NCBI GenBank assembly: GCA_003249035.1
Contig: QBMK01000013.1
Span: forward strand, 110,722-165,027
Direction: 5' to 3'
DNA: 54,306 nucleotides
DNA from: Pseudanabaena sp.
GTDB taxonomy: Bacteria; Cyanobacteriota; Cyanobacteriia; Pseudanabaenales; Pseudanabaenaceae
The translations under genes and the position numbers were made by a program. The notes beneath the pieces are model-generated. The model worked only from the letters and a program-made list of their open reading frames with translations, was not told the DNA's origin and did no database searches. Below are positions 1 through 54,306 of the stretch, piece by piece; the first letter of the stretch is position 1; each line of letters opens with the position of its first letter.

Positions 1-56
1 CCGCCCACGCCTAATTGTTCACTGGGAAGGGAGTAAGTAAAATAAGTATAGACATT

Positions 57-164
57 ATGAGATTATCGCAAACCAAAAAGCCTAGATTTCATTCAGCATT
101 TCAACGTCTAATGTCAGTGCATTGGTGGATGGCTTGATGCTAATTGATTCTATTTATCGGCTCA
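57..164 (+). pseudogene. Decayed start of a cytochrome b561-like membrane protein
   Basis: From the ATG at 57 the frame reads 26 codons ending RLMSVHWWMA and then meets TGA at 135 and TAA at 141. The same frame goes on as LILFIG, so the text resembles the first transmembrane helix of cytochrome b561-type proteins (RLMSxHWxMAxCYLxLF) with two nonsense codons. It then runs into the neighbouring ABC remnant. The family assignment rests on about 35 residues and is tentative. That it is a broken gene is the better supported part. Confidence 0.45.
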
Positions 165-300
165 AAGCACGGGCGATCACAACTCTTTGTTTTTGACTAC
201 CAGAGTGACTCTCAGGATAATAGTCAATTCGTTGCTCTAAGCTGACAATGCCTAAGATCTCTCTAGCCCGATCGCATCTTTCAGGACGGGAATAGGTTCC
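157..300 (-). pseudogene. Remnant of an ABC transporter ATPase (DevA/LolD type)
   Basis: The minus strand between a TAA at 301-303 and a TAA at 154-156 reads about 48 codons containing LEQRIDYYPESHSGSQKQRV and then VIARALSR. This matches the signature segment (LSGGQKQRVAIARAL) of LolD/MacB/DevA-type ATPases, with the LSGGQ motif degraded to HSGSQ. The Walker A half upstream and the Walker B half downstream are missing. It is an internal slice of a gene, flanked on both sides by other gene remnants. Confidence 0.6.
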
Positions 301-305
301 TTAAT

Positions 306-508
306 CTTTAAGAGCTTGTCCGAATCCTCAATCTTATCTCCGCCTTCAGTTCATCAAACATTCTCACCAAGAGACTTTCAATCATCACCAACGCAAAAAA
401 TGGCATCATTTAAGACGGTCATTCCGACTCCTTAATGCCGCAACCTCTTAGTAGGTCAGCTGTTGCCCAGATGTTGGACTCATATTGAAGGATGTTAGTC
501 GTTGCCAT
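306..508 (-). pseudogene. Remnant of a type I restriction-modification M subunit (HsdM) N-terminus
   Basis: From ATG at 508 the minus strand reads MATTNILQYESNIWATADLL and RGCGIKESE, then TGA (419-421), two codons, TAA (410-412), and in the same frame MMPFFALVMIESLLVRMFDE and LKAEI. This resembles the N-terminal helical region of HsdM-type DNA methyltransferases. After about residue 58 the similarity moves to another frame (EDSDKLLK), so there is also a frameshift. The SAM-binding and NPPF motifs are absent. Two stops, a frameshift and loss of over 80% of the gene make it dead. Confidence 0.6.
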
Positions 509-783
509 GTAGCTGTTTTGCGCTCATATTTTTAGCTGGATGCCCCCTATTATGTCAACAAAAGGGAATAATCTTTTTTTAGCAATGCGATCGCTAAAGC
601 CAATAACAGAAATAAATCATGAATCCAAAAGTTAGCTTAGTCTTTGCAGGTGGCATCACAAAAAATGTCATCGCAGTAGTAAAAAAATTTTGCTTCAAGA
701 GAGAATAAATTGGTGACGGTTTTTCGGTATCATAAGCATCAGATTAAAGTAAAAAGTTAAATTTATATAAAGGGCGATAAGAA

Positions 784-1797
784 GTGACTATCAGGGTAGC
801 GATTAATGGATTTGGGCGTATCGGACGTAACTTTCTGAGATGCTGGGCTGGACGCTCAGAGACAAACATAGAACTAGTTGGACTGAACGACACGTCCGAT
901 CCCCGTACCAACGCTCACTTGCTTAAGTACGACTCCATGCTCGGCAAATTTGCTGGCGAAGTTAGTGCTGATGACACCACAATTACTGTCAATGGCAAAA
1001 CCATCAAAACAGTTTCCGATCGCAATCCTGACAATTTACCATGGAAAGATTGGGGCATTGATTTAGTCATCGAATCTACGGGTGTATTTATAGACAAGGT
1101 TGGTGCTGGCCGACATATCGGTGCAGGCGCTAAAAAAGTTCTAATTACTGCCCCTGGTAAAAACGAAGATGGTACCTTTGTCGTTGGCGTTAATGATAAA
1201 GATTACAACCATGATATTCACCACATCATCAGCAATGCTAGTTGTACTACTAACTGTTTAGCACCCGTTGCCAAAGTCATACTAGAAAACTTTGGCATTG
1301 TCAAAGGTGTGATGACTACCACCCACAGCTATACTGGCGACCAACGCTTGCTCGATGCTAGCCACCGTGATTTGCGCCGTGCTAGAGCTGCGGCTCTAAG
1401 CATTGTACCAACCTCCACAGGTGCAGCTAAGGCTGTTGCGCTCGTATTACCACAACTAGCTGGCAAATTAAATGGCATTGCTCTGCGAGTGCCAACTCCT
1501 AACGTTTCCGTTGTTGACTTTGTGGTCGAAGTGGAAAAAGCCACGATCGCACAAGAAGTTAATGAAGCATTCCGCGTTGCTGCCGAAGGTCCAATGAAAG
1601 GTATTTTGGAATATAACGAATTGCCTTTGGTGTCAATCGACTATCGCGGTGTTGATGCATCTTCGATCGTTGACTCTTCTTTGACTATGGTTATGGGTGG
1701 CAACATGGTTAAGGTCGTTGCTTGGTATGACAACGAGTGGGGCTATAGCCAACGTGTTGTTGACTTGGCTGAAATTGTTGCTAAAAACTGGAAGTAG
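784..1797 (+). CDS. gap2: Glyceraldehyde-3-phosphate dehydrogenase, Calvin-cycle (Gap2) type
   Basis: 337 residues. It interconverts 1,3-bisphosphoglycerate and glyceraldehyde-3-phosphate; the cyanobacterial Gap2 form uses NADP(H) or NAD(H) and serves carbon fixation. The Rossmann motif GFGRIGRN lies at 9-16 and the active-site motif SCTTNC at 153-158, with catalytic Cys154. WYDNEWGYS near 313 closes the family signature. Length and sequence match Gap2 rather than the glycolytic Gap1 by recall, not by alignment. The start is GTG at 784. A hairpin terminator follows at 1812-1852. The upstream 250 bases carry no intact gene. Confidence 0.96.
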
Positions 1798-1811
1798 AGC
1801 AATAAAAAAGT

Positions 1812-1852
1812 AAAAAAGAAAGGGAAGCGCAAATCGCTTCCCTTTCTTTTTT
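1812..1852 (+). terminator. gap2 hairpin terminator
   Basis: An 18-bp perfect stem (arm AAAAAAGAAAGGGAAGCG) with a 5-base loop starts 15 bases after the gap2 stop codon. It ends in a T run, as expected of an intrinsic terminator. Confidence 0.85.
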
Positions 1853-1956
1853 TAAAAGTCCGCTATTTCGCTGATGTATGAGTATGAAGCGATGTAGATA
1901 AAATAGCTGAGAGTGACTTTTTTATGCCTATCATCTGGTTATGTTAGAACATAGTC

Positions 1957-2009
1957 AAAACCCAAAAGCGAGTTGCCGTGATTCTTGCAGCAAATCGCTT
2001 TTGGGTTTT
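1957..2009. repeat. Interrupted palindrome between gap2 and the cyclase gene
   Basis: The arms AAAACCCAAAAGCGA (1957-1971) and its inverse (1995-2009) enclose 23 bases. It lies upstream of the probable cyclase start at 2105. The TTG-initiated extension of the cyclase frame would have to translate part of this palindrome, which argues against that earlier start. Confidence 0.6.
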
Positions 2010-2104
2010 ATGTTTTAACTTACAGTGGCGATCGCTTAATAAAGCAATATCTCGGCTTTGGACAACAAAAAATAATAAAGCAACTTTTTTTATCGGCAAT
2101 AGCA

Positions 2105-4075
2105 ATGAAACTTCCTGCCACTTTAGTTAATTTCGGAGCGTTTTGTAAACGCAATCATCAGCAACTAGTTGCTGGATTGATTACGGTTTCGTTGACATTA
2201 GGGGTATTGGGCTTAAGGGAAAGTGGTGCTTTTAAGGAAATTGAACTTTGGGTTTATGACAGTTTGATGCGATCGCAGCTTAACGAACCACCTGATAACC
2301 GTGTGGTCGTTGTCGAAATTTCAGAAGCAGATATTCAAGATTTTTCTAAACTCTATTCTGAGCGATGGCCAATTTCGGATCGCTTATTTGCCAAATTAAT
2401 TAACCAAATTGCCGTTGCCAAACCCGCAGTCATCGGCATTGATAAATATCTGGATTTACCAGTTCTGGAAGGTCGTAGCGAGTTAGTTTCCGCAATTAAA
2501 AATGCAGGAAATGTAGTAAACGTCAAGTTTATTGCAATTGTAGCAGGTAGAAGTGGTGTCGATCCAGCAAAGGATTTGGAACCAATTAGCACCTATGGGT
2601 ATGTGAACTTACTCACTGACAAAGGAGCAGTTGTCCGGAGAGCTTCAATCGTTGGAGATTCAGGTTCTTTCGCCTTTGAGATCGCCAATTTATATTTAAA
2701 AAAATTGCACAACAAGACAATTGAATTTAACCCTACGGCAATTCAATTTACGGCTGGCAAACAAATTATTCCAAGGCTAACTGCAAATTACGGTGCATAT
2801 CGCAAGGAAGATGATAGTGGATATCAAATGATGATTCGCTATCGAGGAAAGTCGAGGGCTTTCGAGCATATACGCGCAACCGATGTACTAGAGGGGCGCG
2901 TTGCACCTGCAAAACTACGCGATCGCGTGGTGCTAATTGGTGTGACTGCGGAAAGTCTCAAAGATAGCTTTCCTACACCTGTCAATGTTGATGGAGAGGT
3001 GATGTATGGGGTGGAAATTCACGCAAATATTGTCAGTCAGTTGATCGCTAGCACTTTAGATGACCGCCGTTTTATGCAGGTTTGGTCAAATGATATCGAG
3101 AATCTCTGGATCGTGCTTTGGGCGATCATAGGTGGTGCGATGGCAGCATTTATTCCCCAAGCAGGTAAAAATATAGGGCTTTTAGTTCTCTTTTCTGGTG
3201 GTTTAGTTTGGGCTGGATATTTTGCTTTTAGTCAAGCTTTGTGGATCCCATTATTTCCTGCTCTGTTTAGCTTGATTTCGGCAAATGTACTAGTTATGGC
3301 TTATCAGCTTGCGATTCAGCAATCAGAACGCAAAGTCTTGATGGGCTTATTTTCGCGCCATGTCTCCAAAGAATTGGTCGATATCATATGGACTAATCGT
3401 GAGCAATTTATGGAAGATGGTCGCATTACGGGACAAGAAGTATATGTGACAGTCTTGTTTACAGATATGCGGAATTTTAGTACGGCTGCTGAAGCTCAAG
3501 CCCCTGGGGAGACGCTGAATTGGTTGAATAATTATTTGGGAACGATCGCTAATGAAGTACTAGCTCATGGCGGTATGGTTGATAAATATATCGGTGATGC
3601 GGTGATGGCGGTTTTTGGTGTGCCGATCCCCCATGGCAATGAGGCTGAACGCACCTGTGATGCTCAACGTGCAGTTGATGCAGCTTTAGCGATCGCCCAT
3701 AAACTCGCCGAGATGAATGACATATGGGTCGCAGAGGGTTTACCGCCAGTCACCACTGGGATTGGTATTAACTCTGGCATTGTGATCGCAGGTAGTTTAG
3801 GTAGTTCTGAACGTTTGGAATATTCAGTTTTAGGTGATACGGTGAATATCGCAGCTCGATTAGAAAGTTTTAATAAAGAGGTCGATGGTGGACCACATCA
3901 TATTTTGATAAGTGAAGATACACATCAGCGATTAGAGAATAATTTCCAAACTGAGTTTGTTGGCAAATATGCTCTCAAGGGAAAAAAACAAGAAACAGGA
4001 ATTTATCGGGTGTTAGATACACAAAAGAAAACTAGTCAACTTAGCCCAGCCAGTAACGCTGAACATAAGCAATAA
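2105..4075 (+). CDS. CHASE2-domain class III adenylate cyclase
   Basis: 656 residues from ATG 2105; the open frame extends to a TTG at 1985 but crosses a palindrome. A first membrane segment (about 20-35) is followed by an extracytoplasmic CHASE2 sensor domain (about 40-330), then two or three hydrophobic segments (about 345-420) and a C-terminal class III cyclase domain (about 445-630). FTDMRNFS and KYIGDAVMAVFG carry the two metal-binding aspartates, and DTVNIAARLES carries the conserved Asn and Arg. The Lys of KYIGD fits ATP rather than GTP as substrate. It should make cAMP in response to an unknown external signal. Its last 14 bases form part of the terminator stem. Confidence 0.9.
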   Translation: MKLPATLVNFGAFCKRNHQQLVAGLITVSLTLGVLGLRESGAFKEIELWVYDSLMRSQLNEPPDNRVVVVEISEADIQDFSKLYSERWPISDRLFAKLINQIAVAKPAVIGIDKYLDLPVLEGRSELVSAIKNAGNVVNVKFIAIVAGRSGVDPAKDLEPISTYGYVNLLTDKGAVVRRASIVGDSGSFAFEIANLYLKKLHNKTIEFNPTAIQFTAGKQIIPRLTANYGAYRKEDDSGYQMMIRYRGKSRAFEHIRATDVLEGRVAPAKLRDRVVLIGVTAESLKDSFPTPVNVDGEVMYGVEIHANIVSQLIASTLDDRRFMQVWSNDIENLWIVLWAIIGGAMAAFIPQAGKNIGLLVLFSGGLVWAGYFAFSQALWIPLFPALFSLISANVLVMAYQLAIQQSERKVLMGLFSRHVSKELVDIIWTNREQFMEDGRITGQEVYVTVLFTDMRNFSTAAEAQAPGETLNWLNNYLGTIANEVLAHGGMVDKYIGDAVMAVFGVPIPHGNEAERTCDAQRAVDAALAIAHKLAEMNDIWVAEGLPPVTTGIGINSGIVIAGSLGSSERLEYSVLGDTVNIAARLESFNKEVDGGPHHILISEDTHQRLENNFQTEFVGKYALKGKKQETGIYRVLDTQKKTSQLSPASNAEHKQ

Positions 4076-4116
4076 AAAAGGTGGTGCATCGCACCACCTT
4101 TTTTATTGCTTATGTT
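4062..4116 (+). terminator. Cyclase terminator whose arm includes the end of the CDS
   Basis: A 26-bp perfect stem with loop ATC has its left arm at 4062-4087 and its right arm at 4091-4116. The left arm begins 14 bases inside the coding sequence. So the last codons and stop of the cyclase gene are repeated in inverted orientation downstream, around a GGTGGTGC core. It may also end transcription of the convergent lipoprotein gene. Confidence 0.8.
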
Positions 4117-4120
4117 TTGT

Positions 4121-4170
4121 CCCAGTAGGGGTTTTAAAAACACCAAATGGCTTAGCCTTTTGGCGTTTTG
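4121..4170. repeat. Partial copy of the double-hairpin repeat (family A)
   Basis: It contains CCCAGTAGGGGTTTTAAAAA followed by a diverged hairpin CACCAAATGGCTTAGCCTTT. This matches the spacer plus right hairpin of the full elements at 30532, 37715 and 45099. The left hairpin is missing. Confidence 0.6.
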
Positions 4171-4180
4171 GAGTTACTGG

Positions 4181-6004
4181 TTATTTAGTTAACACTTTTA
4201 TCGGTAAAGATGTTGTTGAAGACAAATCAGTTAAAGCTGGGGGATTTTCTGGAGCTTTAGAAGCAGAATTTGATTTGGCGTTGGAAATTTGAGAAGGAGT
4301 TTTAACTTCTGTTTTTTCCATGGGCTTGGGCATCTCAGATTTGCTGGGGGAAGCTTGGCGAGAACTCGAGCTGAAACTTTTGAAGTAATCGCTTAGATTG
4401 GTTGGCTTGCTCTCATTAGGCGATTTCTCAGGAACAACATCCTTAGCTGTTTCGGCTTTGGGGATTATCTGAGCATCTTCTTTAGGAGCTTCCTTAGGCG
4501 TTGTTTCTTGAGGAGTGACTTTGACTTTGGGGGTGCTTGGTCTGCCTGGTATTGCAATAGGTGCATATTTACTCTTGATTGGGGCAGGAGAGACCTTGAC
4601 TGGCTCTAAAACAGGCGAAGTTTTCACCTTGGGAGATTCAGGAGTAATCTTGACTGGCTCAGTAACTGGTGCAACCTTAGTTGGCTGTGTGGATTTAACT
4701 TTAATTGGCTCTACAGCAGTTGTCGTTTTTGTGATAACTGGCGCGATCGCTTCTGGTGCTGATTTGGCTGGTATTACAGGAGCTAGAACTACAGGAACGA
4801 TAACTGGAGCAGGTACGACAGGAATTACTGAAGTTGGAGCTGCCTTCTCGTTTTTATCGGTGGGCTTAATTTCTTCTTTAGAAACAGGTGCAGAAGTAGA
4901 TACAGGACTAGAAACTTCAACTTTAGGGGTTTCAGTTGCCTTTTCAGCAGGAGTTACCGCAGGGGCAGGGCTAACTGACTCAACAGGAGCAGGTGTAACT
5001 TCAGGCGCAGGTGCTTCAGGAGCAGGTGGCACATAGTCGGGATTGACGATCGCATCGATATTGGCAATCTTTTCACCACGGACTAGACGCGCTAGGGTGT
5101 CAGTACCATTGGGTTGATAGTTAATGATATGGGCTGTGCTATTAAACACATTGGCGATCGGATCGCCGTCTGGTTCTAGCAATTCCAGTTTCACCCAATT
5201 TTGTCCAGTTTTAAAACCTTTGAGATAGATAGGATCCCAGCGATCGAAGGTAAAACTTAGTCCATCAATGGTGGCGCGAACTTGCCAATCATCGATCGCC
5301 TCATCATCTTTGCCAAGTAGATGTAAAGGGGCATTTTGGAGATAAAAATCAAGCATGATTGGCTCTGAGCCATAGGTTCCTACAGGACGACTGTAGGTAA
5401 GCAAAGGTGTCTTTGCTTCGGGCGTATTTTCGCCAGTCTTGGTCAAGACATTAAACGTAGTCTGTGCATATGCGCCTTGATTTTTAAAGCTTTCATGCCA
5501 AGGACGGGAAGCAAAAGCACGGATCGTATGAGTTCCTGCGCTGAGGTGATCGAATGTTGCGGTTTGATTAAGGTCGTAAACTGCTTTGTATTCTTGGTTA
5601 TCCAAAGTCACATGGATATGTGGACCTAACCCAAAATCAGCATTTTTGAAAATTGGCAAATTTTTGACATCAAACTTCACCGATACTTGGGTGTCATTTA
5701 GTACTTCATCAGGTTTTGGGCTGACGATGCTGACCTGTGGTGCGTATTGATCGAGCAGGCGACTGAGTCGTTGAATTTCTTTGGGTGGAGAAACTTCGGT
5801 GATGTTGATGTTAGCGTCTTTTTTATCTAGGGATTTACTAACAACTGGTTTATTATCACCACCGCAAGCCGTGAGGTAAAAGCACAGGGCGATCGCCATC
5901 ACTAAACTTGCTAACTTGTTCCAATGGAAATTGCGCCAATAAGATTGAACTCGCGAAGTCTTTGGCTTGTCTTCGGGTTGGTTAGAGTTTGCGATCGCGC
6001 TCAT
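4181..6004 (-). CDS. Proline-rich lipoprotein, function unknown
   Basis: 607 residues from ATG 6004 (an upstream TTG at 6019 is possible). A basic N-terminus is followed by a hydrophobic stretch and the lipobox FYLTAC, with the lipidated Cys near 47. A folded region (about 75-310) contains SIVSPKPDEV, GPHIHVTLDN and WVKLELLEPDGD, with two similar beta-rich halves that look like Ig-type ligand-binding repeats. The last 290 residues are low complexity, rich in Pro, Val, Thr, Lys and Glu (PAP, PVK and KVSP repeats), like a wall-spanning linker. It converges on the cyclase gene. It is probably an envelope protein; I recognise no enzymatic motif. Confidence 0.75.
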   Translation of the reverse strand: MSAIANSNQPEDKPKTSRVQSYWRNFHWNKLASLVMAIALCFYLTACGGDNKPVVSKSLDKKDANINITEVSPPKEIQRLSRLLDQYAPQVSIVSPKPDEVLNDTQVSVKFDVKNLPIFKNADFGLGPHIHVTLDNQEYKAVYDLNQTATFDHLSAGTHTIRAFASRPWHESFKNQGAYAQTTFNVLTKTGENTPEAKTPLLTYSRPVGTYGSEPIMLDFYLQNAPLHLLGKDDEAIDDWQVRATIDGLSFTFDRWDPIYLKGFKTGQNWVKLELLEPDGDPIANVFNSTAHIINYQPNGTDTLARLVRGEKIANIDAIVNPDYVPPAPEAPAPEVTPAPVESVSPAPAVTPAEKATETPKVEVSSPVSTSAPVSKEEIKPTDKNEKAAPTSVIPVVPAPVIVPVVLAPVIPAKSAPEAIAPVITKTTTAVEPIKVKSTQPTKVAPVTEPVKITPESPKVKTSPVLEPVKVSPAPIKSKYAPIAIPGRPSTPKVKVTPQETTPKEAPKEDAQIIPKAETAKDVVPEKSPNESKPTNLSDYFKSFSSSSRQASPSKSEMPKPMEKTEVKTPSQISNAKSNSASKAPENPPALTDLSSTTSLPIKVLTK

Positions 6005-6090
6005 AAAAACTATGCTCAACTCACATTACACAGGCAAATATACCGAAAAACGAGCGCTTTGCTTGTAAAGAAACCTCATAATTTATAAAG

Positions 6091-6175
6091 TAAGTGCCTC
6101 GGCATAGTTAAAAAACCAGAGTGAAAATCTGTACCGCCCGCGTAGCGGGCGGTACAGATTTTGGGTTTTATAATT
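6091..6175. repeat. Family B palindromic repeat, copy 1
   Basis: AAGTGCCTCGGCATA is followed by a 17-bp perfect stem (arm AAATCTGTACCGCCCGC, loop GTA) and TTGGGTTTTATAATTAA. The head and the stem are shared with copy 2 at 9939-10022. The head and overall layout are shared with copy 3 at 53382-53463. Confidence 0.8.
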
Positions 6176-6200
6176 AACAGCCTGCGATATTTAAGTCCCA

Positions 6201-6239
6201 AAAAGAGAGTGGCGGCGCTTTGCGCCGCCACTCTCTTTT
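6201..6239. repeat. GC-core palindrome upstream of trpC
   Basis: An 18-bp perfect stem (arm AAAAGAGAGTGGCGGCGC, loop TTT). It belongs to the class of GGCGC-core hairpins seen after many genes here, but it sits between family B copy 1 and trpC, so it may act on the trpC leader transcript. Confidence 0.65.
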
Positions 6240-6333
6240 ATTATGTGGATACTCAAAGTCGTCTAAGGGTGCATTTCGATAAATTGCTTTATGCTAAAAG
6301 CTATATCTTTCACGATCAAACCATTTCCCATCA

Positions 6334-7203
6334 ATGCAAGTACGTCGCCAATCTGAAACCGCTAGTAGCAAAGGCTATGCGATCGCTGCTCTAACTGACG
6401 CGCCCCAAAATATTTTAGAAAAAATCGTTTGGCATAAGGAGCAAGAAGTTGCCGATATGTATGCTGCTGAGCCGATTGAGTTAATTAAAGCTAAATTGGA
6501 CAGCATTAGTCCGTCACGAGATTTTTATAGCAAGTTGCAAAATGCTCAGATTAAGCCAGCTTTAATTGCCGAAGTCAAAAGAGCCTCACCTAGCAAAGGC
6601 ATTTTTCGAAAAGACTTCGATCCTGTTGCGATCGCCCAAGCTTACGAACGCGGCGGCGCGAGTTGCCTATCAGTACTAACCGATCGAGAATTCTTTCAAG
6701 GTGGTTTTGAAAATTTGCAACTGGTGCGCCAAGCAGTTGATTTGCCCCTACTGTGCAAAGAATTTATTATTGATCCCTATCAAATTTATTTAGGGCGATC
6801 GCATGGTGCTGATGCTGTTTTGCTCATTGCGGCGATTCTCACCGATGCCGAATTAACCTCATTGCAAGCAATCATCCATCAGTTGGGCATGACTGCGCTA
6901 GTTGAAGTACATACACAATCGGAACTAGATCGAGTTTTACAAATTCCTGATGTGCGATTAATTGGCATCAATAACCGCAATTTAGAAAATTTTGTGGTGG
7001 AGCTTGAGCAAACTAAAATTTTAATGGATAGACTAGATCCAGCAACTAGAGATAAATATCTATGGGTGAGCGAATCTGGTATTTATAGTCGTCAAGATTT
7101 AGACTTTGTCCAAAGTTGTGGCGCGATCGCTGTATTAGTTGGTGAGTCTTTAATCAAACAAGAAAATATTGAAGATGCTGCAAAAAATTTGCTAGTAAAT
7201 TAG
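6334..7203 (+). CDS. trpC: Indole-3-glycerol-phosphate synthase
   Basis: 289 residues. It closes the indole ring in tryptophan synthesis, converting carboxyphenylamino-deoxyribulose phosphate to indole-glycerol phosphate. The TIM-barrel motifs are in order: AEVKRASPSKG (about 90), LLCKEFIIDPYQI (about 145), IGINNRNL (about 215) and SESGI (about 250). The extra N-terminal helix of about 40 residues is usual in cyanobacterial TrpC. No other trp gene is adjacent, in line with the scattered trp genes of cyanobacteria. No terminator hairpin is visible before the next gene. Confidence 0.95.
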   Translation: MQVRRQSETASSKGYAIAALTDAPQNILEKIVWHKEQEVADMYAAEPIELIKAKLDSISPSRDFYSKLQNAQIKPALIAEVKRASPSKGIFRKDFDPVAIAQAYERGGASCLSVLTDREFFQGGFENLQLVRQAVDLPLLCKEFIIDPYQIYLGRSHGADAVLLIAAILTDAELTSLQAIIHQLGMTALVEVHTQSELDRVLQIPDVRLIGINNRNLENFVVELEQTKILMDRLDPATRDKYLWVSESGIYSRQDLDFVQSCGAIAVLVGESLIKQENIEDAAKNLLVN

Positions 7204-7317
7204 TTTAAAAAAGTATTGAAAGCCTACCCTGCATCACTTTGCTGCTGTGATTAGCGTACAATATTCATGTAGCTGTAGCGATCGCAGTAACGCATTAAAT
7301 AAATTTTGGAGAATATT

Positions 7318-7893
7318 ATGCCGCGTGGCGGGAAACGTCAGGGAGCAGGTCGTCCTGTAGGTACTGGCAAATACAATGAGACAACTAAGGCTGTGCGCCT
7401 ACCGATTAGCCTTGCTGATGAAATTTTAGAGGCTCTGGCTCGAGATCCGCAGCAGGTAGAACCAGCAACTATTGTGTCATCTATTTTTAAGACAGATAAC
7501 TATACAAAATGCCGAATTCCTCTCTATCTCAATCCCGTTGCCGCAGGATTTCCCGCCCCAACGGAGGATTATATTGAAGGCAAAATCGACCTCAATCACC
7601 ATCTTGTCAAACATCCTGACTCTACTTTTTTAGTGCGGGTAGTCGGTGATTCCATGCAGGACGCTGGTATTCATCCCCGTGACTTACTTGTGGTTGACCG
7701 TTCCCTTGAGCCCATCAGCGGCAAGGTGGTTATCGCCGTTGTTAACGGAGAGTTAACTGTGAAACGCCTGCGTAAGCATCGTAATAAATTATGGTTAATG
7801 CCTGAAAATCCGAATTTCCAACCTATTGAAATTGACGAAAACGTTGAATTTCATATTTGGGGAGTGGTCACTAACGTAATTCATGCCCTATAG
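7318..7893 (+). CDS. UmuD/LexA-like S24 self-cleaving peptidase with basic N-terminus
   Basis: 191 residues from ATG 7318, which has TTGGAG upstream. The C-terminal half is a LexA/UmuD S24 domain: self-cleavage site Ala76-Gly77 (VAAGFPAP), nucleophile Ser112 in GDSM, and general base Lys149 in GELTVKRL. The N-terminus is GGKRQGAGRPVGTGKY, a basic AT-hook-like stretch, followed by a short region resembling ribbon-helix-helix (KAVRLPISLADEIL). There is no winged helix as in LexA and no umuC gene beside it. It may be a UmuD-type damage-response protein or a DNA-binding regulator activated by cleavage; which one is open. Confidence 0.85.
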   Translation: MPRGGKRQGAGRPVGTGKYNETTKAVRLPISLADEILEALARDPQQVEPATIVSSIFKTDNYTKCRIPLYLNPVAAGFPAPTEDYIEGKIDLNHHLVKHPDSTFLVRVVGDSMQDAGIHPRDLLVVDRSLEPISGKVVIAVVNGELTVKRLRKHRNKLWLMPENPNFQPIEIDENVEFHIWGVVTNVIHAL

Positions 7894-8030
7894 CAAAAAA
7901 GACAAGCCATAGAGATAAATATGTATAGTAAAAATACGTTTTGAGCAGTTTAAAGGTGCAACGCTTTTTTCTCTGTGTTTGCTGATTTGTTACACTTGCA
8001 TAAGAAGTAAACAACCAATTGCCAGTCACC

Positions 8031-9500
8031 ATGATCAGTAACCTGCTCCAGACCAAAGAGCTCCCAAATCTACAATATTCTCCAGTAAGCGATCGCTTTG
8101 ACGAAACATGGGAAGCCCCACTCTCGATCCTTTTGGGACTCGGTCGTGCTGCAGGTGCCGATTTTGTGGAGTTTTTCCTAGAACGAAATAATTACATTAG
8201 CTGTCTGGCTGAAGATGACACAATTACGAGCATCTCGCCACGTTTATCCACAGGAGCAGGGATTCGCGCCTTCAAAGGCAAAGCTGATTGCTATGTCAGT
8301 ACCAATGATTTGACATTCCTCGGCTTAAAATCGGCCCTCGAACGCGCACTTTCCATTTTAGGATTACAACTTCCCTCTCAAAACTCAATCATTCCATCGA
8401 TTCATTTGGAACTCTTTCGTGACTATGCCACCAAAAAGAACAAAGAATCATGGATCGCTCAATGTAGCCCCATGCGCGAAATGGGCGACATTCTTCTTGG
8501 TACAAATCAGATGCTTGCCAAAAAGGGTAAACATATCCAATCAAGGCGATCGGGTTATTTCCGCGATTGGCAGGAAATCCTAGTCGCATCAAGTGATGGC
8601 ACATTTGCGAGAGACATTCGCCTCACCCAGTCAATTGGTTCTAACTTGCTCTGTGCTGATGGCACAAATCGTTCATCTATTGGTAAGCGTGTTGGCGGCA
8701 CGAGCGACCCCAGCTATCTCCGCAATTGGAACTACGAACCCGTCGTTGATGAAATTATCGAAGCCGCAGGCAAAATGCTCTATGCCGATTATGTGGAATC
8801 TGGTTCCTATCCAATCATCATGGCAAACCAATTTGGCGGTGTGATCTTCCATGAAGCTTGTGGACACTTACTAGAAACTACGGGCATCGAAGCCAAAACT
8901 ACACCCTTTGCCGAAATGAAAGGTCAAAAAATCGCCCATGAGAATCTCACAGCATGGGATGAAGGACGTTCTGAAGAAGCCTTTGGAACTATCGATATGG
9001 ATGATGAAGGAATGCCTACTCAGTGCACACTCTTAATTGAGAATGGCATTCTGAAAAACTTTATTAGCGATCGCGCTGGTGAGTTACGAACAGGTCATCC
9101 GCGCACAGGTAGCGGTCGTCGCCAAAGCTATGCCTATGCAGCAGCTAGTCGGATGCGAAACACTTATATTGATGCAGGTGATTTTTCTTTAGACGATCTT
9201 TTTGCCTCAGTCGATAAAGGGATCTACTGCAAAAAAATGGGCGGCGGAAGTGTCTTGCCTACTGGACAATTTAACTTTGCTGTTGACGAAGCTTATCTGA
9301 TTGAAAATGGCAAAATCACTAAACCACTCAAAGGCGCAACCCTGATTGGTGATGCCAAGGAAATCATGCAAGAAATCTCTATGAGTTCTCGCGATTTGGA
9401 ACTTGCAGCAGGTTTTTGTGGGTCTGTTAGTGGCAGTGTCTATGTCACTGTCGGGCAACCCCATATCAAAGTCGATGCGATTACTGTTGGCGGGCGTTAA
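8031..9500 (+). CDS. tldD: TldD-family metalloprotease subunit
   Basis: 489 residues from ATG 8031; the frame extends to a TTG four codons earlier. TldD pairs with TldE/PmbA to form a zinc protease that cuts unfolded or ribosomally made peptides. The metal motif HEACGH (HExxxH) is near residue 274, in [15 protein letters not shown]-terminal blocks with [19 protein letters not shown] and [15 protein letters not shown] fit the family. The tldE partner is not next door; the next downstream gene is on the other strand. A HIP1 site lies in the 5' coding part. Confidence 0.93.
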
Positions 9501-9657
9501 TATTTAATTGTGATGTCTCACATTTTAAATAATCTATACTGGTCATTTAAAGCATGATCGGCGTATTTGCATCTTTATTGTCGTTATGCAATAAGAGTCT
9601 CAGCACCTATCCATGATTAGCTGACCAGTGTCCACTAGATTGGAAAACTCTATAGTG

Positions 9658-9939
9658 CTATAGCACACCGCTTTCTATCTCATGAAGGTAGATAAAGTTT
9701 GGTGCTTTTACTCCAGCTTTCTTTCTAATTTCTATCAACTCGTTGGACTCGAAAAATCGTCGCGCATGATCGAGCGAAGCCCACGCTGAGAAATGGACGA
9801 TGTTGTTTGCGTCATTGTCGAATCGCAGTAGTTGATAGCTGATTTCTCCAGCGATTTTTCTGATATCTGCGGCTTGGTCAAAAATGACTTTCCATGCCGG
9901 ATAAGCCTCAACTTCATGAATGATTAAAACGTATTGCAT
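9658..9939 (-). CDS. Small ABM-type monooxygenase-like protein
   Basis: 93 residues resembling the antibiotic biosynthesis monooxygenase (ABM) ferredoxin-like fold: YVLIIHEVEAYPAWKVIFD, then a helix, then SYQLLRFDNDANNIVHFSAW and SLDHARRFFES. Such proteins work as dimers on quinone-like or heme-like substrates, or have no known substrate. The start ATG at 9939 is preceded by GAGG, which belongs to the end of family B repeat copy 2. The gene is about 150 bases from the tldD stop, convergent with it. Substrate unknown. Confidence 0.75.
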   Translation of the reverse strand: MQYVLIIHEVEAYPAWKVIFDQAADIRKIAGEISYQLLRFDNDANNIVHFSAWASLDHARRFFESNELIEIRKKAGVKAPNFIYLHEIESGVL

Positions 9940-10022
9940 AAGTACCTCGGCATAAAAAAACTGAACCTAAATCTGTACCGCCCGCGTAGCGGGCGGTACA
10001 GATTTAGGGATTTTATATATTA
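9939..10022. repeat. Family B palindromic repeat, copy 2
   Basis: AAGTACCTCGGCATA is followed by a 17-bp stem identical to copy 1 (arm AAATCTGTACCGCCCGC, loop GTA) and AGGGATTTTATATATTATT. On the minus strand the repeat head reads GCCGAGGTACTT directly before the ATG of the ABM gene, so it supplies the Shine-Dalgarno sequence. Confidence 0.8.
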
Positions 10023-10042
10023 TTGGCTATTGTGATAAATGA

Positions 10043-10750
10043 TTAAATTGCTTGTAATCTTTGCTCAGATAAAGAACTAATTCGTTGACGGCGGCGACGC
10101 TCCCAAATTTTAGGAATTACTTTTATATGCCGTTTAAAACTATTCCACTCTTCTGAACTTAGCTCAATCTGCTGCCAAGCGGGACGCAACAATAATCGCT
10201 CAGACCAAACTTGCAATTTTGGATAATCGGTTAAAGGAATTCCCAGAGAAGGCATTCTATAAACAAATGTTCCCGCGACAATCTCTGCCATGGTGAGTTG
10301 ATCTCCAGCAAAGTAGCGAGAATCACCCAATAAGTCCTCTAAAAAGCCTAAGGTATTGATTGCTCGTAGCCGAGCAAACTCAAAGTCCGCTGATTTTTCA
10401 GTTTGCTCTTCATTAACGATCAGCTTAATGACCGCTGGTAATAACTCATTGAGCGCAACCATCTGTGCCATCCGCGCCTTTGCTAAAGCGATCGCATCGG
10501 TAGGCAGCAGTGATGGAGTGGGATACTTCGCTTCCAGATAATCCAAAATCGCTAAGGATTCAATCACCCGAAAATCACCATCAACTAGAACTGGGACATG
10601 ACTAAAAGGATTTAGGGAAATGAATTCAGGCTCAAATTGTTTGCCACTTAAATCCACTGGAATTAACTCAAAAGTAAGTTGCTTTTCTAGTAGCGCTAAC
10701 CATACGGGACGAGCATATGCCGAAGGACGCGCATAGTAAAGTTTCAGCAT
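10043..10750 (-). CDS. Glutathione S-transferase family protein
   Basis: 235 residues. The N-terminal thioredoxin-like domain (1-80) has YYARPSAYARPVWLALLEK and the glutathione-binding motif HVPVLVDGDFRVIESLAI; the helical C-terminal domain contains LTMAEIVAG (about 155), the usual N-capping region. It should conjugate glutathione to electrophiles. The C-terminus is basic (RRRRQR). A 28-base palindrome at 10778-10805 lies just upstream and matches the operator in front of the adjacent tetR gene. This suggests that GST is the target of that repressor. Confidence 0.9.
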   Translation of the reverse strand: MLKLYYARPSAYARPVWLALLEKQLTFELIPVDLSGKQFEPEFISLNPFSHVPVLVDGDFRVIESLAILDYLEAKYPTPSLLPTDAIALAKARMAQMVALNELLPAVIKLIVNEEQTEKSADFEFARLRAINTLGFLEDLLGDSRYFAGDQLTMAEIVAGTFVYRMPSLGIPLTDYPKLQVWSERLLLRPAWQQIELSSEEWNSFKRHIKVIPKIWERRRRQRISSLSEQRLQAI

Positions 10751-10777
10751 GGATGTTTTGTATTAAATGAGTCTGGG

Positions 10778-10805
10778 CAATAAAAGACCGATCGGTCTTT
10801 TATTG
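10778..10805. promoter_or_regulatory. TetR operator in front of the GST gene
   Basis: A 28-base perfect palindrome, centred on AAAGACCGATCGGTCTTT, lies about 41 bases upstream of the GST ATG. Its inner 16 bases, AAGACCGATCGGTCTT, recur exactly before tetR at 11487-11502. The form AGACC-N4-GGTCT resembles NemR-type operators. Confidence 0.85.
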
Positions 10806-10843
10806 ATCAAAAAAACTATATCACTGTTTTGCGAGCAATCCAA

Positions 10844-10892
10844 AGCGATTTGTGAGAGTTCGCCCCGAAGGGGCGAACTCTCACAAATCGCT
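10844..10892 (-). terminator. tetR terminator hairpin
   Basis: A 23-bp perfect stem with loop GAA and core CGCCCC/GGGGCG. It begins at the tetR stop codon and separates tetR from the GST operator, so GST is probably transcribed from its own promoter. Confidence 0.75.
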
Positions 10893-11478
10893 ATAGCTGC
10901 TGTTGAATATAAAGTTTGAGATGTTTTAATCCGCGTTCCATATGGGAAGCATCGCCATATAGTTTGCTGAGCATGACAGCACCTTCAATGGTAGCAATCA
11001 AAATTGTGGCAACAGTATCTGCATCAACCGTTGCCTGAAATTCACCACGCATTATGCCTTTGTCAACAATCCGCCGAATCAAATCACGCCAAGCATCCAT
11101 AGCTAGTTGCGATCGCTCTCGTAAAGCTGGATGAAAATCGTCACTCTCCACGGATGTATTCAGGATTGGGCAACCGCCTTGTATTGGTGGATTATCGAGG
11201 ATATTTTCGTAAACGCTAAGGATGGCAAGCAGACGATCTCCTGCATGACGTTTGCCTTTCAAAGCACCCATGAGTTTCTGTTGCACACAATTCACGGCAA
11301 AGTCGAATGCTTCTAGCGCTAATTCATCTTTGCTTTGGAAATGATTGTAGATGCCTCCTTTCTGTAATCCCGTTGCCCGCATCAAATCCGAAACGGAAGT
11401 CCCTGCATATCCTTGCTGATTAAACAAGGTCGCCGCTTGCTCGATAATACGTGTTTTAGTTTCTTGGGCTTTGGACAT
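10891..11478 (-). CDS. TetR-family repressor, probable electrophile sensor
   Basis: 195 residues. The N-terminal helix-turn-helix (about 8-52) contains GYAGTSVSDLMRATGLQKGG and IYNHFQSKDEL. The ligand domain has GGCPILNTSVESDD with Cys103; this GGCP block occurs in NemR/AcuR-like TetR proteins, where a cysteine senses electrophiles. An operator palindrome centred 16 bases upstream of the ATG implies self-repression, and the same palindrome precedes the downstream GST gene. The inferred role is repression of GST until an electrophile or aldehyde appears. The ligand is not readable from sequence. Confidence 0.92.
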   Translation of the reverse strand: MSKAQETKTRIIEQAATLFNQQGYAGTSVSDLMRATGLQKGGIYNHFQSKDELALEAFDFAVNCVQQKLMGALKGKRHAGDRLLAILSVYENILDNPPIQGGCPILNTSVESDDFHPALRERSQLAMDAWRDLIRRIVDKGIMRGEFQATVDADTVATILIATIEGAVMLSKLYGDASHMERGLKHLKLYIQQQL

Positions 11479-11486
11479 TTACATTT

Positions 11487-11502
11487 AAGACCGATCGGTC
11501 TT
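11487..11502. promoter_or_regulatory. TetR operator in front of its own gene
   Basis: A 16-base perfect palindrome, AAGACCGATCGGTCTT, starts 9 bases upstream of the tetR ATG. It is identical to the core of the GST operator. At this distance a bound dimer would cover the ribosome-binding site region and probably the transcription start. Confidence 0.85.
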
Positions 11503-11600
11503 TTTAAGACTAGCAAGAAGAATAGCAAAAGGCAAGATGCTGTCGTCTCATAGACGAGAACTTGCAAAAATCCCCTCTGATCGCTAACTGAAGGAAGTTG

Positions 11601-11706
11601 TTATACCAAAACACAAAATGGCGTAGCCATTTTGTGTTTTTAAAACCTTTACTAGGTTTGATTTTTAATTCACAAAAGTTTGACAACACTTTTGTGAATT
11701 GGAATT
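11601..11706. repeat. Double-hairpin repeat (family A), full copy
   Basis: TTATACCAAAACACAAAATG starts a hairpin with arms CACAAAATGGC/GCCATTTTGTG. The spacer TTTTAAAACCTTTACTAGGT follows, then a second hairpin with arms AATTCACAAAAGT/ACTTTTGTGAATT, ending GGAATTA. Its end touches the cysA stop codon, so it may serve as the cysA terminator. Confidence 0.8.
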
Positions 11707-12724
11707 AGATTGAATAATCTAGAGGAAATGACTTAGCATCCCTTGGTTCGATATGGACATATTGTTGTGGTTGTAACTTCAACTCATCAAAACGTTCACG
11801 AGTGAGATGAGCCGTCAAAACCTGCCCATCACCTAGCATCAACTCAGCTTGAACTTCCCAACCAAGATGAATCAGTCTGGTGATGCGTGCTGATACCGAT
11901 GTGCTAGTTGCCTCTGTCTCAACCAAAATATCGCGAGGACGAATATACACATCTTCACTAGCGCTATGGATTTTAGAGAATTCACTAATGCGATCGCGAT
12001 TGGCGGGAAGTACATTCACAGGTCCAATGAAACTCATCACAAAAGGAGTCGCAGGATTATCGTAAACTTCGGCAGGTGTGCCAATTTGCTCGATCTTCCC
12101 TTTATTCATCACCACGATGACATCTGATACTTCCATCGCTTCTTCTTGGTCGTGAGTGACAAATACACTGGTGACATGCACTTCGTCATGGAGTCGCCTC
12201 AACCATGCCCGCAGTTCTTTACGGACTTTTGCATCTAGAGCTCCAAATGGTTCATCAAGGAGCAATACGCTTGGCTGGACAGCGAGGGCACGGGCTAGGG
12301 CAACTCGTTGGCGTTGGCCGCCAGATAGTTGAGAGGGGTAGCGATTGCCTAAGCCTTTGAGTTGGATTAGTTCCAGCAATTCTTCGACGCGCTCGGCAAT
12401 TTTTGCTTTCGGCTCCTTGCGGATTTCTAGACCGAAGGCAATATTTTTGCGAATGGTCATGTGCTTAAAGAGGGCATAGTGCTGAAATACAAAACCAATA
12501 TTGCGATCGCGTACATCTTGATCGGTGGCATCCTTGCCAGTCAGAAAAATTTTGCCGCGATCGGGAGTTTCTAAGCCTGCAATCAATCTTAATAGAGTTG
12601 ACTTACCAGAACCTGATGGGCCTAATAGCGCCACTAATGAGCCAGTTTTGACCTCAAGATTGATATTGTCTAGGGCTAAAAAATCACCAAATTGCTTAAC
12701 TACATTTTCTACAACAATGCCCAC
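11705..12724 (-). CDS. cysA: Sulfate/thiosulfate ABC transporter ATP-binding protein
   Basis: 339 residues. It powers sulfate uptake with CysT/CysW and a periplasmic binding protein. Walker [10 protein letters not shown] is near 35-43, the Q-loop is in FVFQHYALF, the signature [15 protein letters not shown] near 137, Walker B VLLLDEP near 157, the switch His in [11 protein letters not shown], and a TOBE-like C-terminal domain follows from about 250. [10 protein letters not shown] after the ATPase domain is typical of CysA. The start is GTG at 12724. The permease genes are not adjacent. A family A repeat lies directly at its 3' end. Confidence 0.92.
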
Positions 12725-12877
12725 GTTGCACTTACCTCAAATTGTCTTGATATGACCAAAGCGATCGCCTTTACAAAAAGTTTTATAAAAGTTTTTTTGT
12801 AAATCCACAGTTAGCCTATGTGTTTACCGTTGATTTGATACGATCAAATATTACAATACTTCGCGCTAACAGAAACG

Positions 12878-13027
12878 CCAGAAAGTTTTTAAAATAATTG
12901 ACTTAGCTAGTTATAGCAATGAAAGAGATAGCTAGATAAATGAAGGCAGCGCTAAGCGCCACCTTCATTTATTTGGGTTTTATGTCCTAAGCAAAACTTT
13001 CATTGCTATATTTTAAAAACTTTCTGG
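12878..13027. repeat. Nested inverted repeat between cysA and the S2P homologue
   Basis: The outer arms are 19 bases, perfect (CCAGAAAGTTTTTAAAATA at 12878-12896, inverse at 13009-13027). Inside are inner arms TATAGCAATGAAAG and CTTTCATTGCTATA, and in the centre a hairpin ATAAATGAAGGCAGCGC with loop TAA. This layered structure looks like one palindromic element inside another. The rest of the 420-base divergent intergenic region shows no gene. Confidence 0.75.
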
Positions 13028-13146
13028 TTAGTAGCTTACGGTTTGTCGCTAAAGTGGATATACAAAGCACCGCCAAACTACTCAGAAATTGAAGGGAATT
13101 GTGGCTTGTCGTCGAGAATTTCTATGATTTCCTGTAATTTATTTTT

Positions 13147-14712
13147 ATGATATCAACTCCACTGCTTCCGATCGCCGTATTTATACTGACCCTTGCTTTG
13201 CTGGGTTGGGGATATTTTCGTTCCCGCAAGTTTGGCAAGCTTGGGTTACTATCTTGGCTGCAATTCGTAGCGTTACTGTCACCTTGGCTAGCTTACTTCG
13301 GCTTGTTTGTGTCGGGTGTTTTTATAAATTTCACAACGCTATTATTTTTATTACTTGTTTCCACGATCGCCTATGTAGCAATCAGCAATCAATTCCGCAA
13401 AGCAGCAGCCGAAGAAAGATCGGAGATCGAGCAGAAACTCAAACAAGATTTCGTGGCACCTAATGGCGATAGTCCTAATCCAACCGATAATTCGCCTAAT
13501 AGTGCCAATAAGCCAACAGTTAATTCTCCGATCGCTGTGGCAATGTCTCAGGGCAAGACGCAGTTAAAACTGTTTAAGGCTCTTCCTGCGGAAGATATGA
13601 AGCTGATCCAAGGGATCTTTGGGATTGGGACCTTTTACGTCACCGAAACGATTCCTTATCAGGAAGGGGCAATTCTTAAAGGTAATTTACGTGGTGAGCC
13701 TGATGTCGTTCACGAACGCCTGACTAAATCCCTCAGCGATCGCCTTGGAGATAAGTACAATCTTTTTTTAGTGGAAGGACAAGATCGTAAACCTGTAGTG
13801 ATTGTGCTGCCTAGTCGAGTTAGTAACGTCGATAATAATACAATTCCTCAAAGAATACTAATTGCGGTGTTGATTGTCGCGAATGGTTACACAGCTTTAA
13901 ATTTAGGTGCGTTAATTGCGGGTATTCCCGTAGTCCAAGAACCTCAACAATATTTAGTAGGACTACCCTTTGCTATTGGTATTGGGATAATTTTAGGGGT
14001 GCGTGAGTTGGCTATGCGTCTGATGGCAAAGAAATACAAAGTAAATATGAGTTTACCGTTTCTATTGCCTTCATCACAGTTAGGTTCTTTTGGTGCATTT
14101 AGTCGAATTTCTTCGCCATTACCCCATCGGCTTTCTTTGTTTGATATTGCGATCGCCCCAGCCTTAGCTAGTGGATTACTATCTTTACTCATGCTTCTAG
14201 TTGGTTTACGCCTATCTGCGATCGGTATGGGAAGTATTGATATCCCTAGCCAGATTTTCCAAGCATCCGTGCTTGCAGGAACCTTGGCAAAACTATTTCT
14301 CGGCGACGCTTTACATAATAGTTTTATTTCGATTCATCCCTTAGTCGTTCTAGGTTGGCTCGGCTCTGCTATCACCGCCTTGAACTTGATGCCCGCAGGT
14401 CAGTTAGATGGTGGTCGAATTGTGCAATCAATTTATGGACGACGCACGGCAAGCTGGACTACGGTATTAACTTTGATTTTCTTAGTAATTGCCACAGTTA
14501 TTAATCCCCTTGCGCTCTATTGGGGTGGCATTATCTTGATTCTATTGCGAGATCTGGAACGTCCAATGCTGAATGAACTTTCAGAACTCGATGGCGATCG
14601 TGAAGCCGTGGGTGTAGTAGCGCTATTTTGGATGGTGATTACCTTGCTTCCACTAACTTCTGGTGTTGCTGAACGTCTTGGTATTGGCAGCGGTGGCGGG
14701 CTTCTCCCATGA
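13147..14712 (+). CDS. Zinc-less site-2-protease homologue (EGY3-like, M50 family)
   Basis: 521 residues with two N-terminal membrane segments, a soluble linker (about 80-230) and six or so further membrane segments. It resembles cyanobacterial and plastid EGY proteins: the linker block LPAEDMKLIQGIFGIGTFYV and the second active-site motif NLMPAGQLDGG (413-423) are present. But the zinc motif HExxH is replaced by RELAM (286-290), with both histidines lost and only Glu kept. Plant EGY3 also lacks HExxH. It is thus predicted to be a non-proteolytic membrane protein, perhaps a substrate-binding or scaffolding partner. The gene is divergent from cysA. Confidence 0.85.
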   Translation: MISTPLLPIAVFILTLALLGWGYFRSRKFGKLGLLSWLQFVALLSPWLAYFGLFVSGVFINFTTLLFLLLVSTIAYVAISNQFRKAAAEERSEIEQKLKQDFVAPNGDSPNPTDNSPNSANKPTVNSPIAVAMSQGKTQLKLFKALPAEDMKLIQGIFGIGTFYVTETIPYQEGAILKGNLRGEPDVVHERLTKSLSDRLGDKYNLFLVEGQDRKPVVIVLPSRVSNVDNNTIPQRILIAVLIVANGYTALNLGALIAGIPVVQEPQQYLVGLPFAIGIGIILGVRELAMRLMAKKYKVNMSLPFLLPSSQLGSFGAFSRISSPLPHRLSLFDIAIAPALASGLLSLLMLLVGLRLSAIGMGSIDIPSQIFQASVLAGTLAKLFLGDALHNSFISIHPLVVLGWLGSAITALNLMPAGQLDGGRIVQSIYGRRTASWTTVLTLIFLVIATVINPLALYWGGIILILLRDLERPMLNELSELDGDREAVGVVALFWMVITLLPLTSGVAERLGIGSGGGLLP

Positions 14713-14779
14713 TGTTAAAATTCTGAAGCGAGCTGCGGCGCGAATTGCCGCAACTCGCTATATTTACGTGGCAACTCAA

Positions 14780-14912
14780 CAGCAATTCTCATTATAAAAA
14801 TTGGTTTGGATGAAAGTCCGCCGTCGGCGGACTTTCATCCAAACCAATTTTGGTGTTTCCAGCGCCTGATGCCCTGGAAACACCAAAATTGGTTTCATAA
14901 TTAGAATCGCTG
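14780..14912. repeat. Three-segment palindromic element upstream of tRNA-Arg
   Basis: Imperfect ends CAGCAATTCTCATTAT and its diverged inverse (14897-14912) bound two hairpins that share one arm. Segment 14797-14822 pairs perfectly with 14826-14851 (26 bp), while 14841-14862 pairs perfectly with 14874-14895 (22 bp). Because 14841-14851 is in both, the two stems exclude each other. Confidence 0.75.
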
Positions 14913-14971
14913 GGCAATCCAAAGCTTTTATTTTACTCACACATGAGCTGTGGTATTATTAAGCCTTATAT

Positions 14972-15045
14972 GGGTATGTAGCTCAGTTGGATAGAGCATC
15001 AGATTCCGGTTCTGAGGGTCGGGGGTTCGAGTCCCTCCATGCTCG
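14972..15045 (+). tRNA. tRNA-Arg (anticodon CCG)
   Basis: 74 bases fold as a cloverleaf. The acceptor stem is GGGTATG/CATGCTC with two G-T pairs and discriminator G. The D arm carries AGCTCAGTTGGATAGAGCA. The anticodon stem TCAGA/TCTGA holds loop TTCCGGT, and the T arm is GGGGGTTCGAGTCCCTC. The anticodon CCG reads CGG arginine codons. CCA is not encoded. A hairpin terminator follows at 15057. Confidence 0.95.
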
Positions 15046-15056
15046 TAATTGAAAAC

Positions 15057-15095
15057 AAAAAATAGAGGTGGAGCAAAGCTTCATCTCTATTTTTT
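15057..15095 (+). terminator. tRNA-Arg terminator
   Basis: An 18-base stem (arm AAAAAATAGAGGTGGAGC, loop AAA) with two mispairs of the G-T kind on the DNA ends in TTTTTT, 11 bases after the tRNA. Confidence 0.8.
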
Positions 15096-15147
15096 GGGAA
15101 TGATTGCTATATTCGAGTCAATTGTTTTTATACTAAATTTTTAATCT

Positions 15148-15576
15148 ATGGAACGTGGATTATTGTGGTTGCCTTTGCTGGTTGTGTTTTTCTGGCTGGC
15201 GTGGTCGGGCTGGAATGAGTATCAAAAAATTGAGTCCTATAAACGATGGGCTGAGCAATTTGAGCGCCATAAGTACGATATCTATAATGTGTTAGGTCAA
15301 AAAGAAGACCGCCTTACTTGGGGAAAGCCAACGCGCAAAGATCCGCTTGATATTCAAACTGTAACTTTTCAAGATATTGCTCGTATCAGATTTCGGATTG
15401 ACAGCAAATTTTTTGACGAAAAAGATGCCGAATTCCCTTTAAATGCTAAGAAAATCTCTTTGGAACTAGTTCTTAAAACTGGCGAAATGCCCAGCATTAG
15501 ATTTACTGATATCGATATTGCCGCTGCTTGGTATCGTTTTTTGAGCGATCGCTTAGCGGATTCGACACAGTCTTAA
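15148..15576 (+). CDS. Small membrane-anchored protein of unknown function
   Basis: 142 residues. One N-terminal membrane helix (about 4-22, LLWLPLLVVFFWLAWSGW) precedes a soluble domain of about 115 residues rich in charged residues, with TWGKPTRKDPLDIQTVTFQD and KISLELVLKTG. The soluble part alternates strand and helix patterns and looks like a compact alpha/beta domain facing the cytoplasm. I do not recognise a named family. It sits alone between tRNA-Arg and the hydroxylase-like gene, both on the plus strand. Confidence 0.7.
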   Translation: MERGLLWLPLLVVFFWLAWSGWNEYQKIESYKRWAEQFERHKYDIYNVLGQKEDRLTWGKPTRKDPLDIQTVTFQDIARIRFRIDSKFFDEKDAEFPLNAKKISLELVLKTGEMPSIRFTDIDIAAAWYRFLSDRLADSTQS

Positions 15577-15721
15577 GTTATGTTAAGTCTTTCTATAGAT
15601 TAATTTAACGATTTTTGGTCGATCCAACTAAATTTATCGAGCTCAAATCAATTCTTAACCTTGATATAAACTGAACTTTAACTTCATCTCTTAGGCTTGA
15701 ATCAAGTTGTGAGGGTTTACT

Positions 15722-16255
15722 TTGGAAGTTATTTTAGAAGTTATTAGGGCAATCACAGCAACAGTGCTGTTGCTTCTGCTAGGAGACTTCTTTTCGACGT
15801 TTTTTTATCATGTTCCTGAACATGTTTTTGGCAAGTTTCACTCCATAGTCCATCACGGCAAAAACCGCAGCTTTCTTCACTATGCAGTTTTGACCAGAAA
15901 CCCTTTAGTACTTTTAGATGGCATTTTAGGAGCAGTTCCCTACTTTATCTTCACTCCATGGCTATGGCAACTATCGGCTGTAGGGACAATCATCGGGTTG
16001 TTGTTTGGAGAGTTCCATGTGGTTTGGAGACATGTTTCAATCCTTGAGTGGAAGACTCCAGAACCGTTTAAAACATGGTGTGATGTACTATTTATTACCA
16101 CTCCCGAAAGACATTGGCTTCATCATCAAAATGCCTTTGCTGCTTATGGTGATATTTTCTCGTTTTACGATTATCCTGCTCAAAAATGGTTAACTTTGTT
16201 GCGTTTTCTCCGCCGCAAATTCAAGCAATCAAATCAGTTGGTACAAAACGTTTAG
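15722..16255 (+). CDS. Fatty acid hydroxylase / sterol desaturase-like di-iron membrane protein
   Basis: 177 residues from a TTG start at 15722 (GAGGG 10 bases upstream; no ATG nearby). Hydrophobic segments are near 5-25, 60-80 and 85-100. Histidine clusters HSIVHHGKNRSFLHY, FHVVWRHV and ERHWLHHQN, followed by GDIFSFYDYPAQKW, fit the fatty acid hydroxylase superfamily, in which such histidines hold a di-iron centre that hydroxylates or desaturates lipids. It is shorter than most members (about 220-300 residues), so the assignment to a specific reaction is not possible. Confidence 0.75.
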   Translation: MEVILEVIRAITATVLLLLLGDFFSTFFYHVPEHVFGKFHSIVHHGKNRSFLHYAVLTRNPLVLLDGILGAVPYFIFTPWLWQLSAVGTIIGLLFGEFHVVWRHVSILEWKTPEPFKTWCDVLFITTPERHWLHHQNAFAAYGDIFSFYDYPAQKWLTLLRFLRRKFKQSNQLVQNV

Positions 16256-16403
16256 AATCTAACTTTATAACCCACATTCCGCTCGTAATGGAAGGGAAAA
16301 AGAATTAAGAAACAAGTACAGGGATGAAATAGTAGCGTTGGCAGGCTGTAGAAAAGAAATTTAAAACATGAAGACGAAGAGGCGATAAATTGATAATTTG
16401 AGT

Positions 16404-16480
16404 AATATCAATTCACAAAAGTGTCGTCACACTTTTGTGAATTGAAAACCAAACCCAGTAAGGTTTTTAAATTCACAAAG
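16404..16480. repeat. Partial double-hairpin repeat (family A)
   Basis: The left hairpin (arms CAATTCACAAAAGTGT and inverse) and the spacer AACCAAACCCAGTAAGGTTT are present. The right hairpin is replaced by ATTCACAAAGCTCTC. The rest of the 16256-16557 gap shows no gene. Confidence 0.7.
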
Positions 16481-16557
16481 CTCTCTAACATCTGCATAGC
16501 TATCTGACCGTGAGATATACATCCTCAATAGCATCTCAAATCAGGAAGCAGCAAATT

Positions 16558-16702
16558 ATGTTTAACTTCACTTCAATGCAGATCCCTCGCTTACCTCTAT
16601 TTGGTATATGTGTAGCCGTAGCGATCGCAGCCATGCCCACCAAAGTATCAGCCCCCAAGCGATAGATTGTCCCAACTATTGGATAAATCCTAAAACAGGT
16701 CA
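16558..16702 (+). pseudogene. Frameshifted and truncated small secreted protein
   Basis: ATG at 16558 starts a clear signal peptide ending LFGICVAVAIAAMPTKVSA. The frame then stops at TAG 16663. Adding one C to the CCCCC run at 16652-16656 restores the frame and gives APQAIDCPNYWINPKTGQYV, a cysteine-containing mature part. So one base was lost in the C run. The gene is also cut off at about 16702, where sequence copied from the VOC gene at 18761-19171 begins. The function of the original protein is unknown. Confidence 0.65.
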
Positions 16703-16840
16703 GTATGTCATCATCGCATCGATTTTGCCATCTAGGCACTGTTCGTAGAACTTAAACACAGCTTCGCATTCATCGTTGAAAGAGAGATATGGACTTAATT
16801 TCATGATGGACTCCTTTGTTTTATTTGTTGATTTTTCTGT
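16700..16840 (-). pseudogene. Duplicated 5' end of the PhnB-like VOC gene
   Basis: Start codon at 16804, then MKLSPYLSFNDECEAVFKFY and EQCLDGKIDAMMTY, stop TGA. This is the first 34 residues of the VOC protein at 18761-19171 (MKLNTYLSFNDECEAAFKFY) with several substitutions. The shared DNA includes the upstream leader AAAGGAGTCCAT. The copy ends abruptly inside the secreted-protein remnant. It is a partial duplication that has had time to diverge, and it cannot make a complete domain. Confidence 0.8.
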
Positions 16841-16877
16841 GGAGTTGAGATCCCAATTACAAACAATTCCTGAAATG

Positions 16878-17375
16878 TTATCCAGCATAAGCCCGTTCTA
16901 GTTCAGCGATGTCAATCTTCTTCATTTGCAGCATTGCCGCGAAGACTCTTTGAGATTTTTCATGATCGGGATCGATCATCATCTCAATCAAAACGAGGGG
17001 AATAATTTGCCATGAAGCACCGAATTTATCCTTGAGCCAGCCGCACTGCTGAGCCTTTTCATCTCCGTCTTCAGACAGTTTCTCCCAGTAGTGATCGACT
17101 TCTTCCTGTGTTTCGCATTTAACTTGGAATGAAATCGCCTCATTGAATTTGTACATCGGACCACCATTGAGCGCCGTAAACGTCTGCCCATCAAGCTCAA
17201 ATGCAACGGTTAGAACCGATCCTGCGGGGTTGCCATGAACTTCCTGTCCAGCCTCACCATAATGACTGGTGGTTCCAATCTTTGAATTGTGAAAAATTGA
17301 AGTATAAAACTTAGCAGCTTCTTCAGCTTGACCGTCAAACCACATACAGGGAGTGATCTTTTGAATGATTTGCAT
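16878..17375 (-). CDS. VOC-superfamily protein (3-dmu-9_3-mt type)
   Basis: 165 residues with the vicinal-oxygen-chelate fold of the group once linked to 3-demethylubiquinone methyltransferase: ITPCMWFDGQAEEAAKFYTS at the start, SVLTVAFELDGQTFTALNGG in the middle, and WLKDKFGASWQIIP near 125. The actual substrate of this group is not known. The ribosome-binding site is AGGAG. It is the last intact gene of the ECF42 cluster, running away from the sigma factor gene on the same strand. Confidence 0.85.
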   Translation of the reverse strand: MQIIQKITPCMWFDGQAEEAAKFYTSIFHNSKIGTTSHYGEAGQEVHGNPAGSVLTVAFELDGQTFTALNGGPMYKFNEAISFQVKCETQEEVDHYWEKLSEDGDEKAQQCGWLKDKFGASWQIIPLVLIEMMIDPDHEKSQRVFAAMLQMKKIDIAELERAYAG

Positions 17376-17422
17376 TGTGCTTCTCCTATTAGATTTAGAT
17401 TGGGTGAGAAAACAAGAAATAT

Positions 17423-17832
17423 CTAGACTTGGTTAACTGCACTTGGCTCCATGAAAAAGATTTCCCAAATGTGACCATCTAAATCTTGGAATCCATGCTG
17501 GTACATAAAACCATGATCCTTGGGTTCGTTATAAGCGGTTCCACCCGCCGCGATCGCCTTGGCTACGAGATCGTTAACTTCAGCTCGGCTTTCATAAGAT
17601 AAAGCGATAAGCACTTCCGAACTCTTGGCAGTGTCGCAAATTTCTTTGGGAGTAAAGGTCTTGAAAAATTTCTCGACGAGTAGCATGGAAAATATATTCT
17701 CTCCAATAATCATGCAGGCGGCATTGTCGTCTGCATGATTATTGGAGAGAATGTGAAGCCAAGATGGGTAAAGAACTCAATGGATTTATTGAGGTCCTTT
17801 ACCGGTAGATTGACAAAAATTTGACGAGTCAT
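17423..17832 (-). pseudogene. Glyoxalase-like VOC gene broken by an inverted-copy mutation
   Basis: From ATG 17832 the frame reads MTRQIFVNLPVKDLNKSIEF and FTHLGFTF, then diverges and stops at TGA after 41 codons. From 17713 another frame reads MIIGENIFSMLLVEKFFKTF and the rest of the domain (96 residues). Family members read about DDNAACMIIGEN at the break. Here a perfect 22-base inverted copy of the following sequence replaces the expected codons, and the total is 410 bases, so the frames do not join. The 96-residue piece may still be translated but lacks the first beta-alpha unit. Confidence 0.8.
17696..17752. repeat. Perfect 22-bp hairpin inside the broken VOC gene
   Basis: The arms ATTCTCTCCAATAATCATGCAG (given here for its first 20 bases: ATTCTCTCCAATAATCATGC) at 17696-17717 and its exact inverse at 17731-17752 enclose 13 bases. 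The left-arm copy makes coding sense on the minus strand (CMIIGEN); the other arm does not. This is the signature of a template switch. Confidence 0.85.
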
Positions 17833-17904
17833 CGTTTTCTCTTCTGAAATTTAACTCACGTAGTTTGCACTTAGAGAAGCATTGCTTTAGCTTTCAGCTA
17901 TTCT

Positions 17905-18252
17905 CTAGCTTTCAAGTATTATGTCAAAACCACCATAAATCAGACGCTTGCCGTCAAAGGGCATGTCCTCTGGTTTCATTCGGGGATCTGCCATTACCAT
18001 CTGATTCCCGCGATCGCGAACTTCACGAGAAGGCCAGACGATCCATGAAAAAACCACGGTTTCGTTTTCCTCGCATTTAACTGCCATTGGAAAAGAAGTT
18101 AGCTTTCCGTCAGGAACATCATCTCCCCAACATTCGACCACTTTGAGCGCACCGTATTCCTTGAACAAAATGGCTGCATCTTCAGCCATTTTTTGATAAG
18201 CTACACGATTTGCAGTCGGTACTGCTAGGACAAATCCATCTACATAATTCAT
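17905..18252 (-). CDS. DUF1428 family protein
   Basis: 115 residues starting MNYVDGFVLAVPTANRVAYQ, with ALKVVECWGDDVPDGK and VVFSWIVWPSREVRD; these blocks are typical of DUF1428, a ferredoxin-like fold family of unknown function often encoded near DGPF and VOC proteins. RBS AAGGAGAAC precedes the ATG. The gene sits between the SRPBCC gene and the broken VOC gene on the same strand, within the ECF42 cluster. Confidence 0.85.
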   Translation of the reverse strand: MNYVDGFVLAVPTANRVAYQKMAEDAAILFKEYGALKVVECWGDDVPDGKLTSFPMAVKCEENETVVFSWIVWPSREVRDRGNQMVMADPRMKPEDMPFDGKRLIYGGFDIILES

Positions 18253-18321
18253 GAAAGTTCTCCTTACTTAAATTGACGATTGATTGTTTATTTCAAAATT
18301 CAATTAGCAATCTCATAGGTA

Positions 18322-18732
18322 CTAATTTTTAGACTCAACATGCTTCGCAAAATTATTTAAGATGCTTTGCCAGCCTTGGCGTTGCTGTTCACCTGCATTC
18401 TGAGACTCGGCATCAAAAGTTTCTTCTACTTTTACGCCATTTTCAATGAGTGAGAACTCAATGACTACCGATCGCCCATCCGCCATTGAAAACTCAATTA
18501 GTTGGTTTTCAATCACTTTTGAGAATGTTCCGCCAAAGTCAAAGCCCATGCTTCCATCTTTTGCTTCCATTCTTGAGGAGAAAGTTCCACCCACTCTCAA
18601 GTCAACTGCACTCTCAGTAGTATGCCAATCTTCGGATGCCGCATTCCACTGTTTGATGTCTTCGGGGTTGTTCCAAGCCAGCCAGACCTTATCTAAGTCA
18701 GACTTGATGGTGGTTTCAATACTTATTTTCAT
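18322..18732 (-). CDS. SRPBCC/AHSA1 domain protein
   Basis: 136 residues from ATG 18732 (AGGA 8 bases upstream; an upstream TTG at 18753 is less likely). It is a START-like helix-grip domain of the AHSA1 group: IETTIKSDLDKVWLAWNNPE, KQWNAASEDWHT, LRVGGTFSSRMEAKDGS, and the C-terminal GEQQRQGWQSILNNFAKHVE helix. Such proteins hold hydrophobic ligands; the ligand is unknown. It lies between the PhnB-like VOC gene and DUF1428, 28 bases from the former. Confidence 0.85.
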   Translation of the reverse strand: MKISIETTIKSDLDKVWLAWNNPEDIKQWNAASEDWHTTESAVDLRVGGTFSSRMEAKDGSMGFDFGGTFSKVIENQLIEFSMADGRSVVIEFSLIENGVKVEETFDAESQNAGEQQRQGWQSILNNFAKHVESKN

Positions 18733-18760
18733 TTCTGTGTCCTCAAAATTCAACTTTTGT

Positions 18761-19171
18761 TTAGGCAGGTAGATCGCAGTTAATCATCCATGGTGTGCCA
18801 AAGCGATCGACAAGCATCCCAAAACGAGCTGCCCAGAAGGTTTCTTGGATTGGCATTTGCACTGTGCCGTTTTCTGCCAAGGCGCTAAAAATCCGCTCGG
18901 CTTCATCAGGATCGGTAAATACAAGCGATACTGAGAAACCCTGTGGTTTTTCAAAGTAATTAGGCGGAGCATCGGAACCCATCAGGACTGTATCGCCCAC
19001 GATGAGCGAGGCATGCATGATTTTGCCATGCTTTTCAGGGGGCGTTTGCTCCGCCATGGGTGAATCTCCGTAGGTCATCATCGCTTCGATTTTGCCACCT
19101 AGGCAATGCTCGTAAAACTTAAAAGCAGCTTCGCATTCATCATTGAAAGAGAGATATGTATTCAACTTCAT
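18761..19171 (-). CDS. PhnB-like VOC protein
   Basis: 136 residues, a full VOC domain of the PhnB/DUF1338-like small group: YLSFNDECEAAFKFYEHCLG, HGKIMHASLIVGDTVLMGSD, and FWAARFGMLVDRFGTPWMIN. PhnB-like proteins are frequent near ECF sigma factors and DGPF proteins. The metal-binding set is hard to assign without alignment. The ribosome-binding site is AAGGAGTCCATT. A diverged copy of its leader and first 34 codons lies at 16700-16840. Confidence 0.88.
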   Translation of the reverse strand: MKLNTYLSFNDECEAAFKFYEHCLGGKIEAMMTYGDSPMAEQTPPEKHGKIMHASLIVGDTVLMGSDAPPNYFEKPQGFSVSLVFTDPDEAERIFSALAENGTVQMPIQETFWAARFGMLVDRFGTPWMINCDLPA

Positions 19172-19460
19172 AATGGACTCCTTTGTTTGATTTAATGATT
19201 TTGTTTGCGTTTTCTATGGATTTAAGGTGCTAATTTAAATCCTCTACTATTTAGTCGAACTGAGGTTCATGAGATCGACAGGTTGCACAAACTTTTTTTG
19301 AACAGCTTGTACTGTTTTAGCTTTCAGGTTTGTATGACGATTCCATCGATTCTCCAGTAAATATTGAGTAAATGGCTCATCATGATCGCAACTATATAGC
19401 CGAAGGTTTATGACGCGGTTAAGAATCCCTTTAACAATTTCATATTCCTTGGTTTTGTAG

Positions 19461-19811
19461 TTACAGCAAGTCTGGCAGTTCCATGATTGGACGAATTTCA
19501 ACAGTACCTTTATGGACTGTGGGGATGCGTTCCGCGATCGCGATCGCTTCGTCAAGATCATTAGCATCGATCAAGAAATAGCCGCCGAGTTGCTCGCGGG
19601 TTTCGGCAAATGGCCCATCGGTCACAAGTTTCTTGCCATCGCGTATCCGCACACTAGTTGCTGTTGATACAGCATGGAGCGGCGAAGCTCCCAAAAACTG
19701 TCCCTTCGCATGGAGCTGTTGAGTTAACTGGGTCGATTCTGCGTAGCAATGCGATCGCTCGCTTTCAGTCCAGTCATTTTCATTACTGTAAATTAGCAAA
19801 ATGTATTTCAT
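19461..19811 (-). CDS. DGPF/YCII domain protein
   Basis: 116 residues from ATG 19811 (GGAG 7 bases upstream). MKYILLIYSNENDWTESE begins a YCII-type ferredoxin-like domain, and the signature DGPFAETREQLGGYFLIDA is intact. DGPF proteins are encoded beside ECF42-type sigma factors in many bacteria, as here with the gene at 20020-21300. Their biochemical role is not settled. The 289 bases between it and the PhnB-like gene hold no convincing gene. Confidence 0.9.
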   Translation of the reverse strand: MKYILLIYSNENDWTESERSHCYAESTQLTQQLHAKGQFLGASPLHAVSTATSVRIRDGKKLVTDGPFAETREQLGGYFLIDANDLDEAIAIAERIPTVHKGTVEIRPIMELPDLL

Positions 19812-19970
19812 TGTCGATCTCCAAATCATCTAAATTATTTGCCTTCATCTAGTAGTCGTTCGGTGAAGCTATAAATCGACAACGCGGCAAAATATTTTTT
19901 ACTAGATATCAAGATGCGGCGCGAAGCGCCACCTCTAGATATCTTTTTACAGAAATTCTTGATCAAACGA

Positions 19971-20029
19971 ACCACAATAAATTTTTTGAAAGTGTTGCGA
20001 AGCAACACTTTCAAAAAATTTATTGGTTT
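19971..20029 (-). terminator. ECF42 gene 3' hairpin
   Basis: A long stem with core TGTTGC-GAA-GCAACA has uninterrupted arms at 19975-19998 and 20002-20025. The right arm begins inside the last codons of the sigma factor gene, whose stop is at 20020-20022. A second, imperfect GGCGC-core hairpin lies at 19901-19945. Confidence 0.75.
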
Positions 20030-21300
20030 GGGTTTGAGCGCAAAGCGCTGTCATTCATTTCTTGGAGCCGTTTTTCGAGAAACCGCCGCTCTGGTTCTTG
20101 CTTTACGAGTGCAAGAGCGCGTTGATACGATTTCCTAGCCTCAGCCACTCTGCCCAAACGCCGACAGAGATCCGCTTTTGCGGCATGGGCTAAATGGTAG
20201 TCAGCTAAATCACCATTCGATAAAATCGCATCAATTCGTTGTAATCCCGCGAGAAACCCATCGCGCATCGCCAATGCCACGGCTCGATTTAAATCAACAA
20301 CTGGTGATGGCTCTACACGCATGAGTAGGTCATACAAGGCAACAATCTGCGTCCAGTCCGTTGTCTCAGTACTTGAAGCTTCGGAATGTACTGCCGCGAT
20401 CGCAGCCTGAATTGTGTACGCGCCGAACTGTTGAGACGATAGCGCCTGTCGTACCAGCAATCTACCTTCAGCAATATATGCTTGGTTCCAGAGGGAGCGA
20501 TCTTGATCTTCGAGAAGGATCAGATCGCCTGTGAGCGATGTACGAGCAGTACGTCGCGATTCTTGCATGAGCATCAGTGCAAGCAACCCGATCGCTTCGG
20601 CATCTGGTAATAGCTCTACTACGAGTCGCCCCAAGCGAATTGCTTCTTCCAAGAGATCGGTTCTGGTGAGCGAGTCCCCCGACGAAGCGGCATATCCTTC
20701 GTTAAATACTATATAAATCGTTTGCAGCATGGTATCTATGCGATCTGGCAACTCTGCGATCGCAGGCACTTGGTAGGGAATCCTTGCATCGCGGATCTTT
20801 GCTTTAGCGCGAACAATTCTCTGAGCCAATGTGGGGGGCGCGATCAGAAAAGCGCTGGCAATTTCTTCGGTGGTGAGTCCGCAGACCTCTCTGAGTGTCA
20901 ATGCTACTTGTGCTTCTCGTGATAGAGCTGGATGACAGCAGGTGAAAATCAGGCGCAGGCGATCGTCTTCAACATCCTCATGCTCGTCTTCTTTGCCTGA
21001 GATATCACATGTGTCGATATTTTGCGCCAGTTCTGCTAAGGATGCATCAAAACGAGTGCGGCGACGAATGGTGTCAATCGCTTTGAATCGCCCCACTGAG
21101 ACCAGCCATGCTTTAGGATTGGCGGGTATACCGTCGCGGAGCCATTGCTTGATCGCCACGGCGAAGGCTTCATGCATCGCCTCTTCTGCGAGGTCAAAAT
21201 CTCCGATTAAGCGAATCAGAGTGGCGAAAATACTCCGCGATTCTTTACGGTAAATATCATTAACGCGATCGCGGATCTGGCTAGTAGTGTTCTCATTCAT
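20020..21300 (-). CDS. ECF sigma factor, ECF42 type with C-terminal TPR-like extension
   Basis: 426 residues from ATG 21300; the open frame extends upstream but overlaps the divergent gene's promoter region. The sigma-2 region (about 20-85) has DFDLAEEAMHEAFAVAIKQW and AWLVSVGRFKAIDTIRR; the sigma-4 region (about 130-190) has VALTLREVCGLTTEEIASAF. A helical extension of about 220 residues with TPR-like units (LDLNRAVALAM-type, AEARKSYQRALAL) follows. This layout and the neighbouring DGPF gene define ECF42, a group without an anti-sigma factor. It probably activates the DGPF/VOC/DUF1428 genes downstream. Confidence 0.9.
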   Translation of the reverse strand: MNENTTSQIRDRVNDIYRKESRSIFATLIRLIGDFDLAEEAMHEAFAVAIKQWLRDGIPANPKAWLVSVGRFKAIDTIRRRTRFDASLAELAQNIDTCDISGKEDEHEDVEDDRLRLIFTCCHPALSREAQVALTLREVCGLTTEEIASAFLIAPPTLAQRIVRAKAKIRDARIPYQVPAIAELPDRIDTMLQTIYIVFNEGYAASSGDSLTRTDLLEEAIRLGRLVVELLPDAEAIGLLALMLMQESRRTARTSLTGDLILLEDQDRSLWNQAYIAEGRLLVRQALSSQQFGAYTIQAAIAAVHSEASSTETTDWTQIVALYDLLMRVEPSPVVDLNRAVALAMRDGFLAGLQRIDAILSNGDLADYHLAHAAKADLCRRLGRVAEARKSYQRALALVKQEPERRFLEKRLQEMNDSALRSNPNQ

Positions 21301-21377
21301 ACAATCGCTCAATGGATCAAGCTTGCCACTGCTTATACTAGTTGTTGAATGCAAATACTCTCTCACTTCAGAGCAAT

Positions 21378-23696
21378 ATGGATACGATTCGGCAGCCTCG
21401 ACCCAAGATCGGTGCATTTGATAAATTGAGAAAAGCTTCAGAATATACGATCGCGGGAGTTGAAGATTCGATTCCGCTGAGAGTGCTCGTGCAGATCTTT
21501 GTGTTTATCAGTATTGGGGCGATGGACTCGGTGGCGAGTTCGGGGAATAGTGCTTGGGCGATACCTCTGAGCGCGATCGCAGGAGTCTGGGCATGGTATG
21601 CAAGACGCAAACGTAATGTGATCGTGAAATTATTCATTGCGATCGCCATGATTGGTATGTTAGTCGTATTTCTCAGAGATCTGGTGCGGAATGCTGATGA
21701 AACGCGACTATTACTGGCGAGATTGTTAATCCAGTTGCAGGTTTTGCATAGTTTTGACTTGCCGCGCCGCAAAGATTTGGGCTACTCAATTGTGATCGGA
21801 TTGATCCTGATGGCGTTGGCAGCGACTTTAAGCCAAACCATGGTTTTTGCATTATGGCTCATTGCCTTTTTATTGTTAGGGATTCCAATTCTATTACTCG
21901 ACCACCGATCTCGTTTGGGAGTGCAAACTAGCGGTTTTCAACCCGAAAAAATGGGGATTTCCCTTTTACCTTTATCGGGACTACTTGCGATCGTATTGGT
22001 ATTAGGTCTGACGATTTTTGCTTTTTTGCCCCGTTTACCAGGTTTTCAACTACGCAACTTTCCTGTCAGCGTAAATCTCTCAGTGAAGCGAGATCTACCA
22101 AGAGGTGATATTTTAACGCGACAGCAAAAAAATCAACAGAACCAGCCTGGCACAAATGGCACAGGTGCAAATGGTACTGGCGGAAATAACGGTAATATCG
22201 AGCAAGAAACTTTGCCCCCATTGTTTGCCCCTGAAATTAATACTGTGTCCGGGGCTAAACAGAATAATCAACGCAAGCCTGAATTGGTGATGCGAGTGCG
22301 ATCTCAAGCAGAGCTATTTTGGCGTGTGATGGCTTATGACGAATTTACAGGAAAAGGTTGGCGTATTTCTCGCAATGATCCTCAGCAAATCCGCACCATT
22401 AGACGTAACCCTCTCAATTATGAGTTTTTTGTTGCTGTTCCGCCACCTGCATTGATTGGCTCTATGAAAAAACAAATACAGCCTATTGAGAGCCGAGAAG
22501 TAGTCCAAACCTATACGATTACATCACCCAATTTCCCTAACCTTGTACCTGCGGCATCTATTCCAAAGCAGATTTTCTTCCCTAGTGAAGAATTAGACAT
22601 TGATCCTGAAGGGATGATTCGTGGACCTGGCCCTTTACCAGAAGATCTTACCTATACTGTGATTTCCAGTGTAGTTGCCCGCAATCCTCAACAACTGCGG
22701 CAACTGCCCAGCGAATATCCGAAATCAATTCGAGCTTATTATTTGCAAGTTCCGACTAATTTATCGGCTGAAGTTCGCAGTACAGCTCTAAGTATGGTTG
22801 CCAGTGCCAAAGATCCTAATGGCAAGTTGATTGCTTTAGATAATGCCTATGATGTCGTGGTACAAATCGCCCAGGGCATCAAGCAAAACTACGCTATCAA
22901 ACCGCTCAAGTTTAATGAGTCTAAGGGTGATCTCGTATCACAGTTTATTGAGCAAGGTGGTGGTGAGGAGAGTCATTTTGTCTCAACGATGGCGTTAATG
23001 CTGCGTTCTCTTGGCATTCCTACTCGCTTTGTGGTTGGTTTTGCCCCTGGGAAATTCAACCCATTTACGGGGCTATACGAGGTTCAGAACATTGATACAC
23101 AGTCAATGGTCGAAGTTTTCTTCCCAGCCTATGGTTGGTTTGCCTTTGATCCAGTGCCAAATCGTCCTCTGTTTCCCCCATCGATTGAGGAAAATCGCAC
23201 ATTTGGCGTGATGCAAACCTTTTGGAATTGGATTGCTCAATTTTTGCCGAGTCCAGTTAACAAATTTTTTGAAACGCTATTTGACAATATTGGTAAGTTT
23301 GTGGGCGGTTTAGTGAATTGGCTCACTGAAATGGGCTGGATTGGGATTGCTTTTGGTTTAGCGATCGCCTTTGGTATTTGCCTCGGTGGTTGGGCATTGT
23401 GGCAATTTGCGATCTGGTGGTGGCAATTGCAACGCTTACAAAAAATGCCGATCCCGCAGCGTACCTATCAACAAATGCTGCAATGGCTATCGGAACAAGG
23501 AAAACCAAAATCTTCTTGCCAAACCCCGCAAGAGTATGCGACTAGTCTTGGCGATCGCGTCTCTGAGAAGCAAGCATCTGCGATCGCCCAAATTACTCAG
23601 ATCTATCAAGACTGGCGCTATGGCGATCGGGAGATCGGCTATAACCTCGCCACAGAGCTAAAAATGTTGCTCAAGCAATTAAAAACAAAAAGATAG
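21378..23696 (+). CDS. TgpA-like transglutaminase-fold membrane protein lacking catalytic Cys and His
   Basis: 772 residues from ATG 21378. Five or six N-terminal membrane helices (about 30-220) and a Gln/Gly/Asn-rich linker (about 250-275) precede an extracytoplasmic transglutaminase-like domain (about 460-600), then one more helix (about 640-665) and a cytoplasmic tail like DUF4129. The family active site usually has Cys before an HFxS block and His in an AHAWVEV block. Here they read GGGEESHFVS (527-536) and TQSMVEV (574-580), so Cys and His appear lost while Asp591 in DPVP remains. It is divergent from the ECF42 gene. The fold is clear; activity is doubtful. Confidence 0.88.
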   Translation: MDTIRQPRPKIGAFDKLRKASEYTIAGVEDSIPLRVLVQIFVFISIGAMDSVASSGNSAWAIPLSAIAGVWAWYARRKRNVIVKLFIAIAMIGMLVVFLRDLVRNADETRLLLARLLIQLQVLHSFDLPRRKDLGYSIVIGLILMALAATLSQTMVFALWLIAFLLLGIPILLLDHRSRLGVQTSGFQPEKMGISLLPLSGLLAIVLVLGLTIFAFLPRLPGFQLRNFPVSVNLSVKRDLPRGDILTRQQKNQQNQPGTNGTGANGTGGNNGNIEQETLPPLFAPEINTVSGAKQNNQRKPELVMRVRSQAELFWRVMAYDEFTGKGWRISRNDPQQIRTIRRNPLNYEFFVAVPPPALIGSMKKQIQPIESREVVQTYTITSPNFPNLVPAASIPKQIFFPSEELDIDPEGMIRGPGPLPEDLTYTVISSVVARNPQQLRQLPSEYPKSIRAYYLQVPTNLSAEVRSTALSMVASAKDPNGKLIALDNAYDVVVQIAQGIKQNYAIKPLKFNESKGDLVSQFIEQGGGEESHFVSTMALMLRSLGIPTRFVVGFAPGKFNPFTGLYEVQNIDTQSMVEVFFPAYGWFAFDPVPNRPLFPPSIEENRTFGVMQTFWNWIAQFLPSPVNKFFETLFDNIGKFVGGLVNWLTEMGWIGIAFGLAIAFGICLGGWALWQFAIWWWQLQRLQKMPIPQRTYQQMLQWLSEQGKPKSSCQTPQEYATSLGDRVSEKQASAIAQITQIYQDWRYGDREIGYNLATELKMLLKQLKTKR

Positions 23697-23730
23697 AGTT
23701 GCGGCGCGAAGCGCCGCAACTCTATCTTTT
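23688..23730 (+). terminator. TgpA-like gene terminator with arm inside the CDS
   Basis: A 20-bp perfect stem (loop GAA, core GCGGCGC/GCGCCGC). The left arm starts 9 bases before the end of the coding sequence, so the final codons and stop are mirrored downstream. Confidence 0.85.
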
Positions 23731-23825
23731 GATTATGAAGATTTGTGATTTTATTACAAATTCTTGGTGTATTCACCGCTTTTGGTAGACTAGATGGCGA
23801 ATATATTAAATTTTTTATTTTAATT

Positions 23826-24311
23826 ATGAGTGTAGTTAGTCAAGTTTTAGAAAGAGCCGACGAAGAACTCCGCTATCCCAGCATTTCTGAGTTGCAAAGT
23901 GTGCAAAACTTCCTTGCCACTGGTGCTCAAAGAGTGCGAATTGCCACAATATTGGCAGAAAGCGAAGATAAAATTGTCAAAAAAGCCACCGAAGAACTAT
24001 TTAGAATTCATCCCGATTACATCTCTCCAGGTGGTAATGCTTATGGTAAAAAGCAACGCGCTCAATGTTTAAGAGATTTCACTTGGTATATCCGCCTCAC
24101 GACCTACGGAGTATTGGCTGGTGATAAAGACCCCATCGAAAAAATTGGTATCATCGGTGTTCGTGAAATGTACGGCTCCCTTGGTGTACCTCTGGTAGGT
24201 ATGGCTGATGCAGTTCGCTGCCTCAAGAATGCATCTCTAGCATTACTCAGCAAAGATGAAGCTGCTACTACTGAGCCTTATTTCGATTACATCATTCAAG
24301 CAATGTCTTAG
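23826..24311 (+). CDS. apcD: Allophycocyanin B alpha subunit (phycobilisome terminal emitter)
   Basis: 161 residues from ATG 23826, the usual length. It belongs to the phycobilisome core and passes energy to the photosystems. [18 protein letters not shown] at the start, [20 protein letters not shown] with the chromophore Cys near residue 81, and [15 protein letters not shown] fit ApcD. The close match of the remembered ApcD pattern, rather than ApcA, is the reason for the symbol. It stands alone, as apcD often does. A GGGGGCGC hairpin terminator follows. Confidence 0.92.
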
Positions 24312-24319
24312 AAATATAG

Positions 24320-24342
24320 AAGGGGGCGCATCGCGCCCCCTT
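24320..24342 (+). terminator. apcD terminator
   Basis: A 10-bp GC-rich stem (AAGGGGGCGC, loop ATC) followed by TTATTTATTT. It begins 9 bases after the apcD stop. Confidence 0.85.
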
Positions 24343-24511
24343 TTATTTATTTGAAACTTGTGCGCATAGTCTGGTTGGAATTAAATGCAGGATGGGAGCA
24401 ATAGAGTAATCCATAATTTTTGCCTAATTGATTCGTTACGTTGCAATAACGCATCCTACAAATAATTGTCTTCTTACTTATAATTGACGTTAGTTGTTGA
24501 AGTTAAAGTCT

Positions 24512-24844
24512 ATGGCACTAACAATTGCAGTTGAAGCCGCACCATTAGAGACTGATTTTGATGGTGTTGTCCGAGTTGGCAAAACTCGCGTAACCCTAGA
24601 TACCGTGGTTACCGCTTTTCTTGAAGGTGCAACAGTAGAGGAAATAGGTGCGCAGTATACATCACTTGAGCTATCTGATATTTATTCAGCTATTGGATAT
24701 TACTTGAAACATAAAGTTGAAGTTGATGCATATATTCTAGAACGTCAACTCAAATCTGCATTGATTCGTCAGGAAGTAGAGCAACGTTTTAATCCCGTGG
24801 GTATACGTGCGCGATTATTGGCTAGAAAAAAAGGGCGTGGGTAA
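24512..24844 (+). CDS. DUF433 family antitoxin
   Basis: 110 residues from ATG 24512. It matches the DUF433 winged-helix-like pattern: VRVGKTRVTLDTVVTAFLEG (about 20-40) followed by ATVEEIGAQYTSLELSDIYS. DUF433 proteins are usually encoded directly before DUF5615 PIN-like toxins, as here with a 3-base gap. It probably binds and neutralises that toxin and its own promoter. The basic C-terminus (RARLLARKKGRG) could contact DNA. Confidence 0.85.
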   Translation: MALTIAVEAAPLETDFDGVVRVGKTRVTLDTVVTAFLEGATVEEIGAQYTSLELSDIYSAIGYYLKHKVEVDAYILERQLKSALIRQEVEQRFNPVGIRARLLARKKGRG

Positions 24845-24847
24845 TCT

Positions 24848-25201
24848 ATGACCCGATTTCTTGCTGATGAGAATTTCAATAATCAAATTGTGCGTGGTGT
24901 TTTACAGCAAAATCGAGATGTTGATATTGTGCGCGTTCAAGATGTTGGCTTGTCAGGAAAAGATGACCCGACCGTTTTAGAATGGGCTGCACAGCATGAG
25001 CGAGTTCTCTTAACTCATGATGTTGTTACGATGATCACCTTTGCTTACAAACGAATTGAAGCAGAGTTGGCTATGACTGGATTGTTTGAAGTAAGTCGTC
25101 GAGTTTCAGTAGGTTTAGCGATCGAGGAAATTATACTGATTGCTGAGTGTAGTCTTGAGGGGGAGTGGGAAGGGCAAGTAAGGTTCCTTCCTCTACGATA
25201 A
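24848..25201 (+). CDS. DUF5615 PIN-like toxin
   Basis: 117 residues. FLADENFNNQIVRG (4-17) gives the first acidic residues of a Mut7-C/PIN-like nuclease fold. VGLSGKDDPTVLEWAAQHER and VLLTHDVVTM supply further conserved Asp residues. The family is predicted to act as an RNase toxin, controlled by the DUF433 protein encoded 3 bases upstream. All key acidic residues that I know for the family appear present, so it is probably functional. It converges with the histidine kinase gene with a 32-base gap. Confidence 0.85.
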   Translation: MTRFLADENFNNQIVRGVLQQNRDVDIVRVQDVGLSGKDDPTVLEWAAQHERVLLTHDVVTMITFAYKRIEAELAMTGLFEVSRRVSVGLAIEEIILIAECSLEGEWEGQVRFLPLR

Positions 25202-25233
25202 GTTAAGTGTTAGTTATAGTATTAGACTAAAAA

Positions 25234-28200
25234 TTATGCTAAAATTTTCTTCCTATGGGATTCTAGAAATTCGCGAATTCGTTTGATTTGAAACTCACGG
25301 GCGTAGTCTAGCACTTGATTTGCAAAGGGACTAAACGTGGAATCAGTTTCTTGTAGAAGTACAACCTCATCTTGAATCGCGATAATATCTCCCATCCTTG
25401 CAAGTTGTAGCAATCTCTCGACCGTAAAGCTTGGTGGCGCAATCATAGGTTGCCCGATCGCATCTATCTTGACATTGCTAATACTTATTTCAGTATCATC
25501 GTAGATATTACTATCATCGTATTCCCATTCCAGACTGAGGAGCGATCGCATTGTATAAAACAAGGTGTCAGGAGCAATTGGCTTAGCGATAAAATCATTA
25601 CATCCTACGGCGATACTCAGACTACGATCTTGATTGAATGCGCTGGCGGAGACCATGACGATCGCAGTCTTCTCAAACATCGGTAACTGACGCAACTGCT
25701 TTGTGGTTTCATGTCCATCCAGTTGAGGCATTACCATATCCAGTAAAATCAAATCAGGCTCAAAACTTTGGGCTTGAGTGAGGCAATCATAGCCATCGAT
25801 CGCTTCCGCAACAATGAAGCCAAGCGGCGTGAGTAAATCATTCAATACCATGCGATTTTCGGTCTTGTCATCGACAATCAAAATTTTGCGCCGATCTCCC
25901 AAGTAACCTGTGATCGTCCGACTATCGATTAATATCGGTTGAATATGATTAGGAACTTCAGTTAACTCAATTTCAAACCAGAAAGTGCTGCCTTCATTTA
26001 ATCTGCTCTCGACATGCAATTGTCCTCCCATCATCTCCACAATCTTTTGACAGATCGGTAAGCCTAAACCAGTTCCAGAGTATCGCCGAGAGCGATCGCC
26101 TGCCTGTTGAAACGGTAAAAATATATCTTCTAATTTATCAGGATCGATGCCTACGCCCGTATCAGTGATTTCAAACCGAACTTTGTAGTTATGGTTAGGC
26201 TCACAGGGCTGAACATTGACGGTCAGAGATACGCTGCCGCGATCGGTAAACTTCACAGCATTTCCAAACAAATTGATCAGAACTTGCCGCAGACGTTTCT
26301 CATCACCATACATAGTCGTTGGTAATGTGGTCAGAGGTTGATAGATTAACTCAACATCCTTAGCGCGTACTTGCAATTGGAAAATATCAGTAATATTTTG
26401 CAGCAATTTGGGAAGATCAAATTCACTAGGATTGAGTTCTAGCTTTTTAGCTTCGATTTTAGAAAGATCGAGAATGTCATTGAGTAAGGTCAGCAAATGT
26501 TCGCCACTCCGCTGAATGATTTCTAAACCTGCTTTATGCTTTTCAGGGTCGTAACTGCGCTTGAGGATTTGAGCATAGCCAAGGATGCCATTTAAAGGAG
26601 TACGTAACTCATGACTCATGTTCGCGAGGAATTCACTCTTAGCACGATTTGCCGTATCGGCAACTTCTTTGGCGGATTGCAGTTCCTTCTCAGCCTGCTT
26701 GCGATCGGTGATATCTGTGCCTACTGATAAAATTTCGATCAACTTTCCTTGATCGTCATAAATCGGCTTATTTGACCAAGTAACCCAAACTCGCCGCCCA
26801 TCTTTGCAAATATTCTCATTCTCATTGAGTTGATATTTTTCAGGGGCGCAACATATTTCGGCAATCATGTTGCGGAGGTCATCTCCTGATACATCCTTGG
26901 TTGAGACAATAGTATCCAATACATAGGAACCAAGGATATCTTCTAATTGATAGCCAAAAAATCTCAATCCATAATCATTCAAGAAACAAATTCGACCTTG
27001 GGTATCCCAGCGCAGAATAATGCAGTTTGCTGATTCCACCAGATCGCGATATTTCTTTTCACTCTCTTTAATATTCTCTTCGATGATTTTGCGATCGCTA
27101 ATATCTTTAACTGCATAGATTGCAAAAACATTACCACCAAACTCAATTGTTTCAGAAGAGATTAGCCCAGTAAATCTTTTCCCTTCTTTAGTTACGAAGT
27201 TTGCTTCATAATTGAATACTCTCCCTTCAACTGCTAAAACTTCTAACATGCGATCGCGTTCACTTAAATCCACCCACAGATTTAAATCTGAAGGAGCTGC
27301 ACCGATTGCTTCTTCACGGCTATAGCCCGTGATTTCTGTCCATTTATTATTGACATCAATATGCTTGTATGTGTCATTGGATAGCAAAGCCATCCCATCA
27401 GGGCTAGAACGAAAAGCTTTAGCAAATTTTTCTTCCGACTCTCGTAATGCGGCTTCAGTGAATTCATGTTCCAGAATTTCCTGTTGTAATGCATAGGTAC
27501 GTTCATCTACTTTTTGCACCAAAAGCTGTGAATATTCCTCCAGTCTCGTATGCGATCGCTTCATCTGGCGACTCATCTGATTAAAGGAATTCGCCAAAAT
27601 CGCTAATTCTTCAATAGCGCAGTCATACTCCACCTTTTGATCGAGATTGCCATTTGCGATCGATTGACTTGCCTGACTAAGTTGAGTAATAGGTCGGCTG
27701 ATGCGGCGTGCGGCAATAATTCCTAAAATGGCATTTAAACCAAGGGCAAGCAGACATAGCATCACCGTTGACTTGGAATTTTCTTTGATCTGCAACATAA
27801 AGTCTGATGCAGGTACAGCAACAACAATGCGCCAATTCAATCCGCTCAAACCAGAGTCATTTTGTAATTTCCCAACTTGAAGAGCATATGATTCACCCTC
27901 AAAATCGAATCGCCGAATCTCATTGTCGCTAGTTGCAGGCAGTAATTCTAGCTGTTCCGCAACTTTTCTAGTTAATTTGTCTTGACTTTGGGATGCGAAA
28001 ATACGCTCTGATTTATTGCCCTGAGATGAAATTTCTACATTTAAATCAGATGTAGCGACTAATTTACCAGAAGGCTCAATAATTAATGTTTGTCCATTTG
28101 GGCTAACTTTTGTTTTCTGTAAAAACTGATTGATGTCACCCAAAAGTATTGATACGCCTAGAACCCCTTGAAGATCGCCATTCTCGTGATAAATGGGTCT

Positions 28201-28851
28201 AATCGCGGTGATGGCTGGTTCTTCGGTCATCGAGTCTGTATAGACTTCAGTCCAAATACTTTGTCTGGTCTCAACTATAGTGCGATACCAAGGACGAGCT
28301 TTTAAATTAAAACTATTTTTTGCCATCAATAGTATTTGAGGTCGCCCATGATTATCGGTCATAAAAGTCGAATTAGTATTTTCGATCGCAAATCGATCTT
28401 TAATACGTCGTACTCCCAAGTATTTGCCAGAAGTAGTAGCAACGTAAATATTACTGATACGAGGAAAGCTTTGCAGTTGTTTCCAAAAGTGAGCTTGAAC
28501 TTTCTGCTCATCACTAGGTTCTATTTGCCCTAACTCAATGCTATTAGCATTAAGTTGATTTAGGGTATAGGGAAGTTCTAAATAGGAATGTAAGCGATCT
28601 TGAACTTGCTCGGTAACTTTGCGGTGGAACTGATCAGCAAGCAGAGTAACTGCGTTATGTCCATTACGAAAGGATAACCACCCAATCAAGCCAACAATGC
28701 CAAAGGTATTCAACAAAAACGGCACTGTAATTAATAAGCTCAGAGGTACTCTAAAGCCTTTGCTTTCACAACGATTTGTCGAAGTAGGAATGAATCCCAC
28801 TGATATAGTGTCTTGTTCGTTGGTAGGATGATTGATCGGTGGTGTGGTCAT
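25234..28851 (-). CDS. Hybrid sensor histidine kinase (Cache-HAMP-PAS-PAS-HisKA-HATPase-REC)
   Basis: 1205 residues. Membrane helices near 38-62 and 362-382 enclose a Cache-type extracytoplasmic sensor (about 70-350). Then come HAMP (385-440), a coiled segment, two PAS domains (about 475-595 and 605-725), the phospho-acceptor box FLANMSHELRTPLNGILGYA with His near 747, the ATPase domain with NLFGNAVKFTDRGSV and GTGLGLPICQ, and a receiver with Asp near 1037 in LILLDMVMPQLDG. A 90-residue tail follows. The signal is unknown. The TPR gene 28 bases upstream on the same strand is probably co-transcribed. No response regulator gene is adjacent. Confidence 0.93.
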   Translation of the reverse strand: MTTPPINHPTNEQDTISVGFIPTSTNRCESKGFRVPLSLLITVPFLLNTFGIVGLIGWLSFRNGHNAVTLLADQFHRKVTEQVQDRLHSYLELPYTLNQLNANSIELGQIEPSDEQKVQAHFWKQLQSFPRISNIYVATTSGKYLGVRRIKDRFAIENTNSTFMTDNHGRPQILLMAKNSFNLKARPWYRTIVETRQSIWTEVYTDSMTEEPAITAIRPIYHENGDLQGVLGVSILLGDINQFLQKTKVSPNGQTLIIEPSGKLVATSDLNVEISSQGNKSERIFASQSQDKLTRKVAEQLELLPATSDNEIRRFDFEGESYALQVGKLQNDSGLSGLNWRIVVAVPASDFMLQIKENSKSTVMLCLLALGLNAILGIIAARRISRPITQLSQASQSIANGNLDQKVEYDCAIEELAILANSFNQMSRQMKRSHTRLEEYSQLLVQKVDERTYALQQEILEHEFTEAALRESEEKFAKAFRSSPDGMALLSNDTYKHIDVNNKWTEITGYSREEAIGAAPSDLNLWVDLSERDRMLEVLAVEGRVFNYEANFVTKEGKRFTGLISSETIEFGGNVFAIYAVKDISDRKIIEENIKESEKKYRDLVESANCIILRWDTQGRICFLNDYGLRFFGYQLEDILGSYVLDTIVSTKDVSGDDLRNMIAEICCAPEKYQLNENENICKDGRRVWVTWSNKPIYDDQGKLIEILSVGTDITDRKQAEKELQSAKEVADTANRAKSEFLANMSHELRTPLNGILGYAQILKRSYDPEKHKAGLEIIQRSGEHLLTLLNDILDLSKIEAKKLELNPSEFDLPKLLQNITDIFQLQVRAKDVELIYQPLTTLPTTMYGDEKRLRQVLINLFGNAVKFTDRGSVSLTVNVQPCEPNHNYKVRFEITDTGVGIDPDKLEDIFLPFQQAGDRSRRYSGTGLGLPICQKIVEMMGGQLHVESRLNEGSTFWFEIELTEVPNHIQPILIDSRTITGYLGDRRKILIVDDKTENRMVLNDLLTPLGFIVAEAIDGYDCLTQAQSFEPDLILLDMVMPQLDGHETTKQLRQLPMFEKTAIVMVSASAFNQDRSLSIAVGCNDFIAKPIAPDTLFYTMRSLLSLEWEYDDSNIYDDTEISISNVKIDAIGQPMIAPPSFTVERLLQLARMGDIIAIQDEVVLLQETDSTFSPFANQVLDYAREFQIKRIREFLESHRKKILA

Positions 28852-28879
28852 GGACTTTTTTCTGTTGCATTCCTATGCT

Positions 28880-30409
28880 TTAATCAAAACCGAGTCTTCT
28901 CAACGCAATTTTACGATTTTGCCAAACCTGTGTTTCTTGTGGTGATATTTGAATAGCTCGATCGTAGGCTGTGATGGCTTCTTCGAGCATTCCTAGTCCG
29001 CTAAGAGCATTTCCACGACTGTACCAAGCAAAATGATCGTCAGGATTGATTTCTAATGCTCGATCATGACTAGCGATAGCATCTTCATAAAGTTCTAGTT
29101 TGCTAAGTACAAGACCGCGATTATTCCATGCGTAATAGTCATCGGGACGTAGTTCTAAAGCTTTATCATAACTAGCGATTGATTCTGTGTAATTACCCCA
29201 TTGCTCAAGTGCTTTGGCGCGACTATACCAAATTTGATGATCGCGAGGTTTATACGCTAAGGCGCGATCATAACTTGCTACAGCCTCTCCATAATTACCG
29301 AGGCTTTCAAGGGCATAGGCTCGACTAAACCAACCCTGCACGTAGTCGGGTCTAATAGCTAGGGCTTTTTCGCAATGATCGATCGCTTCCTCATATTTAC
29401 CGAGCACACCACAAACCAAGCCTTTGCCACCATAGGAATAATAGTAATCAGGCTTGTGTTTGAGGGCAAGGTTGTAACTATCGATCGCTTCTTCGTAGCG
29501 TCCTAACATACTTAATGAAGTACCAAGATTATGCCAAGCTGCATAAAAATCTTCTTTAAATGTGATCGCTTGACGGTAATTTTGCACAGCCTCTTCATGA
29601 TGTTCGGATAGATCTAACGCAACTGCGCGGTTATACAAAGCCAGATGATTATCGGGGCGGATCTGTAAAGCAAGATCGCAATTGGCGATTGCCTCTTGGC
29701 AACGATTACCAGCTACCAGTAATCCCCCTTGCTCTAGCAATAACTCAATACGGCGTTCAGAAATTAAAGGTTGAGCTGCGATTAGTTTTTGGAGATCCTC
29801 ATATTTGCGATCGCGTTCTCCTTCACTAATTTGAGCATAGGCTTCATAGCGATCGCCACTGACCCAGCGAAAAGCCTCTTGTCGCATTAACTCCATGTCA
29901 GTGGGAAACTCGAACACCTCAACTGACTCATCAAAAAATTCGGGATAGCTATTAATAAAAAATTTGAGTGCAAATAAAGGCAGTAAAAATACAAAACAGA
30001 TCGGAAAACTCTCTTTGAGTTTAGATTTCAGTAAGATTAAATGGGCAAGAGGACGTGGAATATGGGTCAGCTTTTCGCTTAAATCACTATCGGCTAAATC
30101 ATTGAGATTACTTTCTAAAAACTCTTCTATACCAGTAATAAACAGTACATTTACTCCATCTAAGTCTGGCTCATGCAATAACATTTCATAAAAACTGGAG
30201 ATCGGGCGATTGAGCCTTATTACATGAGTTTTTTGACTCGCAGCATCTGCCCGCGTCCTTCTAGTAATCTGCTCTCCCTCCGCTGGTGAACAGCGCACAA
30301 ACATCATCCCAAAATCTTTCTTGGTTTTTAATAAACCTAATAGGTTCTGATATTCTGTCTCTGGATTTTTTAGAGCGTCTTTATCCCAAGCGTTTCCAGT
30401 GTATTGCAT
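28880..30409 (-). CDS. TPR-repeat protein with degenerate NTPase-like N-terminus
   Basis: 509 residues. The first 190 resemble the N-terminal part of cyanobacterial STAND-like proteins (MMFVRCSPAEGEQITRRTRA, VNVLFITGIEEFL) but no Walker A is visible. From about 200 there are eight or nine tetratricopeptide repeats (for example YEEAIDSYNLALKHKPDYYY, YEDAIASHDRALEINPDDHF). The C-terminal repeats are close to consensus. RBS GGGAGA lies before ATG 30409. It is followed on the same strand by the hybrid kinase gene; a role as its protein partner is possible but inferred only from position. Confidence 0.8.
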   Translation of the reverse strand: MQYTGNAWDKDALKNPETEYQNLLGLLKTKKDFGMMFVRCSPAEGEQITRRTRADAASQKTHVIRLNRPISSFYEMLLHEPDLDGVNVLFITGIEEFLESNLNDLADSDLSEKLTHIPRPLAHLILLKSKLKESFPICFVFLLPLFALKFFINSYPEFFDESVEVFEFPTDMELMRQEAFRWVSGDRYEAYAQISEGERDRKYEDLQKLIAAQPLISERRIELLLEQGGLLVAGNRCQEAIANCDLALQIRPDNHLALYNRAVALDLSEHHEEAVQNYRQAITFKEDFYAAWHNLGTSLSMLGRYEEAIDSYNLALKHKPDYYYSYGGKGLVCGVLGKYEEAIDHCEKALAIRPDYVQGWFSRAYALESLGNYGEAVASYDRALAYKPRDHQIWYSRAKALEQWGNYTESIASYDKALELRPDDYYAWNNRGLVLSKLELYEDAIASHDRALEINPDDHFAWYSRGNALSGLGMLEEAITAYDRAIQISPQETQVWQNRKIALRRLGFD

Positions 30410-30531
30410 GGTTCTCCCATTTGACTGAATACTCCTAGCAATTATACCAAAGTTGTAAAGTTCTGTTCAAATCCCCAAGATCAATAAATCTGCAAGCAAG
30501 ATGGCATTTCTCTTTTGCGAATTCACGAATC

Positions 30532-30638
30532 TTATACCAATTCACAAAAGTGTTGTCACACTTTTGTGAATTAAAAATCAAACTCAGTAAAGGTTTTAAA
30601 AATACAAAATGGCGTAGCCATTTTGTGTTTTGGCATTA
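30532..30638. repeat. Double-hairpin repeat (family A), full copy
   Basis: The order is TTATACCAATTCACAAAAGT, hairpin 1, spacer AATCAAACTCAGTAAAGG, hairpin 2 with AAAATGGCGTAGCCATTTTG, end TTTTGGCATTA. The outer ends TTATACCAA and TTGGCATTA are near-inverse. It lies in the 335-base gap between the TPR gene and hslO (divergent), which shows no other gene. Confidence 0.85.
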
Positions 30639-30744
30639 GGACTAGGAAGGTGTTTATGGGTGCTTGAACTCACGTTAACATGGAGATCGATATCAGGTAA
30701 TGCCTGTGCCGGTGTATTGAATACTCAACCATTAGAAAAATTTC

Positions 30745-31683
30745 ATGAACGATCGCTTAATTCGCGCCCTCACCGCCGACGGCAGAGTCCGTGTCATTGG
30801 CGTGAATATTACCCAATCTCTCAATGAGGCTCATCGCCGCCATCAGTTATCAGCTACTGCCACGGCAGCACTTGGTCGTGCCATGAGTGCTAGTTTGTTG
30901 CTCGCCTCAAATATGAAGCAATCTCAAGCCAGAGTCAATGTCAGAGTTGCAGGTGATGGTGGACTGGGCTTAGTCTATGCCGATGCAGGATTTGATGGGA
31001 CAGTACGTGGTTTTGTCACCAACCCCAAATTTGCATTACCACCGCTTGCTGATGGTCAACAAAATGTTAGTCAAGGTATTGGGCATAAAGGTTTTTTCAA
31101 AGTTATGCGCGATGTTGGCTATGGAGAACCCTACAGTAGCACCGTCGAATTAATTGCGGGTGATATCGCCAATGATGTTGCATGGTACTTAGCGTCATCT
31201 GAGCAGACCTACTCAAAGCTCATGCTTACGGAAATAATTGAGGAAGATCGTGACGACGATCCCGTAAAGGTTGCCGCTGGAATCTTATTGCAGATTATGC
31301 CTAAAGCGACGCTTCGGGCTGCAAAGACCGCCAACCTCTCTCAAGAAGAATTACTGAGCCAACTAGAGGCAAAAAGTGATACGCAAAAATTCATGGACTT
31401 GCTACTCCAAGGCAAAGCGATCGCCGAGGTGATGACCGAGATATTTGCCGATATGCATCTCGATATTTTGCCAATGAGTAAAGACGTCAAATTTAGTTGT
31501 CCTTGCTCGATGGAGCGAGTGTTAGCCGCGATGAAAATGTTTGGCGAAGAAGATTTGCGATCGATGATTGCTGAGGATAAAGGTGCAGAAGCAACTTGTC
31601 ATTTCTGTGGTGAGATTTACCACGCCACCACTGAGCAGTTAGATGGTTTACTTGCAGATTTGCAGGTTGACGCAAAAGCCTAG
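30745..31683 (+). CDS. hslO: Redox-activated chaperone Hsp33
   Basis: 312 residues. Hsp33 becomes a holdase when oxidants release its zinc. The N-terminal domain has RVIGVNITQSLNEAHRRH and GRAMSASLLLASNMK. The zinc-binding cysteines are in FSCPCS (CxC) and TCHFCG (CxxC) near 252 and 287, the standard pattern. ATG 30745. The neighbouring mtnP gene lies on the same strand after a palindromic repeat. No unusual feature in the protein. Confidence 0.96.
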   Translation: MNDRLIRALTADGRVRVIGVNITQSLNEAHRRHQLSATATAALGRAMSASLLLASNMKQSQARVNVRVAGDGGLGLVYADAGFDGTVRGFVTNPKFALPPLADGQQNVSQGIGHKGFFKVMRDVGYGEPYSSTVELIAGDIANDVAWYLASSEQTYSKLMLTEIIEEDRDDDPVKVAAGILLQIMPKATLRAAKTANLSQEELLSQLEAKSDTQKFMDLLLQGKAIAEVMTEIFADMHLDILPMSKDVKFSCPCSMERVLAAMKMFGEEDLRSMIAEDKGAEATCHFCGEIYHATTEQLDGLLADLQVDAKA

Positions 31684-31693
31684 CAGTCTTCTA

Positions 31694-31768
31694 GTAGGGT
31701 GTGTTAGCGCAGCGTAACGCACCATAAACTTTTGGATGGTGCGTTACGCTATCGCTAACGCACTCTAC
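31694..31768. repeat. Palindromic repeat with GTTAGCG/CGCTAAC arms
   Basis: GTAGGGTGTGTTAGCGCAGC GTAACGCACC (31694-31723) is matched by an inverse with few mismatches (31738-31768) around a 14-base loop. Repeats with this GTAGGGTGNGTTAGCG motif are common in cyanobacterial and other bacterial genomes. It fills most of the hslO-mtnP gap. Confidence 0.8.
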
Positions 31769-31810
31769 GGTCTACATTAATTTATCAATTCCCATAATCT
31801 TTGAAAACCT

Positions 31811-32686
31811 ATGACAGTTAACGCACAAATTGGCATTATTGGCGGCAGTGGACTCTACAAAATGTCTGCCCTGACTGATATTCAAGAAATTAATATTGAT
31901 ACTCCCTTTGGCAAAACTTCAGACGCATTTATCTATGGCAAATTGTCTGGAACCCCTGTCCTATTCCTAGCCAGACATGGGCGATCGCACCATTTGCTTC
32001 CGACAGAAGTCCCCTATCGCGCCAATATCTATGCCCTTAAAAGTCTAGGCGTGGAATACATCATTTCCGCCTCAGCAGTTGGCTCCTTACAAGAATATGC
32101 CCGACCTCTAGATATTGTGCTACCCGATCAGTTTATCGATCGCACCACTAGCCGTATCTCGACTTTCTTTGGTGATGGAGTTGTTGCCCATATTGCCTTT
32201 GCTGAGCCAATTTGCAAGTCTCTTCTTGCAGTATTAGCATCATCTACAGAATCAGTGGATTTGGGGCGCAACAAAGTCCATAAAGGGGGGATTTATATTT
32301 GTATGGAGGGGCCAGCTTTCTCGACTAAAGCCGAATCGCTACTTCATCGTAGTTGGGGAGCTAAGGTCATTGGCATGACTAATGTCACTGAGGCAAAGCT
32401 TGCCCGCGAGGCAGAAATTTCCTATGCCACGATCGCATTGGTCACTGATTATGACTGCTGGCATGACGATCATGAGAGTGTAACTGTGGAAATGATCATC
32501 CAAAATTTACATAAAAATGCAGTCAATGCTCAAACCGTAATTCAAAATGCTGTAGCAAAAATCGCAGTTAATCCTCCAAAATCTGAAGCCCATCATGCTT
32601 TGAAAACTTCAATCTTGACAGATTTGAGTAAGGTGTCTGACGCAAGTCGCGATCGCTTAAAAGTGATTTTGCAAAAGTATCTCTAA
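31811..32686 (+). CDS. mtnP: S-methyl-5'-thioadenosine phosphorylase
   Basis: 291 residues. It splits methylthioadenosine with phosphate into adenine and methylthioribose-1-phosphate in methionine salvage. [12 protein letters not shown] (about 7-18), [51 protein letters not shown] and [11 protein letters not shown] are family landmarks. The SxxxWHD-like block supports methylthioadenosine over inosine or guanosine as substrate. It ends at a bidirectional hairpin shared with the convergent YtaF-like gene. Confidence 0.94.
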
Positions 32687-32689
32687 AGA

Positions 32690-32724
32690 AATAAAGAAGC
32701 GGCGCTTCTCGCCGCCTCTTTATT
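32690..32724. terminator. Bidirectional terminator between mtnP and the YtaF-like gene
   Basis: The arms AATAAAGAAGCGGCG and CGCCGCCTCTTTATT differ at one pair and enclose CTTCT. A-rich and T-rich flanks on both sides suit termination from either strand. Confidence 0.75.
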
Positions 32725-33415
32725 AAAAAATAATTTCATAGATGCCAATTAAAATCAACAATAATCCAGAAATTTGCTGGGATAGCTTACCTAGGGATTT
32801 TCTAAATATTTTTTTTGGAAGTTTCTGTCCTAAAGCCACAGTGATATAGCTAAATAAACCAATAGCTAAAGATGTGGCAACGGGATTGTATCCAGATAAA
32901 CTTGCGCCTAACCCTCCTGCGATCGCATTTAGAGACAGCGAAATTCCTAAGAGAATAGTTTCACTTAATTGGATAGGTGCAACATGACAAACAGATGAGT
33001 TGGCATTTACCGAAGAATTATTATTCCCAAACATCTGTCTCTGATGAATCGGAACATTTTGAGGATGTCTATGGAAAATCTTTTTGAATTTTACTTGAGA
33101 TATTTGAGAACGAAAAAATTGCCATATTAACTTATATGAAGGTCTATCTAAACTTTCCCAACACACCCACAAACCAACGCCAATAATAATACTTGCGCCG
33201 ATACCATTAGCTGCCCATATGGGTAAAACACGCTCTAGCCACTGTCCACAGATCATTGCTAAAAAGGTCAAAACCGTAGAAATTAGCGCAATGATTAAAT
33301 TCGAGAAAACAGGAATATATCGCTTTTGCAGTCCGTAGGAAATGCCAACCCCCAGATTATCTAAATTAGCTGCGATCGCTAAGAGGAGAAGCATTTGAAA
33401 TTTATCAAAGATCAT
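32723..33415 (-). CDS. YtaF/MntP-like membrane protein
   Basis: 230 residues from ATG 33415 (a TTG at 33430 is also possible and would overlap the LCP stop). Six membrane segments lie in two halves separated by a basic loop (about 100-140). ANLDNLGVGISYGLQ in the first half and LSLNAIAGGLGASLSG in the second carry the paired conserved Asp/Asn positions of the MntP/YtaF group, which includes manganese exporters and sporulation membrane proteins. Probably a small-ion transporter; the ion is not deducible. It follows the LCP gene on the same strand with no gap. Confidence 0.8.
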   Translation of the reverse strand: MIFDKFQMLLLLAIAANLDNLGVGISYGLQKRYIPVFSNLIIALISTVLTFLAMICGQWLERVLPIWAANGIGASIIIGVGLWVCWESLDRPSYKLIWQFFRSQISQVKFKKIFHRHPQNVPIHQRQMFGNNNSSVNANSSVCHVAPIQLSETILLGISLSLNAIAGGLGASLSGYNPVATSLAIGLFSYITVALGQKLPKKIFRKSLGKLSQQISGLLLILIGIYEIIF

Positions 33416-33426
33416 AAAAAAAGCTG

Positions 33427-34806
33427 TCAATTACTTCTAAATTTGGTTGCAAGGTCTTCCCTGATAATCACTGTTACATCGGAATATAAGTCTCCAGTAG
33501 CTTCAACTTGCACCTGTCCGACACCTATTTCCTTTTTGACTAGATTGGCTATGTCTGGATTCCCTTGCTGGGCAATAATTTGGGTCTTACCAGTAGACTC
33601 TAACATAGAGTCAATTTCATGATCAGCAATATAAACATTACTAAAACCACGATTTCTGAAAAACTTGATAGCCTTCTCATTTATATCAGACTGACCCGTA
33701 GCATTAACCAAAGCAATCTGAATTGTCTTAGAAGCTTGACTTTTTTGAGTGGTAAGCTGTTGATCATCTTGAGTTACTTCCGTAGGAATTGATACATCGA
33801 AATAACGTGTGAGAACTGTATCAGTAGCTTGGGTGTTTTCAATCCAATAGCTAGAGTCATACTCATTATTTAGACTGAATCGCCCAGGCAGCATAACCAT
33901 GTTCAGGTGATAGCGATCCACACCCGTAAGGACATGATAAATAGCAAGCATTTCCCCTAAGGACAAATCAGTATCAAGATTTTGCTGCACAATCTGAAGG
34001 AGTTGCTGTACTTTGTTAAAAGTATCAGGTTGAATCAGTTTATGGAGTAGGGCTTGGAGTACTTCTTGCTGCCGTTGGACACGCCCAATATCTCCCAAAG
34101 CATCATGACGAAAGCGCACATATTCCTGCAAATGTTGCCCATTGAGCGTTTGGTTGCCAGCGACAAAGTTAATGTTGAGATTTTGGCTGCGATCGACATA
34201 TTTCATAGCCTTAGGAACATTAACTTCCACACCTCCTAATGCATCAACAAGATGGATAAATCCCTCAGTATCCACTCTAATATAGCGATCGATGGGAATA
34301 TTTCGTAGTAATTGGCTTACGGTTGAGGCTGCTAAGGGCATCCCTCCATATACATTTGCAGCATTAATTTTGTCAGCACCTACTCCAGGTATTTCCGCAC
34401 GAGTATCTCTAGGGAGCGACAAAATGTTGACTTGGTGAGTTTTTGGTAGAAGACGAATCAGGAGCATTGTGTCGCTATTTCCTGACAAAGCCTCTCCTAG
34501 TGTGAAAGCCGCTTGATGCGGATGCCCTGAATTATCTATACCTAAAATGAGGATATTAACAGGTCGATCTATTTGTGTAGGGATAATTGTAGTAATACTT
34601 TTAGAGCTATTGGGTAGTACTGCAGTAGTGTGGCGAAATGGAGAGCTTGCAAGTACCAGTGCAAAAGATGCACCTGATATTCCCGATATGAATGCAATGA
34701 TTAAGTAGACGAGAAGCTTTCTTGCAGCTTTTGGCTTCTTCTGGTCTGCTTGATGAGAGGAGGTATTGATTTGAGATTGCTGCCTGTCAAATCTCTTCTT
34801 CTGCAC
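33427..34806 (-). CDS. LytR-CpsA-Psr (LCP) family cell-envelope ligase with LytR_C domain
   Basis: 459 residues. A basic N-terminus, one membrane helix (about 30-52), then the LCP domain (about 80-290): NILILGIDNSG, GNSDTMLLIRLLPKTHQVNI, LSLPRDTR, YVRFRHDALGDIGRVQRQQE with the Arg/Asp residues that hold the polyprenyl pyrophosphate. A LytR_C domain follows (about 355-459: IQIALVNATGQSDI). LCP proteins transfer glycopolymers to peptidoglycan outside the membrane. The YtaF-like gene begins at or before its stop. Confidence 0.92.
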   Translation of the reverse strand: MQKKRFDRQQSQINTSSHQADQKKPKAARKLLVYLIIAFISGISGASFALVLASSPFRHTTAVLPNSSKSITTIIPTQIDRPVNILILGIDNSGHPHQAAFTLGEALSGNSDTMLLIRLLPKTHQVNILSLPRDTRAEIPGVGADKINAANVYGGMPLAASTVSQLLRNIPIDRYIRVDTEGFIHLVDALGGVEVNVPKAMKYVDRSQNLNINFVAGNQTLNGQHLQEYVRFRHDALGDIGRVQRQQEVLQALLHKLIQPDTFNKVQQLLQIVQQNLDTDLSLGEMLAIYHVLTGVDRYHLNMVMLPGRFSLNNEYDSSYWIENTQATDTVLTRYFDVSIPTEVTQDDQQLTTQKSQASKTIQIALVNATGQSDINEKAIKFFRNRGFSNVYIADHEIDSMLESTGKTQIIAQQGNPDIANLVKKEIGVGQVQVEATGDLYSDVTVIIREDLATKFRSN

Positions 34807-34899
34807 TGTGATAACCTAATAGTCTGAGGTTTGTTTAAATTACATAAAAGTATAGTGTAATCAGAAAAATTAGCACCATTAAAGCTTTGAAAAATTGAA

Positions 34900-34952
34900 T
34901 AGTTACGAATAAAAAAGGCGGCGCAATGCGCCGCCTTTTTTATTCGTAACTA
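34900..34952 (-). terminator. hemE terminator whose arm contains the end of hemE
   Basis: 26-bp arms with a single-base centre (34900-34925 and 34927-34952, core GGCGGCGCA). The right arm covers the last 13 bases of hemE including its stop, so these are copied inverted downstream. Followed by A/T-rich DNA. Confidence 0.85.
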
Positions 34953-35980
34953 AGCCCCTTAACGGTCTCAAAGAAGAATCTTGCATTATCTTCAGGAGTG
35001 GTAGGCAAAATACCATGTCCAAGGTTCATGATATGTCCCTTGTTTCCAGCTTTGGCGACAACTTCGAGAATACGTTCGCGAATATAACTTTGGTCAGCAA
35101 ATAGAACACAGGGATCGAGATTGCCTTGGACAGGAATCTGACGACCAATGCGATCGCGTGCGTCAGCCATATCAACTGTCCAGTCAACACTGACAATATC
35201 CACACCAGACTTAGACATTAGGTCTAGGACACCTGCACTACCGCTAATGTAAAGGATCAATGGGGTGTCAGGGTACTTTGCCTTAACCTTATCAACAACC
35301 ATCTTTTGGTAAGGCAGTGCAAAAGTTTTATAGTCAGTTGGGCAAAGATGTCCTGCCCAAGAATCGAACATTTGGACGACTTGAGTGCCGCACTCAATCT
35401 GGTGGATCACATAAGTGCCGACCATTTCGGCAATTTTAGTCAAAAAGCTATGGATTATCGCTGGTTCTTTATATGCCAAAGCTTTGATTACAGAATAATC
35501 CTTAGAGCCTTTGCCTTCAACTGAATAAGCGGCTAATGTCCAAGGTGCTCCCACAAAGCCAAGAATAGTTGCTTGATCTTTAACTTCTTCTTTGATCGCA
35601 CTTAAAATCTTGCGAATAAAAGGAACGGCAGTGTCGGGATCAAACTCGGTGAGCGCGTCAACTTGAGCTTGAGTCCGAATTGGCGACTCGATAATTGGGC
35701 CACGACTTTCGATGATGTCAAAGTTGATGCCAATACCTGTAAGCGGAGTGAGGATATCGGAGAACATGATCACGCCATCGGGTTGGAAAGCGCGAAATGG
35801 TTGCAAAGAAATTTCAGCGGCGAGTTCGGCAATCTCCGATCGCTCTCTAAAAGTGGGATATTTGTCGCGCAAGTCACGATACACCTTCATGTATCTTCCT
35901 GCTTGGCGCATCATCCATACTGGTGGACGATCCAGTACTTCACCTCTTGCTGCCCTTAGCAAGCGATCATTTCCTCCCAT
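34940..35980 (-). CDS. hemE: Uroporphyrinogen decarboxylase
   Basis: 346 residues from ATG 35980 (a TTG two codons earlier is close to AGGAAAG). It removes four carboxyl groups from uroporphyrinogen III to give coproporphyrinogen III for heme and chlorophyll. [13 protein letters not shown] near 19-31, [25 protein letters not shown], and the C-terminal [18 protein letters not shown] are family signatures; the catalytic Asp is in FSDIL. It stands alone on this strand. Confidence 0.96.
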
Positions 35981-36229
35981 AATCAACTCTTTCCTGTGTT
36001 TTTAAACTTTTTTATTATTGTGCTTTTGAATTATAGAACGTGACGTACCCGACACCAATAAAGACAAGTGGGGCACTTGCCGCCCCGTTGGTCTTTCATC
36101 ATTGCCAAATCCTAGAGTTAGCCATCGGTTCATGTCCAAATTTAGGCTTTATTTAACTTCTGAACGCGATTTGACAACTTATACTTTCTTTAAGATATGT
36201 TATTAATACTTAAGCTATAAAATCAAGAA

Positions 36230-36276
36230 TCAGGTTTTTTGATAGCGCGACGGAACAGCGCTATCAAAAAACCTGA
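36230..36276. repeat. Palindrome upstream of cytM
   Basis: A 19-bp stem, core CAGGTTTTTTGATAGCGC with a 9-base loop GACGGAACA, lies about 65 bases before the cytM start. The remaining hemE-cytM gap (about 360 bases, divergent genes) has one further weak imperfect hairpin near 36055-36095 and no gene. Confidence 0.7.
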
Positions 36277-36341
36277 CTCTTAATTAACCCTTACTAAGTA
36301 ATAAGTAAGTTTTAGCTAAATAATGGCTAGGTTTAAAAACA

Positions 36342-36776
36342 GTGATTAATGAAGGGGCAAATTTGACAAAGGATGCTGATGTAGTCGCAGATACTACTTC
36401 AGATCAAGCACTGCGATCGCCTGAGACAAAGTCGTCTCTACAAACTGTGTTGGCGATCGCTGTCACTTTTGTTATCGTCGCGATCGCGATCTTATTATGG
36501 ATATTTCGTCCACCACTTGATCAATATACTCAATCAGTCTTAAATCTATCGGGAGATCCCGTGCAGGGGCGTTCGATTTTTGTGATGAACTGTGTGGCAT
36601 GTCATGGTCAATGGGCGAATGGCAAAGTCGGACCTAATTTGCATGGTGTATCCTATCGCAAGTCCGATGCGCGTCTAGTCCAACAGGTTGTAAGCGGCGA
36701 AACTCCACCAATGCCCCAGTTTCAACCCAGCTCTCAAGATATGGCAGATTTGTTGAGTTATCTAAAACAGTTATAA
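36342..36776 (+). CDS. cytM: Cytochrome cM
   Basis: 144 residues from GTG 36342. One membrane anchor (about 34-55, AIAVTFVIVAIAILLWIF), then a class I c-type cytochrome: heme site CVACHG near 85, GPNLHGVSYR, and the distal Met in TPPMPQF. CytM is a low-abundance cyanobacterial cytochrome that helps suppress photosynthesis or respiration in some conditions. The N-terminal 33 residues are longer than I remember for other CytM; a later start is possible. Its last 8 bases lie in the terminator stem. Confidence 0.88.
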   Translation: MINEGANLTKDADVVADTTSDQALRSPETKSSLQTVLAIAVTFVIVAIAILLWIFRPPLDQYTQSVLNLSGDPVQGRSIFVMNCVACHGQWANGKVGPNLHGVSYRKSDARLVQQVVSGETPPMPQFQPSSQDMADLLSYLKQL

Positions 36777-36811
36777 AAAAAGACGAGCCTTGCTCGTCTT
36801 TTTTTATAACT
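36769..36811. terminator. cytM terminator with arm inside the CDS
   Basis: A 20-bp stem (arm AGTTATAAAAAAAGACGAGC, loop CTT). The left arm includes the last 8 bases of cytM. It lies just beyond the end of the convergent rph gene and probably serves both genes. Confidence 0.8.
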
Positions 36812-36832
36812 AGAATTGCAGAATGCCTAAAG

Positions 36833-37549
36833 CTATAACTGGATTTGGAACAATTCGCTGATACCCTTTTCGGCGACATCCAGCATTTGATTAAGCTGCG
36901 ATCGCGAAAATGTTTCCGATTCAGCAGTACCTTGCACCTCGATCAATTTGCCAGAGCTGTCCATAACTACATTCAGATCAACACTTACAGCAACGTCTTC
37001 TTTATAGTCTAGATCCAAGATTGGCACACCATCTAACAAACCAACCGACACAGCCGCCACTGCTTTCTTAATCGGAGATCTAGTGATTTTGCCTTCAGAA
37101 AATAGGCGATCGCAAGCTGCTTTTAAAGCTACAAATCCACCTGTAATTCCACCCGTGCGCGTGCCACCATCGGCTTGCAGTACGTCAATATCAACGGTAA
37201 ATGTGTAATTTGCGATCGCGGTCATATCTAAAGCGGCTCTGAGACTCCGACCAATTAACCTTTGGATTTCTTGAGTACGTCCTGATAGCTTCATAAATTC
37301 ACGCTGTTGACGCGGAATCGTTGAAGCAGGCATCATCCGATATTCGGCAGTTAGCCAACCTTGATTACTACCAGTTAGAAATTTAGGTACACCTTCCTCA
37401 ATGGAAACAGTACAGATCAATTGGGTGTCACCAAATTTTGCCAACACTGAACCCGCAGGTGCTTTAGTAAAATTTCTCTGCAAATGCACAGGACGCAGTT
37501 GATCCGAAGCTCTTCCATCAGGTCGTTGGATAATCGGTAAATCGCTCAT
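36833..37549 (-). CDS. rph: Ribonuclease PH
   Basis: 238 residues from ATG 37549. It trims tRNA 3' ends by phosphorolysis. [13 protein letters not shown] at 9-21, [51 protein letters not shown] and [18 protein letters not shown] are the family landmarks, with the phosphate-binding Arg and the metal Asp residues present. Length is normal. The gene converges on cytM. Its upstream 300 bases contain a family A repeat. Confidence 0.96.
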
Positions 37550-37714
37550 GATCGCAGTTTGACTGTTTGTAAAATCGATCCAATCATATAGCAAGCGATC
37601 GCTTTACGGAACTTGCGAAAGATGCGGCAGCTACACTTATCAGGGAGTAGACTTTTGTCTTAAAGGAAGTAAAAATGAGATAGAAAGTTTGTATTTCTCC
37701 ACAATGATCCAACT

Positions 37715-37820
37715 AATACCAATTCACAAAAGTGCGATGACGCTTTTGTGAATTAATAACCAAACTCAGTAAGGGTTTAAAAAGCACAAAATGGAGTAGT
37801 CATTTTGTGCTTTGGTATAA
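37715..37820. repeat. Double-hairpin repeat (family A), full copy
   Basis: TAATACCAATTCACAAAAGT, hairpin 1, spacer AACCAAACTCAGTAAGGGTT, hairpin 2 with AAAATGGAGTAGTCATTTTG, end GCTTTGGTATAA. The outer ends are inverse to each other (ATACCAA / TTGGTAT). Confidence 0.85.
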
Positions 37821-37855
37821 GCTTCACAGCCGCAGAAATCGATCATTTTTGCAAC

Positions 37856-38122
37856 CTAATTTTTGGGCTTATCCTGTTGGCTACAGCGAAATCTTTGTGC
37901 CTCAGACCTACTTGCATGCTTAGTTTTGCGACCACTTACCCGTTCTCGCCACATCAGAAAAGACGATCGCTTCATTGACTTACGCATGATTTTAATCACT
38001 TCCGATTCAGAAATGCCAAACTGGTCGTAAATCGTATCAAAGGTGGTGCGATCCTCCCATGCCATCTCGACAATGCGATCAATTTCTATATCCGTGAGCA
38101 ATTTTATAGCCTGTTTATCCAT
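37856..38122 (-). CDS. DUF2805 (TIGR03643 type) small protein
   Basis: 88 residues. IDRIVEMAWEDRTTFDTIYD followed by QFGISESEVIKIMRKSMKRS and SSFLMWRERVSGRKTKH is a small helix-turn-helix-like domain found in many bacteria, function unknown. The basic C-terminus suggests nucleic acid binding. Its start codon overlaps the end of the truncated lepB frame, so both would be read from one transcript. Confidence 0.8.
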   Translation of the reverse strand: MDKQAIKLLTDIEIDRIVEMAWEDRTTFDTIYDQFGISESEVIKIMRKSMKRSSFLMWRERVSGRKTKHASRSEAQRFRCSQQDKPKN

Positions 38123-38300
38123 TTTGCAAAGTTGGCTCCATCGATCCTGAAGGCGGCAAATAATAAGCCTGAGCTACAGCAACTCGAAAACCCAAGGCTA
38201 GAGCGACACTTAGTCCTATAGTTTGAGCTGTTTCTTTCCAAAAGCTAGATCCATTGGATCTTTTAGGTGGCTGCGAGGAATTGCGAGATTTTTGAGGCAT
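38115..38300 (-). pseudogene. Truncated signal peptidase I (lepB N-terminus)
   Basis: 61 residues: a polar head, one membrane helix (ETAQTIGLSVALALGFRVAV) and the catalytic serine box PPSGSMEPTLQNG, then TAA. A functional enzyme needs a further ~130 residues, including the general-base Lys, and these are absent. The frame ends exactly where the DUF2805 start codon begins (AAAATGGATAA). It is probably the residue of a deletion that fused the lepB start to the DUF2805 gene. It may still be translated as a membrane peptide. Confidence 0.8.
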
Positions 38301-38327
38301 AACTATTTTGCGATTAGTTGTTTAGTG

Positions 38328-38360
38328 AAGTTATAGCCGCGCTTTGCGCGGCTATAACTT
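38328..38360 (-). terminator. Terminator hairpin after the DUF2325 gene
   Basis: A 15-bp perfect stem (AAGTTATAGCCGCGC, loop TTT) begins at the DUF2325 stop codon. Confidence 0.75.
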
Positions 38361-39391
38361 TAGTTTTGTTTCCAATGACGTGCTAATTGTTTTGCTTTTA
38401 GTCCCGATTCGATTACTTCGAGTAGTCTGGTCATACCTGTTGTATTCACAATTTCATAGGTTTTATTAGCCCGACGGCAAGCCTCGATCGCTCTTTCGGT
38501 GAGTGAGTGGCTTGCATAACCCGTCACAATAATAATTAAATCGCCACCTGAAATTTGACTTTCACCTTGAGCAGCAAGTTGCAAGCCATCTTGTTCGGTA
38601 TACCACATTAAATTAATTGCCGAATCGCGCAACCGGTTTTTGACAGCCGTTTGTAAGCGATCGTGTCCACCAAATACCAGCACTTTGCCACTGAGATCGG
38701 TATATAAAGCAGGGCGTTTTTCAGATTTACGGTGTCTCGCTGTGGGTTGGACATCAGGGGCGCGATCTACACGCGAGCGATTTTCGAGTGCTTTGTTATA
38801 AATAAAAGTGAGAGTTTGTTCATGGCTGCCACGCAAACGAGCAACAGGACCTTCTTCACTGTGGGAGTTTATTTGATCGATCAGCGACTCGACGACTTCT
38901 TCGAGAGAGTTGATTGCTTTTAAGTCATTGGCATATCCGCGAACTGCGATCGAAGCGTCTGTGGCGCTAAAGAAATCGCGTTGTTCTTCGATCATCTCTA
39001 ATAAATCAGCCTTTAATTCCAGTCGCCATTGAGCCGTTTGTTCGGTTATTCGTTCATCTAGTAGTCTTTCTTCACTCAAAATCAATTGGCGATCGGCTAG
39101 CTGGGCTGCTAGATTAGGTGCTTCTGCGATTTCCTGTCGAATATCGGCAGCCTTTTTTTCTAGCCTTTGCTTAGTCTCGCTGTCTTGATGTCCACCTTCA
39201 CGGGTATATTCTTGCAACATCTGTTCGACTTTTGCCAGTAGCGGTTTCAATCTTGCTTCGATTTGACCTACTGCTTCTTGAATTTGGCGATCGCGCTGTT
39301 GTTGTAGGCGATTTTGTTCTAACTCTACCTTGGCCATCGTCAGCAAGTCGCTAACCGAAGCTTCCAGTTCATCTAATTCAGAAATATGCAT
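38360..39391 (-). CDS. Coiled-coil protein with C-terminal DUF2325 domain
   Basis: 343 residues. Residues 1-190 are strongly helical and charged (coiled coil: LEQNRLQQQRDRQIQEAVGQ, RQEIAEAPNLAAQLADRQLI). The C-terminus (about 235-335) fits DUF2325: KVLVFGGHDRLQTAVKNRLR and GGDLIIIVTGYASHSLTERA, a Rossmann-like fold of unknown role. The combination is widespread in cyanobacteria as far as I recall. Located upstream of the lepB remnant on the same strand and divergent from deoC. Confidence 0.75.
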   Translation of the reverse strand: MHISELDELEASVSDLLTMAKVELEQNRLQQQRDRQIQEAVGQIEARLKPLLAKVEQMLQEYTREGGHQDSETKQRLEKKAADIRQEIAEAPNLAAQLADRQLILSEERLLDERITEQTAQWRLELKADLLEMIEEQRDFFSATDASIAVRGYANDLKAINSLEEVVESLIDQINSHSEEGPVARLRGSHEQTLTFIYNKALENRSRVDRAPDVQPTARHRKSEKRPALYTDLSGKVLVFGGHDRLQTAVKNRLRDSAINLMWYTEQDGLQLAAQGESQISGGDLIIIVTGYASHSLTERAIEACRRANKTYEIVNTTGMTRLLEVIESGLKAKQLARHWKQN

Positions 39392-39534
39392 ATTTACTTA
39401 GTATCTGCCTATATTTGCTTAGTTGTAATTAGTCGAGAATAAGTCGTGACAAGTGACTTGAATAAGTAATTATAAGAAGTTATCGTCACTAATCACCAAT
39501 GTAACCTCTCTCTAGCCTAAGTGTGTATAGTTTT

Positions 39535-40188
39535 ATGCCTCAAACTGATATCAATCCTTCTCCATATATTGATTACGCCCTCTTAGATCCTGCTGCTAGC
39601 CATGAACAGGTAGATCGAGTTTGCGATGAAGCTGATCGACTAGGCTTTGCAAGTGTCTGCGTGTATCCTTGCAACGTCAAGCGAGCGGTAGAGCGACTAC
39701 TCAAAACCAAGGTAGAAATTTGTACAGTGATAGGTTTTCCCAGTGGCGCAACCACATCAAACGTTAAGCTTTATGAAGCAATGGAGGCAGTGGAAAATGG
39801 TGCAACGGAATTAGATGTCGTAATTAATCTTGGTTGGCTAAAAACTGGTCAGACAAATCTATTGCACCAAGACATCGCTCAAATCTGTGAGGAATCGGGT
39901 AAACCTGTCAAAGCAATTTTAGAGTTAAGCATTCTCACGCCCGACGAGCAGGAACTCGCTGCCGAGGTATGCATGGATGCGGGGGTAGCTTTTTTAAAAA
40001 CTGGCACAGGCTGGGCAGGTGGAGCCACTGTTGAAATGGTGAAGTTTCTCAAGGAAATTTCACGCGGTAAGGTGGGCATTAAGGCTTCAGGGGGGATTCG
40101 CACTAGAGAGCAAGCGAGCGCTTTAATCGATGCTGGAGCAACTCGGATTGGTACATCTCACGGCGTAGCAATTTCTCGCGAGTTATAG
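39535..40188 (+). CDS. deoC: Deoxyribose-phosphate aldolase
   Basis: 217 residues from ATG 39535 (a GTG four codons upstream is possible). It splits 2-deoxyribose-5-phosphate into glyceraldehyde-3-phosphate and acetaldehyde. The Schiff-base Lys is in [11 protein letters not shown], and the second Lys in [29 protein letters not shown] and [14 protein letters not shown] are conserved. Length is normal. Downstream lies a long palindrome and then the convergent rnz unit. Confidence 0.94.
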
Positions 40189-40281
40189 AGGCAATTCATA
40201 GAGTCTCTGTAGATATTAAGGGCAATCAAACATGATGAACAGCCAATTTAAAAATACCTACTTTAGTGTGCCCTTGCATTC

Positions 40282-40384
40282 TTACTCCCTTCCCACTATA
40301 AAAAAACTAGACATTACCACCCAAGAATTAGACGGTGCGGCGCTTCGCGCCGCACCGTCTAATTCTTGGGTGGGAAGGGAGTAA
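40282..40384. repeat. Family C palindromic element
   Basis: The outer arms TTACTCCCTTCCCA (40282-40295) and inverse (40371-40384) enclose a 25-bp perfect hairpin (40319-40343 / 40347-40371, loop TTC, core GGTGCGGCGC). Its end motif TGGGAAGGGAGTA also appears at window start (23-35) and, as TGGGAAGAGAGTA, at 40457-40469. The rest of the 40189-40444 gap shows no gene. Confidence 0.8.
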
Positions 40385-40444
40385 ATGCTTTTTTAGAGCA
40401 GATATCAAAAACTTTAAAACACTTTTTTTCTTTAGCCCCTCCGC

Positions 40445-40618
40445 CTATTCTTTGACTGGGAAGAGAGTATCACCGCGATAGCGATTGATCGGTAATGCGA
40501 TCGCCCAAACCCTTCGCAGCCACAATTGATCTTCGGACCATTTTCCTTTTTGGAGTTCTCTATAAAATGCTTCCATGAGGACACCGGACAATAACGATAA
40601 AGTATATTGAACTGACAT
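40445..40618 (-). CDS. Small ORF coupled to rnz, function unknown
   Basis: 57 residues. Its ATG overlaps the rnz stop codon as TGATG, which implies coupled translation. The sequence MSVQYTLSLLSGVLMEAFYR is followed by ELQKGKWSEDQLWLRRVWAI and NRYRGDTLFPVKE; codon use looks coding and HIP1 is included. Its last codons coincide with the family C end motif (TACTCTCTTCCCAGTC), so a repeat may have replaced the original C-terminus. I recognise no family. Confidence 0.55.
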   Translation of the reverse strand: MSVQYTLSLLSGVLMEAFYRELQKGKWSEDQLWLRRVWAIALPINRYRGDTLFPVKE

Positions 40619-41550
40619 CAATTAGCCACAGGTATCTCATAAGTCATGAAGTCGTAAGCAGGAATAGTATTCGCAAAAATCATTCTCGCTTCATTAACTA
40701 AATCTTCCAATAGAATTGGATTGCCAGGGGAATAGCGTGGACTAAAATGGGTCATAATTAATTGCTTCACATTAGCCAATAGTGCTACCTGTGCTGCCAT
40801 CGTACTAGTGGAATGCAAACGCTGAAAAGCCATATCGGAATCTTGATGAGCGAAGGTGGACTCATGGATGAGTACATCAGCATTCTGAGCAAGTTCTACT
40901 GAACTATCACAAAAAATTGTATCGGTGCAATAGGCAATCTTCCTTCCAATTTGAGGAGCGCCACAAAATTCTTTCCCATTGATTTTGCGTCCATCGGGAA
41001 GCGTAATCGTTTTACCCTGTTTCAATTCACCAAAAATGGGCCCTGGAGGGATATTCATGCCGATCGCTTTATCGACATCAAACTTGCCAGCGCGATCGCG
41101 TTCTACTAAACGATAGCCATGCGCCGTCACCTTATGTTTGAGCGGAGCCGCTATCATATAAAACTCTGAATCCTCACAAACTAGCCCCGTTTTGACTTTA
41201 TGCACCTTGATTGAATAGGAGAGGCGCGTCTCGCTATATCGCAAGCAAGCATCGAGATAGTCCCCCAACCCTGATGGACCATAAATATCAATGTGGCTGA
41301 CATTGCCTGCCATGCCGCAACTTGCCAGCAATCCTGGCAAACCAAAAATATGATCGCCATGCATATGCGTGACAAAAATCTTCGTAATTTGGCTAATTTT
41401 TACATCGCTTCGCAGCAGCTGGTGTTGAGTTGCCTCTCCACAATCAAGCAACCAAACTTCGGCACGTTGAGGTAGTCGTACCGCCACACTGGAGACATTG
41501 CGCCCGCGTGTAGGCACGCCCGAACTAGTACCGAGAAAGGTGATTTGCAT
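40618..41550 (-). CDS. rnz: Ribonuclease Z (tRNA 3' endonuclease)
   Basis: 310 residues, the normal short form. It removes 3' trailers from tRNA precursors. The metallo-beta-lactamase motifs are intact: FLGTSSGVPTRGRNVSS, zinc site THMHGDHIFGLPG near 61-73, IAYCTDTIFCD and HESTFAH, and MTHFSPRY near 270. It is the third gene of a tight minus-strand unit with ndhS and ompA: the ompA stop lies 3 bases upstream. The tRNA processing link to ndhS is not obvious. Confidence 0.95.
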   Translation of the reverse strand: MQITFLGTSSGVPTRGRNVSSVAVRLPQRAEVWLLDCGEATQHQLLRSDVKISQITKIFVTHMHGDHIFGLPGLLASCGMAGNVSHIDIYGPSGLGDYLDACLRYSETRLSYSIKVHKVKTGLVCEDSEFYMIAAPLKHKVTAHGYRLVERDRAGKFDVDKAIGMNIPPGPIFGELKQGKTITLPDGRKINGKEFCGAPQIGRKIAYCTDTIFCDSSVELAQNADVLIHESTFAHQDSDMAFQRLHSTSTMAAQVALLANVKQLIMTHFSPRYSPGNPILLEDLVNEARMIFANTIPAYDFMTYEIPVAN

Positions 41551-41552
41551 AT

Positions 41553-42113
41553 TTAGTCATCTACAAAAATCTCGATGCGACGGTTACCTTTGTTGTTAAT
41601 GTCACCAGCACTGCTAGCCAAAGGGCGACTAGCACCATAGCCAACTACCATCCAATAATAGGTTTGCTCGCCGCGCAGTCTTGCCAAATATTCCCTTACT
41701 GCTGAGGCTCTTAAATAGGATAAAGTTAGCGCATCCCCTGCATTGCTTGCATCCATATGTCCGTTAATTCTTATCCTCTTGCCCGTTGCCAATGGCAATT
41801 GGGCAGCAACTTCATCTAGTAGTCGAAAACTTTCTGGACGAATGCTAGCTTTATTTGCCTCAAACAAAGCATCGGCAGAGAGAGTAAATTGCTGCTTTTT
41901 GTAATTTAAAAAGTTAAATGAAGGTTGCCATACTAAATCTGGACGCACAAGCGCGATCGCTAAGCCAATACTCAAACCCGTGATCGCACTTACGCCCAAA
42001 ACCGCGCTGCGAATTATAAATGTCACAGCAGGGCGACCCGTTTGACTAAAATCGCCAGACGACTTACCAGAAGATTTACCTATTGACTTATCTGGAGTCG
42101 GTAAATTTTCCAC
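41553..42113 (-). CDS. OmpA-family peptidoglycan-binding membrane protein
   Basis: 186 residues from GTG 42113. A Ser/Gly-rich cytoplasmic head and one membrane helix (about 32-54) precede an OmpA-like domain (about 75-186): LFEANKASIRPESFRLLDEV, RIRINGHMDASN, YLRASAVREYLARL and NKGNRRIEIFV. The usual GHTD reads GHMD here, so the Thr position is Met. It should anchor to peptidoglycan in the periplasm. The ndhS stop is 2 bases upstream and rnz starts 2 bases after its stop. Confidence 0.87.
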   Translation of the reverse strand: MENLPTPDKSIGKSSGKSSGDFSQTGRPAVTFIIRSAVLGVSAITGLSIGLAIALVRPDLVWQPSFNFLNYKKQQFTLSADALFEANKASIRPESFRLLDEVAAQLPLATGKRIRINGHMDASNAGDALTLSYLRASAVREYLARLRGEQTYYWMVVGYGASRPLASSAGDINNKGNRRIEIFVDD

Positions 42114-42115
42114 AG

Positions 42116-42325
42116 TTATTTCTTCTTTGCTTTAGAGCTTACAGTCGTGTCGATCAGTTCTAACTCCGTTGCTCGAAAAGACACAATCTTTTCCCAGTTA
42201 CCACCACCAAAAATCACCGCAACTCGATCGTCGGTTACTCGCTGTACCTGTCCTTGAAATCCATAATATGTGTCGCCTTCATTGACGACTCGCACCGCAG
42301 AACCTGGAAAAATGATTGGTTGCAT
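42116..42325 (-). CDS. ndhS: NDH-1 subunit NdhS (ferredoxin-docking)
   Basis: 69 residues with an SH3-like fold: FPGSAVRVVNEGDTYYGFQG, QVQRVTDDRVAVIFGGGNWE and KIVSFRATELELID. NdhS is the cyanobacterial/plastid NDH-1 subunit that helps ferredoxin donate electrons for cyclic flow around photosystem I. The C-terminal Lys tail (SSKAKKK) may contact ferredoxin. First gene of the ndhS-ompA-rnz unit. Confidence 0.9.
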   Translation of the reverse strand: MQPIIFPGSAVRVVNEGDTYYGFQGQVQRVTDDRVAVIFGGGNWEKIVSFRATELELIDTTVSSKAKKK

Positions 42326-42439
42326 ACTCTCTCAAAACTCCTTACTAAGGTTTTAACTAGGTTTATTCTATATCTTTTGCCGCCGCTCTGCCTATTGCGA
42401 CCGCTACTCGCTAGCTATACAAATTTTGTAAATAGTTTT

Positions 42440-43552
42440 CTAGTGCCGAGAATCATCACGATTATCGGGCGAAGCCCATCCCAGCAGATTGGCTAGCCAA
42501 CCGCGTTTTTGTGGTGGTGGCAGAGGTGTTTTATTCGCATTGGGATTTGGTTTAGGCACACTTTTAGTATCCTTTTTAGTCCGAGTTTGACTAGTATTTG
42601 GATTGACAAGATCTTTGATGCATTTTAACGCTAATGGCTCTTGAGGATTAATCTGAAGCGATCGCTGAAAGCTAACCTTTGCCATTTGCGGCTGATTGAT
42701 ATTTTGATAAACCACACCGAGCATGGCATGACATTTACTATTATTTTTATCAAGTTGGAGGATCTCACGCAAATCCTTGAGAGCTGATTTCCAATTGCAC
42801 TGACTTATGTAGATTTCACATATTTTTAGGCGATCGCTGATCGCGCTGGCATCTTGCTCTTCAATTCTGGTTTGAATTATAGTTTCATCGGAGTCAGGTT
42901 TGCGGTTGCTAGGAGGTTGATAAATTGAGTATTGAGGTGGATATGCGTAACTAGTTTTTTGAGGCGGCGTAGGATAGTTCGCTGAATATGGTTTTGGACT
43001 TTGGGTGGATGCCGTTGGCACAAGTACCGGTGGCATATTGTCTGCTCCGTATTGGTAACCTTCTTTATAGAGAATATAAACTAGATTTAGTTCACTGATC
43101 TGGGCTGTATATTCCAGAATAGTTTTGAGTGATTTGTATTGCACATTCGCGATCTCTAAAACCGATCGCTCATAAAGAAAATCATTAGGAGTCATCATCA
43201 ACTTACAGGCGATCGCAGAATGAATCGGCAAATTTCGCGATTTTTGCATCAAACGTTTGGCGAGTAACTTAAAAATCCCTTGATAGGCTCTTCGTTCCTC
43301 CTCTCTCATCAAGACATCATAAGCAGGGTTAACCAATTTCGCTAGATATTGCGTGGCGATTTCTTTTTCTTCATCCGAGAACCCATAAATATCAGGGTGC
43401 AATATGCGAGCAATATTCAAATAAACATGGCGAATGTACTCAGGACTATAGCTGATCGGCAAACCCAGTGCAGCGTAGTAGTCATGATTGAACTGGCTAA
43501 TACCCCGATCAATGCGGATAAACTGGATTTTTGACGCCTTGGACTGATTCAT
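42440..43552 (-). CDS. J-domain protein with C-terminal TPR repeats
   Basis: 370 residues. An N-terminal J domain (about 22-95) starts DYYAALGLPISYSPEYIRHV and has the HPD motif at 52-54, so it should stimulate DnaK. A helical region and a Pro/Ser/Tyr-rich linker (about 180-220) follow, then about two TPR units (245-325: MLGVVYQNINQPQMAKVSFQ) and a basic, Pro-rich tail ending near RGWLANLLGWASPDNRDD. No Cys-rich DnaJ zinc domain. Probably a client-specific co-chaperone; target unknown. Confidence 0.85.
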   Translation of the reverse strand: MNQSKASKIQFIRIDRGISQFNHDYYAALGLPISYSPEYIRHVYLNIARILHPDIYGFSDEEKEIATQYLAKLVNPAYDVLMREEERRAYQGIFKLLAKRLMQKSRNLPIHSAIACKLMMTPNDFLYERSVLEIANVQYKSLKTILEYTAQISELNLVYILYKEGYQYGADNMPPVLVPTASTQSPKPYSANYPTPPQKTSYAYPPQYSIYQPPSNRKPDSDETIIQTRIEEQDASAISDRLKICEIYISQCNWKSALKDLREILQLDKNNSKCHAMLGVVYQNINQPQMAKVSFQRSLQINPQEPLALKCIKDLVNPNTSQTRTKKDTKSVPKPNPNANKTPLPPPQKRGWLANLLGWASPDNRDDSRH

Positions 43553-43624
43553 GTTTGTTCGCTTTGTCCATATCTTAATGATGGTGGCGATCTGAGTTAT
43601 CTAATACTTATAGCAATAAAAACA

Positions 43625-43661
43625 AAAAAATAGAGACGATGCTTTGCAACGCCTCTATTTT
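43625..43661 (-). terminator. Terminator of the BlaI/M56 unit
   Basis: An imperfect hairpin with arms close to AAAATAGAGACG and CGCCTCTATTTT around TGCTTTGCAA; T-rich on the minus-strand downstream side. Confidence 0.6.
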
Positions 43662-43686
43662 AATAATTGATGTTAAGTAAAATCAA

Positions 43687-44571
43687 TTAATAATGCAATG
43701 GAAGTAATGCAAGGGGTAATAGAGAAAAGCCGATCCAAAATAGCGATCGCCAAGAAAATTGAGGCAATGGTTCTGGTTCGGCTAGTAAAAAGTTAACTCG
43801 TTCTTCTAAGCGATCGCTAGTATTCGTTGCGCCAAAAGCCGCCGCAAAGGTTTGAGTAGGGTGGATATTGCTGCTGACCATCGCCAATAATGACTCAGCC
43901 AATAACAAACCATCTGCATATTGTGCAGCCCATCGATCTGCACGAAGTTCACGCAATAGCAACAACTCTTCCCATAAAGCTTGAGTATTTGGCAACCAAG
44001 GCATTACTTGGCGTAGACAACCAAGCCAGAAAAACCAAAATGTATCGCGATAATGAGCATGGGCGCGTTCATGCAATAACACCGCTTCCAGATGATCGGC
44101 ATCAAGGGTATCGAGCAAACCTTGGCTGACAAAAAGATGCGATCGCCAAAAACCAATTTGAGCCGCAAATAGCATTGGCATATTCAGCAGGCGCACCGAT
44201 TGGCTAACTAAGTTGTCATCTTGAGACTCGACAACGAGAGATTGCAATTTTTGTAAAGACTGCCAGCCAACCCATGCAAGTTGACCGATGCGAAAAATGC
44301 TGTAAATCAAGAATATTATTGCGATCGCATAGCTAAGCCGTCCCGCCTGCAAGCCGATCATTTGCCCTTCGGCTCCCATGCATAGCACAGCGATCGCAGT
44401 CATCAATACTAACAATGGCGGTAAAACAAAACATACGAGCGCTTTTTGCCAACGCATCTGCCAACCGATAGGGAGAACAACATTGCCACGATTTTGCCAA
44501 CCGTAGCGCAAGCCCCAAGCAAGGCAAAGCGATCCAAAAATCATCACAAAATGTATGGAGAAAAAGGGCAT
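43687..44571 (-). CDS. BlaR1-like M56 membrane peptidase
   Basis: 294 residues from ATG 44571, 4 bases after the BlaI stop. Membrane helices near 5-20, 45-70, 90-110 and 270-290. The zinc motif HERAH lies in LEAVLLHERAHAHYRDT, and LLLRELRADRWAAQYADG supplies the further Glu ligand region. In BlaR1/MecR1 such a protease inactivates BlaI after sensing; here the extracytoplasmic penicillin-binding sensor domain is absent, as in many M56 proteins outside firmicutes. The signal is unknown. Confidence 0.88.
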   Translation of the reverse strand: MPFFSIHFVMIFGSLCLAWGLRYGWQNRGNVVLPIGWQMRWQKALVCFVLPPLLVLMTAIAVLCMGAEGQMIGLQAGRLSYAIAIIFLIYSIFRIGQLAWVGWQSLQKLQSLVVESQDDNLVSQSVRLLNMPMLFAAQIGFWRSHLFVSQGLLDTLDADHLEAVLLHERAHAHYRDTFWFFWLGCLRQVMPWLPNTQALWEELLLLRELRADRWAAQYADGLLLAESLLAMVSSNIHPTQTFAAAFGATNTSDRLEERVNFLLAEPEPLPQFSWRSLFWIGFSLLPLALLPLHY

Positions 44572-44575
44572 GGAC

Positions 44576-45022
44576 TTAACCTTCCTGTGATTGTTCTCGC
44601 GATTGACGTATATTTTGGAGACGGACAGCGATCGCCTCAAGCTTGTCCATACTGGCGTGATCGAGATCGTTGGCAAAAGCCGCGACAATATCCGCATCAC
44701 CAACTTCTAAGAAGCGATTGAGTTGGTGATACGCCTCTAATGCTTGTGCTTCTTCGCGAGAAATTTTTGCTTGCCAATAAAGTGCGCGTCCCTCTTTTTC
44801 GCAATGAATCCAGCCTTTTTGCTCCAGTCGGCGCAATACAGTCATTACTGATCCATAGGCTAATTCGCGATCGGGATCGATCAAGATGCGATCATGAATA
44901 TCCGTAGCGCCTAACCGCGTGCTATCCCAAATAATGTTCAGTATTTCCGATTCTAGTGGGCCTAGCGATAACTGTTTCGGTCGATATTTCGGTAACGGGG
45001 TCATACTGATATTAAACTGCAT
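44576..45022 (-). CDS. BlaI/MecI-family repressor
   Basis: 148 residues from ATG 45022 (a second ATG at 45004 would give 142). The winged-helix domain has LSLGPLESEILNIIWDSTRL, TDIHDRILIDPDRELAYGSV and MTVLRRLEQKGWIHCEKEGR, then YWQAKISREEAQ and a dimerisation helix. It pairs with the M56 peptidase gene immediately downstream. A dyad ATACTG-N10-CAGTAT lies 14 bases before the ATG. The open frame extends upstream through that dyad and into a repeat, which is not credible coding. Confidence 0.9.
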   Translation of the reverse strand: MQFNISMTPLPKYRPKQLSLGPLESEILNIIWDSTRLGATDIHDRILIDPDRELAYGSVMTVLRRLEQKGWIHCEKEGRALYWQAKISREEAQALEAYHQLNRFLEVGDADIVAAFANDLDHASMDKLEAIAVRLQNIRQSREQSQEG

Positions 45023-45035
45023 TTTAGCTATCACT

Positions 45036-45057
45036 ATACTGTGTTTAATAGCAGTAT
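45036..45057. promoter_or_regulatory. Probable BlaI operator
   Basis: ATACTG-N10-CAGTAT just upstream of the blaI start. It has the size of BlaI/MecI operators (TACT...AGTA half-sites), and a second half-site CATACTG is at 45002. Role inferred from position. Confidence 0.6.
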
Positions 45058-45098
45058 GAAAACTCCCAAATTGTTTTTGATGTAACGCTCCGCATCTC

Positions 45099-45202
45099 AT
45101 GCCAAAACACAAAATGGTATAGCCATTTTGTGTTTTCAAAACCCTTACTGGGTTTGTTTTTTAATTCACAAAAGTGTGACGACACTTTTGTGAATTGGTA
45201 TT
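45099..45202. repeat. Double-hairpin repeat (family A), full copy
   Basis: ATGCCAAAACACAAAATGGT hairpin, spacer TTTTCAAAACCCTTACTGGG, second hairpin AATTCACAAAAGTG/CACTTTTGTGAATT, end TTGGTATT. Same orientation as the copy at 11601; inverse of those at 30532 and 37715. Confidence 0.85.
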
Positions 45203-45279
45203 AGATAGATAAGATGGGGACAGCCATAACTTGTATGGCAAGATTGTAATCAAGTCCAAGACATTCACAGAAATAAGTT

Positions 45280-47358
45280 ATGAGTCTTACAACTGGACAA
45301 ATAGTCGGTGGGCATTACGAAGTTACAGCACGTTTGGGTGGTGGTGGATTTGGTCAAACTTATCTCTCACGAGACTTGCACTTGCCCGATCGTCCCATCA
45401 GAGTAATTAAAAGGCTAAGTCCACATATTCAAGAAGCCAATGTCTTACAATTATCGCGACGGCTTTTTGAAACTGAAGCTCAAGTTCTCTATCGCCTTGG
45501 AACTCATCCCCAAATTCCACAACTGTTTGCCCACTTTGAAGAATTATCAGAATTTTATCTAGTTCAAGAATATATTGATGGTAAAGACCTTAGTTATGAA
45601 CTGCCACGCGGCAAGATTTGGGAACAGTTTGCAGTTACTGATTTATTGCAAAATCTTTTATTCGTCCTTAGCTTTATCCATAAAAACAATGTAATTCATC
45701 GCGACATTAAGCCTGAAAATATTATTCGTCGTAGTGATGGACAACTTTTTTTAATTGATTTTGGCATTGTTAAGCAAATTGTTACGCCCACGGCTCTCTT
45801 GGCTGGACAGCCAGACAATGGTTACACTGTGGGAATTGGTACGCCAGGATATATGCCTAGCGAACAAGCTCATGGCGAGCCAAAATTTGCGAGTGATATC
45901 TATGCGATCGGTATAATTGGCATTCAAGCTCTGACAGGACTTCCGCCCAGTCAATTAGCTAAAGATGACAACTTAGAAATTCTATGGCGAGCATTTGCAC
46001 CTAAGGTCTATCCTGAATTTGCGGATATCCTTTCGCAGATGGTACGGTTTGATTTTCGGCAGCGTTATCCTAGTGCTGAAGCAGTTTATGAAGTGATTAG
46101 AGAATTTGTTGATCGCTATCCGAGCTCCCAAGTAAATCCAACTTTACCAACATTATTGATTAGTGATGAGACAACTCAACGCAGTAACCAAAGCCTTCGT
46201 CAGCAAGATACTCCTCCACAAGATAGCTATTATGAGCCAAAAAAGGAATTACCTCAGTCAGGAATTTGGGCATATCTTGAGCCTTGGCATTGGGGGTTAG
46301 GGATTATCACTCTAGGGGCGATCGCCATTACGGCAGTGGTTCTCATGTTTGGATATTCCCCCAAACCTATAAACCCAACTAGTCTTGCCGAATCGCCAGA
46401 AAAAACTGGATTGCCAGAACCTTCCCCTATCTCCACAAATCCATCAAATTTAGTTCCTTCTAATCTAACTCCATCAGTAATAAAGGAATTTACAATAAAT
46501 GAAGCGAAGGATGTAATTTATGGAGTTACGATTAGTCCCGACGGTAAAATATTGGCAGGGGCAAGCTCAGAGCGCATTATTGAGCTATGGGACTTGCCAA
46601 CAAACAAGAAGCTACAGACTCTCAAAGGTCATACAGGAAGAGTCTATGATGTGCACTTTAGTCCCGATGGTAAACGTTTGGTCAGCGCCAGCGATGATCG
46701 TAAAGTAATCATTTGGGAAGTTGCTACAGGGAAAATCTTAAATACGCTAGAGGGTCATCAGGATCGGATATATACTGCTATCTTCAGTCCTGATGGGAAA
46801 GTGATTGCTAGCTCTGGCGCCGACCGTACAATTCGGCTTTGGAATGCTGACATTGGCAAACTAATCAGTACATTAGCTGAAAAGTCTTGGGTCTACGATG
46901 TTTCATTCACACCCGATAGCAAAGTTTTAGCAAGCGGTAGTGAAGATGGCGCAATTCGATTGTGGAATGTGGAGACAGGAAAAATCATTAAGACCTTAGT
47001 AGAGAGTGGTAGCCCTGTGAGGTCAATTGTCTACAGCAATGATGGTAAGGCGATCGCTAGTGCGATGGAAGATAATACTGTGCGTCTATGGGATGGGAAG
47101 ATGGGGCAGCTAAAGGATGTTCTGACAGGACATACTGGTGAGGTGCATACGATCGCATTCAGTAATGATGGTAGCTTATTGGCTAGCGGTAGTGCTGATA
47201 AGACAATTCGGATTTGGTTTTTAAAGAACAAGCGATCGCCTCTAGTTTTATCAGAGTACGAGCGCGGCGTGACATCAGTTGGATTTAGTAACGATCAAAA
47301 GCTGCTGATTAGTGGCAGTCTTGACGGCACAGTGAAAGTTTGGAAATTAGCGAACTAA
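45280..47358 (+). CDS. Membrane Ser/Thr protein kinase with WD40 propeller
   Basis: 692 residues. The kinase domain (about 12-275) has LGGGGFGQTYLSRD, the catalytic loop HRDIKPENIIRR and the metal motif LIDFG; the glycine loop is Gly-rich and the VIK lysine (IRVIKR) is kept. A linker and one membrane helix (about 330-355) lead to a seven-blade WD40 propeller (about 400-692) with blades such as VYDVHFSPDGKRLVSASDDR. Membrane topology puts the propeller outside if the kinase is inside. Such fusions are typical of filamentous cyanobacteria. Substrate unknown. Confidence 0.93.
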   Translation: MSLTTGQIVGGHYEVTARLGGGGFGQTYLSRDLHLPDRPIRVIKRLSPHIQEANVLQLSRRLFETEAQVLYRLGTHPQIPQLFAHFEELSEFYLVQEYIDGKDLSYELPRGKIWEQFAVTDLLQNLLFVLSFIHKNNVIHRDIKPENIIRRSDGQLFLIDFGIVKQIVTPTALLAGQPDNGYTVGIGTPGYMPSEQAHGEPKFASDIYAIGIIGIQALTGLPPSQLAKDDNLEILWRAFAPKVYPEFADILSQMVRFDFRQRYPSAEAVYEVIREFVDRYPSSQVNPTLPTLLISDETTQRSNQSLRQQDTPPQDSYYEPKKELPQSGIWAYLEPWHWGLGIITLGAIAITAVVLMFGYSPKPINPTSLAESPEKTGLPEPSPISTNPSNLVPSNLTPSVIKEFTINEAKDVIYGVTISPDGKILAGASSERIIELWDLPTNKKLQTLKGHTGRVYDVHFSPDGKRLVSASDDRKVIIWEVATGKILNTLEGHQDRIYTAIFSPDGKVIASSGADRTIRLWNADIGKLISTLAEKSWVYDVSFTPDSKVLASGSEDGAIRLWNVETGKIIKTLVESGSPVRSIVYSNDGKAIASAMEDNTVRLWDGKMGQLKDVLTGHTGEVHTIAFSNDGSLLASGSADKTIRIWFLKNKRSPLVLSEYERGVTSVGFSNDQKLLISGSLDGTVKVWKLAN

Positions 47359-47398
47359 AAAGCATTGGGTATTGCGCCGCGTTACCTCATGCTTTTTT
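47357..47398 (+). terminator. Kinase gene terminator
   Basis: Imperfect hairpin AAAAAGCATTGGGTA / ATGAGG-type arm ending GCTTTTTT, directly after the stop codon, core GCGCCGCG. Confidence 0.65.
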
Positions 47399-47452
47399 GG
47401 GTTTTGAACTGTTAAAATGCAGATAGCAGACGATAGCATCTATGTAAGACTC

Positions 47453-48703
47453 ATGACATTAACCTATGAAAAGACCCTAGCAGATCGGGTCAGAGCAGAT
47501 TTTGAAATTTTGAATCAAGAGATCAACGGTAAGCCCCTCATTTATTTTGATAATGCCGCTAGTTCTCAGAAACCAAAATCGGTGATTGCAGCTTGGAAAT
47601 ATTACTACGAGCATGACAACGCCAACGTGCATCGTGGCGCTCATACTCTAAGCGCTAGAGCCACAGACGCATATGAAGGAGCGCGGGACAAAATTGCTAA
47701 ATTTGTCAACGCAAAGTCGTCGCAGGAAATAATTTATACTCGCAATGCTAGTGAAGCGATTAATCTTGTTGCCTATACTTGGGGATGGGCAAACCTGAAA
47801 GCTGGTGATGAAGTGATTCTCTCAGTTATGGAGCATCATAGTAACATTGTGCCTTGGCAGTTGATTGCTCAGCGTACTGGCGCAGTTCTCAAATTCTTAG
47901 AACCAACAATCTTAGGAGAATTGAGCTTAGAGCAGTTTAAATCTTTGCTCAACCCTAAAACCAAACTGGTTTCAATTGTCCATGTTTCCAATACCCTTGG
48001 CTGTGTGAATCCAGTGGAGGAGATGATTCCCTTAGCCCATGCTCAAGGTGCGAAGGTATTACTTGATGCTTGTCAGAGCGTGCCACATATGCCCATTGAT
48101 GTTCAGGCTCTTGATTGCGATTGGTTAGTGGCTTCGGGGCATAAGATGTGTGCGCCGACAGGAATTGGATTTCTCTATGGGAAGCGTGACCTATTACTTG
48201 AAATGCCTCCGTTTATGGGTGGTGGTGAAATGATTGCGGATGTCTTTCTCGATCATTCCACTTATGCTGGCTTACCTCACAAATTTGAAGCAGGAACTCC
48301 TGCAATTGGTGAGGCGATCGCTCTCGGTGCAGCGGTGGATTACTTGACTGCGATCGGAATGGATAAAATCCATGATTACGAACAGGAATTAATAGAGTAT
48401 TTGATGGATTATCTTGATGAGATTCCTGATATCAAAGTTTATGGACCAAGACATCACCGCGCAGGTTTGGCATCCTTCACGATCGACCATGGAATTCATG
48501 CCAATGACCTATCGGCAATGCTCGACCAAGATGGTATCGCTATTCGTTCAGGACATCATTGTACGCAGCCATTACATCGCTTTTTAGGAATTAGCGGTAC
48601 GGCAAGAGCCAGTGTCTATTTCTACAATACCAAAGCTGAAATTGATACCTTTGTTGCTTCTTTAAAAGATGTGATCGGCTTTTTTAAGAATGTAATGGCA
48701 TAA
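47453..48703 (+). CDS. sufS: Cysteine desulfurase SufS
   Basis: 416 residues from ATG 47453 (frame open to ATG 47417, which adds 12 residues not usual for the family). It takes sulfur from cysteine for Fe-S cluster assembly. PLP Lys is in [14 protein letters not shown], and the persulfide Cys in [16 protein letters not shown] near 361. [12 protein letters not shown] and [14 protein letters not shown] are group II desulfurase signatures. The sufBCD genes are not adjacent on this side. Confidence 0.94.
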
Positions 48704-48733
48704 CTCTTTTACTCAAGCAACACCATAGAATCT

Positions 48734-49843
48734 ATGAGCCTTAGCCCAAATTCTGAAAAAGCCTATTGGTTAGCATGGTCACAGATACGTGGTATTGGGC
48801 CCGTATTGATTAAGCGACTCTATCAATCCTTTAGCTCCATGTCTGAGGCTTGGAATGCACTGCCCAATGATTTACAAGCAGTCGAAGGAATTGGTGGTCA
48901 GACTCTCGAAGCAATTCGTCTAGCTCAGCGCGAAGTGGAACCAGTGGCTCTCTTGGCAGTTCATGAGCATGACAATCTTAATTTCTGGACTCCCAGCGAT
49001 CGCGAATATCCGCAGTTACTCTGGGAGATTCCTGATCCACCACCAATTTTGTATTACCGGGGTCATCTAACTAATTGGAATGAGCGAAACACCGTTGCAA
49101 TTGTTGGGACGCGCAACTCTTCCCCCTATGGAAGACGATGGACTAAAAAACTGGTCTCGGCTTTAGCAACTCGTGGATTCACGATCATATCTGGTATGGC
49201 AGAGGGCATTGATGGTGAAGCTCACAAAGCTTGCTTGGAAGTTGGTGGGCAAACAGTGGCAGTAGTTGGTACAGGAGTCGATCGCATTTATCCTTACAAG
49301 CACAAGTCTCTCTATGAGCAGATCGTTGCATCAGGGTTAGTTGTAAGCGAATATCCCCAAGGGACTCCGCCTGATAAAAACCATTTCCCTGCGCGTAATC
49401 GGATTATTGCAGGGCTTAGCCGCGTAACTTTGGTAATGGAGGCACCTGAGAGATCGGGAGCCTTAATCACCGCATATCAAGCAAATGACTATGGACGCGA
49501 TGTCTATGCCTTGCCAAATTCCCTTGAAGTAAATGAAGCAAGGGGTTGCTTGAAACTATTGGGTAGAGGAGCAGAGGCGATTTTAGGTGTGGATGAGTTA
49601 TTGGAATCTTTAGGCATGTTGCCGAATTTAGATCCGCCTGCACCTGCGATCGCTATTTCTGAGATGCCACTTTTGCAACAAAATATTCTCCAAGCGATCG
49701 GATTTAGCGATCCTGTCGGGCTGGATTGGATTGTAGAACAAGTAAAAGCCCCTTCGGGTGAAGTTTTGGGGGCTTTAACCCATTTGGAAATTGTGGGTGC
49801 GATCGCGCCATACCCTGGAATGCGATATCAACGTTTGGCTTGA
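48734..49843 (+). CDS. dprA: DNA-processing protein DprA
   Basis: 369 residues. It loads RecA onto incoming single strands during natural transformation. A SAM-like helix-hairpin-helix N-terminus (GIGPVLIKRLYQSF, VEGIGGQTLEAI) precedes the Rossmann domain: VAIVGTRNSSPYGRR, GFTIISGMAEGIDGEAHKAC, AVVGTGVDRIYPYKHKSLYE, FPARNRIIAGLSRVTLVMEA. A C-terminal winged-helix follows (about 315-369). Thirty bases after sufS on the same strand. Confidence 0.95.
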   Translation: MSLSPNSEKAYWLAWSQIRGIGPVLIKRLYQSFSSMSEAWNALPNDLQAVEGIGGQTLEAIRLAQREVEPVALLAVHEHDNLNFWTPSDREYPQLLWEIPDPPPILYYRGHLTNWNERNTVAIVGTRNSSPYGRRWTKKLVSALATRGFTIISGMAEGIDGEAHKACLEVGGQTVAVVGTGVDRIYPYKHKSLYEQIVASGLVVSEYPQGTPPDKNHFPARNRIIAGLSRVTLVMEAPERSGALITAYQANDYGRDVYALPNSLEVNEARGCLKLLGRGAEAILGVDELLESLGMLPNLDPPAPAIAISEMPLLQQNILQAIGFSDPVGLDWIVEQVKAPSGEVLGALTHLEIVGAIAPYPGMRYQRLA

Positions 49844-50000
49844 GAGCCGCTGAATGAGACATCTGGGAAGAAATCCATATCCTAGAGACATGAACAAATT
49901 GCCACAGGCAAAAAAAGATACATTCTTTACTTTAGATTACACACTGTACTTTGGTGATTAATATGCAGTAATTTAATTAAGTGCGTTTACTTAAAGTGAT

Positions 50001-52259
50001 ATGACTCCAAGCCTCCCCACCGAGCAAATCGATCGCATTGTGTGGAATCAACACCACGACCCCTTTACAGTCCTCGGGCCACATGAAATTGATCAAGATG
50101 GTAAGTCGGTATGGGTGGTTAGAGCTTATCTACCCGACGCAGAGGCTGTTTATGTAGTTACTGCCGAACATCACAAAGAATATCCGATGCATTCAGTGCA
50201 TCATCCTCACTTTTTTGAATGTATTATCAGTGACGCGCCCCACCTGTTTAATTACCAGTTTAGAGTTAAGTCTGGAGATAGCGATCGCCTTATACACGAT
50301 CCCTACTATTTCAAATCCCCGTTGTTAACTGAATTTGACGCTTACCTATTTGGTGAAGGTACACATTACCAGATCTACGAAAAAATGGGTGCACATCCCA
50401 CCACCATTGACGGTGTGAGTGGAGTTTATTTCGCAGTTTGGGCACCCAATGCGCGTAACGTCTCGATCATCGGCGACTTTAATAGCTGGGATGGACGAAA
50501 GCACCAAATGCGAAAAGGAAATACTGGCATATGGGATCTATTTATTCCTGAATTAGTAGTCGGTACTGTTTACAAATACGAAATTAAGAGCCCTGAAGGG
50601 CATATCTACGAAAAATCCGATCCCTATGGTTATTTTCAGGAAGTACGTCCAAAAACTGCGTCAATTGTCACCGATCTCAGTACCTACGAATGGAACGATC
50701 AAGCATGGCTAGAAAAGCGCCGTACTGAAGATCCTCTCAAAAAGCCAATCTCTGTCTATGAAATGCATCTCGGCTCATGGATGCACGCTTCGGCAGCAAT
50801 TCCACCCGCTAGTGGCTACCAGAGCGTATCAGCAGCCGATCTCAAACCTGGTGCAAGATTTCTCACCTATCGTGAACTTGCTGAAGACTTGATCCCCTAT
50901 GTTAAGGAAATGGGATATACCCATATTGAAATGATGCCTGTTGCTGAGCATCCTTTTGATGGCTCTTGGGGCTATCAGGTGACGGGCTACTATGCCGCGA
51001 CCTCGCGCTATGGGACTCCCCAAGACTTAATGTATTTCATCGATCAGTGTCACCAAAACGATATTGGCATTATCGTTGACTGGGTTCCTGCTCACTTCCC
51101 CAAGGATGGACATGGTTTATCCTTTTTTGATGGCACATTCCTATATGAACCCGCCGATGAGCGCATTGGTGAGCATAAGGAATGGGGAACCAAAATTTTT
51201 AACTACAAACGTAGTGAAGTTAAAAATTTCTTGATTGCCAATGTTTTGTTCTGGTTCGATAAATATCACATTGACGGTATCCGCGTTGATGCGGTTGCCT
51301 CAATGATCTATCGCGATTACAATCGCGATCCAGGTACATGGCTAGCCAACGAGTATGGCGGTCGCGAAAGCCTAGAAGCGATCGAGTTATTCCGTCATCT
51401 GCACAGCATTCTATTTACCTATTACCCAGGTGCGCTTTCCATTGCCGAAGAGTCAACTTCTTGGCCGATGGTGACATGGCCGGCTTATTCAGGTGGTTTA
51501 GGCTTTAACCTGAAATGGAATATGGGTTGGATGCATGACATGCTTGATTATTTCAAGCTCGATCCATATTTCCGTGGACATAACAACAACTATCTCACCT
51601 TTAGTATTTGGTATGCCTTCAGCGAAAACTTCATGTTAGCGCTTTCCCATGATGAAGTTGTGCATGGCAAGAGTCCGATGATCGGCAAGATGCCAGGGGA
51701 TGAATGGCAGAAGTTTGCTAACTTGCGCTGTCTATACGGCTATATGTTCACACACCCAGGCAAGAAAACCATGTTTATGGGCATGGAATTTGGTCAATGG
51801 GCTGAATGGAACGTTTGGGGCGATCTGGAATGGCATTTGTTGCAATATCCTAGCCACAAGACCCTACAAAAGTACGTTAGCGACCTGAACAAACTTTTGC
51901 GATCGCTGCCTGAGCTTTACACGCAAGACTTCACACAAGATGGATTTGAATGGATTGAGTGTAATGACACTCAAAACTCAGTAATCTCTTTCTTGCGGAA
52001 AGGACTAGATGGTGAGTTTGTACTGGTGGTCTGCAACTTTACGCCTGTTGTCCATCACAACTATCGTGTTGGAGTGCCTGAAAAGGGCTTCTATAAAGAA
52101 GTTCTCAATAGCGATGCGCCGATCTATGGCGGTAGTGGGGTCGGTAATCTTGGCGGGAAATATGCTGATGACTATGGTAGTCATGGCAAGCCCTATTCGA
52201 TTGATGTGACTGCTCCGCCGTTAAGTGTGGTTGTGTTGAAATATACTGGCGAAGTATAG
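50001..52259 (+). CDS. glgB: 1,4-alpha-glucan branching enzyme
   Basis: 752 residues. It makes alpha-1,6 branches in glycogen. Two N-terminal CBM48-type modules (about 15-110 and 130-220, GVYFAVWAPNARNVSIIGDF) lead to a GH13 barrel: VDWVPAHFP, nucleophile Asp in GIRVDAVASMIYRDY near 423, acid Glu in SIAEESTSW near 476, SHDEVVHGK near 543. The C-terminal beta domain ends VVVLKYTGEV. The 157-base gap before it shows no gene. A hairpin terminator follows. Confidence 0.96.
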   Translation: MTPSLPTEQIDRIVWNQHHDPFTVLGPHEIDQDGKSVWVVRAYLPDAEAVYVVTAEHHKEYPMHSVHHPHFFECIISDAPHLFNYQFRVKSGDSDRLIHDPYYFKSPLLTEFDAYLFGEGTHYQIYEKMGAHPTTIDGVSGVYFAVWAPNARNVSIIGDFNSWDGRKHQMRKGNTGIWDLFIPELVVGTVYKYEIKSPEGHIYEKSDPYGYFQEVRPKTASIVTDLSTYEWNDQAWLEKRRTEDPLKKPISVYEMHLGSWMHASAAIPPASGYQSVSAADLKPGARFLTYRELAEDLIPYVKEMGYTHIEMMPVAEHPFDGSWGYQVTGYYAATSRYGTPQDLMYFIDQCHQNDIGIIVDWVPAHFPKDGHGLSFFDGTFLYEPADERIGEHKEWGTKIFNYKRSEVKNFLIANVLFWFDKYHIDGIRVDAVASMIYRDYNRDPGTWLANEYGGRESLEAIELFRHLHSILFTYYPGALSIAEESTSWPMVTWPAYSGGLGFNLKWNMGWMHDMLDYFKLDPYFRGHNNNYLTFSIWYAFSENFMLALSHDEVVHGKSPMIGKMPGDEWQKFANLRCLYGYMFTHPGKKTMFMGMEFGQWAEWNVWGDLEWHLLQYPSHKTLQKYVSDLNKLLRSLPELYTQDFTQDGFEWIECNDTQNSVISFLRKGLDGEFVLVVCNFTPVVHHNYRVGVPEKGFYKEVLNSDAPIYGGSGVGNLGGKYADDYGSHGKPYSIDVTAPPLSVVVLKYTGEV

Positions 52260-52264
52260 AAAGT

Positions 52265-52291
52265 AAAAAGGGGCGCAAAGCGCCCCTTTTT
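52265..52291 (+). terminator. glgB terminator
   Basis: A 12-bp perfect stem (AAAAAGGGGCGC, loop AAA) ending in a T run, 5 bases after the stop. Confidence 0.88.
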
Positions 52292-52429
52292 GCCCCCTTT
52301 AATGATAGATCAACTAAATGGATTGCTGAAGGCGATCGCTATTACTGTCAATCGTGAGTGAGTTTGCTGCGATCGCATCAACAATTCAGAGATCGCCGAT
52401 ATTGCCTTAGGCGATCGCACTTCGTTCAT

Positions 52430-53302
52430 TTAATCACTAAGCAGCACCAAGACTTCTCTTCTTACCATTTGGATAATTTGCAAAACCTGATTGATCATTC
52501 TGCCATACCGTCCTACTCTAGCCTGTTCTATCTGTTGCTGTACCGTTTGCTCAAACACTGTATCTTCAAATGTTTCCCGCAGACTATCTCGTTTGCCTTG
52601 CATTTGTCTAAGTAAAATCATTGAACTAACAATCATGGGTTCGCTGGAATCTTGATTTATGCCAATCCTCTTGGCTTCAAGTTCTTCTCCTAAAATTGGC
52701 ATAATCTTTTTTATCCAGTCTGTTTTAGCACTCATTAATTCGTTCCTTAGTTGTAGTTCTACCGTTAAAGCTTGAAGAATGGTATTTCGGCAGAGATGAA
52801 AGGTAGAGATAGCAATATCACGATCAATCTGATCAGAAGATCTATTAGTAGGAATTGTAGAGTTAACTCTCCGCAGATCTCTAACTAATAGGTTATAATC
52901 TTGAGCCTGATGAATCAGATTTTTCAGAGCAGTTTGTTGTTTGGAGTCTAATTGTGTTTCGGCTTTTATAGTAAAGTCTAATCTTTTTGCATTTTCTGAT
53001 GGAAGAAGGAAGAGAATCCAGAGCAACAGAATGACAGCAGGGATGGCAATGGCGAGAAGGAAAAAAGCTAGAAAAATCTGAATAACAAATATGACAAAGA
53101 TCGCCGCTAGACCAGTGTAGATCAGATAGCGGTATGGCTTAAGAAAATCAGGTATAAAATAATCAAGAACTTTAGATAAATTCTTCCGCCATGAGAAGCG
53201 AAAATAGTCATCTATCTTATCTTGTCGGATCGTTTCTCTGGGTAACCCTGTCAGATTAGCTAATTCTTCTAATGAGATCTCTAGGCTCAATAGGTCATCC
53301 AT
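52430..53302 (-). CDS. Membrane protein of unknown function with helical domain
   Basis: 290 residues. A short N-terminal segment (LSLEISLEELANLTGLPRET) resembles a helix-turn-helix or EF-hand-free helical hairpin. Two hydrophobic segments at about 60-80 and 82-100 form a membrane hairpin. From about 110 the protein is helical and charged, with KIMPILGEELEAKRIG and RDSLRETFEDTVFEQTVQQQ. I do not recognise the family. It is isolated, converging on glgB. Three HIP1-like sites cluster in its 3' flank (52330-52425). Confidence 0.7.
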   Translation of the reverse strand: MDDLLSLEISLEELANLTGLPRETIRQDKIDDYFRFSWRKNLSKVLDYFIPDFLKPYRYLIYTGLAAIFVIFVIQIFLAFFLLAIAIPAVILLLWILFLLPSENAKRLDFTIKAETQLDSKQQTALKNLIHQAQDYNLLVRDLRRVNSTIPTNRSSDQIDRDIAISTFHLCRNTILQALTVELQLRNELMSAKTDWIKKIMPILGEELEAKRIGINQDSSEPMIVSSMILLRQMQGKRDSLRETFEDTVFEQTVQQQIEQARVGRYGRMINQVLQIIQMVRREVLVLLSD

Positions 53303-53381
53303 AAACTTTTTAAAACTTAGATTTATACTCCAGCAAATATATGTATAAATTCTATAGCTATAGCAATCCTATCTTAAGTAG

Positions 53382-53463
53382 CTAAGAAATCCCATAAGTC
53401 TGCCCGTCTGAAAAGCGGGCAGACTTATGTTCTGGGATTTTAATTATGCTGAGGCACTTAAAT
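53382..53463. repeat. Family B palindromic repeat, copy 3 (inverted)
   Basis: Read on the minus strand it begins TAAGTGCCTCAGCATAATTA, the family B head, then a stem with arms AAGTCTGCCCG. The stem differs from copies 1 and 2, so the head is conserved while the hairpin varies. The surrounding 53303-53570 gap has no convincing gene. Confidence 0.7.
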
Positions 53464-53570
53464 TTAAACAGGGTCAAGGAGTGAAACCCATTGGTTAGAG
53501 AAACATCATACTTACCTTCTCGGAGATCTGTAGGCATGAGAATTGTTGTGCGGCGGTTTATCTTGTCTGT

Positions 53571-54185
53571 TCAAGTTGTAAACACAACTTCATGTAATGT
53601 TTTCTGATACTCGTTATTTGCTAGAGCAAGCATCTCGCCAAAGAGAGGAGAAAAGGGACGGTTGGTATCCATCGCTGTGAATTCTTGCACCGATCGCCAA
53701 TGTCCAAAATTAATACAACGCCAACCATCTAAGCTGCGATGAGCATGAGTCGAAATTAACCCTGCTTGCCCTGACACCATTACTAACGCCTCACGAAATA
53801 ACTCTATGAATCGAGCTTGATTTTCGGGTTGCTTCATCTTAAAGATGCCGAAGTTGATCAGTCCATCCATACCTGACGAGAGGTTCAATTCGCTGGCTTT
53901 TGGTTCTTCAGCAAAAATCTCAAACAGATGAATATCAGGAACAGCAAAATCTATGAAGGGTTGAGTAGCTACATAGGATTCTTGACTATCCCATTGAACA
54001 TAGCTTGTTACCCTTAGTCCATCACGACTTCGAAGCACTATGCCAGAGACAAATCCAGTATTCTGTTTGAGAACAGATGCAACGTTTTGAATCGTCTGTT
54101 CCACTAATTTTGCTTGATAGTCAGGCTCAACTGGAAAGATGGCAAATTCAGCCAATAAGCCATTAGCTATACTCACGACAGGCAT
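53571..54185 (-). CDS. Tandem ABM-domain protein
   Basis: 204 residues with two ABM ferredoxin-like domains: residues 8-90 (LAEFAIFPVEPDYQAKLVEQ, VLRSRDGLRVTSYVQWDS) and 105-195 (INFGIFKMKQPENQARFIEL, HRSLDGWRCINFGHWRSVQE). Tandem ABM proteins include quinone-forming monooxygenases of polyketide clusters and unknown stress proteins. The strong RBS GGAGGT precedes ATG 54185. No biosynthetic cluster is visible here. The frame stays open for about 50 codons past the stop, into the family B repeat. Confidence 0.8.
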   Translation of the reverse strand: MPVVSIANGLLAEFAIFPVEPDYQAKLVEQTIQNVASVLKQNTGFVSGIVLRSRDGLRVTSYVQWDSQESYVATQPFIDFAVPDIHLFEIFAEEPKASELNLSSGMDGLINFGIFKMKQPENQARFIELFREALVMVSGQAGLISTHAHRSLDGWRCINFGHWRSVQEFTAMDTNRPFSPLFGEMLALANNEYQKTLHEVVFTT

Positions 54186-54228
54186 TATAGACCTCCAGGA
54201 TTGCTGTTTTCAAGAAGCATTCTTACAC

Positions 54229-54306
54229 AAATAGGACTTACGCAACGCGCAAAAAGAGGTAAAAAAGAAGAAGAGTTAGGCAAAGCCAAATGTCAAAGAA
54301 ATTTAG
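54229..54306. repeat. Possible mobile-element edge (TAGGACTTACGCA motif)
   Basis: ATAGGACTTACGCAACGCGC occurs at 54230. Motifs of the form TAGGACTTACGCA are found at ends of several cyanobacterial insertion sequences and small repeats, by recall. The window ends 70 bases later, so no element can be traced. Confidence 0.3.

Follow-up and report, generated by a model that had tools for sequence, protein, structure and literature searches.

How does a conserved gene come to carry, in place of some of its own codons, an inverted copy of the codons next to them? This question is raised by a VOC-family gene in the window, by which we mean the whole 54,306-nucleotide stretch of Pseudanabaena sp. DNA analyzed here. 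The gene is split into two out-of-frame pieces (Table 1), and the original prediction ascribed this to a perfect inverted copy that displaced the codons expected in a VOC gene. The sequence bears out this description: the 22-base arm at 17731-17752 is the exact inverse of 17696-17717 (22/22 nucleotides complementary, with 13 nucleotides separating the perfect arms), and the minus-strand reading of 17717-17696 is C-M-I-I-G-E-N, as claimed. If two mismatches are permitted the arms lengthen to 28 nucleotides around a center of one nucleotide, and the chance expectation of perfect 22-nucleotide arms (loop 0-40) in 410 random bases of equal composition is about 1e-9. The family assignment likewise holds, with the N-terminal half matching the Pfam Ble-like_N model and full-length relatives, annotated as VOC or glyoxalase, found on Chroococcidiopsis and Nostoc plasmids (66 and 64% identity). 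Among the best 80 of 575 relatives from a scan of species genomes, the top two share 78 and 77% identity with the gene and come from cyanobacterial assemblies. The predicted total length of 410 bases is correct; that of the uninterrupted form would be 408 nucleotides rather than the 411 given.

Table 1. Coordinates, in the window, of the broken gene, its parts and neighbors, and the gene-end palindromes discussed in the text
Feature	Position	Strand	Remarks
Broken VOC-family gene	17423..17832	-	410 nt; from homologue alignment, halves out of frame
N-terminal half, 40-aa ORF	17710..17832	-	Native to Phe28, then out-of-frame tail; Pfam Ble-like_N, E 3.5e-8
C-terminal half, 96-aa ORF	17423..17713	-	Starts at native Met of CMIIGEN; alone without Pfam match
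Source of copy, 21 nt	17696..17716	-	With G17717 added, the 22-nt arm of the original prediction
Inverted copy, 21 nt	17732..17752	+	17732-17748 new; alignment with 14 relatives; putative switch points
GAAT, microhomology at return	17749..17752	+	Fits ancestral Phe28/Thr27 codons
Putative hairpin seed	17717..17731	+	Six pairs, two of them G.T wobbles, between 17717-17722 and 17726-17731; loop 17723-17725
Intact neighbor, PF06983 (3-dmu-9_3-mt)	16878..17375	-	Pfam
Intact neighbor, DUF1428	17905..18252	-	Pfam
Gene-end palindrome, arm 26	4062..4116		Includes the final 14 nt of gene 1985-4075
Gene-end palindrome, arm 26	34900..34952		Includes the final 13 nt of gene 34940-35986 (-)
Gene-end palindrome	36769..36811		3' end of gene 36342-36776; concerted-arm test

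The intact form of the site is well defined by the relatives. In a DNA alignment with 14 of them, Phe28 and Asp34 are separated by five codons, mostly N-P-Q-F-T, and five residues occupy this site in all 82 distinct homologues compared, with NPQFT itself in 43 (the set comprises the best 80 of the 575 relatives, the intact copy from genome G030 and that from Chroococcidiopsis, the Nostoc sequence being a duplicate record that was dropped). All but two of these homologues (L034 and L071) are full-length and gap-free, and 81 of the 82 lack an internal stop. The longest perfect arm at their site measures 10 nucleotides, in 2/82, versus 22 in the window gene; the ancestral sequence has thus been replaced in one lineage only, with no such arm in the 82 homologues. 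As C17731 is the first base of a conserved Asp codon, it is ancestral, and the copied tract is therefore 17732-17752, or 21 nucleotides, the last 3-4 of which are equally compatible with the ancestral codons. The true exchange is of 17 nucleotides (TCTCCAATAATCATGCA, the inverse of the codons just downstream, which encode CMIIGEN) for 15, a net gain of two that shifts the frame. Away from the replaced site we saw no stop and no second frameshift. The gene is presumably inactivated by the break.

We propose that a single replication template switch of the quasipalindrome type very probably broke the VOC gene, and probably did so recently. Quasipalindrome template-switch mutation, for which Ripley 1982 is cited, has been followed in E. 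coli with thyA and lacZ reporters, and the use of the nascent strand as template is described as established there (PMC7202029). The exact inverted copy that marks this process is seen here over the full 22-nucleotide arm. On such a mechanism, the nascent plus strand would have stalled past the Asp-Asp-Asn-Ala-Ala codons, folded back through a 6-bp seed around a 3-nucleotide loop and templated itself for 21 nucleotides, 17716-17696 being copied into 17732-17752. It would then have re-annealed to its proper template through the 3-4 nucleotides GAA(T) common to the Phe28/Thr27 codons, leaving 17 nucleotides in place of the 15 that encoded N-P-Q-F-T or a variant of it, a +2 frameshift and a hairpin. 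By an alternative route, the switch could have gone to the other strand and run in the reverse direction, with an identical product; the strand, seed and switch points of the event, and its origin in replication, are what we infer from its outcome. The putative seed, an imperfect inverted repeat read from the present-day sequence, opposes GGCGGC and GTCGTC on the plus strand, forming six pairs that include two G.T, and an E35D change that strengthens it may be earlier or coincidental. The resulting hairpin has 22 perfect pairs, or 30 on the plus strand if wobbles are counted, and with RNA parameters its fold energy is -47.6 kcal/mol on the plus strand (3-nucleotide loop) versus -37.1 on the minus strand (larger loop).

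The VOC break belongs to an already known class of mutation. Like the E. coli quasipalindrome mutations, it displays an exact inverted copy of adjacent DNA, a more perfect hairpin and a frameshift (PMC7202029). Unlike the reporter cases, it comes from a wild cyanobacterial genome, and it combines a weak putative seed (6 bp, two wobbles) with a 21-nucleotide tract, whereas in the reporters the change is of 4 bp and adjoins a quasipalindrome of 18 bp (PMC7202029). It offers a clean natural example in which the source, the likely seed and the likely return point can all be read.

The original prediction also held the event to be recent, which agrees with the constraint seen on the remainder of the gene. 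With the replaced site excluded, dN/dS between the window gene and G030, L008 and L009 is 0.081, 0.093 and 0.134 (that is, 0.08-0.13), and among these three themselves it is 0.051, 0.055 and 0.097, all being rough values at a dS of 0.8-1.7. For the Chroococcidiopsis gene dS is infinite against both the window gene and G030, and dN/dS against L008 and L009 is 0.075 and 0.082. The slightly higher dN/dS of the window gene could reflect some relaxation preceding the break. Because constraint on the remaining sequence still seems to be in place, the arms are perfect and there is no further stop or frameshift, the break is probably recent. Among relatives, G030, which belongs to a different genus of the family, carries an intact VOC copy adjoining the same PF06983 gene, the single copy besides the window's in the 38 genomes of the family searched, but positions 17300-18300 of the window matched none of 25 other genomes of the genus at E <= 0.001. 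None of these 25 supplies an allele near the ancestor, so both the seed and the sequence as it stood before the event are reconstructions.

The VOC gene is flanked by intact small genes, coding for PF06983, DUF1428, AHSA1, PF06983/Glyoxalase and YCII proteins; 14-kb stretches of the genomes G015 and G019 hold related cluster genes and no VOC match. Positions 16707-16856 are a remnant, at 97-98% identity, of the PF06983 gene of G015 and G019, severed beside the block 16857-19202. This arrangement suggests that the block was acquired or swapped in, and the locus is, by all appearances, in flux. At 16488-16856, this 150-nucleotide remnant is fused to a gene that a deletion and a homopolymer difference (+2 C with respect to G015) have cut short, and the full PF06983 copy at 18762-19202 is 90% identical to the G015/G019 gene.

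Could the break be an artefact of assembly or amplification, with a chimeric read or an inverted amplification chimera in the consensus and the gene intact in the cell? The original prediction sensibly raised chimeric reads as a caveat. Chimeras are frequently inverted, the genome is a draft in 60 contigs, and the neighboring gene at 16510 also shows the homopolymer difference with respect to G015. Nevertheless, we regard this as improbable: two switch points lie 21 nucleotides apart with an exact return to the downstream sequence, about 24 kb (31 regions) compared with the ORFs of relatives yielded no frame-split match, and perfect hairpins are abundant in the genus, the single-contig genomes G007 and G022 included, so that such structures are real there. 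The lack of frame splits across the same roughly 24 kb also led us to reject a general tendency to frameshift errors as the explanation. It is most improbable that the break is tolerated or used, with the halves serving as two coupled proteins or being rejoined by frameshifting. The ATG of the C-terminal half does overlap the TGA of the N-terminal half (ATGA, 17713-17710) and the remainder of the gene is intact, but this second start, the native Met, is buried in a paired hairpin arm, and inspection by eye revealed no ribosome-binding site or slippery heptamer directly upstream. Insertion of a mobile palindromic (REP- or MITE-like) element is scarcely credible: though the genome has dispersed-looking palindromes and encodes two Y1_Tnp genes, and REPs are able to extend over genes and furnish their stop codons (PMC3733652), the 21-nucleotide arm, allowing up to two mismatches, lacks the many dispersed copies of a REP or MITE and occurs at two places only in the 95.5%-complete assembly (a single match on each strand, the two lying at the VOC site), and both arms are the VOC gene's own codons, with 15 nucleotides lost.

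A single template switch thus being our preferred account of the VOC break, its main value lies in its setting, a genus in which perfect gene-end hairpins are common and several of them track the neighboring codons. We counted 15 perfect hairpins with arms of at least 18 nucleotides and loops of up to 20 in the 54-kb window, 47 in 400 kb from its genome, and 33 and 29 in 200 kb each of G007 and G022; the 21 other cyanobacterial loci (246 kb) yielded 7 and the 14 proteobacterial loci (173 kb) yielded 1. This amounts to 12-28 per 100 kb in the genus versus 2.8 in the other cyanobacterial loci, the control loci being pieces around VOC homologues picked from 80 loci and not random genome samples. 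By a crude ORF caller, which counts the broken VOC gene as intergenic, 61 of the 62 palindromes of the window's genome are intergenic and one is partially so. Loss of SbcCD found no support as a cause of this abundance, since the hairpin nuclease SbcD is present in 26/26 genomes of the genus and hence is not missing.

Gene 3' ends are overlapped by palindromes (perfect arms of at least 12 nucleotides, loop of at most 12, covering at least the last 5 nucleotides of the gene) in 15/344 cases in the window's genome, 5/156 in G007 and 3/135 in G022, versus 0/259 and 0/170 in the two control sets; overlaps with gene starts in the same series number 4, 1, 1, 1 and 0. Within coding sequences, inverted repeats with arms of at least 12 nucleotides exceed synonymous shuffles by 4 to 0.5 in the window's genome, 3 to 0.2 in G007 and 2 to 0.1 in G022, a weak signal that recurs in the other cyanobacterial loci (1 versus 0.3). 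Two palindromes considered as a second in-gene case, L107 15087-15139 (22-nucleotide arms) and L091 3481-3554 (74 bp), were rejected after ORF reading, as each lies upstream of the likely true start of its gene; by eye, these genes code for RuvC-like and hydrolase-like proteins, respectively. The L091 palindrome has no loop and stands directly upstream of the hydrolase-like gene.

The loops of these hairpins are themselves biased. Across the window's genome, G007 and G022, 71 of 115 loops of three nucleotides (arms of at least 14) are GNA or TNC, versus about 12.5% expected, a count possibly inflated by repeat families; GAA and GTA are the commonest of the GNA type. GNA loops closed by G-C pairs, as in GCGAAGC, form extraordinarily stable DNA mini-hairpins (PMC4686876), and the excess hints at folding at the level of DNA. 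The loop of the VOC hairpin is ATT, not GNA.

If the arms of gene-end palindromes are rewritten by copying, the downstream arm should follow the last codons of the gene in each species. We compared the match between each coding end and its own arm with that to permuted arms (10,000 permutations) at the six of 16 gene ends in the window's genome that had enough orthologues among the fetched loci. For genes 1985-4075 and 36342-36776, with a palindrome at the stop in 16/23 and 17/23 orthologues, no permutation reached the observed match; for gene 34940-35986 (11/24 orthologues) 15 did so, and for L091 12974-13726 (6/13) 50. At two further ends, L102 17283-17996 and L102 18015-18977 (5/20 orthologues each), the permutations reached it 2142 and 1156 times. 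The downstream arm therefore mirrors the species' own last codons beyond permutation at four of the six ends and not at two, in sets whose own member was picked for having the overlap and with permutations that ignore phylogeny. In the 36342-36776 set, 9 of 17 arms mirror 8-13 nucleotides of the final codons of their own gene, and these codons differ between orthologues (CAG/CAA, TTA/CTA). G015 (CAACTATAA) and G019 (CAATTATAA) differ in one codon base and its downstream mirror, the core being identical. A test across eight genomes agrees: 6.5 nucleotides are mirrored in the own arm versus 4.0 in an orthologue's arm, a difference reached in 0/5,000 permutations, with 11 of 51 orthologue groups kept (38 members after merging identical ones), the stretches surrounding four of the same places and three convergent pairs being counted from both sides. 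Many orthologues have no gene-end overlap, and some gene-end arms resemble dispersed elements through which a new stop codon was introduced.

Continual rewriting by template switching would explain this tracking. Hence, we tentatively posit, at a little short of an even chance, that template switching is frequent enough in the genus to build and continually rewrite perfect gene-end hairpins, the final codons of the upstream gene being the source from which the downstream arm is copied, a form of concerted evolution. GNA-loop cores may start the fold-back, and the VOC gene would be collateral damage caught soon after the event. The original prediction had likewise classed the VOC break with the gene-end palindromes, offering a common mechanism as a possibility. 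That link has gained support from the four ends at which arms track their own terminal codons, and a cause shared with the VOC break is a step further that we infer.

For the gene-end palindromes alone, it is quite conceivable, if somewhat doubtful, that selection for strong terminators acting in both directions maintains the perfect arms, or that these arms arrive as mobile palindromes supplying a stop codon. By eye, many gene-end palindromes have A-tract/GC/T-tract symmetry, arms are common to convergent gene ends, and outer motifs such as AAACCCATAA recur; the two ends without tracking beyond permutation, the Y1_Tnp genes and the ability of REPs to provide stop codons (PMC3733652) also fit. 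Arms can, however, run past the T-tract, and in the 36342-36776 set they follow the varying, aligned last codons beyond it, the paired change between G015 and G019 sparing the hairpin core. A terminator role is not to be assumed in any case, because canonical intrinsic terminators are reported at only 22% of transcription units in Synechococcus elongatus (PMC13289151). The gene-end palindromes resemble REP elements in lying near or over gene ends and being able to supply stop codons (PMC3733652); they differ in that many of their arms are locus-specific, and the VOC arm is unrepeated and drawn from the gene's own codons.

Rewriting by template switching has parallels elsewhere. Short template-switch mutations are described as creating and maintaining RNA hairpins, and have been proposed to keep stems paired (PMC8794818). 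As there, a single event here yields a new hairpin; those cases concern RNA genes, whereas the VOC event disrupts a gene for a protein and the genus-wide pattern lies at gene ends. The word "terminator" has no occurrence in the text of PMC8794818. In the mitochondria of Nematomorpha, coding palindromes occur for which template switching is named as one possible mechanism (PMC6649704). They share with our cases perfect inverted repeats in coding DNA, with both arms changing in concert; ours are bacterial, sit mostly at gene ends and have short loops, and the VOC event destroys the gene. In the open-licence literature, covered mostly as titles and abstract openings, we found no paper describing hairpins at bacterial gene ends as being maintained by template switching. 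The genus is a good place for studying template switching, as its gene-end hairpins may be shaped by the same process. The origin and upkeep of perfect stems are a long-standing puzzle in RNA stem evolution, and the genus could permit a direct test of how such stems arise and persist.

Several further observations concern the palindromes of this genus. At convergent genes both arms are coding, so that the last codons of two genes mirror each other, as in L284 10837-11271 (+) with 11299-12060 (-) in G015 and in L285 in G019. The two Y1_Tnp transposase genes (G000:C40:4494-4862 and G000:C57:37803-38111) are possible movers of the dispersed palindromes. At 14797-14895 of the window, two long perfect palindromes with arms of 27 and 22 nucleotides share 11 nucleotides of arm, which gives the impression of an inverted copy laid down beside an earlier one.
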